Source: a virus. Taken from it: a stretch of 36,270 nucleotides of DNA. Every line of letters begins with the position of its first letter. Position 1 is the stretch's first letter. Positions 1-36,270 of the stretch are shown here, in pieces. The translations under genes and the position numbers were made by a program. The notes beneath the pieces were generated by a model. It was not told the origin of the DNA and did no database searches. It saw only the letters and a list, made by a program, of their open reading frames with translations. The stretch is taken from positions 1 through 36,270 of IMG/VR virus record IMGVR_UViG_3300013104_000365; one strand, written 5' to 3'.

Positions 1-96
1 GATGTGTATTGTTCGCCAGAAATCGCTGAAGCAACAAGAGTGTATTTGGCACATGCATTTACATCACCAGAGTACATGCGAATTTTATTCAAATAA
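1..96 (+). CDS. C-terminal end of an unidentified early gene (partial)
   Basis: Frame 1 is open from the first base and ends at TAA 94-96. It encodes 31 residues, beginning DVYCSPEIAEATR and ending PEYMRILFK. The frame is complete up to the stop and is followed at once by a stem-loop and then the next gene, so this reads as the tail of a real upstream gene in the early operon. Too little is visible to name a family. An overlapping frame starting at base 2 is also open into the next gene, but its first 50 codons run through the stem-loop and look non-coding. Confidence 0.6.
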   Translation, partial: DVYCSPEIAEATRVYLAHAFTSPEYMRILFK

Positions 97-97
97 A

Positions 98-127
98 AAA
101 CCACTTCCTGCGCGAACAGGAGTGGTT
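98..127. terminator. Stem-loop between first two genes
   Basis: AAACCACTTCCTG and CAGGAGTGGTTT pair with one bulged T around a CGCGAA loop. The uninterrupted T-run lies on the minus-strand side (AAATAAAAAA on plus), so the element is a better terminator for leftward than rightward transcription. It may act only as an attenuator or processing site in the early operon. Confidence 0.5.
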
Positions 128-151
128 TCGGATTCATTAATTTGGGAACCA

Positions 152-475
152 ATGAATATGCAAACTAATTTATCAAATCAAACGACTAAAGACAATCTGC
201 AAGAGCAGAAGCGTCAGCAGATTATTCAATCTTGGTATGAACCAGCTCTTAGAACTTTAGAAGGATTGCTTGAAGTACGTAAGCAGAATTTGCGAGACCA
301 AAAACGTGATGAAAATAATGCAGCAGTAAAACGTGATGAGTTTATGCATGCACTTTCTGTGCAGCACAGAATGCCAATTTTCCATGCTGGGCAAATTATC
401 TCAAGTTTATATCGGGCTAAAAGGATCCGTTACTTAGGTAGCACTTTCATTCAGATGAATGAAGAGGGGGCTTAA
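152..475 (+). CDS. Hypothetical early protein, 107 aa
   Basis: I chose ATG 152 (MNMQTNLSNQ) over the longer open frame because the upstream part overlaps the preceding gene and the stem-loop. The ribosome binding site is weak (GGGAA a few bases upstream). The protein is hydrophilic, with a charged central helix (EVRKQNLRDQKRDENN, probable coiled coil) and a basic C-terminal part (SLYRAKRIRYLG) that looks like a small winged-helix or DNA-contacting segment. Its last base overlaps the first base of the replication initiator gene, so the two are probably translationally coupled. I do not recognise the family. A role near replication initiation is inferred only from position. Confidence 0.65.
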   Translation: MNMQTNLSNQTTKDNLQEQKRQQIIQSWYEPALRTLEGLLEVRKQNLRDQKRDENNAAVKRDEFMHALSVQHRMPIFHAGQIISSLYRAKRIRYLGSTFIQMNEEGA

Positions 476-1419
476 TGAGCTTAGACGCATCCATTTGGGC
501 TTTTAAAGCAGAGGTCAAAACCTCTAGTCAAAGACTCGTTTTATTGGCCTTGGCTGATAGAGCGGGTGAATCGCACAAGTGCTACCCAAGCATTAAGCGA
601 ATGGTTAAAGATACACTTCTCAACCGTAAAACTATTATCAAAGTTTTAGATGAACTTGAAGCGGGATCTTTCATTAAATTCACGGGTGAAATAACTGGAA
701 ATGGAGTGAAGGTTTACCAGTTGATTGGTGTGATGGGCCGTGAAGAAAATGATTTAACCAATCCCAAAAAGGGAACTAGTACCAATAACGGAACTAGTTC
801 CAATTTCGGTATTGGTTCCAAAAGCGGGACTAGTACCAATAATGGGACCGTAACTAGTCCCAAAAACGGTACCGAGACCAGTACCAATATTGGGACACAG
901 AACCTATCAATGAATCTATCAGATGAATCTATAAATAAAAAAACATGGTTGAGTTTGAAAAAACTTGGTGAAGAAATTCGTTTGGCAACTGATCAGGAAA
1001 CTTACGAGCAGATCAAAAACGCGACATGGTTCGATCGAGAGCTTAGAGCATTTGAACTCTACAACGCCGAAAAGAATCTTTGTAATGAACTCATGAATTA
1101 CCACTTTGCAGATTGGTTAATCAACGCATGTGGAAAATACCAAGCACGTGAACAAGCAAAAACTCCAAATACTGGAATACAGGTTCGAGTCTCGCAGGGG
1201 GATTCAATCGCACTCAGTTCAAAACAAATTTACTCATTCGCTCAAAAACTTTCTGTTCTTCCTGAATTCGCTAGCAAGTATGCGGAAGGAAACGAAAGTT
1301 ATGAGCAACTGGCTGCACGTATCGCAGTAAAACTTGCAGATCCTGAGCAACAACAAAAATTGATGCCTTACCTCAAGCAAGTTGGATTTCAATCAAAACA
1401 TAACGGAGAACTAGCATGA
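475..1419 (+). CDS. Phage replication initiator, helix-turn-helix (O/DnaT-like), with internal iteron-like repeats
   Basis: 314 residues. Residues 1-90 form a winged helix-turn-helix of the phage O / HTH_36 type (SIWAFKAEVKTSSQRLVLLALADRAG, then PSIKRMVKDTLLNRKTIIKVLDELE), the usual DNA-binding domain of phage replication initiators. Residues about 100-142 are a low-complexity linker built from repeats such as GTSTNN, GTSSNF and GTETSTNI, encoded by near-palindromic DNA repeats. Residues 160-230 are helical (KTWLSLKKLGEEI, FADWLINACGKYQ) and could bind a host helicase loader, as in DnaT or lambda P/O partners. No helicase or helicase loader follows in this operon, so the phage probably recruits host DnaB directly. 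The stop overlaps the next start (ATGA). The initiator role is strong by domain and position; the origin function of the repeats is inference. Confidence 0.8.
   Translation: MSLDASIWAFKAEVKTSSQRLVLLALADRAGESHKCYPSIKRMVKDTLLNRKTIIKVLDELEAGSFIKFTGEITGNGVKVYQLIGVMGREENDLTNPKKGTSTNNGTSSNFGIGSKSGTSTNNGTVTSPKNGTETSTNIGTQNLSMNLSDESINKKTWLSLKKLGEEIRLATDQETYEQIKNATWFDRELRAFELYNAEKNLCNELMNYHFADWLINACGKYQAREQAKTPNTGIQVRVSQGDSIALSSKQIYSFAQKLSVLPEFASKYAEGNESYEQLAARIAVKLADPEQQQKLMPYLKQVGFQSKHNGELA
772..896. repeat. Iteron-like array inside the initiator gene, candidate origin
   Basis: Near-palindromic units of the type GGGACTAGTACC start at 772, 790, 808, 826, 844, 868 and (partial) 892. Spacing is 18 bp four times, then 24 bp twice. 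Spacers are short and AT-rich (AATAAC, AATTTC, AAAAGC). All spacings are multiples of three, so the frame is kept and the repeats are translated. Lambda O carries its origin iterons inside its own gene in the same way. Confidence 0.7.
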
Positions 1420-1559
1420 ACAAATTTGAAATTATAGCGTGGGGATTCCTCATTTCATCTGTAACAGCAGTGCTTTGCGGTGCTGTATTGATTTTGTGGT
1501 TGGCAAGAAAGGAAGTAGAAGAGGTGGGATTGGTTAAGAGTGGAGCTGGTCATGATTGA
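1416..1559 (+). CDS. Small single-pass membrane protein, 47 aa
   Basis: The start ATG overlaps the stop of the initiator gene (ATGA at 1416-1419). The product begins MNKFEIIAWGFLISS, has one hydrophobic segment at about residues 6-29 (IIAWGFLISSVTAVLCGAVL plus ILWLA) and a short charged tail (RKEVEEVGLVKSGAGHD). The stop TGA 1557-1559 overlaps the start of the next gene. The tight coupling on both sides makes it likely to be a real gene despite its size. Function unknown; small inner-membrane proteins in early phage operons sometimes act in superinfection exclusion, but nothing here shows that. Confidence 0.6.
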   Translation: MNKFEIIAWGFLISSVTAVLCGAVLILWLARKEVEEVGLVKSGAGHD

Positions 1560-1788
1560 GTTTGAGGTAGGTGATTGGGCTGGTGTAAAAGGTGATTCTA
1601 CAAAATGGATTAGCAAAATTGTAGCTATTGAAAATAAGACTATTAACGACTCAAGAGGAAGTGAAAATGAGATTGAAATACTTCTTTTTGAGGATGGTAC
1701 AAGACTAGGTTCGGCTTGGGCAGTTAAAGCTACCCCCGAAGAAATAGCTGTGGGCCACCGCATTGATTGCGAAAACGGTGGTGCTTGA
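1552..1788 (+). CDS. Hypothetical early protein, 78 aa
   Basis: Start ATG 1552 is preceded by GGAG at 1542-1545 at good spacing, preferable to the in-frame GTG at 1540. The product (MIEFEVGDWAGVKGDSTKW) is small, acidic and probably beta-rich, with a C-terminal stretch LGSAWAVKATPEEIAVGHR. It overlaps the preceding gene by eight bases and its stop TGA overlaps the next start (TGATG). I do not recognise the family. The SH3-like beginning (EVGDWAGV...) resembles small barrel proteins, but this is only an impression. Confidence 0.65.
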   Translation: MIEFEVGDWAGVKGDSTKWISKIVAIENKTINDSRGSENEIEILLFEDGTRLGSAWAVKATPEEIAVGHRIDCENGGA

Positions 1789-2180
1789 TGTCTTCAATGA
1801 GCCTTGCTGAATATCGTGAATTATTTCCTATTCAGAAAAATAAAAAGCGCCGTTCAGCAAAGCAAACACGTGAACCAAGTGTGGGGGAGGTTTTATTAGC
1901 AACTCATCTTAAAGCCTGCAAGATTGATTTTGAGCAGGAATACAAATTCCATCCAAAACGCAAATGGAGGGCAGATTTTCTGATTACAGGTACAAAGATT
2001 TTAGTAGAGGTGGAAGGCGGTATCTGGAGCGGTGGACGTCACACAAGAGGCAAAGGTTATTTGGGGGATATGGAGAAATACAACGAAGCGGCAATGATGG
2101 GTTTTACAGTTTTACGGTTCAGTACAGAGCAAGTTAAAGCAGGTTTAGCGGTTCAGCAGATAGAGAAAATGGTGGGGTGA
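1788..2180 (+). CDS. PD-(D/E)XK-type endonuclease (DUF559/Vsr-like), copy 1
   Basis: 130 residues. Start ATG 1788 overlaps the previous stop and gives MSSMSLAEYRELFP. Visible nuclease signature: an N-terminal helix with Glu (PSVGEVLLATHLKA), then WRADFLI followed by ILVEVEGG, giving the D...ExE arrangement of PD-(D/E)XK folds, and then a conserved WSGGRH. DUF559/Vsr-like proteins share this core. It probably cuts or nicks DNA in replication, recombination or packaging. A second gene at 6269 has the same core (see finding). It lacks the zinc-binding region of true Vsr mismatch nucleases, so mismatch repair is not implied. Confidence 0.7.
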   Translation: MSSMSLAEYRELFPIQKNKKRRSAKQTREPSVGEVLLATHLKACKIDFEQEYKFHPKRKWRADFLITGTKILVEVEGGIWSGGRHTRGKGYLGDMEKYNEAAMMGFTVLRFSTEQVKAGLAVQQIEKMVG

Positions 2181-2182
2181 AT

Positions 2183-2695
2183 ATGAATATGCCAGTACAA
2201 CACATTTTACAAGCGGTCGATTGGTCTAAATATAGTTTTGAGGAATGGTGCCGTCAGCTAGGGGCTTGGCTAAATGGAGATAGTGAAACAATGGTTAGAA
2301 TTGTGAAGACAATGCCAACCAAACGCATCACTCAAAAGCAACGTGAAAAGCTAATGGCAATGTACATGAGTGATGAAACTTTAAAAGATCGCTTGTGTAC
2401 TCGCCGTAAGGGTACTTGCTGTCAATTAAACGATAATGAAGCACGGGCAATCCATAAAATTATTAATGATCTTGAATCAATAGAGGATGAGGTTGTTCAG
2501 GAATGGATTGGGGCAATCTGGTGGCATTATGTAATGGGTGAGTCTATTCGAGACATCGCAAAAAGTAATGATACTTATGGTTCACAAATACAGCAGGACA
2601 TTAAATGCGGTTTGGCTTTTGTTAAATCTCGCTATCCACATTTTACAATTGATAAATTTATAAAAATCGTAGTAGTGGAAAATCAATCTTCTTGA
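2183..2695 (+). CDS. Q: Late-gene antiterminator, Q82-like
   Basis: About 170 residues. The pattern matches Q82-type antitermination proteins: near the N-terminus a QLGAWLNGDSE segment, a central CCQLNDNEARAIHKIINDLE, and a C-terminal helix-turn-helix-like region (WWHYVMGESIRDIAKSNDTY then IQQDIKCGLAFVKSRYP). Q proteins load onto RNA polymerase at the late promoter and let it read through the leader terminator. Position supports this: last gene of the early operon, with an extended -10 promoter and a terminator immediately downstream. ATG 2183 is preferred over GTG 2177 because GGGG then has usable spacing. Alternative: another DNA-binding regulator of the same size. Confidence 0.72.
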   Translation: MNMPVQHILQAVDWSKYSFEEWCRQLGAWLNGDSETMVRIVKTMPTKRITQKQREKLMAMYMSDETLKDRLCTRRKGTCCQLNDNEARAIHKIINDLESIEDEVVQEWIGAIWWHYVMGESIRDIAKSNDTYGSQIQQDIKCGLAFVKSRYPHFTIDKFIKIVVVENQSS

Positions 2696-2722
2696 CTGTA
2701 AATACGGGGTATGGCATATTCG

Positions 2723-2731
2723 TGTTATAGT
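2723..2731 (+). promoter_or_regulatory. Putative late promoter (extended -10)
   Basis: TGTTATAGT is an extended -10 element (TG-N-TATAGT, 5/6 to TATAAT). No good -35 lies at 17 bp. A TTGACT at 2692 is too far upstream for this -10 but could serve a weaker CATATT. It sits between the Q-like gene and a terminator, the position of pR' in lambdoid phages. Confidence 0.5.
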
Positions 2732-2762
2732 GTTCGAAGTGTATGTAGTTCACTGGTATTGA

Positions 2763-2787
2763 AGCTCATCTGATGATGGGCTTTTTT
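2763..2787 (+). terminator. Leader terminator downstream of late promoter
   Basis: AGCTCATC pairs with GATGGGCT (one G-T) around TGAT, followed by TTTTTT. It lies about 25-30 bases after the expected start of the late transcript, so it is the probable target of Q antitermination. Confidence 0.75.
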
Positions 2788-2832
2788 GTTGGCTATGATA
2801 AATTTATCTGAAATATTTTATAGAAATGAATT

Positions 2833-3030
2833 ATGGATTTAGAAGAATATTATTTAGAATTTCCAGAACAAAATCCTGAAAACCTTGATGAACATGGTAA
2901 TTTAAAGGAAGAAGTAGCACTAGAAATAGCATTAGAGAGAGATTTTTTTTATTTTGAGAAATTGCAGAAGGTAAAAGATTTACGGAAAGAACAGCAAGAT
3001 CTTTTATTAAAACTCAAAGGTATTAAGTAA
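2833..3030 (+). CDS. Hypothetical acidic protein, 65 aa
   Basis: Begins MDLEEYYLEFPEQNPENLDE and ends in a charged, probably helical part (LQKVKDLRKEQQDLLLKLKG). It is strongly acidic in the first half and basic in the second. There is no clear Shine-Dalgarno sequence, and it stands alone between a terminator and a new promoter, so expression is uncertain. No family recognised. Its codon and base composition match the neighbouring accessory genes rather than the structural genes. Confidence 0.5.
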   Translation: MDLEEYYLEFPEQNPENLDEHGNLKEEVALEIALERDFFYFEKLQKVKDLRKEQQDLLLKLKGIK

Positions 3031-3064
3031 ACCTTCAAAGTCTCCATAAGTTGCTTACTGATTA

Positions 3065-3092
3065 TGCTATAGTCCAGTCTAATTTAAACTGG
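3065..3092 (+). promoter_or_regulatory. Promoter with overlapping inverted repeat
   Basis: TGCTATAGT at 3065-3073 is an extended -10. Just downstream, CCAGT at 3074-3078 and ACTGG at 3088-3092 form an inverted repeat around an AT-rich centre, covering the expected transcription start. It could be an operator or form a 5' hairpin in the mRNA of the 72-residue gene. Confidence 0.45.
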
Positions 3093-3100
3093 TAAGTAAA

Positions 3101-3319
3101 ATGAATATCTGTGTTGGCGGTGAGCTGGATGGACAGAAAATTGATAAAAATGTGAAGACATTTAAGGCTTCTGAAATAGATTCTTCCTACACAACAGACT
3201 ATTACCTGCAAATTTATAACCGTGACAATGTTCAATATCAATTCTGGTTACCAGTTGGCTCTAATCTTCATGAAATGTCTAAATTAGTTTTAGATATCTT
3301 AAGAGCACCTAAAAACTAG
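3101..3319 (+). CDS. Hypothetical protein, 72 aa
   Basis: Starts MNICVGGELDGQKIDKNVKT. It is a compact alpha/beta-looking protein (YYLQIYNRDNVQYQFWLPVG, then a C-terminal helix LHEMSKLVLDILRAP) without TM segments. It has its own extended -10 promoter upstream and a strong terminator downstream, so it is probably an independently transcribed moron. The N-terminal pattern (cysteine, GGELDGQ) is shared by many small phage proteins of unknown function. I cannot assign a role. Confidence 0.6.
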   Translation: MNICVGGELDGQKIDKNVKTFKASEIDSSYTTDYYLQIYNRDNVQYQFWLPVGSNLHEMSKLVLDILRAPKN

Positions 3320-3355
3320 ATTTATCGTTTGCCGGACGTATTACGGCGCAAAATG

Positions 3356-3395
3356 GCCCCGCTAAATATCGATTATTGGCGGGGCTTTTTCTTTT
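3356..3395 (+). terminator. Rho-independent terminator
   Basis: GCCCCGC pairs with GCGGGGC around a 16-base AT-rich loop, followed by TTTTTCTTTT. It closes the 72-residue gene's transcript. Confidence 0.8.
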
Positions 3396-3411
3396 CTAGT
3401 TTCTACCACCC

Positions 3412-3443
3412 AAGCCTTATCAATAAATGATAGGGCTTTTTTT
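3412..3443 (+). terminator. Second terminator just upstream of the 236-aa gene
   Basis: AAGCCTTATC pairs with GATAGGGCTT (one G-T), loop AATAAAT, then a T-run. Two terminators stand in a row here, which argues that late transcription of what follows depends on Q-modified polymerase. Confidence 0.75.
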
Positions 3444-3457
3444 ATGAGGAAACCTTA

Positions 3458-4168
3458 ATGGTTACTACTCCAAAGCAAGCAACAATCGAAACTTTGACTA
3501 ATACAAACTTACCTGCTGGTCATACAGTACTGGTCAAGATTGATGATTCAACTAGCTATGACCAAGTATTGAGTAATGTTGAAGCAATTAATGCATTACC
3601 TGGTTTCACTGTCATTGGTGTAACTAGTCTTCCAAATCCGCCAGCTTCAGCTTGGTACTTGGATAACTGCACATATCAAAATGGTGTACTAACACCAGTA
3701 GGCGAGCCGTTAGATTTTGGTACACCTGAAGCACCATTGGTTATGTATGGTTACCATGCAGCTACTAAAGCTAATATTGGCGATACGCTTGAAGTTGTGG
3801 CTGAGAACTTCTTAAGTGCTACAGGTAACGTCCATAGTGGTGTTCGTTTACAGACTACTTTTGAGAGTTACGATTTAGGTGGTTCTGATATTGGTTATAA
3901 CAATACAGTTGATGGAACAAATGACTTCTTTTCATTATTAGATACATTGTTCAATACACAAGCTTTACCAGTTAAGTATTCAATGAAATATGTGTCATCA
4001 ACTGAAATTGAGCATGTGATTACTTCAATTGATGGTTTAACTGAAATTCATCGTTATAACCAAACAATTACTGCATATACAGAAGATGTTTATTTCAACT
4101 TCACTCTAGTTTGCCAAAATAGCAATGAGGTGATTCCAACATCTATTAAAGTGATTCCGGCCGTTTAA
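3458..4168 (+). CDS. Unknown beta-rich protein, 236 aa, next to tailspike
   Basis: Starts MVTTPKQATIETLTNTNLPA, preceded by GAGGAAACC. No signal peptide or TM segment. The sequence alternates short hydrophobic strands with Asn, Thr and Ser-rich turns (WYLDNCTYQNGVLTPVGEPL, VRLQTTFESYDLGG), as in phage surface or tail-associated proteins. It is flanked by terminators on both sides and precedes the beta-helix tailspike. Base composition is closer to the structural genes than to the AT-rich tailspike that follows. Possible roles are a virion decoration, an adaptor for the tailspike, or a lysogen-expressed surface protein; none is shown by the sequence. Confidence 0.6.
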   Translation: MVTTPKQATIETLTNTNLPAGHTVLVKIDDSTSYDQVLSNVEAINALPGFTVIGVTSLPNPPASAWYLDNCTYQNGVLTPVGEPLDFGTPEAPLVMYGYHAATKANIGDTLEVVAENFLSATGNVHSGVRLQTTFESYDLGGSDIGYNNTVDGTNDFFSLLDTLFNTQALPVKYSMKYVSSTEIEHVITSIDGLTEIHRYNQTITAYTEDVYFNFTLVCQNSNEVIPTSIKVIPAV

Positions 4169-4200
4169 TATTTGTTGAAAACTAAAATTGAATTAGAGCT

Positions 4201-4230
4201 CCACTTGATCATTTGATTGAGTGGTTTTTT
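4201..4230 (+). terminator. Rho-independent terminator
   Basis: CCACTTGATC pairs with GATTGAGTGG (two G-T pairs) around ATTT, followed by TTTTTT. It ends the 236-residue gene's transcript. Confidence 0.8.
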
Positions 4231-4270
4231 CTATATTTTAAAATGTCAAATTTATATTATTTTTATAGGC

Positions 4271-4353
4271 GACAAATAATGTCGTTTGTCCTGTAAGTTG
4301 TATTGTTTAAACCCTGAATAAGAGTAAAAATATGTTTGCTAAGAGAAATTCTT
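4271..4353 (+). promoter_or_regulatory. Inverted repeats upstream of first tailspike
   Basis: The 157-base gap between terminator and tailspike is very AT-rich and carries two inverted repeats: GACAAA/TTTGTC (4271-4290), and CTAAGA/TCTTAG around GAAAT close to 4337-4353. They could be operators for an independent promoter. No promoter with good -35 and -10 hexamers is evident. Confidence 0.3.
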
Positions 4354-4387
4354 AGTCATTTAAATCAAGATAAATAGGAAAAAAAGT

Positions 4388-6202
4388 ATGGCTATAAATG
4401 CAACAGAAGTTATTGATGGTTCTAGAAATCAAGCTGAAATAAATGCAAAGCAAGATCTATTGAATACTATTTATCATCCAATTTTAAATTATTTCACTGA
4501 ATCACAATTACAGACAGATTTTACATCTTCGATTAATTCCTTGATTAACCAAATATCTAATATTGGTGGCGGTGTAATTACTATTCCAGATGGTGTTTTT
4601 TCATTAGATGCATCGGTTGGAGTTACATTCAAAGATAATATTGATTTGCGATTGAATCCAAATACATTAATTAAAGCTAAACCAAATAATCTAACAGGAT
4701 ATGAGCTTTTTAGGATTCATGATGTTAAGAATATCAAGTTATCTGGAGGAAATATTGATGGGAATAGAGATCAATCTACCGCAATAGGTGGTGAATGGGG
4801 GATGGGGATCTCTATTAAGGGTGCTGAAAACATCAATATTACAGGAATGAATATTAAAAATACTTGGGGTGATGGAGTATATATCGGGCGAACAAGTACT
4901 AAAGAATATTCAGAAAATATCATTTTATCAAATCTTATAATTGAAAATTGTCGTAGACAGGGTATATCTATTATTTCCTTATCTAAGTCAAATATGAGTA
5001 ATATTTTAATTAAAAGTATTAATGGAACTGCTCCTGCTGCTGGAATTGATTTCGAACCTAACAAGGAAGATGAAGTTCTTCAACATATTAATTTAGAAAA
5101 CTTTCATGTTGAAAATTGTGCTGGGAATGGCTTTCATTTTTATTTGACACCCTTAAAAGATAAAATCAAGGATAACAATGCTGTTTCGATTACACTTACA
5201 AATTGCAGTAGCTTTCAGAACGCTGGTGACCTTTACATGGGGGGCGTAGATAATGAGAAAGTAAAGGGAAATATTAATTTTTATAATTGTTCTTTTAGAA
5301 ATGCGAAACCTATAACTCATGAAGTTCCTTTTTGTGCTAGACATGAAAACAATAATGCAAACTCCATTCAATGGAGTTTCTATGATTGCTTATTTGAAAG
5401 AAATGATAACAATGCCCAAGCTTTAATTAGAGGTAATAGTTTGGCCGATAACCATGGTGGGTTACATCTTTATAATCCCAAATTTATTCAAACTGGATCG
5501 GGAGTGTATGATACCTGTATTATGTTTAATAATGTAGATATCAAGAGCTTTGGGAATATTTCAGTAATAAATCCTATTCAAGCAGATTGTAAATATGGTT
5601 TGATTAGAATGAATGGACCATGTAAAAATCTAGTTTTGAGTGATGAATTTAATAGCTTTAATACTGAAATAAACAATTCATCTGTTCAATTCCTATCTAT
5701 CTACAATGATGTCCTATATTTGAATGATGGAGCTACGCTTACAATTGATACATCTTTACCTTTTAAGGAGCAAAATATTGTCAATATCAGTGATGAAGTT
5801 GCATACGTTGCTTTTAAAAGTGTAACGGTGAATGGGTATAATAAAAATAAAGAATCTGTATTTTTTACAATCCCGAAAGGTGAAAGTATTAAATATAAAT
5901 GTTTAGAAGATGGAACATTTAGTATTTCTTTTAGATCACCTAAAGTAGCAGATTCTGTATTTAAGAAAATATTTGTAATTGAGCCTCAAATTATTGCTGC
6001 TAACTCTTCTGTTAAAATAGATCTTGATATGCCGTTTGCGACGACTGGCTCATCATTTACGACAAATTTTAATATGAGCCTAGATAAAGTCGATGCTAGA
6101 GTTTATTGTTTAACTGCTGATAAAATTTCATTGTATTTGTTTAATCAAACTAACACAAATATTAGTTTGGCATCATTTAAGGCTATCATAAATATTTTAT
6201 AA
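4388..6202 (+). CDS. Beta-helix tailspike, putative capsule depolymerase, copy 1
   Basis: 604 residues. Residues 1-25 contain the anchor motif NATEVIDGSRNQAEINAK, shared with the tailspike at 28161. Residues about 50-420 are a right-handed parallel beta-helix of the pectate-lyase-like type: IGGGVITIPDGVFSLD opens it, then repeated rungs such as NIKLSGGNIDGN, NINITGMNIKNTWGDGVYIG and NIILSNLIIENC. The last 80 residues (IEPQIIAANSSVKIDLDMP to ASFKAIINIL) look like a C-terminal beta module. Such spikes bind and cleave capsular or O polysaccharide. AT content is clearly higher than in the head and tail genes. It lies outside the tail module, between the late switch and terminase, which is unusual. 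Catalytic residues cannot be picked out by eye. Confidence 0.75.
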   Translation: MAINATEVIDGSRNQAEINAKQDLLNTIYHPILNYFTESQLQTDFTSSINSLINQISNIGGGVITIPDGVFSLDASVGVTFKDNIDLRLNPNTLIKAKPNNLTGYELFRIHDVKNIKLSGGNIDGNRDQSTAIGGEWGMGISIKGAENINITGMNIKNTWGDGVYIGRTSTKEYSENIILSNLIIENCRRQGISIISLSKSNMSNILIKSINGTAPAAGIDFEPNKEDEVLQHINLENFHVENCAGNGFHFYLTPLKDKIKDNNAVSITLTNCSSFQNAGDLYMGGVDNEKVKGNINFYNCSFRNAKPITHEVPFCARHENNNANSIQWSFYDCLFERNDNNAQALIRGNSLADNHGGLHLYNPKFIQTGSGVYDTCIMFNNVDIKSFGNISVINPIQADCKYGLIRMNGPCKNLVLSDEFNSFNTEINNSSVQFLSIYNDVLYLNDGATLTIDTSLPFKEQNIVNISDEVAYVAFKSVTVNGYNKNKESVFFTIPKGESIKYKCLEDGTFSISFRSPKVADSVFKKIFVIEPQIIAANSSVKIDLDMPFATTGSSFTTNFNMSLDKVDARVYCLTADKISLYLFNQTNTNISLASFKAIINIL

Positions 6203-6234
6203 CTTATTTAATTTTCACTATTTTTTTAATCTAG

Positions 6235-6256
6235 AACCCTCTCAGGAGGGTTTTTT
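6235..6256 (+). terminator. Rho-independent terminator
   Basis: AACCCTC pairs with GAGGGTT around a short loop, followed by TTTTTT. It ends the tailspike transcript. Confidence 0.8.
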
Positions 6257-6268
6257 AATGGGTGAATT

Positions 6269-6745
6269 ATGGATGACAAAGATTATTTTTGGCTAACCAG
6301 AAAAAAAGAACCAAAGACAAAACCTAAAAGCAGACCATTGCCTAAAGCTACTCAAAAATATCTAGAAGCTGAAGAAGAATTTACTCAATCCTTAGAAATT
6401 CTGGAAATTAAATATGAAAAGAAATTTCAAATTAAATCAACCAAACACTGGCGATTTGATTTTCATTTAATAGAGCATCGTATTTTAGTTGAAATTGCTG
6501 GAGGCCCTTGGTCAGGTGGCCGAAAAGGTAAGCTTAAGAATAAAGCTTGGAGTCTGGATCGTTACGACGTAGCTGAGGAGATGGGCTATACAGTAGTTCG
6601 TATAGAGACCGCTTCAAGATGTAGGATCGATGATACTGGACCAGTACAGTTAAGAAGTGAATACGCTTGTGAGTGGCTCAAAAACTTGAAGAGGCAAATA
6701 TTTAATGGATCAGATCAGACCATTCCCGCAGCCAGACTTTATTGA
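6269..6745 (+). CDS. PD-(D/E)XK-type endonuclease (DUF559/Vsr-like), copy 2
   Basis: 158 residues. A basic, Lys-rich N-terminus (residues 11-30) is followed by a nuclease core: helix with Glu (EAEEEFTQSLEILEIKYE), HWRFDFHLIEHRILVEIAGG (D and E of a PD-(D/E)XK site), and WSGGRKGKLKNKAW. The WSGGR block and a later MGYTVVRIET match copy 1 (MGFTVLRFST). In many phages an HNH nuclease beside terminase is needed for packaging; this gene occupies that place and may substitute for it (inference). It overlaps the next gene by 41 bases. Start ATG 6269 is the first in-frame codon after the terminator. Confidence 0.7.
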   Translation: MDDKDYFWLTRKKEPKTKPKSRPLPKATQKYLEAEEEFTQSLEILEIKYEKKFQIKSTKHWRFDFHLIEHRILVEIAGGPWSGGRKGKLKNKAWSLDRYDVAEEMGYTVVRIETASRCRIDDTGPVQLRSEYACEWLKNLKRQIFNGSDQTIPAARLY

Positions 6746-7346
6746 TCAGGCTGAAGAAGAGGAAGCAATCCGTTTAGTACCAGCACCAGATTTAAAGAAA
6801 TGGATTGTTGCTAATTTTCTTACGCTCGGTGGTCCTCTACATAACCCGGACCATGATCATATCGCTGAGCTGCTTCATGATAATGAGGAGTTTCTAGAAT
6901 TTGCATGGGCATCTTCTGCATATACACGAGCTAAACGTATGGTGTTAGGCCAATGTGAAAAGGTTATGTTTCAACAAGGCGGATGGAAGAAAGCTCGCCA
7001 AGAACAACAAATGCGGGATTGGTTCGGATTTGTGCCGACTTACTTAATCACTATCGACGCTACCTTTTGCGATAAAGCCAATGATAGTGAGTTTTGTGCT
7101 TTGCTTGAGCATGAGCTTTATCACATCGGTGTAGAGCGAGACTCGGACGGTGAGATTATTTACAGTGATCATACTGGCTTACCAAAGCACTATTTAGCTG
7201 GTCACGATGTGGAAGAGTTTATCGGTGTTGTTAAGCGCTGGGGAGCAAATGAAAACGTTAAGCGGCTTATTGAAGTCGCTAAAAACCCGCCGTTTGTTTC
7301 TGATTTAGATATATCAAAATGCTGTGGAAACTGCGTTATTACTTGA
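6705..7346 (+). CDS. Putative phage zinc metallopeptidase
   Basis: 213 residues. HELYH at residues 136-140, in the context EFCALLEHELYHIG, matches the zincin motif HExxH of the putative phage metallopeptidase family. Asp- and His-containing segments follow (YSDHTGLPKHYLAGHDVEEF) and could supply the third ligand. The C-terminus has paired cysteines (SKCCGNC). It sits between a nuclease and the small terminase, where this family is often found. Its target is unknown; it is distinct from the DUF2213 head protease downstream. The 41-base overlap with the previous gene indicates translational coupling. Confidence 0.75.
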   Translation: MDQIRPFPQPDFIDQAEEEEAIRLVPAPDLKKWIVANFLTLGGPLHNPDHDHIAELLHDNEEFLEFAWASSAYTRAKRMVLGQCEKVMFQQGGWKKARQEQQMRDWFGFVPTYLITIDATFCDKANDSEFCALLEHELYHIGVERDSDGEIIYSDHTGLPKHYLAGHDVEEFIGVVKRWGANENVKRLIEVAKNPPFVSDLDISKCCGNCVIT

Positions 7347-7347
7347 T

Positions 7348-7369
7348 GAGCCTTAGGGCTCTTTTTTTT
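7348..7369 (+). terminator. Rho-independent terminator before terminase
   Basis: GAGCC pairs with GGCTC around TTAG, followed by eight T residues. Confidence 0.75.
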
Positions 7370-7376
7370 GGCTATT

Positions 7377-7396
7377 TAGGTTGACGTAGGTTGACA
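7377..7396. repeat. Tandem 10-bp repeat upstream of small terminase
   Basis: TAGGTTGACG and TAGGTTGACA are head-to-tail, one helical turn apart, starting 31 bases before the terS-like start codon. They could be a binding site for the small terminase, or -35-like hexamers (TTGACG/TTGACA) of a promoter, although no -10 fits before the gene start. Confidence 0.5.
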
Positions 7397-7407
7397 GGAT
7401 TGAGGAT

Positions 7408-7884
7408 ATGGCGGCTCTAAAAAAAGAGGTAAAACTCTTTATAGTTCGCTCACTTGCCGTATTTAACACACCCACAGAAACTGCTGAGCTCGTCAACCAA
7501 GAATACGGGGTAAAAGTTACTAAGCAGCAATGTGAAAAATACGACCCGACTAAACGGGCAGGTGAGAACCTAAGCGAAGAGTTAAGGGTTGATTTTGAAA
7601 AGACTCGCGAAATGTTTTTGGGTAAGCCTGAGGCAATCCCCATTGCAAATTTAGCGGTACGATTACAGCGTTATGAAAGCCAATATCAAAAGCACAGTAG
7701 AAACCGTGTAGCAGCTCTAAGCATTCTTAAGCAAGCTGCTGAGGACATGGGCGGCAAATACACGAATAAGACTGAAATTACAGGCGCTGGCGGTGGTCCA
7801 TTACAAAGCGAAAATATTACCTATGTGACTGCTACCGATGAGCAGGTAAGGCAGGCGATAGATGAACTCGAGAACGAATATTGA
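7408..7884 (+). CDS. Terminase small subunit-like protein (DUF2280)
   Basis: 158 residues. MAALKKEVKLFIVRSLAVFN and PTETAELVNQEYGVKVTKQQ match the N-terminal helix-turn-helix of DUF2280 proteins, which sit before the large terminase in many siphoviruses. A helical middle part (RLQRYESQYQKHSRNRVAAL) could be the oligomerisation domain. The C-terminus (ATDEQVRQAIDELENEY) is acidic and overlaps the terL start by 23 bases. Role: recognition of the phage packaging site and delivery to the large subunit (family knowledge plus position). Confidence 0.8.
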   Translation: MAALKKEVKLFIVRSLAVFNTPTETAELVNQEYGVKVTKQQCEKYDPTKRAGENLSEELRVDFEKTREMFLGKPEAIPIANLAVRLQRYESQYQKHSRNRVAALSILKQAAEDMGGKYTNKTEITGAGGGPLQSENITYVTATDEQVRQAIDELENEY

Positions 7885-9388
7885 CCCTGTTAAAACCAAG
7901 GCCAAACGGATTAAGTGCGAGAAAGAACATTTATTCTTTACCCGAGCATTTTTCTTACCTCGCATGGGCTTTAAATTTTCAGTCAATTGGCATCATGAAT
8001 ATATTGCCGACAAGATCGATGAGGTTATTGCTGGCAGGGTTAAGAACTTAGTTATTAACGTCCCACCTGGTAGCGGTAAGACTGAATTACTCACGAATCT
8101 AATTGCACGTGGCATAGCGCGTAATGCTCGTTCCCGTTTTCTGTATTTGTCTTTCTCACAATCACTTGTAGAGGATGTATCGGCAACGGCTCGAAACATT
8201 GTTAAGTCGGAAGATTTTCAAAACCTTTGGCCTGTAAAGATTTCGACTAGTACGGATGCTAAGTCTAGTTGGAAAACTACAGTCGATGGATATGATGCTG
8301 GTCATGTTTATTCTGCATCGATGGGTGGGCAGGTCACAGGTCGCCGTGCAGGTACATTAGCGGATGAGGGCTTTACTGGTGCAATTATTCTTGATGACCC
8401 ATTAAAGCCTGAGGATGCATTTAGCCAGACAGCTAGACGTAAAGCTAACCGTAAGATTTTAAACACGGTCAACTCGCGTAAAGCTAAATCTGACACACCA
8501 ATTATTCTGATCATGCAGCGATTGCATGTTGAGGATCCGACTAACTTTGTGATGACTGGTAACGTTCCCGGTGAATGGGAACAGATCAGTATTCCCGCAC
8601 TTATTGATGATGAATACATCAGTAAGTTGCCAGAAAAAATACAAAGCAAAATTCCACGTAATGTTGAGCGAGATGCTAAAGGCCGTCAAAGCTATTGGCC
8701 ATTGAAAGAATCTTTGCAATCTTTATTGCAGCTCGAACAAGGTGGGCAAGATAAAGACGGCGCTACGGTATCCCGTTATACGTTTGCGAGCCAATATCAG
8801 CAAGCCCCGAAAAAGCTCGGCGGTGATCTTGTTAAGGCTGAATGGTTCCCACGCTATCTAGATCTACCTGTTCTTAAGTGGCGGGCTGTATGGGCTGATA
8901 CGGCGCAGAAGGTCAAAAAGCATAATGACTTTTCGGTGTTCTTATGTGCTGGTCTTGGCTATGACAATAATCTTTACATCATTGACGTGAAGCGTGGCAA
9001 ATGGGAAGCACCTGAGCTATTGAAGGAGGCTAAAGCCTTTATCAATAAGCATAAGGATAGCAACACCAAAATCGGCAAACTGCGCTATATGGCTGTAGAA
9101 GATAAGGCGAGTGGTACTGGATTGATTCAATCTATTTCTCGGGAAACCACATTACCTATTCGTGCAATTCAACGTGATGAGGACAAGCTTTCACGGACAA
9201 TGGACGTCATTCTTTATGTTGAAGATCGGCGTGTATGGTTACCAGCAAGCGCACCATGGTTATTGAACTATATCGAAGAAATCGAAGTTCTTACCGCTGA
9301 TTGGTCACATGATCATGATGATCAGTGGGATCCGACAATTGATGCGATTAATGATTCATTAGCTAAAAAGCCAACTGTATTTGATTAG
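7862..9388 (+). CDS. terL: Terminase large subunit
   Basis: 508 residues, normal length for the family. ATPase domain: Walker A VPPGSGKT at residues 67-74, Walker B AIILDD at 174-179, with MQRLHVED at 218-225 as the coupling region. The C-terminal RNase H-like nuclease has acidic residues at D346 (VWADTAQK), E413/D414 (AVEDKASGTG) and the HDDQWDPTIDA block at 485-495. It powers genome packaging into the prohead and cuts the concatemer. The gene overlaps the small subunit and is followed eight bases later by the portal gene. No frameshift or missing motif is seen. Confidence 0.95.
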   Translation: MNSRTNIDPVKTKAKRIKCEKEHLFFTRAFFLPRMGFKFSVNWHHEYIADKIDEVIAGRVKNLVINVPPGSGKTELLTNLIARGIARNARSRFLYLSFSQSLVEDVSATARNIVKSEDFQNLWPVKISTSTDAKSSWKTTVDGYDAGHVYSASMGGQVTGRRAGTLADEGFTGAIILDDPLKPEDAFSQTARRKANRKILNTVNSRKAKSDTPIILIMQRLHVEDPTNFVMTGNVPGEWEQISIPALIDDEYISKLPEKIQSKIPRNVERDAKGRQSYWPLKESLQSLLQLEQGGQDKDGATVSRYTFASQYQQAPKKLGGDLVKAEWFPRYLDLPVLKWRAVWADTAQKVKKHNDFSVFLCAGLGYDNNLYIIDVKRGKWEAPELLKEAKAFINKHKDSNTKIGKLRYMAVEDKASGTGLIQSISRETTLPIRAIQRDEDKLSRTMDVILYVEDRRVWLPASAPWLLNYIEEIEVLTADWSHDHDDQWDPTIDAINDSLAKKPTVFD

Positions 9389-9396
9389 AGGAAATT

Positions 9397-10731
9397 ATGA
9401 CTGAAAATAAAAAGTCCGATGCAATTGGCGATGCTGGGGCGTACACAAACTTTGTCTCAAATATTGGTACAGATCGCGATAAGGCATCTCACGGGAGCTT
9501 TGTTAAAAAGGTTATTCCTGATGAGCAATTAGAAGCGGTCTATCAACACTGGTTAGCCAAGCGCATTGTGAACCGTCCAGCAAGTGACATGCTCCGAGCT
9601 GGTTGGTTCTATGAAGGGATTCAGGATAATGATTTAGAGAAGCTTAAAGAGGCGTGTAAGGCTTTTAATTTAGATGGGGTGCTCTTATCTAGCTTGATCC
9701 TTTCTCGCTTGTATGGCGTTTGCTATGTGCTTCTAGGGACTGTGGACGGCGGCAACTTGGATCAACCTTTCGAGCTAAATAAATTGGGTATTGGACGTTT
9801 AGAGTTTTTTACTATACTCAAGAAAAAGCAGATTGAGCCCGATACTTCAAAGTACTTGCCGCCAAATGAGGCAGGCGGGCTGCTAAAGCAACCTGAATTT
9901 TACAAGCTTAAACTCGATGGCAAATCTAACCAAAGGATCCACCACACACGCTTAATTAAATTTGGCCATGCGGATGTCGTCAATGAAGAGCCTGTAAGTG
10001 TTTTACAGGAAGTTTATGAGGATCTGCTTGATCATGCGGCAGTTAAGAAAGCCACTGCTAGTTTAGTCCATGAATCAAAAATTGATGTAATTAGAACACC
10101 GCATTTGGTTGATAAGATCAAAGAGGATCTAAAAGGTGTAGCAGAACGCTTTCTTAGTGTTGGATTGCTTAAAGGTCTAAACGGCATGATCGTTTTGGAT
10201 AAAGAGGAGGAGTACGACTCTAAATCTTATAGTTTTGGCGGTTTACCTGACCTTATGCGTGAATATTCGATTCAAACTTCTGGAGCGGCCGAAATGCCAT
10301 ATACGGTTTTATTCGGTCAATCACCTGCAGGTATGAATTCTACAGGCGAACATGACACACGGAACTATTACGACACTATATCAACCAAGCAGACTTGGTC
10401 ATTAAAGCCATTCATGTTGAAGCTTTTAAGAGTAATTTGCCAAGCTACATTTGGTCGTCAGATTCCAAGCTTAGACGTAGTGTTCAATCCACTATGGCAA
10501 CTTGATGCTAAGGTCCGTGCCGAGGTTGAGAAAGCTAACGCAGAGCGTGACGATAAATATCTTCAAATGGGTGTCATTACAGAGCCACAGATAGCAAAAC
10601 AGCTTGTTATTGACGGTGTTTATTCAGTGATTGATGAAGAACACATCAAAGAGCTTGAAACAATGGTGACGCCTAATGACGACGATAATTCAGATACTGA
10701 AACCACACCTCCAGCAGGCGAAGAAACGTAA
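9397..10731 (+). CDS. Portal protein (DUF1073 family)
   Basis: 444 residues. It matches DUF1073-type portals: an N-terminal AVYQHWLAKRIVNRPASDML, a core with LIKFGHADVV and FGGLPDLMREYSIQ, then the diagnostic FGQSPAGMNSTGEHDTRNYY and a C-terminal helical stem. Portals form the dodecameric ring through which DNA enters the capsid. RBS AGAGGAAATT precedes the ATG. Databases sometimes label this family after the anti-CBASS protein Acb1; position and full length argue for a portal. The acidic C-terminus overlaps the next gene by 56 bases. Confidence 0.88.
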   Translation: MTENKKSDAIGDAGAYTNFVSNIGTDRDKASHGSFVKKVIPDEQLEAVYQHWLAKRIVNRPASDMLRAGWFYEGIQDNDLEKLKEACKAFNLDGVLLSSLILSRLYGVCYVLLGTVDGGNLDQPFELNKLGIGRLEFFTILKKKQIEPDTSKYLPPNEAGGLLKQPEFYKLKLDGKSNQRIHHTRLIKFGHADVVNEEPVSVLQEVYEDLLDHAAVKKATASLVHESKIDVIRTPHLVDKIKEDLKGVAERFLSVGLLKGLNGMIVLDKEEEYDSKSYSFGGLPDLMREYSIQTSGAAEMPYTVLFGQSPAGMNSTGEHDTRNYYDTISTKQTWSLKPFMLKLLRVICQATFGRQIPSLDVVFNPLWQLDAKVRAEVEKANAERDDKYLQMGVITEPQIAKQLVIDGVYSVIDEEHIKELETMVTPNDDDNSDTETTPPAGEET

Positions 10732-11488
10732 GAAAGGGCGTAAAGCTTCTAAGCCGAGAGCCGTGCACGTAAATCGCCGTGTAGAACTTTATTACACAAG
10801 GCAATTGCTATCTATATCTAAATACTGTCAGGACCAAACTAAGGAGTTAGTTATTCCTACAGTTGGCCAGAATATCGGTGATGCCTGGTTTTCGGACATG
10901 ATGACGGCGTTTAGGGAAAAGCTCACAAAATATGTTGTTGAAGTTTCCCGACCGTTAGCCACAAAAGTTGTGACTGATACCCAAAACGAAGTGGACAAGC
11001 AAATTGCAGAGCACACCAAAGCAATTATTGGTGTGGATCTAACGCCGTTTTATCGAGCTGCTGATATTCAAGATGAGGTAGATCTAAACATCACGGCAAA
11101 TGTCAGTTTGATTAAGTCTATTCCTCAGCAATACGCCTATAAGCTCGAAGTGCTAATTACCAATGCTTTGCAGACTGGCCAGACAAATGAAGATTTGGCT
11201 AAAGCAATTAAACAACTGGGTTTATCTACTGATTATCGTGTTCGTCTTATTGCTAGTGATCAGATGGGTAAGATCAATGGGCAGATCAATAAAGCCCGAC
11301 AGCTTTCAATGGGTGTGGAGACATACACATGGCAAACGGCTAAAGATGAGCGTGTGCGGCCAGACCACCAGCATAAGCAGGGCAAGACATTCAGATGGGA
11401 TTCACCGCCAGATGGAGGACATCCCGGTCAGCCTATCCGGTGTCGTTGCACAGCATTGCCCAACTATGAGGATATTTTAATTGACTAG
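10676..11488 (+). CDS. Mu F-like / SPP1 gp7-like minor head protein
   Basis: 270 residues. The last 120 residues carry the phage Mu F-like head morphogenesis domain: LIASDQMGKINGQINKARQL, YTWQTAKDERVRPDHQHKQG and the C-terminal GQPIRCRCTALPNY with conserved cysteines. The first 25 residues are very basic (QQAKKRKKGRKASKPRAVHV) and overlap the acidic portal C-terminus; the true start could be a later GTG (near VHVNRR), which would remove the long overlap. It is a minor capsid component, probably injected or needed for portal-head assembly. Confidence 0.85.
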   Translation: MTTIIQILKPHLQQAKKRKKGRKASKPRAVHVNRRVELYYTRQLLSISKYCQDQTKELVIPTVGQNIGDAWFSDMMTAFREKLTKYVVEVSRPLATKVVTDTQNEVDKQIAEHTKAIIGVDLTPFYRAADIQDEVDLNITANVSLIKSIPQQYAYKLEVLITNALQTGQTNEDLAKAIKQLGLSTDYRVRLIASDQMGKINGQINKARQLSMGVETYTWQTAKDERVRPDHQHKQGKTFRWDSPPDGGHPGQPIRCRCTALPNYEDILID

Positions 11489-11762
11489 TTCTATCGAGAA
11501 ATGCTGGAAGTGTGGGAAAGTCCATGGCTCAAATGATGGTTGTGGTTACCAGCCTTGTAGCAATACGAGACCCACACCACCAATCGTTTGCACACCTCCA
11601 ATTAAATGGGATGAAAATACAATTTCTAGCTCTGTAACACCTGAACATATTAATCAGATCCGAGAACTAACTTTGAAAAAAGTATTTTTGTCAGTTCTTT
11701 TAATCTCAATCCCTATTCTGATTTGGAAATTAGATTCAATCATCATGGCTTTTAAAGCCTAA
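11481..11762 (+). CDS. Small zinc-ribbon/TM protein, 93 aa
   Basis: Start is TTG 11481, overlapping the previous stop, with GAGG nine bases upstream. The N-terminus holds CWKCGKVHGSNDGCGYQPC, a cysteine-rich knuckle that could bind zinc. Residues about 67-85 (KVFLSVLLISIPILIWKLD) form one TM helix. Conserved cysteines facing one side of a membrane anchor suggest an adaptor, but no family is recognised. It lies between head genes and may be a moron. Confidence 0.6.
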   Translation: MTSSIEKCWKCGKVHGSNDGCGYQPCSNTRPTPPIVCTPPIKWDENTISSSVTPEHINQIRELTLKKVFLSVLLISIPILIWKLDSIIMAFKA

Positions 11763-11785
11763 TTTTAATTTGAGGATTTAAAGCC

Positions 11786-12097
11786 ATGAGACGTAAAAAG
11801 TTCTCTAAACAACGTTTTTATCGCCGTTTAGCGGCAAAGGGTTTTGTTAAAGGCGGTTATTTCAACTGGAATGGCAAGCTAGAAGTCTGGCAACTTCCTT
11901 ACTGTAACTTTCCAGATTTATCAAAGGCAGCGGGTAAAGCTGCTGAAAAGTTTAAAGATGTGGCTGAAAGTTTTAAGAAGTTTCAGGAGCCACAAAACAC
12001 GACAGCAAGCGCAAAAGTTTATGGTGTTAGCTGTATAGAAGAATTCGAAGTATGCGGCTCAGATTTAACCATGGGTATTATGAGCTTTCGCATGTGA
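11786..12097 (+). CDS. Hypothetical basic protein, 103 aa
   Basis: Begins MRRKKFSKQRFYRRLAAKGF, preceded by GAGG. A strongly basic N-terminus is followed by a helical section (DLSKAAGKAAEKFKDVAESF) and a C-terminus with two cysteines. No TM. It closes the transcript unit before a terminator and precedes the capsid protease. It could be a small internal head protein or nucleic-acid-binding protein; family unknown. Confidence 0.6.
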   Translation: MRRKKFSKQRFYRRLAAKGFVKGGYFNWNGKLEVWQLPYCNFPDLSKAAGKAAEKFKDVAESFKKFQEPQNTTASAKVYGVSCIEEFEVCGSDLTMGIMSFRM

Positions 12098-12114
12098 ACA
12101 TCTCTTTCATTCAA

Positions 12115-12135
12115 GCCACCTACGGGTGGTTTTTT
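12115..12135 (+). terminator. Rho-independent terminator
   Basis: CCACC pairs with GGTGG around TACG, followed by six T residues, fifteen bases before the DUF2213 start. Confidence 0.75.
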
Positions 12136-12149
12136 ATTGAGCTCAATTT

Positions 12150-13346
12150 ATGAAAAACATTTACCGCTTCAAGGTAGGTGACTTTGCGCCAAGTGAATCC
12201 TCACGTTCATATACACCGGAAGGTTATTTGAAATGCATAAATGTTCGCTTGGGAAAAGCACCTCAGGTACGTCAATACTATGCGTATGAGTTTCCAAATT
12301 TAGAAGGCTTTTCAGCAGATCAGACAATTAATGTCTATACATCTCCTGAAGAACTTTTTAAACCGGAAGCCATTAAAAGTTGGGATGGGGCAGATACTAC
12401 TGATTATCACCCACCCAAGAATGAAATTAATGCAGCTAATTGGAAGGACTACCACATTGGCTATTGTGAGAATGTCCGTCAAGAAGGCGAATATTTATTG
12501 GGCGATTTGCTCATTAAAGATAAGGACAGCATTGATTTAATCCAGAACAACGAGCGATTAGAAATGTCGCTGGGTTATGGAGCCACATTAGTTTTAGAGC
12601 AGGGCACGGCGCCAGATGGCACGGTGTACCAAGCAAAATTTATCAATTTTATTGGCAATCACGTAGCACTCGTTAAATACGGTCGCTGTGGTGGTGATTG
12701 CCGCATCGGTGACCAAAAGCAAACTCCACCAAAGGGGAAAACAATGGAAGTAAGTGTAAACGGTATTCGTTTTGACATTGGCGATAACAAGCCCTTGGCG
12801 GATGCATTAAAGCAGCAACAAGATCAGCTTGAAAACTTGAAGGCTGCAAAGCTTAAAGTCGGTGATAAGCAATTTTCAATCGGTGATGAACTAAACGCAG
12901 TTCAGGCGGTCGTAGATCAATTGCATACCGATAAAACCACACTTGAACAAAAAGTCGGAGATCTGGAAAAGAACCAGATGACTCCAGAAAAGCTTGAACA
13001 AGCTGCTGCGGAACGTGCTGCTGTGATTGCTGATGCTAAAGCATTGGTGCCAACGGTTAAAACCGAAGGCTGTACATGTGAGCAAATCAAGCGCGATGTA
13101 ATTGCAGCCAAAGCGGGTGATGCCTTGGTTGGGGCTGTGCTGGGTAGTGTTGCTGTAGGTGATGCAAAACCTGATCAGATCGATACAGTTTTCCGCGCCT
13201 TATCTGCTGTGAAAGGTACACACCCATCTAATCCTGTGGCCGATGCACTTAACCACCAACAAAACATTAATGCAGGTGACGGTAATCCTGCTGGCGGTGG
13301 GGATGAAAAGGCCTACAGCAAAGAAAATGCATACAAAGAAATTTAA
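12150..13346 (+). CDS. Capsid maturation protease / scaffold fusion (DUF2213)
   Basis: 398 residues. The N-terminal 180 residues fit DUF2213 head proteases: YLKCINVRLGKAPQVRQYYA, a candidate catalytic Ser140 in EMSLGYGATL and His171 in GNHVALVKYG. From about residue 200 the protein becomes a scaffold-like helical region (ADALKQQQDQLENLKAAKLK and LEQKVGDLEKNQ, coiled coil), ending in a disordered Gly/Asn-rich tail. Protease and scaffold are thus fused in one chain, as is usual for this family. It would assemble the prohead and then be degraded. The capsid decoration and major capsid genes follow. Confidence 0.82.
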   Translation: MKNIYRFKVGDFAPSESSRSYTPEGYLKCINVRLGKAPQVRQYYAYEFPNLEGFSADQTINVYTSPEELFKPEAIKSWDGADTTDYHPPKNEINAANWKDYHIGYCENVRQEGEYLLGDLLIKDKDSIDLIQNNERLEMSLGYGATLVLEQGTAPDGTVYQAKFINFIGNHVALVKYGRCGGDCRIGDQKQTPPKGKTMEVSVNGIRFDIGDNKPLADALKQQQDQLENLKAAKLKVGDKQFSIGDELNAVQAVVDQLHTDKTTLEQKVGDLEKNQMTPEKLEQAAAERAAVIADAKALVPTVKTEGCTCEQIKRDVIAAKAGDALVGAVLGSVAVGDAKPDQIDTVFRALSAVKGTHPSNPVADALNHQQNINAGDGNPAGGGDEKAYSKENAYKEI

Positions 13347-13359
13347 GAGGATTTAAATC

Positions 13360-13830
13360 ATGGTTAAGCAATACGATGCAGCACCGGGTATGAAGTTTCA
13401 CCTCATTGGGCCAGAGGATATTTTATCCCTTCCTGTGGCTGGTACCAGTCTGGTGAATGATGGTGATGTGGTTGTTCGCAGTACTGACGGTAAAACTGTA
13501 TTAGCCGTAACTGGTGCAACTAACACCAAGTTTGGAATTATCGTACGACACGGCGTAGGTAAGTCAGGTCGAACTACAGATGGTAAAGAAGCTTACAAAG
13601 CAACAGATGTCGCTCCGGTTATGACGATCGGCTCGATTTACGTGAAGGTCACTGCACCAGTCACCGACATTAATGCAAAGGTTTATGTCAAAACAGCTAA
13701 TGGTACAACTTTAGCGCCGTTAGGTTCTTTATCCCCAACAGCAACAGATGGTACCGAGCTACCGAATGCATCTTGGGAAACAATTTCTAATGAACAGGGC
13801 TTGGCTGCTGTTCGCTTACGTGGGGCATAA
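13360..13830 (+). CDS. Head decoration / cement protein (Gp24-like)
   Basis: 156 residues, starting MVKQYDAAPGMKFHLIGPED with RBS GAGGA. Beta-rich, with repeated strands (DGDVVVRSTDGKTVLAVTGA, VMTIGSIYVKVTAPVTDINA). The family and its place between the DUF2213 protease and the DUF2184 capsid gene indicate a structural cement protein bound to the capsid surface. It is five bases from the capsid start. No signal or TM segment. Confidence 0.75.
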   Translation: MVKQYDAAPGMKFHLIGPEDILSLPVAGTSLVNDGDVVVRSTDGKTVLAVTGATNTKFGIIVRHGVGKSGRTTDGKEAYKATDVAPVMTIGSIYVKVTAPVTDINAKVYVKTANGTTLAPLGSLSPTATDGTELPNASWETISNEQGLAAVRLRGA

Positions 13831-13835
13831 TAATT

Positions 13836-14810
13836 ATGAGTAAATTGGCAGCAATGAAGCTACGTTTAACACCAGTAGCTCAAATGGTTCAGGCAAATAT
13901 TGGTGATGCATTTAATATTGATGCATTAGCTCAGTTATTCGTCAAGTTAGAAGAATTTAACGACATGGATCCACAGCTTCAACAAGTCATGGATTACGCG
14001 AAGTACATTCCTGTCAAACCTGTAAGTGGTGTGTATGGTGGTGGTGAGGTCTTAACCCGTAAAAAAGGAGTAGGTATTGGTAAAGACCACTCAGGTACAG
14101 GGAATGACATTCCATTAGCAGAAGTCGATTATGACACTGTTTCATTACCAATTAAGGTTGGTAGTATTGGTTACTTATATTCAGTCCTTGAATTGGAAGC
14201 CGCACAAAAACTAAATGTTACGCTTGAGGACGATAAGGTGCAGGCAGCACGTTTAGCAGCTGAAAAACATTTAAGCAACATTGCATGGTATGGCAACGCC
14301 CTTACTGGGGTTAAAGGTTTTTTAAATCAAACTGGAGTAACCGTTGTTACTGCTCAACATAATTGGGCTACAGCAACGATTGAAGAAGTACTATCTGATT
14401 TCAACTCAAGCTTAGCTGATGCAGAAGATCAAATTGATGGGGATGTTTCAGTTCAGCCTGACACTTACTTGATGGCATCAAATCAGTATAAACATCTTTC
14501 AACTCGAATCGTCCCTGATTCTGGTGGCAAAACTTTCTTAAAGTTCATTGAAGAAAATAACATCTTCGCCACTCAAACTAAGCCTTTAACCATCCGTGGT
14601 TTAGCTCGTTCAAACGGTAAAGGTACAGCTGGTGCAGACCGTTCAATTATTTATCGTCGTGATCCATCATGCATTCAAATGAAATGTAATGACGTCACTT
14701 TCTTGGCAGCTCAACCAGTAGGCTTAGATATCAAAGTGCCGGGTCACTACAAATATCAAGGCGTGTGGTTGAAGCGTGTTGACTCCCTTCGTTACTTGGA
14801 TCATGTATAA
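13836..14810 (+). CDS. Major capsid protein (DUF2184)
   Basis: 324 residues. It resembles DUF2184 capsid proteins: AKYIPVKPVSGVYGGGEVLT, YDTVSLPIKVGSIGYLYSVL, then AAEKHLSNIAWYGN and, near the end, FLAAQPVGLDIKVPGHYKYQ. These have the HK97 fold. The N-terminal 60 residues are helical and may be the delta-like segment. The gene sits directly after the decoration gene and before connector genes, as expected for the capsid. Good RBS is lacking (ATAATT), so translation may be coupled to the cement gene. Confidence 0.88.
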   Translation: MSKLAAMKLRLTPVAQMVQANIGDAFNIDALAQLFVKLEEFNDMDPQLQQVMDYAKYIPVKPVSGVYGGGEVLTRKKGVGIGKDHSGTGNDIPLAEVDYDTVSLPIKVGSIGYLYSVLELEAAQKLNVTLEDDKVQAARLAAEKHLSNIAWYGNALTGVKGFLNQTGVTVVTAQHNWATATIEEVLSDFNSSLADAEDQIDGDVSVQPDTYLMASNQYKHLSTRIVPDSGGKTFLKFIEENNIFATQTKPLTIRGLARSNGKGTAGADRSIIYRRDPSCIQMKCNDVTFLAAQPVGLDIKVPGHYKYQGVWLKRVDSLRYLDHV

Positions 14811-14823
14811 GGATTAAAACAGT

Positions 14824-15201
14824 ATGAAATATTCATATACCTATAGCGGCTCTCAAGCCGCTTTTGTTTTTTCTGGTGTTGCTGTTTTACCCGCAGGTGT
14901 GGCCACATTGGTTGAAGAAGCTGTGCATAACAAACTTGCTGAAAATAAGTTTGCCAAACACCTTGTTGAATCTGGTGAGCTTGAAATTCAGGAAATTCCG
15001 AGTGATGAGCCTAAAGGTAAGACTGGTGGGCGTGGTGGAAAAGGTGGCAAGCAAACAGATGCAGCCAATGACGCAGCTAAGGCAGCAGATGAAGCAGCTT
15101 TGGCCGCCGTAAAAGCTGAACTAGCAGCGCTTGAAGTTACGTTCAACGAAGACGAAACACTTGAGCAGTTACAAGCTAAGTTAGCTCAAGCTAAGGAATA
15201 A
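14824..15201 (+). CDS. Hypothetical head-associated protein with HeH/LEM-like C-terminus
   Basis: 125 residues in three parts. Residues 1-60 are a small beta-rich domain (YSGSQAAFVFSGVAVLPAGV). Residues 60-95 are a disordered Gly/Lys and Ala-rich linker (KTGGRGGKGGKQ). Residues 95-125 (ELAALEVTFNEDETLEQLQA) fit the HeH/LEM helix-extended-loop-helix motif found in phage proteins that bind nucleic acid or a partner. It lies between the major capsid and connector genes. Function is not known; a connector accessory protein is the likeliest role. Confidence 0.65.
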   Translation: MKYSYTYSGSQAAFVFSGVAVLPAGVATLVEEAVHNKLAENKFAKHLVESGELEIQEIPSDEPKGKTGGRGGKGGKQTDAANDAAKAADEAALAAVKAELAALEVTFNEDETLEQLQAKLAQAKE

Positions 15202-15210
15202 GGTGGACCT

Positions 15211-15594
15211 ATGGACGTACAAACGTTTCGTGAAAAGTTCTCGACTGACTCTGCCTTAATGAATCTATCTGATACAAAGATTCAGGATGAATTAGAAGAA
15301 GCGGAGCTCGTTGTATCTCAAATTGAGTTTGGGGCATTAAAGGAACGTGCTGTAGGTCTATATGCAGCACATATTCTTAAAGTCGGTACCGCAAGCGGAA
15401 ATGGTGCCGCTTTTAGTAACGCCTCGAGCATGACAATCGCGGGCCAAAGCGTGAGTTATTCCCGATCATCGAAAGAAGCTTTTTATGATCTCAGCATGTA
15501 TGGTCAGCGTTACCTTGCCTTAAAAAATTCAATTCCAATCGATGATGAAGGCACTAACCCTAACCGTTTAGGCGTCGGTGCTTTTGTCGTATAG
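15211..15594 (+). CDS. Head-tail connector (DUF4054)
   Basis: 127 residues. MDVQTFREKFSTDSALMNLS, a central AVGLYAAHILKVG and a C-terminal SKEAFYDLSMYGQRYLALKN match DUF4054, the gp6-like head completion proteins that bind under the portal. RBS AAGGTGG precedes the ATG. It follows the capsid gene block, as usual for this family. Confidence 0.78.
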   Translation: MDVQTFREKFSTDSALMNLSDTKIQDELEEAELVVSQIEFGALKERAVGLYAAHILKVGTASGNGAAFSNASSMTIAGQSVSYSRSSKEAFYDLSMYGQRYLALKNSIPIDDEGTNPNRLGVGAFVV

Positions 15595-15603
15595 GAGATT
15601 CCC

Positions 15604-15795
15604 ATGCCTTTTAAATATCAGGCACCCGAAGGTTATAAACCCACTAAAGTTGTTATTGCTGGTCAAAACCTCGATATCAAAAACGGCGTTTTAGAATCCG
15701 ATAATGACATTATCCATATTTTAAAGCCCTTAGGTTTTGAGCGTTTTGTCGAAGTGGTTGAGCCAAAGAAATCGACAGCCTCTGCTAAAGAGTAA
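15604..15795 (+). CDS. Hypothetical protein, 63 aa, in connector module
   Basis: Starts MPFKYQAPEGYKPTKVVIAG, with AGGAG upstream. A short two-strand module (VVIAGQNLDIKNGVLESDND) with an acidic/Lys C-terminal tail. Proteins of this kind often follow the DUF4054 gene in siphophages. Function unknown; a small structural or chaperone protein is possible. Confidence 0.65.
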   Translation: MPFKYQAPEGYKPTKVVIAGQNLDIKNGVLESDNDIIHILKPLGFERFVEVVEPKKSTASAKE

Positions 15796-15802
15796 TTAAG
15801 CT

Positions 15803-16285
15803 ATGAGCGATTATCGTGTTGATAGCCAAGTCAACTTTGATGAGATGAATGATCGCGTTAGGTTTGAAATAAGACGCACGATTAACGCTCTTACTTTGCG
15901 CTTACAGCGGATTGTTCAAGAAGACATGTTGAGTGGTCAAAGGCTGAATGTACAGTCTGGCCGCTTACGTGGATCCGTTTCATCTAAGGTGGATGAGGAT
16001 AAGGATTCGATTGAGGGAACCGTGGGAGCTGGTGGTGCTTTGGTTCCTTACACTTTTGCTCATGAGTTTGGCTTAAATGGTTCGATGGGGGTTAAGGCTC
16101 ACCTTAGGACAATTAAACAAGCTTTTGGCCGACCTATATCACCGGTACAAGTCAATATTAAAGCTCATTCAAGGAACGTTCGTTTTAGAGAGTTACGCTT
16201 CATGCGTGATTCACTGGATATCGTGGCCAAGATTGTGCCGAAAAATATTGATGCAGCAATTGAGCGGGGTTTAGCAAGTGGATAG
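15803..16285 (+). CDS. HK97 gp10-like tail completion protein
   Basis: 160 residues. An N-terminal helix (RVRFEIRRTINALTLRLQRI) is followed by the gp10 signature: SGQRLNVQSGRLRGSVSSKV and later YTFAHEFGLNGS. HK97 gp10-family proteins act at the neck when the tail joins the head. It overlaps the following gene by eight bases. Normal length for the family. Confidence 0.8.
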   Translation: MSDYRVDSQVNFDEMNDRVRFEIRRTINALTLRLQRIVQEDMLSGQRLNVQSGRLRGSVSSKVDEDKDSIEGTVGAGGALVPYTFAHEFGLNGSMGVKAHLRTIKQAFGRPISPVQVNIKAHSRNVRFRELRFMRDSLDIVAKIVPKNIDAAIERGLASG

Positions 16286-16721
16286 CGAAGCAATCTATCA
16301 AGCGTTGTTTGATCGGTTAAGTACAAATGTAGAAGGATTGATTACGATAAGCCGCCGTTTACGTCACTTTAACCATGTGACAGCAGAGCAGCGCCCAGCC
16401 ATGTTTATTACTCAAGGTAATCAACAGGAAGTACCAGTACATGGTTTAGATTCAAAAGTTGAACTAGCTGCTGAGGTTTATCTCTATATCCATGAGTCGG
16501 ACACTGCAAAGCCTCCATCATCACAGATGAATATCTTTATTGATCGTGTACGTGAAGCAATAAAACCAGAACATCCAGAATTTAGCGAATATCAGACCTT
16601 AGGTGGTTTGGTAGAGCACTGCTGGATTGAAGGCACGATAGAAGTATATGAAGCAGTAGAAAACATGCTGGATGATCAGGCGATTGCAATTATCCCTATT
16701 CGGATCCTCACAACCAATTAA
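16278..16721 (+). CDS. Probable tail terminator protein
   Basis: 147 residues, GTG start overlapping the preceding gene. The alpha/beta pattern (IYQALFDRLSTNV, AAEVYLYIHESDT, FIDRVREAIKPEHPE, AIAIIPIRILT) agrees with lambda gpU-like tail terminators, which cap the tail tube and bind the neck. The assignment rests on position between the gp10-like gene and the tail tube gene and on fold-like pattern, not on a clear motif. Confidence 0.7.
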   Translation: MDSEAIYQALFDRLSTNVEGLITISRRLRHFNHVTAEQRPAMFITQGNQQEVPVHGLDSKVELAAEVYLYIHESDTAKPPSSQMNIFIDRVREAIKPEHPEFSEYQTLGGLVEHCWIEGTIEVYEAVENMLDDQAIAIIPIRILTTN

Positions 16722-16739
16722 CAAAACATTCATTTTATG

Positions 16740-16759
16740 ACCGCCTCAATGGCGGTTTT
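16740..16759 (+). terminator. Rho-independent terminator
   Basis: ACCGCC pairs with GGCGGT around a five-base loop, followed by a short T-run, just before the tail tube gene. Confidence 0.65.
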
Positions 16760-16783
16760 GTCATTTTAGAGAGGTCAAAATAA

Positions 16784-17551
16784 ATGGCTCAATATTTATT
16801 TGGTGCCGGCAAGATCTTTGCTACACCGATTCAAGATGTTTATGGGCAACCGATTAGTAATCCTACACCAGTTGAAGTAGGAGTATTACAGTCGGTAGGT
16901 GTCGATATCAGTTTCGATTTAAAGGAACTCTATGGTCGTGGACAGTTCGCCGTTGATGCTGCACGTGGTAAAGGCTCAATTAAAGGTAAAGCATCTTTCG
17001 GGCGTATAAATGGAACCTTGTTAAATTCTATTTTCTTTGGCGGTGTAGTTGCTGAAGGAGGGATTGAGACAGTATCCCAAACCATTAATGGTGAAACTAT
17101 TCAAACAGGCGGCTTGGTTACACCTGTAGTTCCAAATGCTGGCACTTTTGTTAAGGATTTAGGTGTTACAGACGGAAAGGCCATTCCACTTAAACGTGTG
17201 GCGTCAGCACCAGTGGCAGGGCAATACAGCGTAGATGCTGCAACTGGTGCATATACTTTTGCAACGGCGGATGTTGGGAAAGTAGTTTTTATCAGCTTCC
17301 GATATTCGGCAACGGTAGCAGGCGGTAAGTCAATTACCGTGTCTAACTTAGACATGGGTTATACACCTGAGTTTGCATTAGATCTGCAACGTGATTACAA
17401 GGGCAAATTCATGCACATGAATTTCTACCGTTGTACCAGTAACAAGCTTGGGTTCAGTTCAAAACAGGACGATTACGACATTCCTGAGTTTGAATTCCAG
17501 CCTATGGCTGATGATCTCAACCGTGTCTTCAAAATCGATTTATCGGAGTAA
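16784..17551 (+). CDS. Major tail tube protein
   Basis: 255 residues. Begins MAQYLFGAGKIFATPIQDVY. Beta-rich throughout, with QSVGVDISFDLKELYGRGQF near the N-terminus and ITVSNLDMGYTPEFALDLQR towards the C-terminus, typical of tail tube proteins. An insertion of about 80 residues (AEGGIETVSQTINGETIQTG to VGKVVFISFRYSA) looks like an Ig-like decoration domain inside the chain. The tail assembly chaperone follows after six bases, as in lambda V-G. Confidence 0.75.
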   Translation: MAQYLFGAGKIFATPIQDVYGQPISNPTPVEVGVLQSVGVDISFDLKELYGRGQFAVDAARGKGSIKGKASFGRINGTLLNSIFFGGVVAEGGIETVSQTINGETIQTGGLVTPVVPNAGTFVKDLGVTDGKAIPLKRVASAPVAGQYSVDAATGAYTFATADVGKVVFISFRYSATVAGGKSITVSNLDMGYTPEFALDLQRDYKGKFMHMNFYRCTSNKLGFSSKQDDYDIPEFEFQPMADDLNRVFKIDLSE

Positions 17552-17557
17552 TACCAA

Positions 17558-17872
17558 ATGCAATTTAAGCAAGTTGAAAACCCTCGAGGCTCTACAGTTC
17601 TTGTAGATGGTCAGCCATTTGTTTTTGCTCCATTGTCTCTTGGTGCGGTTGAAAAACTATTGCCGGCACTTCAATCATTCAAGCCAGATGATGTCGGCAC
17701 TGTGATTGATGTGGCACACAAATCCTTGAAGCGAAATTACCCCGACATTACTCGTGATGATGTTGCAGAAATGCTATTTATGGATCAGCTCACAGAAGTG
17801 ATGGAAGCTGTAATGTCTGTGTCTGGTCTTAAAGGAAATGATGACGGCGCTGCAGGTGACTCGGGGGAATAG
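17558..17872 (+). CDS. Tail assembly chaperone, G-like product
   Basis: 104 residues, MQFKQVENPRGSTVLVDGQP. A small N-terminal beta part is followed by helices (SLGAVEKLLPALQSFKPDDV, VAEMLFMDQLTEVMEAVMSV). It is the shorter form of the chaperone pair that coats the tape measure protein before tube polymerisation. Its last sense codons are TCG GGG GAA before TAG 17870-17872. A run of five G (17863-17867) lets the ribosome slip by -1 into the frame of the next piece (see finding). Confidence 0.75.
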   Translation: MQFKQVENPRGSTVLVDGQPFVFAPLSLGAVEKLLPALQSFKPDDVGTVIDVAHKSLKRNYPDITRDDVAEMLFMDQLTEVMEAVMSVSGLKGNDDGAAGDSGE

Positions 17873-18135
17873 ACTGGGAGGAGCTGTACACGCATTTAGT
17901 GCTGACCATGGGTAAAGATTACGACTATGTGCGTGATGAAATGGATCTACCTAGATTAAGAGCATTAAGTGCGTATCAGCAAAGTAATCCTCCCGCACAT
18001 ATAGGAATACAACGTCTTTGTCGTATTTTAGAAGCTTTCATGGGAATTGAGGAAAGTGATCCTATTAAGACAATATCCAATGATGATGAGGACGATATGC
18101 TAGAAGTCTTAGAAAGTTTCCCGCAGGGTGGTTAA
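17860..18135 (+). CDS. Tail assembly chaperone, T-like extension reached by -1 frameshift
   Basis: The -1 frame is open from 17860 to the stop at 18133-18135. After a slip at GGG 17864-17866, reading continues GIDWEELYTHLVLTMGKDYD, then VRDEMDLPRLRALSAYQQ and IGIQRLCRILEAFMG. No plausible independent start has good ribosome spacing: GTG 17899 lies about 16 bases after GGAGGAG. The conserved-looking residues upstream of that GTG (DWEELYTHL) argue that they are translated. The fused chain would be about 192 residues, G-T like in lambda. This entry covers the open region, not an independent gene. Confidence 0.75.
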   Translation, partial: LGGIDWEELYTHLVLTMGKDYDYVRDEMDLPRLRALSAYQQSNPPAHIGIQRLCRILEAFMGIEESDPIKTISNDDEDDMLEVLESFPQGG

Positions 18136-18195
18136 GGCCGCCCTTATATTTTTAATGTGACATTAAGTAACCAGTTTGTTAGATTGTACGAACTT

Positions 18196-18201
18196 TATAA
18201 T
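18196..18201 (+). promoter_or_regulatory. Promoter of the TM2 moron (-10 box)
   Basis: TATAAT is a perfect -10. A TTGTTA at 18176-18181 is only 14 bases upstream, short for a -35. A start about seven bases later would precede the RBS (GGTGA) and ATG 18215. Confidence 0.5.
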
Positions 18202-18214
18202 AATTGGTGAAATT

Positions 18215-18520
18215 ATGACTCAAACAAAATTTTGTTATGCCTGTGGCCAACAAATTGATGTTCGTGCAGAAATTTGCCCTAAATGTGGTGTAAGACAGCA
18301 AGATGTTAGAATCACTGGGCAAAAAAGTAAGGTGGCTGCTGGCGTATTTGCTTTGCTACTAGGTGGGTTTGGGGCTCATAAATTCTATTTGGGTAGAGTT
18401 GGCCAAGGTATCTTGTATCTTATTTTCTGCTGGACCTTTATTCCGGCAATTGTTGCCTTTATCGAAGGTATCCTTTATCTCTGTAGTTCAGATGAAGATT
18501 TTGCAAAAAAATATGGCTAA
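18215..18520 (+). CDS. TM2-domain membrane protein with zinc ribbon (moron)
   Basis: 101 residues. ATG 18215, behind GGTGA, is preferred over an upstream in-frame start that would overlap the promoter. An N-terminal zinc ribbon has two CxxC knuckles (FCYACGQQIDV and ICPKCGVRQ). A TM2 domain follows: AAGVFALLLGGFGAHKFYLG, then GQGILYLIFCWTFIPAIVAF, two TM helices joined by the FGAHKFYLG turn. It sits between the tail chaperone and tape measure genes, a place usually kept free of other genes, with its own -10 box and terminator. It is probably expressed in the lysogen and alters the host membrane; the function of TM2 proteins in phages is not known. Confidence 0.8.
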   Translation: MTQTKFCYACGQQIDVRAEICPKCGVRQQDVRITGQKSKVAAGVFALLLGGFGAHKFYLGRVGQGILYLIFCWTFIPAIVAFIEGILYLCSSDEDFAKKYG

Positions 18521-18545
18521 TTAATTTGCCATAATCAACTTTATA

Positions 18546-18572
18546 AAGCCTTGCAATCGCAAGGCTTTTTTA
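18546..18572 (+). terminator. Terminator of the TM2 moron
   Basis: AAGCCTTGC pairs perfectly with GCAAGGCTT around AATC, followed by a T-run. Confidence 0.85.
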
Positions 18573-18581
18573 TTTCTCCAT

Positions 18582-18605
18582 AGCTCCTCTAAAGGGGCTT
18601 TTTTT
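18582..18605 (+). terminator. Second hairpin before tape measure gene
   Basis: AGCTCC pairs with GGGGCT (one G-T) around TCTAAA, followed by seven T residues. Weaker than the preceding one. Confidence 0.55.
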
Positions 18606-18622
18606 ATGCCTGTGAGGAAGTT

Positions 18623-21600
18623 ATGGCAAACAATAACCGTGTTGAAGTACATGTCGGCGCCAAGACCTCTGAACTAAAAGAGGGAATGAAAGATGCAGAA
18701 AAAATAGTATCAGAATCATCAAAAAAAATTGAAAACACCAGCGAAAGTATAGATCTTAAAATTGATGTATCAGGCATGCGTTCTGAACTTAATAATTTTG
18801 CTAATAACATTTCAGATAAGTTTAAAACGGTTGGCAATGACATTAAAGAATCTTTAACAGGTGGCTTTTCACTCATTAAAGGCGGTTTTCTTTTAGGTAT
18901 TGGAGAAGAAATAGCAAGAACGGCTGCTGAAGCAATTAGTGCAATACCTGAATTAGTGTCTGCGGTTGGCAAAGCCTCAAAAGAAATTGAAATTCAATCA
19001 CGTTTAGCAAATGCTAATACTACTGAGTTTCAGGAGTGGGCTTTTGCAGCAGGAAAGGTAAATGTAGAGCAAGATAAACTTTCGGACATCATGAAAGATG
19101 TAAACGATAAGTTTGGTGACTTCATGCAAACGGGCGGCGGGGAAATGGCTGATTTCTTTGAAAAGATTGCCCCTAAAGTAGGAGTTACTGCTAAGGAGTT
19201 TCAAGGATTATCAGGACCGCAGATTCTTGAGAAATATTACCAGACCTTACAAAAGGCTAATGTCTCACAGGCTGAAATGACCTTCTACATGGAGGCAATT
19301 GCGAATGATGCGACATTGTTAGGACCTTTACTTGATAACAATGCAGAAAAATTAAAAGAGTACGCAAAACAAGCTCACGACCTAGGTGTCATTATGAGCA
19401 CTGAAGCCATGCAGTCTACTAAGGAGTTCAATACTGCTTTAGGAACAATAGAATCTACGTTGCAAGGTGTAATGACTCGCATGGCGGCACAAGCGGCACC
19501 GGCATTAACAGATCTTGCAAATAGATTTTTGACTTTTGCAGTCGAATCTAAAGAAGGTATTGATGATTCGATAAAGTCAATTATTGGAATTTTTGAAAGT
19601 CTATTTGGTATTGTTGGTGAAATCTTTAATACCATTGGGGGCATTTGGAAAGATTTAACTAGTGATATTGGGGATGGTTCAATATCACAAATTGGCTTCA
19701 TGGATGCTGTATCAGTAGCTTTAAGAGCTTTAGGTATTGTTGCAACAGGTTTACAGGTTGCTATTCAATCTGCATTTGCAATTATCCGAGCTGTGGTGGT
19801 TACAGTTTGCCAAGCCTTAATCATTGCATTTAATGGCCTCATGGCTGGATTTGACATGGTACGCAACACCATTCAGTTCGGTTTAGATGTACTTCAAGTT
19901 AAATTTCAAACCTTCGGTAGTGTCGTTAATAATATTCTTCACTTCAATTTCTCAGGTGCCAAGTCTGCATGGGAGGGTGGTTTATCTCAGCTAGGTGGTA
20001 TTACTGAACGTTATACCAACCAAATGAAAGGCCGAATGAATGACCTTAAGAACTCATGGAACAGCGGGGCAACAACAGCGGCAAATTCACTTGTTACGGC
20101 TGGACAAAGGATTCTTGATGTTACTTCTGCCGGTGGCAAAAAAATTACCAACTATGTTTATAAGGATCCTACAAAACAAATAGAAACACCAAGTGCGCCA
20201 AAATTGGGTATTGGTGCTCCACCACCAAGTATTAATAAGGGTATCGGTACTGGTGTAAAAGATGACAAGGGTGGATCTAAGGCATCGGCTAAATCTAAAG
20301 CTGAGCAAGAGGCTAAAGAGCGTCAACGACAAGCTGAGCAGGCTGCTAAAGCACTCGCTGATATTCGGTATAAATATGCATCCGAAGAAAAGAAAGTCGC
20401 TTTAGATCTTCAGAAGGCATTAGATGAGATTGAAAAATCTAAGATGACTGCTGATGAAAAAGCCGCTGCAAAAGTCAAAGCCGAAAAGGATGCTTCAGAC
20501 AAGATTATAGCTATTCGTTTAAAAGAGTTTGAGGACTACAAGAAAGCTCGTGAAGAACAGATCGACAACTATCAACAACAAGCACAACGCTTGTATGAAA
20601 TTGAAGCGGCACGGATCCAAGCCGAATATGATGCAAAGAAAATTTCTAATGTTCGCAAGGTTCAATTAGAGAAGCAGCTCGAAGATCAATTACGTGAAAT
20701 TAAACGGCAAGGACTTTTAGAACGTCTGGCACTTGAGAACGAGCAAACTGGCATTACGGGCAAACAGGGCAATCAAAACCAAATCACAAACAATATGTCT
20801 GATTTAGAGTCAGATCAGAAAGTTTCTGACACTAAGTCTATGGGCTTAATTAGTGATGCGGAAATGAAAGACTTTGAGGCTAAGTTCGGCGGATTCACCT
20901 CTCGACTTGCAAACCTTTGGGATCAGGGCATTCAATCACTTATGAATGGCACCTTGACTTGGAGTAATGCAACTAAAGCGGTGCTAGCTGACATGGGCGC
21001 ATTTGCCCTGCAATCGGCTACTAAAGAGCTCCAAGGCTGGCTGAGAATCCAAGCGATAAAGTTAGCCCGAAAACTTGGTTTCGTGGGTGCTGAAACGGCT
21101 GCCGAGGCTTCTGGCCAAGCGGCTCAAACGGGGGCAACAATCGCTGGTGAAGCAACTCGTACCAGTGTTACAGCTGCTGGTGGTTTAGCTCGATTGGGCC
21201 TTAAGGCTGCCGAGGCTATCAAGGGCATCATGATGTCGGCTTGGGAAGCGATGGCGGGTGCATTTAAAGCCATGGTTGCCATTCCATACATTGGACCAAT
21301 TCTCGCCGTCGGTGCCGGTGCTGCTGCATTTGGTTTAGTGGCAGGCTTAGCTGGCAAGATTAAATCTGCTCGAGGCGGTTATGACATTCCATCCGGTGTG
21401 AATCCAGTTACTCAGCTACATGAAGATGAGATGGTTTTACCTTCACAACATGCAAATACCATTCGTGAAATGGGCAAAGCCATGCGTAGTGGTGCAAGTT
21501 TCGGAGCAGCCGCAGCGGCTGAAGGTGGGGGTGCTGGTCCAACAATTCATATTAGCGCTGTAGATGCTAGGAGCATTGAGCGGTTATTAAAAAATAATGG

Positions 21601-21661
21601 TCGTGCAGTCGCTAGCGGCTTACACAGCTATGTTCGTGGCTTTGGTAAAAATGGTAAGTAA
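18623..21661 (+). CDS. Tape measure protein
   Basis: 1012 residues. The length would give a tail of roughly 150 nm by the usual 1.5 angstrom per residue rule. N-terminal 110 residues helical (SELKEGMKDAEKIVSESSKK). Hydrophobic segments at about 360-420 (ALGIVATGLQVAIQSAFAII) and near the C-terminus (AIPYIGPILAVGAGAAAFGL) are typical of proteins that insert into the host membrane during DNA ejection. Residues about 540-700 form a long charged coiled coil (AKSKAEQEAKERQRQAEQAA). It ends with a histidine/serine-rich part and VRGFGKNGK. It follows the chaperone pair with only the TM2 moron in between. No lytic transglycosylase or peptidase motif was seen. Confidence 0.9.
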   Translation: MANNNRVEVHVGAKTSELKEGMKDAEKIVSESSKKIENTSESIDLKIDVSGMRSELNNFANNISDKFKTVGNDIKESLTGGFSLIKGGFLLGIGEEIARTAAEAISAIPELVSAVGKASKEIEIQSRLANANTTEFQEWAFAAGKVNVEQDKLSDIMKDVNDKFGDFMQTGGGEMADFFEKIAPKVGVTAKEFQGLSGPQILEKYYQTLQKANVSQAEMTFYMEAIANDATLLGPLLDNNAEKLKEYAKQAHDLGVIMSTEAMQSTKEFNTALGTIESTLQGVMTRMAAQAAPALTDLANRFLTFAVESKEGIDDSIKSIIGIFESLFGIVGEIFNTIGGIWKDLTSDIGDGSISQIGFMDAVSVALRALGIVATGLQVAIQSAFAIIRAVVVTVCQALIIAFNGLMAGFDMVRNTIQFGLDVLQVKFQTFGSVVNNILHFNFSGAKSAWEGGLSQLGGITERYTNQMKGRMNDLKNSWNSGATTAANSLVTAGQRILDVTSAGGKKITNYVYKDPTKQIETPSAPKLGIGAPPPSINKGIGTGVKDDKGGSKASAKSKAEQEAKERQRQAEQAAKALADIRYKYASEEKKVALDLQKALDEIEKSKMTADEKAAAKVKAEKDASDKIIAIRLKEFEDYKKAREEQIDNYQQQAQRLYEIEAARIQAEYDAKKISNVRKVQLEKQLEDQLREIKRQGLLERLALENEQTGITGKQGNQNQITNNMSDLESDQKVSDTKSMGLISDAEMKDFEAKFGGFTSRLANLWDQGIQSLMNGTLTWSNATKAVLADMGAFALQSATKELQGWLRIQAIKLARKLGFVGAETAAEASGQAAQTGATIAGEATRTSVTAAGGLARLGLKAAEAIKGIMMSAWEAMAGAFKAMVAIPYIGPILAVGAGAAAFGLVAGLAGKIKSARGGYDIPSGVNPVTQLHEDEMVLPSQHANTIREMGKAMRSGASFGAAAAAEGGGAGPTIHISAVDARSIERLLKNNGRAVASGLHSYVRGFGKNGK

Positions 21662-21671
21662 GGAGGTATAA

Positions 21672-22325
21672 GTGTCAAACGTATTATTTCCAGAATTACC
21701 CGGTCTTGAATGGGATGCCTCATTAACACCCATGTTCAATACCAAGATCATGACTTCAATTAATGGCCGAGAACTCCGAGCGAGTTTTCAGGCCACACCA
21801 AAATATGAAATCTCGTTGTCTTACGCATTTTTGCGGGAAAATAAGGGGAGAAAGGAATTGCAGCAACTACTAGGGTTTTATCTAGAACGCCGTGGGGCCT
21901 TTGATTCATTTCTTTATAAGATGCCTGAGGATAATGAGTTTAGCTGTACCTTTGTTGGTGATGGGGCTACAACCTCATTTCAGCTTTATAAGGATATGTA
22001 TACAAGTCAATTGCCACTGGGAAATACCGAAGAGCAAATTGTCGGTGAAGTAGATCCTAGTATGTGGAATCAGGTACCAGTTAAAACCATGTGGAATTCT
22101 AACCAAGAGAAGTTGATGTGGAATACCGCATCGGCACAGGTAACTAGTGACGGCAAATACATACTTTCACAACCGATTGAGGAGGGTATAGAAGTAACTG
22201 TAACGGGTACTTTCTATTACCGATGCCGCTTTAAAGATGACACCCAGCAGTATGTCAACTTTATGCATAAGTTGTGGAAGGCGAACAAGGTTGAATTAAT
22301 CGGATCTTTAGGAACTAAGATATGA
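21672..22325 (+). CDS. Distal tail protein (DUF2460)
   Basis: 217 residues, GTG start behind AAGGAGG. It shows the DUF2460 pattern: FPELPGLEWDASLTPMFNTK, LSYAFLRENKGRKELQQLLG, FYLERRGAFDSFLYKMPEDN. In gene transfer agents and related siphophages this protein forms the distal tail ring to which the hub attaches. The repeated MWNQVPVKTMWNSNQ and KLMWNT in the middle is an unusual small duplication. It overlaps the next gene by four bases. Confidence 0.82.
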   Translation: MSNVLFPELPGLEWDASLTPMFNTKIMTSINGRELRASFQATPKYEISLSYAFLRENKGRKELQQLLGFYLERRGAFDSFLYKMPEDNEFSCTFVGDGATTSFQLYKDMYTSQLPLGNTEEQIVGEVDPSMWNQVPVKTMWNSNQEKLMWNTASAQVTSDGKYILSQPIEEGIEVTVTGTFYYRCRFKDDTQQYVNFMHKLWKANKVELIGSLGTKI

Positions 22326-23179
22326 GACAAGCATCACCTCAATTAATAGCCTTGTTAGATGCTGATCAGTTCATCATGGCAGATCTATACACCTTCACGA
22401 CCATACAAGGTATTGAGTATCGATATACAAGCTATGATTTTAGCTTGGTGGTTAATGGCAAAGAATTTCTTGCTGATGGTCCAGTCATTAGCCGAGAGGG
22501 AACTAGTCTTTCTTTGGGTATAGAGGTAGACAATCTTTCTATCAAAATTCTGACAAACGAAAGCACTAAATTCGGTGATGTGCCTGTAGCTCAGGCATTT
22601 CATAACGGCGTTTTAGATGGGGCTCGTTTCAAGCTTGAACGAATTTTTATGGATATAAATACTCCTACTGATACAAGTGCCGGCACGTTAATTTTATTTG
22701 AAGGTCGCATTGTTGAGCCCGAACTCGACCGTTATGAAATTAACGCCAGTGTGGTTTCAGAAGTGGATGACTTAAAACTACAGATGCCGAGAAACTTATA
22801 CACACCAGGTTGTTTAAATACCTTGTTTGATAGCGCGTGTGGTCTGCTTAGTGCTGATTTTGCCGTAAATACGACAATTGGTCCGAATAGTACACCTAGT
22901 CGTATTCTTTGTGATTTAAGCCAACCGCAAGGCTGGTTTACTCAAGGTGTTGTAGAGTTTCTAGAAGGTGCGAATGTTGGTATTAAGCGCACCGTCCGCA
23001 TGCATGAAGCAGGTGCATTACTTCTAACTCTACCACTTCTCGACATGCCAGCAATTGGTGAAGCAATTCGGGTTTATCCGGGGTGTGATAAACGACTCGA
23101 TACTTGCACTAATCGATTTAACAATCGTTCGCGGTTCCGCGGTGCACCATTTGTACCGGTTCCAGAAACCTCAATTTAA
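22322..23179 (+). CDS. Baseplate hub-type protein (DUF2163 / BR0599 family)
   Basis: 285 residues. ALLDADQFIMADLYTFTTIQ, then LSLGIEVDNLSIKILT, and a C-terminal cysteine-rich CDKRLDTCTNRFNNRSRFRG with GAPFVPVPE are the marks of the DUF2163/BR0599 family. Together with DUF2460 it forms the tail-tip hub. Cysteines at LYTPGCLNTLFDSACG and the C-terminus could bind an iron-sulphur cluster, as seen in related tail hubs. The start overlaps the previous stop (ATGA). Confidence 0.85.
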   Translation: MRQASPQLIALLDADQFIMADLYTFTTIQGIEYRYTSYDFSLVVNGKEFLADGPVISREGTSLSLGIEVDNLSIKILTNESTKFGDVPVAQAFHNGVLDGARFKLERIFMDINTPTDTSAGTLILFEGRIVEPELDRYEINASVVSEVDDLKLQMPRNLYTPGCLNTLFDSACGLLSADFAVNTTIGPNSTPSRILCDLSQPQGWFTQGVVEFLEGANVGIKRTVRMHEAGALLLTLPLLDMPAIGEAIRVYPGCDKRLDTCTNRFNNRSRFRGAPFVPVPETSI

Positions 23180-23196
23180 CTTATCTAATTTAACCC

Positions 23197-23221
23197 AAGC
23201 CCTGCAAATGCAGGGCTTTTT
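23197..23221 (+). terminator. Rho-independent terminator
   Basis: AAGCCCTGC pairs with GCAGGGCTT around AAAT, followed by T-run, at the junction where the SGNH gene is inserted. Confidence 0.8.
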
Positions 23222-23235
23222 ATTTGGGGATAAAA

Positions 23236-25080
23236 ATGCCTTTACCTAATGCCGACCAGTTTACTGGGTCAGGGGTTACTGAGCAGGGGTTTAAAACCGC
23301 TCAAACCCAACTCATCGAATTTTTAAAAAATGAAGTTCCTTCATCAGAGTTTGTCGAAGTATCGATTGACAATAAGATGTCAGAACTTAAGGATTTCAAT
23401 AAAGCTATTGGGCAAGAGATAGTAATTGGATCGACTGATAATACTGGGGCCACATTAAATAATGTACCTTCAGGAACGTATGTACTAAATAAACCCGCAG
23501 CAGCAGGAACAGTAATTCGTAAAATCTCCTTGGTATCTAAGGTTGCCACTGGAACAGCAACGATCAAGGTATTCACTTTATCAGGTAGCACTTTCAATTT
23601 TAGCCGAACAGTTGCCAGTGTAAGCCTTACTAAAATTGGTTTAAATGAGCTTGATAACCTGAACATTGCATTAAATGCAGGGGAATATCTTGCATTTTCT
23701 GTAACAGCGGGTGGTGTAGTTTCTTATGTTCAAAAGTCTACATCCACACCATCCTATTATGTGGATTCAAACCCGAACGCTACCTCATTTGCCATTACTT
23801 CTAGCAACTCTGGTGCTACTGCGATTTTACAAATTGCCTTCCACATGTTCCCCAATCTAGAGGGAATAGCATCCGCTTTTACATATATCGATAGCAGAGT
23901 GGATGGGAATACCTTTACTTTAGATAGTGTTGTGGGCCTTCAAAGATTTGGGGTTCAGTACAAGCCTGTTTTTGCATCTGGGAATGCAAGTATTGCACAA
24001 TGGATTCCAGCAAAAGCTGCGATTAAAGACGGTATCGTGACCAAGTTTTCAACGTATGCTACTGCTTCAGGTTCTGTACAAGTTGGCGTATATAAAAAGT
24101 CAGGAACCCATTTTATACGTCAGCGTTATGTATCGGTAAATGTTGCAGTAGGCTTAAATGAAATCCCAATTCAATTAGAGTTTAATGTAGGGGAATATAT
24201 AGGTATAAGAACCTCGGTAGCGGGACAATCTGTGTATGTTTCCGCAACATCTGGACATGATGGGGTTTATAGCACTACGAGCTTGGCTGATGATGCTGAA
24301 TACACAATTAATCCGAATATGAGCTATGCCTTTCAGTTCAGTTTTGACCAGTTTTATAGCAAGTTGCCTGCTTCCAGTATGTCATCAGATGCTTTTAATC
24401 ATTGGCTAAATCAGGTTCTTGCGACTTTTGGTGATTCAATCACATGGTATTTCCTTCAACAATTTGTTGATTCTCATATTGAACGAGGCCAAACCTGTGA
24501 AGGGTACCAATCTGCTGTAAAAGAAATCTTGGGCTGTGTGATCGATAATCATGGTCGTTCAGGTTGGACGATGCCACAAATTTATGTAGGTGAAATTAGT
24601 TTATTTAATTTTGCAAACACATATGCGACAACAATTACCAGCGGAGCTAATGACTGTAGAACTGGTGTAGGTGTTGGGCAAATTGCACCAATTGGGGACC
24701 AGTTCGATAAAACTACATATGCGGGTGCATTACAGGCTTCTATTGAACATGTAATCTCATCTAATCCAGCTTGTAAGATCTTCTTAATAACACCTATTCG
24801 TGGGTGGTATAACGAGTACAACACCTCGAATGTACCCAATACAGATCCGAATGTTGTCGGGTTAATGAATGAAGCGTACGCCAATATCATGAAAGCTATC
24901 GGCAAGCTTTACGGCATTCCTGTTTTAGATTGGTATAACTTAACCGGTCTAAATGAAAAGAATAAGTTTTACTATCTTGGCGATGATCCAGGTGCATTTA
25001 CAGCATATTTGCTCCATCCAAAAAATAAGTTTTTTAGAATAATGGGCATCATCCTTGCCAATTTCTTAAAGCAGTACTGA
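23236..25080 (+). CDS. Tail-associated SGNH/GDSL hydrolase with duplicated beta domains
   Basis: 614 residues, ATG behind TGGGGATAAAA. Residues 1-30 (MPLPNADQFTGSGVTEQGFK) look like a virion attachment peptide. Two homologous beta-sandwich-like modules follow at about 85-190 and 240-355, both with GLNE...GEY landmarks. The C-terminal SGNH esterase has FGDSITWY (Ser401), SGAND (Asn472, Asp473) and HPKNKFFR (His594). The usual Asp three residues before the His is Tyr591, so the catalytic triad is either a dyad or uses another acid (an Asp pair lies about 15 residues earlier). Likely activity: removal of acyl groups from surface polysaccharide during adsorption (inference). It sits between DUF2163 and NlpC/P60 genes, which are normally adjacent. 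Confidence 0.78.
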   Translation: MPLPNADQFTGSGVTEQGFKTAQTQLIEFLKNEVPSSEFVEVSIDNKMSELKDFNKAIGQEIVIGSTDNTGATLNNVPSGTYVLNKPAAAGTVIRKISLVSKVATGTATIKVFTLSGSTFNFSRTVASVSLTKIGLNELDNLNIALNAGEYLAFSVTAGGVVSYVQKSTSTPSYYVDSNPNATSFAITSSNSGATAILQIAFHMFPNLEGIASAFTYIDSRVDGNTFTLDSVVGLQRFGVQYKPVFASGNASIAQWIPAKAAIKDGIVTKFSTYATASGSVQVGVYKKSGTHFIRQRYVSVNVAVGLNEIPIQLEFNVGEYIGIRTSVAGQSVYVSATSGHDGVYSTTSLADDAEYTINPNMSYAFQFSFDQFYSKLPASSMSSDAFNHWLNQVLATFGDSITWYFLQQFVDSHIERGQTCEGYQSAVKEILGCVIDNHGRSGWTMPQIYVGEISLFNFANTYATTITSGANDCRTGVGVGQIAPIGDQFDKTTYAGALQASIEHVISSNPACKIFLITPIRGWYNEYNTSNVPNTDPNVVGLMNEAYANIMKAIGKLYGIPVLDWYNLTGLNEKNKFYYLGDDPGAFTAYLLHPKNKFFRIMGIILANFLKQY

Positions 25081-25081
25081 T

Positions 25082-25507
25082 ATGAAAAATATAGAAGCTG
25101 TAAAAGAGGCGCTTACATGGTTGGGTACACCTTATCATCACCAAGGCCGTGTTAAAGGCGTTGGGGTAGACTGCGGAACTTTGATTTGTGAGGTCTACGA
25201 GAAAGTAGGACTGATGGATCATTTGGATCCGCGGCCATATCCACCAGATTGGCACATGCACCAGATGGGGCAGCGCTACTTAGAGCTTATTCAAGGCGTA
25301 TGTGATCCAGTCGAAGGTCCGCCACAACCGGGTGACATTGTATTATATCATTTCGGCAAGTGTATCAGTCATGGTGCAATTGTCATTGAGTGGCCACAGG
25401 TCATTCACAGTTATATCCATCAGGGAGTCATCATTCAGGATGGAACCAAAGGAAGTTTAGCCCGGCGAATTGCCGGGTTTTTTCGTATGAAGAGGCTGAA
25501 AAAATAA
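25082..25507 (+). CDS. NlpC/P60-family tail-tip peptidase
   Basis: 141 residues. It matches the phage NlpC/P60 family: WLGTPYHHQGRVKGVGVDCG with catalytic Cys31, then YHFGKCISHGAIVIEW with His97 and His109 as partners. In lambda-like tails this enzyme (K-like) cuts cell-wall peptides or processes the tail tip. Its stop overlaps the next start (TAATG), so the two are coupled. Normal size. Confidence 0.88.
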   Translation: MKNIEAVKEALTWLGTPYHHQGRVKGVGVDCGTLICEVYEKVGLMDHLDPRPYPPDWHMHQMGQRYLELIQGVCDPVEGPPQPGDIVLYHFGKCISHGAIVIEWPQVIHSYIHQGVIIQDGTKGSLARRIAGFFRMKRLKK

Positions 25508-27996
25508 TGGGTGGATTATTTGGCGGTACCACGATTAGTACTACTGATACCCGTATTAACTCTATGCGGATTCAACAATCAGCTTACGGGCTTTGTCAGC
25601 CTCTTGTGTATGGTAAAACCCGTGTAGCGGCTAATATGTTTTGGTATGGGGATTTCTTGGCAACACCTCATACTACTGTTGAGAAATCAGGCGGTAAGGG
25701 TGGAAGCACTAAAACCAGCAACACTACATTTAGTTATAGCGCTTCGCTCATGCTTGGGTTATGCGAGAACCAGATTAAAAAGATTGGCTTAATATGGGTT
25801 GATAAAGATCAGTACATACCAAAGCAGGAAGGATCTATTACGCTAGATCCAATTGACCAATTAAAGTTTGAATTATTTGATGGTAATAATAACCCGCCGT
25901 GGGGGTGGTTAGTTTCAAAGCATCCGGATCAGGCAATTAACTATCCTTTTTTAGGATATGTAGCATGTGCAAATTACGAGATGGGAAATAGTGCCAGCCT
26001 TTCAAATCATAACTTTGAAGTGATTAGCACAATTACCTTGTCAGAAACTATTGACGATGCTAATCCGGCTGATGTCATTGAAGACTTTATTACGCATCCT
26101 AGACACGGCGCTGCACCTAATTTAAATATGGCAGATTTAGAAGAGTTCCGTACTTATTGTCGTGCTGCAAATCTTTTAATTAGTCCAGCATTTACAGAGC
26201 AACGGGCAGCATATGAAACAATTAATGAGATTGTCGAGGCTGTTAATTGTGCAGTGGTGCCAAGTCCAGACGGTTTAAAGATCCGTTCTTTTGGCGATTC
26301 TGCAATTACAGGAAACGGCGTTACTTTTACGCCGGATCTCACACCGGTTTATCACTTAACTGATGATGATTTTATTAGCGATGACGAGCCGGTACGTGTA
26401 CGCCGTAGCCGTGATACGGATGCCTATAATCATGTGCAGATTGAATACATCAATCGCTACAACCAGTACAACACAGAAACGACTGAAGCCAAGGACCAAG
26501 CAAATATTGAGATGTTTGGTTTAAGAACTGAGGATCCAGTAGAAAGCCATTATTTTTGTGAACCCAAAATAGTTCGCCATGCTGCACAGCTTCGCTTACA
26601 ACGATTGCTGTATGTGCGTAATGAATACGAGTTCACCTTGGGTTGGAAGTACTGCCGGTTAGAGCCTATGGATATCGTCACTATCACAGATGAAGCATTA
26701 GGCTTAGATCAATTTCCTGTACGTATTACACGCATAGAAGAAGATGAAAACGGCGAGCTTACCATCACAGCAGAAGAATTGGCCATAGGTTCAAGATCTG
26801 CAATTGAATATGACTCACAAGCCTCGAATGGGTACCAAGGCGGAAATGAAGAGCCGGGTAATGTGAATGCACCTGTTATTTTTGAACCTCCATTGGATCT
26901 AACAGACGGTAAAAATCAAGTGTGGGTTGCGGTGTCTAGTGGCATCAATTGGGGCGGCTGTAATGTATGGGCAAGTCTGGATAATACGACTTATGAAATG
27001 ATTGGTACTATTTATGGTTCTGCACGATATGGCCAATTAGTTACGGATATTGATGCCGATGACATAGCGTTACAAGTTGAACTCAATACGGTGAGCCAGA
27101 TTTTTAGCGGCACTTTACAAGATGCGCAAGCCGACCAAACGCTTTGTAAAGTCGGTGACGAGTATTTCAATTATCAGGTGGCCACTTTAAACGGATCTGG
27201 GCTTTATACGTTGAGTGATGTGTTACGTGGCCGTTTTGATGATGCCACGATTCATAGTGCGGGTGAGCCGTTTGTACGTCTTGATCGGGCTATCTTTAAT
27301 TATCCTTTTAATGAAAATCTGGTGGGCAAACAGATCTTCTTGAAGTTCACAAGCTTTAATGGCCTAGAACGTAAAGAGCAAACATTAAATGAGGTAACGG
27401 CATACAGCTATACATTATCTGGTGGACGTCCTGCAGGTGTGAAAGGGTTGTCACTACAATCACCGTTTGTTGGTACTACGTTTAAAGTTCAATGGCAAAG
27501 CTCAACCGGTGCAGATGGCTATCGGGTACAAGTCTGGTCAAATGGTGCAATGATTCGGGAGGTTGATACAACCAATACGGATTATAGCTATTCAATTGAA
27601 GAGGCTAAGACTGATGGAATAGGCCGTGCTTATACAATTCGTGTAGCCAGTAAAAATGGAGATCAGATCAGTACCTTTGCGGAATTAAGTATTAGCAATC
27701 CGGTACCGCCTGTACTCCTCAATGTTTTTACAGCTGCTACTGTTGATTCAATTACAGTGAATTGGGTACCGAGCGAAGTACCAGACCTTAAGGATTATGC
27801 GGTATGGCTCAGCAGCACTTCTAATTTTGATCCTACACAAACGCCGCCTACGTGGACTGGCACAGAATTAACAACTACTTTTCGAGGATTGCAACCAACA
27901 ACCCCATATTATATTCGTATCGCTGTACGTGATGTATGGGAAAACACAGTCTGGAACTATTCAAATCAGATTACTCAAAGTACTTCTGAAGCTTAA
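25507..27996 (+). CDS. Tail tip / host-specificity protein (J-like, GTA type)
   Basis: 829 residues from ATG 25507; the longer open frame upstream lies inside the NlpC/P60 gene and is not used. The N-terminus MGGLFGGTTISTTDTRINSM and VYGKTRVAANMFWYGDFLAT is typical of the GTA-type tail proteins of the J group. The middle (CEPKIVRHAAQLRLQRLLYV, LEPMDIVTITDEALG) is the hub part shared with that family. The last 200 residues contain two fibronectin type III domains (AGVKGLSLQSPFVGTTFKVQ; VDSITVNWVPSEVPDLKDYA). It forms the central tip fibre contacting the host surface. Confidence 0.85.
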   Translation: MGGLFGGTTISTTDTRINSMRIQQSAYGLCQPLVYGKTRVAANMFWYGDFLATPHTTVEKSGGKGGSTKTSNTTFSYSASLMLGLCENQIKKIGLIWVDKDQYIPKQEGSITLDPIDQLKFELFDGNNNPPWGWLVSKHPDQAINYPFLGYVACANYEMGNSASLSNHNFEVISTITLSETIDDANPADVIEDFITHPRHGAAPNLNMADLEEFRTYCRAANLLISPAFTEQRAAYETINEIVEAVNCAVVPSPDGLKIRSFGDSAITGNGVTFTPDLTPVYHLTDDDFISDDEPVRVRRSRDTDAYNHVQIEYINRYNQYNTETTEAKDQANIEMFGLRTEDPVESHYFCEPKIVRHAAQLRLQRLLYVRNEYEFTLGWKYCRLEPMDIVTITDEALGLDQFPVRITRIEEDENGELTITAEELAIGSRSAIEYDSQASNGYQGGNEEPGNVNAPVIFEPPLDLTDGKNQVWVAVSSGINWGGCNVWASLDNTTYEMIGTIYGSARYGQLVTDIDADDIALQVELNTVSQIFSGTLQDAQADQTLCKVGDEYFNYQVATLNGSGLYTLSDVLRGRFDDATIHSAGEPFVRLDRAIFNYPFNENLVGKQIFLKFTSFNGLERKEQTLNEVTAYSYTLSGGRPAGVKGLSLQSPFVGTTFKVQWQSSTGADGYRVQVWSNGAMIREVDTTNTDYSYSIEEAKTDGIGRAYTIRVASKNGDQISTFAELSISNPVPPVLLNVFTAATVDSITVNWVPSEVPDLKDYAVWLSSTSNFDPTQTPPTWTGTELTTTFRGLQPTTPYYIRIAVRDVWENTVWNYSNQITQSTSEA

Positions 27997-28013
27997 TTTA
28001 AATTGTTTACTTG

Positions 28014-28034
28014 GCACCCAATGGGTGCTTTTTT
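28014..28034 (+). terminator. Rho-independent terminator
   Basis: GCACCC pairs with GGGTGC around AAT, followed by six T residues, at the end of the tail-tip gene. Confidence 0.8.
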
Positions 28035-28059
28035 ACCTATGATCTGGAGAGCGGCATGC

Positions 28060-28164
28060 ATGAACAGTCAAATAAATAATGTAGTCGAAGCGGCTGCAAC
28101 AACATTAGCTAATCAACTTATGCCCCCTTTGGGCTATTTTTTTAATAAAGGATATTCAATATGA
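28060..28164 (+). CDS. Small ORF, 34 aa, before second tailspike
   Basis: Begins MNSQINNVVEAAATTLANQL and ends in GYFFNKGYSI. The stop overlaps the tailspike start (ATGA at 28161-28164). GGAG lies about 12 bases upstream. A weak hairpin with T-run (GCCC/GGGC) lies inside its second half. It could be a coupled leader peptide, or the remnant of a gene cut when the tailspike was exchanged. Confidence 0.35.
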   Translation: MNSQINNVVEAAATTLANQLMPPLGYFFNKGYSI

Positions 28165-29474
28165 CAACAGTTAATGCGATTGACGTGATAGATGGCGATC
28201 TTAATCAAAAAGAAATAAACGCGAAGTATTTACATATAACCAATTATAAAAACCTTGTTGTTGGTAATGATTGGTCTGATGCCATAATTGCCGCTGAAGC
28301 AGATGCCTATGACAAAGGAATGGCACTAAATATCCCTAGTGGCAATTATGGGTATTCAAAAAATATTACTTTTCGAGTCCATGTTTTTGGTCAAGGGATT
28401 GAAAATACGGTACTTTTAAAACTAGCACCAGCAACTGTCACACTCTTAAAATGCGGAATTCGAGATATTAGTATTCGCCCGAATGTAGTTATCGAAGGTG
28501 ATACTACAGATGGCTTGGTAGCTGATGGGTTAGATCGAAAATACATTGAAAATGTTTATGTCGGACTTCATGGTGGAAATGGTTTTGTTTACAAACGAGG
28601 AAATTTATCTAGATTCTTCTTACGAAGTCGTGAGAATAAAAAGAATGGTATTTTATTTGCAACAGACCCCATCAGTGGCGATAACAAATGTGTTGAATTT
28701 TGGTTTGAAGCAACTGCAAATGGCTTAAATGGATTCATTATAGAAGACTCTACACTATATCGTGATGTCAGTTCTCAAAACCATGGCTACATAATTGCTC
28801 AAAATAATGGGACTTTAGGAATTGCTAATAGTAATTTTGATGCTGTGTTCACTGGGATTGGTAATGATATTACTGCATATACAGAATATGGCGGAGGGGT
28901 ATGGCATCAAGCTGGGCTGAAAGCATCACGTATTTTCTATCAAAATATGAGTCACCCGAATTTTAAAAATAATGCAGATAATACGAATATTGTTTCATAC
29001 ATTCCAAGTGCAATTGGCAGCCGTATAACTCTCAGTGAGTTTTTTGGAGAGATTTCAATTGGTAGTGCAACTAAGGTGGGGCAGCTCGTATTAAATCAAA
29101 CAGCTGATCGAGAATTTACATTCAGCGCTACCGGATCTAGTGCTAATCAGATTTTAAACATTGCATCAAATCTAAAGTTACAGCAAAAAGGTGGTGCATA
29201 TACGTTGGCACATACATCTGGAGCAACCCTGAATTTCTCAGTAATTCCCGCATTTTCATCTGTCGAGAGAACTGTCAACCTCGTTCCTTCAGCATCTGAT
29301 AGCAAAACTATTATCAATACTGCGCCTTCAGTTGCATTACCAATGGGACTTGTTTGGAATGCTTATGTAAATCCTGCAGATTTAACGAAAGCTATTATTA
29401 GAGTTTCTAATATCACCAATACTTCGATTAATTTTTCTGGCGATTATACATGGTCAGTAAAGGTGTTCTATTAA
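28161..29474 (+). CDS. Beta-helix tailspike, putative capsule depolymerase, copy 2
   Basis: 437 residues. The N-terminus NAIDVIDGDLNQKEINAK repeats the anchor of the first tailspike. Residues 50-300 show beta-helix rungs (GYSKNITFRVHVFGQGIENT, CGIRDISIRPNVVIEGD, YIIAQNNGTLGIANSNFD). The C-terminal 80 residues (VNLVPSASDSKTIINTAPSV to INFSGDYTWSVKVFY) form a beta module like that of the first spike. It sits in the normal tail-fibre position after the J-like gene. Likely role: receptor binding and polysaccharide cleavage. AT-rich, as expected of exchangeable spike genes. Catalytic residues not identifiable by eye. Confidence 0.75.
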   Translation: MTTVNAIDVIDGDLNQKEINAKYLHITNYKNLVVGNDWSDAIIAAEADAYDKGMALNIPSGNYGYSKNITFRVHVFGQGIENTVLLKLAPATVTLLKCGIRDISIRPNVVIEGDTTDGLVADGLDRKYIENVYVGLHGGNGFVYKRGNLSRFFLRSRENKKNGILFATDPISGDNKCVEFWFEATANGLNGFIIEDSTLYRDVSSQNHGYIIAQNNGTLGIANSNFDAVFTGIGNDITAYTEYGGGVWHQAGLKASRIFYQNMSHPNFKNNADNTNIVSYIPSAIGSRITLSEFFGEISIGSATKVGQLVLNQTADREFTFSATGSSANQILNIASNLKLQQKGGAYTLAHTSGATLNFSVIPAFSSVERTVNLVPSASDSKTIINTAPSVALPMGLVWNAYVNPADLTKAIIRVSNITNTSINFSGDYTWSVKVFY

Positions 29475-29491
29475 TACTCAACAAATTACTA

Positions 29492-29527
29492 AAAGCCCTG
29501 AATCTATTAAAGATCAGGGCTTTTTTA
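29492..29527 (+). terminator. Rho-independent terminator
   Basis: AAGCCCTGA pairs with TCAGGGCTT, with an inner ATCT/AGAT extension, followed by TTTTTT. Confidence 0.82.
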
Positions 29528-29552
29528 TTACCTAAATTTTCTGGAGAGATAA

Positions 29553-29942
29553 ATGGAACCAGTTTCCACTAGCGGTTTAACAGCACTTTTAAAATTTTAT
29601 GGGGTGGCAATTGTGGTGACTTTAGCAGTCGCTTTAGTTGCTGCCGTTGTATTAATGACGCGTATGCCACGCTCACCGCAGGAATGGGCCGTAGGACTCA
29701 TTTGTACGGTTGTCTCAAGTTTGGCTGGCGGCTCATTCATCATCGTGAAATGGGGCCTTCATGAATGGATTACAGATGTTTGGGGCATGATGGCACTAGG
29801 TGGATTCTTCTTTGTTTGTGGTATTCCCGGTTGGGCTTTGGTCCGGTGGACATTTAACTTTATCAACAAACAGGAAGGAAAGACGATTATTGAGGTAATC
29901 AAAGAAGTTAAGAAAGCCAGAAATGATATCGAAAACAGTTAA
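29553..29942 (+). CDS. Holin
   Basis: 129 residues with three predicted TM helices: FYGVAIVVTLAVALVAAVVL, WAVGLICTVVSSLAGGSFII, and GMMALGGFFFVCGIPGWALV. The C-terminus is charged (KEVKKARNDIENS), as in class I holins. It directly precedes the endolysin gene and would open the inner membrane at a timed point. RBS GGAGAG is good. Confidence 0.82.
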   Translation: MEPVSTSGLTALLKFYGVAIVVTLAVALVAAVVLMTRMPRSPQEWAVGLICTVVSSLAGGSFIIVKWGLHEWITDVWGMMALGGFFFVCGIPGWALVRWTFNFINKQEGKTIIEVIKEVKKARNDIENS

Positions 29943-29943
29943 T

Positions 29944-29964
29944 GCCGCCTTCGGGCGGTTTTTT
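29944..29964 (+). terminator. Hairpin between holin and endolysin
   Basis: CCGCC pairs with GGCGG around TTCG, followed by six T residues. It overlaps the holin stop region and could lower endolysin expression relative to holin. Confidence 0.7.
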
Positions 29965-29983
29965 ACATCTAAAGGAAACCGAA

Positions 29984-30529
29984 ATGAACATTGAACAATA
30001 TCTTGAAGAACTCATTAAACGCGAAGGTGGGTATGTGAATAACCCAGCAGATCGAGGGGGTGCAACTAAATACGGTATTACTGAAGCCGTAGCACGTACC
30101 AATGGCTTTAAGGGCAACATGAAAGATTTACCACTTGATGAGGCCAAAGCTATTTATAAAAAACAGTATTGGACAGCTCCACGATTTGACCAAGTGAACT
30201 CTATTAGCTCGGCAGTGGCCGAAGAGCTTTTAGATACTGGTGTAAATTGCGGTACAGGATTTGCAAAACCACTCTTACAACGTGCTTTAAACTTGCTCAA
30301 TAACCAAGGTAAGGCTGGTTTTCCCGATCTTGTGATTGATGGTGTTTATGGATCTACAACTTTGGGGGCTCTAAAAACATATTTGGCCAAACGTGGTAAA
30401 GATGGCGAGAAAGTATTAGTGCGTGTACTTAATATAATGCAAGGTCAGCGTTACATTGAAATCTGTGAGCGCAATAAAAGCCAAGAACAATTTTTCTATG
30501 GTTGGATCGCCAATCGAGTGGTGATTTAA
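29984..30529 (+). CDS. Endolysin, glycoside hydrolase family 108
   Basis: 181 residues. ATG 29984 has AAGGAAACC upstream; the longer open frame begins inside the terminator hairpin. LIKREGGYVNNPADRGGATK with catalytic Glu14, then YGITEAVAR, is the hallmark of GH108 N-acetylmuramidases. The C-terminal half (LQRALNLLNNQGK, GVYGSTTLGALKTYLAKRGK) fits the peptidoglycan-binding-like domain of the family. No signal peptide, so export depends on the holin. Confidence 0.9.
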   Translation: MNIEQYLEELIKREGGYVNNPADRGGATKYGITEAVARTNGFKGNMKDLPLDEAKAIYKKQYWTAPRFDQVNSISSAVAEELLDTGVNCGTGFAKPLLQRALNLLNNQGKAGFPDLVIDGVYGSTTLGALKTYLAKRGKDGEKVLVRVLNIMQGQRYIEICERNKSQEQFFYGWIANRVVI

Positions 30530-30847
30530 ATGACTCAAGCTGAATCTGTAACTGAGCTAACTCCTTATCTTGAGTACTGGAGCAGTGGCATCTATATGTT
30601 TAAGTGCCCTGGGTGTAAATATTTACATCCATTCCATGTGAAAGAAGGTGCACATCACAATGGCAGTATTTGGGTTTTTAACGGCGATATAAATAAGCCA
30701 ACGTTTACGCCTTCTTTACTTGTTAATGATCATTACCCATCAAGCCGATGTCATTTATTTTTGACTGAAGGAAAGATTCAATTCTTATCTGACTGTCATC
30801 ATGAGCTCGCTGGCCAAACTGTAGACATGGTGCCAATCGATGTATAA
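30530..30847 (+). CDS. DUF6527-like protein in lysis cassette
   Basis: 105 residues, starting immediately after the endolysin stop. Cys and His pairs (MFKCPGCKYLHPFHV, CHLFLTEGKIQFLSDCHHEL) suggest a metal-binding fold, and SIWVFNGDINKPTFTPSLLV is characteristic of DUF6527 proteins found beside phage endolysins. Function is unknown. It overlaps the start of a small lipoprotein gene by eight bases. Confidence 0.72.
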   Translation: MTQAESVTELTPYLEYWSSGIYMFKCPGCKYLHPFHVKEGAHHNGSIWVFNGDINKPTFTPSLLVNDHYPSSRCHLFLTEGKIQFLSDCHHELAGQTVDMVPIDV

Positions 30848-30938
30848 AGCTTTATTGCTGTGCATTCTGCTATCAGGATGCACAGCACATACGATCAATA
30901 GTAATGTGAGTATTGGGATCTGTGTTAAAGCTATTTAA
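30840..30938 (+). CDS. Very small lipoprotein, 32 aa
   Basis: ATG 30840 overlaps the previous gene. The product is MYKALLLCILLSGCTAHTIN plus twelve more residues. A lipobox (LLSGC) puts the acylated cysteine at residue 14, so the mature chain is 19 residues. Its place at the end of the lysis genes recalls Rz1-type outer-membrane spanins, but no inner-membrane spanin partner is seen and the chain is short. It is either a minimal o-spanin-like or a lysogenic-conversion lipoprotein. Confidence 0.6.
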   Translation: MYKALLLCILLSGCTAHTINSNVSIGICVKAI

Positions 30939-30947
30939 TTTTAAGCT

Positions 30948-32090
30948 TTATTTCGAGGCCTGATCCTTTCCTGTTTTAAGAAGTTCCATTATTAAGCTTG
31001 TAGTTAATTCAGGGCTTAACTCTTTAATATTGGAACTTTCAATGTTTGGTCCAGCAAAGTACTTATCAGCTAATTGCATTTTCAGTTTAACAACTTCATC
31101 TGGTTTAAATTCCGCCATATAGTATGATAGTGCTGTAATTTCTAACCATGTTTTATCGCAATAACTTTTTATATTCAATAAACGTACTCTTTCTTTAATC
31201 AAGTAAGTTAAATAACCTGTTAATGTTATGTAGATCGAAAGATAAAAAATATAAGATCGCCAGTTGATTTCATCTTTTGTGATTGTAAAGTAACAAAATA
31301 GAGCAATCAAAGATAAGATTATAAATATAAAAATTCCATTAATTGCCCTAGATAAATGACGAATTGGTCTATCTTGTTTGTTACTAAAATTTTGATGTGC
31401 AAAAATTAATTTTTGATCTTCGATTAGTCCTATCTTTTCTCTTACACCTCTAGATAACTCAGTTAATTTTTCTACTTCATTATTGAGTTGTTGTGTTTTT
31501 TTATCATAAAGAAGATCAATAATATCTCTCTCAATTTTATCTTTTTCTTCTTTCGTGCCACTAATACTTTTCTTAAAAAAATCAAAAAATTTTAAAAGTA
31601 TTGTTTCATCATATTCATTTTTGTCTAAGTAATTTTTGATTGTACCAATACTATCAAAGGTACCATTTTTGCTCTTTATATAATCATAGACTTTTAATAA
31701 ATATTCTTTATTTTTTTTTTCATCTGTTAAATTAATATTGAAATAGTATTGGCTGAACTTAAGTGTATCTCTAATAAAATCACCAAAGTTTACGGGTGTT
31801 TTTTTATTCTGAAAGATATTATTTTTAATAGCTAATAACTTAACCTTTAGATCTTTTAAATTATTTGCTTGTTGTTCAAAATCTTCATCTGTATATAATT
31901 CCAGATAAAAAGGTGTGCTAAATGAATCCACCTTTAAATTTCCTCGAAGGTCATGCAAGGTATATGCGGTTTCATAAGGATCGGAATTCTTCTGTAAATC
32001 TAAGTATTCTTTCTTAGCTTCCATATCGTTTGTGATTTGAATTATTTCTTTAACTCTATTTTGTAAATCAATTATCTTATCTTGTGACAT
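30948..32090 (-). CDS. Coiled-coil membrane protein of unknown function
   Basis: About 380 residues. Start ATG 32090 (MSQDKIIDLQNRVKEIIQI) is preferred over an in-frame TTG at 32105, although neither has a strong RBS. The N-terminal 240 residues are charged and helical, with probable coiled coil at KIERDIIDLLYDKKTQQLNN. Two TM helices near residues 250-300 (GIFIFIILSLIALFCYFTI and YIFYLSIYITLTGYLTYLI) are joined by a short loop, with a cytoplasmic C-terminal part (YYMAEFKPDEVVKLKMQLAD). It is transcribed opposite to the late operon, has very AT-rich codons, and lies where temperate phages carry lysogenic cargo. It may be an exclusion or defence factor; nothing in the sequence proves it. No known domain recognised. 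Confidence 0.7.
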   Translation of the reverse strand: MSQDKIIDLQNRVKEIIQITNDMEAKKEYLDLQKNSDPYETAYTLHDLRGNLKVDSFSTPFYLELYTDEDFEQQANNLKDLKVKLLAIKNNIFQNKKTPVNFGDFIRDTLKFSQYYFNINLTDEKKNKEYLLKVYDYIKSKNGTFDSIGTIKNYLDKNEYDETILLKFFDFFKKSISGTKEEKDKIERDIIDLLYDKKTQQLNNEVEKLTELSRGVREKIGLIEDQKLIFAHQNFSNKQDRPIRHLSRAINGIFIFIILSLIALFCYFTITKDEINWRSYIFYLSIYITLTGYLTYLIKERVRLLNIKSYCDKTWLEITALSYYMAEFKPDEVVKLKMQLADKYFAGPNIESSNIKELSPELTTSLIMELLKTGKDQASK

Positions 32091-32173
32091 GATCTTTTTT
32101 TTCAAATAAATAGTATTTGACTAGTTTATATCTTCTTGATTCTCTAAAAAAGACAAGTCCAAATTTTTCTTTT

Positions 32174-33472
32174 TTAATTCTCAATAACTAATAATTGATC
32201 AAATCTGAAAGGATTTCTACTTAATTTATCCCTACTCATCGACCAATTTCGACCCGGCACATAACATGGTCCAACACCTAGTTTCATCTTTCCAAACTTG
32301 CTATGGATACCATCCATAGCCTTCATTAAACATTCCTTTTTCTCTATGTGTGCAAAGTCGGTTAATAGGTCATACGTGTGGCCAGACTTTGGCTCAAGAC
32401 CTGTAAGTATTACGCCACATTTTTTATATTTGATACCTTCTTTATAAATTTCATCAATCATGCGTACTGCAGCTTTTACAAAATCAGTAGCACAATCCGT
32501 GGGTTCAGAGAACGAACCCGTGATTGATTTATTATAATAAGGGGCACTTTCATCAAATGGACTTGATTGTACAAACACTAGGAGACAGCCACAAAGCGAC
32601 TCCTCATCACGCAAACGTTTGCAAGCTTCTTGTGCATGCATGGCTATTGCTTCTTTCAAATCAGAGAGTTCAGTAACTTTTGTACCAAATGAACAAGATT
32701 TTATTATTTGCTTTTTTGATGGTGGGGTATCTTCAATTTCAATGCATGAGATGCCCTGCAATTCATTAATCGTTCTCGACATAACGATAGAAAATTGCCG
32801 CTGCATTTCGCGTGCTTCAGTACATGCTAAATCTAAAACAGTCTTAACTCCCATACCATGTAGTTTTTTTGCGTGCTTACGCCCAACTCCCCAAACCTCA
32901 CTAACATCGATTTGAGCGAAATAATATTCTTTGTTGCACGGATCCATGGACACCAGATCGCACACACTGTTAAAGCCAGGATTCTTTTTAGCAATGTGAT
33001 TAGCAATCTTAGATTCTGTCTTACTTCTGCCGATTCCAACACATACTGGTAAACCAAGCCATTTCCATATTTGCTGCCGCATTTGTTGCCCGACCTTTTC
33101 AAGATCGAAATTCTTTTCATAAGCAGAAAAATCAACAAAGCACTCATCAATAGAGTACGGCTCAACTTCTTCATCTGTTACGTATGAACCAAGGATCGTA
33201 TGAAAACGTCTGGACATTTCTGCATACATTGCATAGTTGCTTGAAAGTACGATTACATTATGCTGCTGAACAATATCTGTAATTTGAAATAAAGGTACTC
33301 CCATCTTTATATTTAAATTTTTTGCTTCATTGCTGCGTGCTACGGCGCACCCATCGTTGTTACTAAGAACAATGACTGGCTTATTGTTTAGACTAGGATC
33401 AAAGACTCTCTCACATGAAACGTACATGTTATTGACGTCAATCAAGAAAAAGACTTTATTCTCATGTTTCAT
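32174..33472 (-). CDS. umuC: DNA polymerase V catalytic subunit UmuC
   Basis: 432 residues, close to the usual UmuC length. Y-family polymerase palm residues are visible: [18 protein letters not shown] with Asp12, and [10 protein letters not shown] with Asp109 and Glu110. Helix-hairpin-helix [20 protein letters not shown]. The C-terminal little finger follows ([15 protein letters not shown]). It extends DNA opposite lesions when activated by UmuD'. It overlaps umuD by four bases (ATGA), so both form one operon under an SOS-type operator. All catalytic residues are present, so activity is expected. Confidence 0.95.
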
Positions 33473-33963
33473 GATTTTCTTATCATTTTAATGATGCAGG
33501 TGACAACGCCCCAGATAATTAGTTCTTGGCCATCCAATAGATAAATATTTTTATAGTCCGGATTTTCTGCTTTTAGCCATTGTCCTTTTTCATCAATCAT
33601 TAAACGCTTTACTGTGAAATCATTATCGATTAGTGCCACGACAATATCGCCGTGTTTTGCATTAAGGCTACGATCGACAATGAGCTCGTCATCAATATCG
33701 ATACCAGCGTTGAGCATCGATAGCGAAGCAACTTTGACAATAAATGTTGCGGTTTCATTTTTTATTAGGTGCTCGTTCATATCGAGCGCTTTATCTACAT
33801 AATCTTGTGCTGGGCTGGGGAAGCCTGCAGAAATCTTTTCTAAAGCATAAGGGACAAGCATATGAGTTGAGGGTACAACTAGCTTAATAGATATAACATC
33901 AGATAAAACAGCACCTTGTAAATACGGCTTTATCTGGATAATGGATGGTGCAATTTCGCTCAT
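33469..33963 (-). CDS. umuD: UmuD-like S24 peptidase, polymerase V accessory subunit
   Basis: 164 residues. Self-cleavage is expected at Ala46-Gly47 in [13 protein letters not shown]. The catalytic pair is Ser82 (ASLSMLNAG) and Lys119 (DFTVKR), 37 residues apart as in E. coli UmuD (S60/K97). The N-terminal arm before the cleavage site is about 46 residues, longer than the 24 of E. coli UmuD but without a helix-turn-helix, so it is not a UmuDAb-type repressor. RBS AGGGG is well placed. After RecA-stimulated cleavage UmuD' joins UmuC. Confidence 0.93.
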
Positions 33964-33977
33964 AGCATTCCCCTAAC

Positions 33978-33998
33978 TTGATTTTGTTACATAATCAA
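33978..33998. promoter_or_regulatory. SOS-type operator upstream of umuD
   Basis: A 21-bp imperfect palindrome, TTGATT at one end and AATCAA at the other with GTTACAT in the centre, lies 15 bases before umuD. The TTGA-N13-TCAA layout with ATGTAAC on the coding strand agrees with the operator bound by UmuDAb/DdrR in Acinetobacter. It covers the predicted transcription start. Confidence 0.75.
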
Positions 33999-33999
33999 G

Positions 34000-34029
34000 A
34001 TGATATGCTAGAGCTTGCTTTAAATTCAA
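34000..34029 (-). promoter_or_regulatory. umuD: umuDC promoter
   Basis: On the minus strand TTGAAT (complement of 34024-34029) and TATCAT (complement of 34000-34005) are 18 bases apart. The expected start falls inside the operator just downstream, so repressor binding would block initiation. Confidence 0.55.
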
Positions 34030-34550
34030 ATTAAAAAAATTGTGGATAAACAAGAAGAAGTCACAAACTGACGTGCTTAACCCCCACCGTTGGTCAGAAA
34101 ATGAACATATAGAATTAATAAAGATTTTGCTTTTGTATCACTTAAAAAATTATTTTAAAAGAAACTATTTCTAATATGCGGTATATAATACATTTTTTAT
34201 TAATCATTTTTCCTTAAAATATAATCGATATTTTAACGATTGTTACTCAAAAAAATAATAAAAGTAAATAATAAATAATTTAGATTTTATTTTCAACATA
34301 TTGTTTTTATTCTATTTTATTTATAATTAAAAATTATTTTATAATCATATTTATAATCAATTTTATTTTATAATTGATAATAATTATTATAACTTTAGAC
34401 AGATTATTCTTTTTCTATGGAGACCGATAATGTTTTTAAAATGACAATTTTTTTGAAATATTTGATTACAAATAGGGTGTTTTATCATTATAAAAAAATT
34501 TCTAGTATTGATTTTCACTATTTACCCCCCCCCTTTAGGAAATCATATTA
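34030..34550. other. Extremely AT-rich gap with C9 tract
   Basis: No credible coding region on either strand. 34201-34380 contains only 19 G or C in 180 bases, with repeated TTTATAAT and ATAATTATT stretches likely to bend or melt and to bind H-NS-like silencers. A run of nine C at 34525-34533 stands out just before the RBS (TAGGAAA) of the gene at 34551. Weak promoter hexamers (TTGATT 34462, TATCAT 34483, spacing 15) are present. Confidence 0.5.
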
Positions 34551-34964
34551 ATGAGAATTTTTTCATATTTATTTATCATAACGGCAGCAATTATATTTTA
34601 TTTTAGTATAAAATTTGGTTTTGATTTAAAGACTGCAATTTATACTTTAATTTATATAATAATCTGGACGATAAGCGCTTATTTTTTATATAGATTCTAT
34701 GTAGATACTGACTATTCTAAAATCTGGTTCTATCTGATCTTTGGTATATTTCTTAGCTTCTGTTTTTATCCATTATTGGAATTTTATTCATTAAAACCAG
34801 AAGGTTATGATATTTTGGATTGGGCTGGTTTGCGAGAGAAGAATTACAGACTTGGCTTTCAACAACAACTTTGGTTCGGAATTTGGTACGGCAAGCTTGC
34901 AATCACAGCTTTATTTGCAGCTATTGCGGTAGTGATTCAACAATTATTTGATACCGATTATTGA
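34551..34964 (+). CDS. Four-TM membrane protein, unknown
   Basis: 137 residues. Four hydrophobic segments: LFIITAAIIFYFSIKFGF, AIYTLIYIIIWTISAYFLY, IWFYLIFGIFLSFCFYPL and LAITALFAAIAVVIQQLF. A hydrophilic loop between helices 3 and 4 contains YDILDWAGLREKNYRLGFQQ. RBS AGGAAA lies about 12 bases before ATG. The coding sequence is AT-rich like the cargo region. It is convergent with the SRAP gene, and both share a perfect inverted repeat as terminator. A lysogen-expressed exclusion or surface-change role is possible but unproved. Confidence 0.7.
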   Translation: MRIFSYLFIITAAIIFYFSIKFGFDLKTAIYTLIYIIIWTISAYFLYRFYVDTDYSKIWFYLIFGIFLSFCFYPLLEFYSLKPEGYDILDWAGLREKNYRLGFQQQLWFGIWYGKLAITALFAAIAVVIQQLFDTDY

Positions 34965-34965
34965 T

Positions 34966-35018
34966 AATAATAGAAATAATAACAACTGCCGAGTGCAGTT
35001 GTTATTATTTCTATTATT
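34966..35018. terminator. Perfect 24-bp inverted repeat, bidirectional terminator
   Basis: Two 24-base arms (34966-34989 and 34995-35018) are exact reverse complements around the loop CGAGT. The GC-containing tip is AACAACTGC/GCAGTTGTT; the outer part is AATAATAGAAAT, giving T-rich tails in both directions. It fills the whole space between the stop codons of two convergent genes. Confidence 0.88.
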
Positions 35019-35645
35019 TTATTTATTTTTTTTTGGAAAATAATTTGAAGTAAACTCGGCGACTGGCATTTCAAAGAAAAACCGAAAAGCATCTTCTTTT
35101 TTACAATTTAGCCAGTCATTACGATATTCTTCAGGAATGACGATGATAGATCGCTTTTCGTCTTCGAGTTTATGGAACTGGTTCATTAAAGGGTGATTAG
35201 TAGCATTGATTGTCAACATAGACATTGACCTAACTTGCTGTCCGTCAATTATTGTAGATTCATAAATGGCAGCCACAGTAAAGGGTAGGCCATCTTCACG
35301 GTATATTCCCCAACGTTCTGCTTTCCCGTCCACATATTTTGGTTCATAAATCTTTTCGACTGGTATCAAGGCAAACTGGCTTTTAGCCCAAGCATGGCTA
35401 AAACTCGGAAGTGTAGCCACAGTTTCTGTTCTAGCATTGTATGTAAAACGAGAATATTTTAAATCGTGCTTCCATTTCGGTATCAACCCAAATTTAACCT
35501 GACGCCATTCTATTTTCCCATTGTTGCTAAAAATTAAAGGGCAGTCGTAACCAGGATAAACATCATCTTTATAGTCGAATGTTGGCTCGAATAGATCAAG
35601 TAAGTGCACTCGATCTTTTGATATCGGTTCATAGTTTGCACACAT
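35019..35645 (-). CDS. yedK: SRAP protein (YedK/HMCES-like)
   Basis: 208 residues. Met1 is followed by Cys2 (MCANYEP), the catalytic cysteine that forms the thiazolidine crosslink with abasic sites. NARTETVATLPSFSHAW and IPVEKIYEPKYVDGKAERWG (Glu in the active-site motif), and NATNHPLMNQFHK near the end, fit the SRAP family. It protects abasic sites in single-stranded DNA. RBS GAGGGA is good. It lies near umuDC, giving two DNA-damage functions in the phage cargo region; no TTGA-N13-TCAA operator was found before this gene, so co-regulation is not shown. Confidence 0.92.
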   Translation of the reverse strand: MCANYEPISKDRVHLLDLFEPTFDYKDDVYPGYDCPLIFSNNGKIEWRQVKFGLIPKWKHDLKYSRFTYNARTETVATLPSFSHAWAKSQFALIPVEKIYEPKYVDGKAERWGIYREDGLPFTVAAIYESTIIDGQQVRSMSMLTINATNHPLMNQFHKLEDEKRSIIVIPEEYRNDWLNCKKEDAFRFFFEMPVAEFTSNYFPKKNK

Positions 35646-35682
35646 ATTAAGATCCCTCTAAAATTATTTAATCAATCCTATG

Positions 35683-35808
35683 TCAGCTATTTATTAAACT
35701 TACTACCATAAAGTTATTCCTTAAACCTAATGACCATCCTATCTCTTTGTAAAATGGCTCACCATATTTGATTGTGTGCTCGATGTAGAAATAGACCCAA
35801 TCTTTCAT
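35683..35808 (-). CDS. Small ORF, 41 aa (possible gene remnant)
   Basis: Begins MKDWVYFYIEHTIKYGEPFY and continues to VVSLINS with amino-acid composition that looks protein-like (aromatic and charged residues in sensible mixture). It starts behind GAGAATCAACAA and lies upstream of the SRAP gene in the same direction. It may be a small real gene or the truncated rest of a longer one. No family recognised. Confidence 0.35.
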   Translation of the reverse strand: MKDWVYFYIEHTIKYGEPFYKEIGWSLGLRNNFMVVSLINS

Positions 35809-35809
35809 T

Positions 35810-36080
35810 TGTTGATTCTCAATTTTTCAGTAAGGGATTTAATATTTTAGGGACCAATTAAATAGGCCTACTACTTACAATGTTAGCTCAATCTTACAAA
35901 ATATTTCTTCTGCTTTTTAATTTGAGTCTAATTTTTAAAAGTTAGATATCTTTTTTTGATCCAAGTGAACATAATTTAATCGGCAAAAATCCTTCTAGTA
36001 CAAATGATCGTACTAAAAATGTTCAATAATTTTAGTTAAATACAGGTTAAAAATAACTTATAAAGCAAAAGAATATAGGT
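35810..36080. other. Non-coding AT-rich stretch before att region
   Basis: No open frame that looks coding. Contains one inverted repeat, TAGTAC at 35996-36001 and GTACTA at 36010-36015, which could be an operator. Nothing else is recognisable. Confidence 0.4.
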
Positions 36081-36083
36081 TTT

Positions 36084-36145
36084 TTACGGTATGAATTATT
36101 GCGGTATTAGATTGTACTGGAAAAAATACCGTAAAGATTACGGTA
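36084..36145. repeat. Cluster of TTACGGTA boxes
   Basis: TTACGGTA at 36084-36091, the variant TTGCGGTA at 36099-36106, and an inverted pair TACCGTAA (36127-36134) and TTACGGTA (36138-36145) separated by AGA. The inverted pair is a perfect palindrome apart from the three-base centre. They are probably protein-binding sites (recombinase arm, excisionase or regulator). Confidence 0.6.
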
Positions 36146-36159
36146 ACTGGTGGAACGTT

Positions 36160-36242
36160 TTGATACTTTATGAAACTAATCAGAGTTTGTTATAGTAGTG
36201 ATATCAATGGTTTTGGTAAGAATTGATACTTGCTGAAACTAA
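36160..36242. repeat. 20-bp direct repeats next to tRNA end
   Basis: TTGATACTTTATGAAACTAA (36160-36179) and TTGATACTTGCTGAAACTAA (36223-36242) agree at 18 of 20 positions and are 63 bases apart. The second ends five bases before the tRNA sequence. This arrangement fits integrase arm-type or core-flanking sites. Confidence 0.6.
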
Positions 36243-36246
36243 AAAT

Positions 36247-36270
36247 TGGTGCGCCCGGCGGGGATCGAAC
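36247..36270 (-). tRNA. 3' end of a tRNA gene (partial), probable phage attachment site
   Basis: On the minus strand the sequence reads GTTCGATC, then CCCGC, CGGGCGC, ACCA: T-loop, 3' T-stem, 3' acceptor strand, discriminator A and encoded CCA. The 5' acceptor should be GCGCCCG, which suits a leucine or arginine tRNA, but the anticodon lies outside the window so the isotype is open. The phage border meets the 3' end, as is typical of tRNA integration. Confidence 0.8.

Follow-up and report, generated by a model that had tools for sequence, protein, structure and literature searches.

An Acinetobacter-centred family of membrane proteins, carried as phage cargo behind umuDC and possibly used in phage conflict

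An intact gene for a 380-aa membrane protein, P0001, was found as prophage cargo of an Acinetobacter temperate phage, and comparison with its relatives indicated that P0001 is one allele of a large, undescribed, Acinetobacter-centred membrane-protein family. We tentatively propose that this family is located in the inner membrane and is used in conflict between phages, by exclusion or abortive infection. The window (the whole stretch of DNA analyzed; 36,270 nucleotides) is an IMG/VR virus record (IMGVR_UViG_3300013104_000365), whose genes match those of Acinetobacter temperate siphophages.

A sequence-only reading of the same DNA had described an AT-rich, minus-strand gene between lysis genes and umuDC, and this was confirmed by the coordinates, the gene order (Table 1), and the GC content: 26.6% for the P0001 gene and 39.1% for the whole window. 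A second possible start was an in-frame TTG at 32105, upstream of the ATG. The open frame consisted of 390 codons, far longer than expected by chance: 2000 simulations of the slot under a dinucleotide model gave at most 184. On the downstream side of the gene, a small lipoprotein ORF ended 9 nt before the P0001 stop. This 32-aa ORF (MYKALLLCILLSGCTAHTINSNVSIGICVKAI), the motif of which was also found close to the endolysin in 34 of the 100 loci fetched, is a candidate for a tiny, o-spanin-like lysis lipoprotein. A gene for a 137-aa membrane protein (34551-34964, plus strand), divergent from umuD and in an AT-rich stretch, may be further cargo.

Table 1. Positions of P0001, its predicted parts, its neighbors, and the recurrent 3-TM protein (positions in the window, or in the locus named)
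Feature	Position	Strand	Remarks
P0001, 380-aa membrane protein gene	30948..32090	-	ATG at 32090; stop ends at 30948
N-terminal helical region, residues 1-177	31560..32090	-	most divergent part of the family
Long helical linker into TM1, residues 178-250	31341..31559	-	predicted structure, alignment
Predicted TM helix 1, residues 251-272	31275..31340	-	hydropathy and modelled helix
Predicted TM helix 2, residues 281-299	31194..31250	-	weaker hydropathy; alignments
Post-TM cytoplasmic helices (predicted) and family motif, residues 300-347	31050..31193	-	most conserved part
Variable C-terminal tail with short end helix, residues 348-380	30951..31049	-	model, alignment
129-aa membrane protein, likely holin	29553-29942		precedes endolysin
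Endolysin	29942-30529	+	convergent with P0001, on its downstream side
105-aa gene	30530-30847	+	between endolysin and small lipoprotein ORF
Small lipoprotein ORF, 32 aa	30840-30938	+	lipobox LLSGC; overlaps end of 105-aa gene
umuC	32174-33472	-	directly upstream of P0001, 83-nt gap
umuD	33469-33963	-	upstream of umuC
UmuDAb operator match	33978..33998		just upstream of umuD; perfect TTGA(N4)GTWAC(N4)TCAA
3-TM cl6 protein, L119	8726-9415
3-TM cl6 protein, L158	6244-6987
3-TM cl6 protein, L160	8844-9539
3-TM cl6 protein, L166	6056-6757
3-TM cl6 protein, L170	6113-6877
3-TM cl6 protein, L185	5680-6393
3-TM cl6 protein, L190	5418-6131
3-TM cl6 protein, L116	8897-9601

No credible match to P0001 was obtained in Pfam, PHROGs, NCBIfam, or PADLOC, in agreement with the earlier impression that no known family is visible. 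In PADLOC-DB v2 (2023), P0001 had no match at E 10 and ten relatives gave nothing convincing; a Pfam scan to E 10 returned three chance matches, none of them SLATT. There was also no relative of P0001 in the named phage and plasmid collections, no match to the membrane module in a PDB sequence search, and, among openly readable papers (preprints aside), no description of the family. The sensitive profile and structure searches called for by the sequence-only reading likewise gave no family match: the fold searches retrieved nothing beyond generic long-helix folds (PI3K iSH2, microtubule inner proteins, and IpaB) at Z of about 9-10, an arrangement common among helical proteins, so that a missing better match shows nothing. 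DUF2207_C was considered and rejected; 14 of 35 members matched it below its cut-off (best E-value, 3e-4), probably owing to composition or topology.

A single-protein search of genome and viral contigs with P0001 found no direct relative, and the family was reached through loci sharing the neighboring endolysin, one of which (L040) contained a distant relative in the same slot, and subsequently by a profile of the membrane module. Acinetobacter genomes gave more relatives, with pairwise E-values down to 2e-16, and the TM hairpin and the post-TM motif were common to all relatives found. The module profile detected members in 47 of 173 Acinetobacter species genomes, 30 of 249 genomes of a family-level sample, and none of 369 genomes sampled across Gammaproteobacteria, an empty result that depends on the sample. 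A chromosomal relative (L111) weakly matched two Vibrio phages, so that the family cannot be called exclusive to Acinetobacter. Nearly all matches were open frames; stops within the matched region occurred in two of about 60, and a few others were truncated or split by insertion sequences, as in a chromosomal member interrupted by an IS30-like transposase gene (L175, 6903-9009). Neither a match to a housekeeping family nor general decay in relatives, both named among the outcomes that would count against the earlier reading, was observed. Of its view that P0001 is a strong candidate for an undescribed function, the undescribed status was retained, while the distribution indicated that this is not a lone gene.

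P0001 is predicted to have a cytoplasmic N-terminal part, a TM hairpin placed in the membrane, and a cytoplasmic tail. The first TM helix was strong (Kyte-Doolittle values up to 2.67); the second was weaker, with no 19-residue window above 1.6, yet it was aligned and conserved across relatives. The loop between them is short, and the K/R-rich flanks on either side of the hairpin predicted an N-in/C-in orientation. AlphaFold2, run with nine same-slot relatives, gave an all-helical model (mean pLDDT, 71.5; pTM, 0.39), and the C-terminal 203 residues (the module) alone gave a pLDDT of 73.7 and a pTM of 0.52; the confident part comprised the hairpin and the post-TM helices, while the overall fold model was of low confidence. 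The post-TM motif of the family was LE[LI].AL..YM..L......L...LA.KYF.G; conserved residues of this part include, in P0001, the Glu E317 and the Phe F345. No heptad (3.5) periodicity was detected in residues 178-250 by a simple periodicity test, and "coiled coil" in the earlier description should, therefore, read "long helices"; the remainder of that description (long N-terminal helices, TM hairpin, and tail) was sustained.

The region between the endolysin and umuC is a hypervariable accessory slot: its length ranged from 298 to 4277 bp among 31 relatives in which both flanks were readable, and this variation, together with the varied occupants, bore out the assignment of P0001 to a cargo slot. 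Family members were found in this slot in L040, L070, L198, L199, L200, L201/L202, L203, and L204, and L208 carried a further close member; the same-slot member usually followed umuC directly, in the same orientation and 28-83 nt away. The slot was also occupied by, among others, a recurrent 2TM family, a PAAR-motif gene, and genes encoding FRG, HNH, ResIII/HA helicase, and NucC-like DUF6602 proteins. The NucC-like/DUF6602 nuclease-type protein (L056, 3323-4468) had no evident cyclase adjoining, and the PAAR-motif protein was accompanied by a lipoprotein gene (L081, 9387-10229; L099, 9738-10577), cargo of the type VI secretion type; the slot is, therefore, not defence-only. One prophage (L115) carried two members from different branches on either side of umuDC (8173-9321 and 11302-12450). 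In L204 (618-998), umuDC was deleted, the start of an SRAP-like gene being fused in frame to the end of umuC, and the family member behind it was intact.

Divergence among nine same-slot alleles was distributed unevenly along the protein. The mean pairwise identity was 18.4% for residues 1-177, 24% for residues 178-250, 35% for the hairpin, 46.2% for post-TM residues 306-347, and 21% for the tail; the difference between the N-terminus (18%) and the post-TM part (46%) is as expected if a fixed output part were combined with a variable input part. In the tree, the end branches of which are long, leaving its details unsure, the umu-slot members and two chromosomal ones formed one group, with P0001 beside the L198 member, and prophage (P2) and chromosomal members were interleaved elsewhere, a pattern that requires the P2 label to change no fewer than 11 times on starred branches.

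Copies also occupied P2-like prophage slots. Among 56 loci, 26 were in prophage contexts (two or more phage-marker clusters), 11 at the queA/glnE spot, 6 at the serA spot, and 2 by metG. The phage-marker loci and the interleaving of P2 and chromosomal members suggested that the family is mobile. Neighbors at these other loci, chosen by eye, included AbiLi/AbiLii, a ThsB-type TIR with PDC-S60, a SIR2/pAgo-N-like protein, PDC-S20 (KAP-like), a PtuA/AriA-like ATPase, a caspase, and an HsdM/type I methyltransferase, of which several PADLOC ATPase matches were generic; many copies were single genes without a defence neighbor. A recurrent protein of ~235 aa with about three TM helices and no Pfam family (cluster cl6; alignment A11; Table 1) was present at 11 loci and adjacent to the family member in 7; it is a possible partner of family members, and is absent from the window.

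Since defence-type genes adjoin the family and it is present in several prophage slots, a role in phage conflict is suggested. Genes of known defence types occupy the same hypervariable prophage slot as the family, as expected of anti-phage cargo, and anti-phage systems have been proven to come from P2-like prophage hotspots in Escherichia coli, where TM proteins are taken to be suicide effectors (PMC9122126). In the mechanism that we propose, the fast-diverging cytoplasmic N-terminus would recognize damage or the infection of the cell by another phage, the latter through a component or a consequence of that infection; the signal would pass through the long helix to the conserved hairpin and post-TM helices; and the hairpin module would oligomerize and disturb the inner membrane, leading to abortive infection, or block superinfection in some other way. 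We infer sensing, oligomerization, membrane disruption, and anti-phage activity alike from these features. In classical superinfection exclusion, on the other hand, a constitutive inner-membrane protein would block DNA entry or assembly of related phages with neither sensing nor killing. The predicted membrane location, the single prophage-borne gene, and the allelic diversity within one slot are consistent with this mode of action, whereas most of the protein is predicted to be cytoplasmic with only a short loop outside, and chromosomal copies are kept away from prophages (at the queA/glnE and serA spots); we consider it rather unlikely.

The operator upstream of umuD (TTGATTATGTAACAAAATCAA) matched perfectly the TTGA(N4)GTWAC(N4)TCAA sequence reported for the UmuDAb operator of A. 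baumannii (PMC11332147); 0.06 matches were expected by chance with one mismatch allowed. It was also present in five of eight same-slot relatives examined, and two of the remaining three were truncated near umuD. Because P0001 lies downstream on the same strand, induction by DNA damage is plausible if umuD, umuC, and P0001 share a transcript, and P0001 may be damage-induced rather than lysogenically expressed. In the proposed mechanism, expression may rise on DNA damage, as P0001 lies downstream of the umuDC operon and its operator. The same arrangement, in the window and most same-slot relatives, fits an alternative in which P0001 is the third gene of an SOS-like phage umuDC operon and arrests growth or alters the membrane while the prophage is being induced or mutagenic repair is under way; the umuDC of prophage CP5 in strain ATCC 17978 is, moreover, under UmuDAb/RecA control (PMC3978071). 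However, about 45 family loci outside the slot have no adjoining umuDC, and unrelated cargo takes the same position behind umuC in other phages, so that the position of P0001 may only reflect the insertion site. In CP5, an IS903 transposase lies behind umuC, and nearly all prophage genes were induced in RNA-seq (PMC3978071), so that these data are not decisive on the operon. A dedicated damage module is regarded as quite unlikely.

The subgroup at the serA spot (5 rows, one clade) appeared to be maintained by vertical descent, and may have a housekeeping role at that spot. This subgroup, the PAAR-motif cargo in the slot, and the recurrent 3-TM partner near some copies are in line with a lysogenic-conversion function of another kind, concerned with stress, the envelope, or host fitness rather than with phages; the neighbor content and the several prophage slots point instead to phage conflict, and such a function is improbable to a similar degree as the damage module. 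An extra holin, antiholin, or lysis regulator, suggested by the TM hairpin and the nearby endolysin, is highly improbable because P0001 is on the strand opposite the lysis genes, a likely holin already precedes the endolysin, the cytoplasmic part is large, members also occur where no lysis gene is nearby, and P0001 had no PHROG lysis match (one relative had a weak match, E 0.26).

Among the closest known systems is SLATT, the SMODS/SLOG-associating 2TM effector (Pfam SLATT_1..6), which P0001 resembles in topology: both have two TM helices, long cytoplasmic helices, and a conserved post-TM glutamate. A TM hairpin followed by cytoplasmic helices, present in P0001 by hydropathy and AlphaFold2, is nevertheless a layout common to many unrelated proteins. 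P0001 differs in having its effector part at the C-terminus, preceded by a large and variable N-terminal part, and the partners of SLATT (nucleotide synthetase, SLOG, TIR, or reverse transcriptase) are not beside it, the neighbors in the window being umuC and lysis genes. Two weak viral fold matches (ranks 7 and 18) carry the SLATT name. SLATT membership was not supported: in addition to the negative Pfam result, hhalign gave profile-profile probabilities of 2-8% against the SLATT_1 and SLATT_3 sets and 4-5% for unrelated membrane controls. P0001 may work like a 2TM effector, yet is not filed as SLATT. The cargo of E. coli P2/P4 hotspots (PMC9122126) similarly consists of accessory genes, including TM proteins, mixed with defence genes in a fixed hypervariable slot; the phages and the host genus are different, and an anti-phage effect is proven there and suggested here. 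The 2TM "YLFNDW" proteins (alignment A10) are also recurrent membrane proteins of the P0001 slot, but their hairpin is N-terminal, and no profile relation was detected (4%). The distant chromosomal member L111 matched phrog_29215, of unknown function, at E 2e-7, while P0001 itself did not; thus, one branch of the family is already a function-unknown phage family. The P0001 family is new and undescribed, whereas its functional kind is known: prophage cargo, with a probable role in phage conflict. A broader reading, which is speculative and rather unlikely, is that these proteins are modular membrane immune receptor-effectors, Acinetobacter-centred and with prophage and chromosomal alleles, in which fast-diverging cytoplasmic sensors are set on one conserved 2TM output unrelated to SLATT; in the present phage lineage, the protein would be wired to the UmuDAb/DdrR DNA-damage switch, and damage or induction would arm the lysogen against competitors.

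Many single genes of unknown function are found in the accessory slots of Acinetobacter, both in prophages and on chromosomes, and this family, present in roughly one in four of the species genomes sampled, mostly intact and at several fixed insertion spots, has had no curated family model. The approximately 10 same-slot alleles provide a defined series for mapping what the variable part recognizes, and the UmuDAb operator offers a testable link between the unusual DNA-damage response of Acinetobacter and phage cargo. Should the family prove to be defensive, it would be relevant to phage resistance in Acinetobacter, clinical species included.
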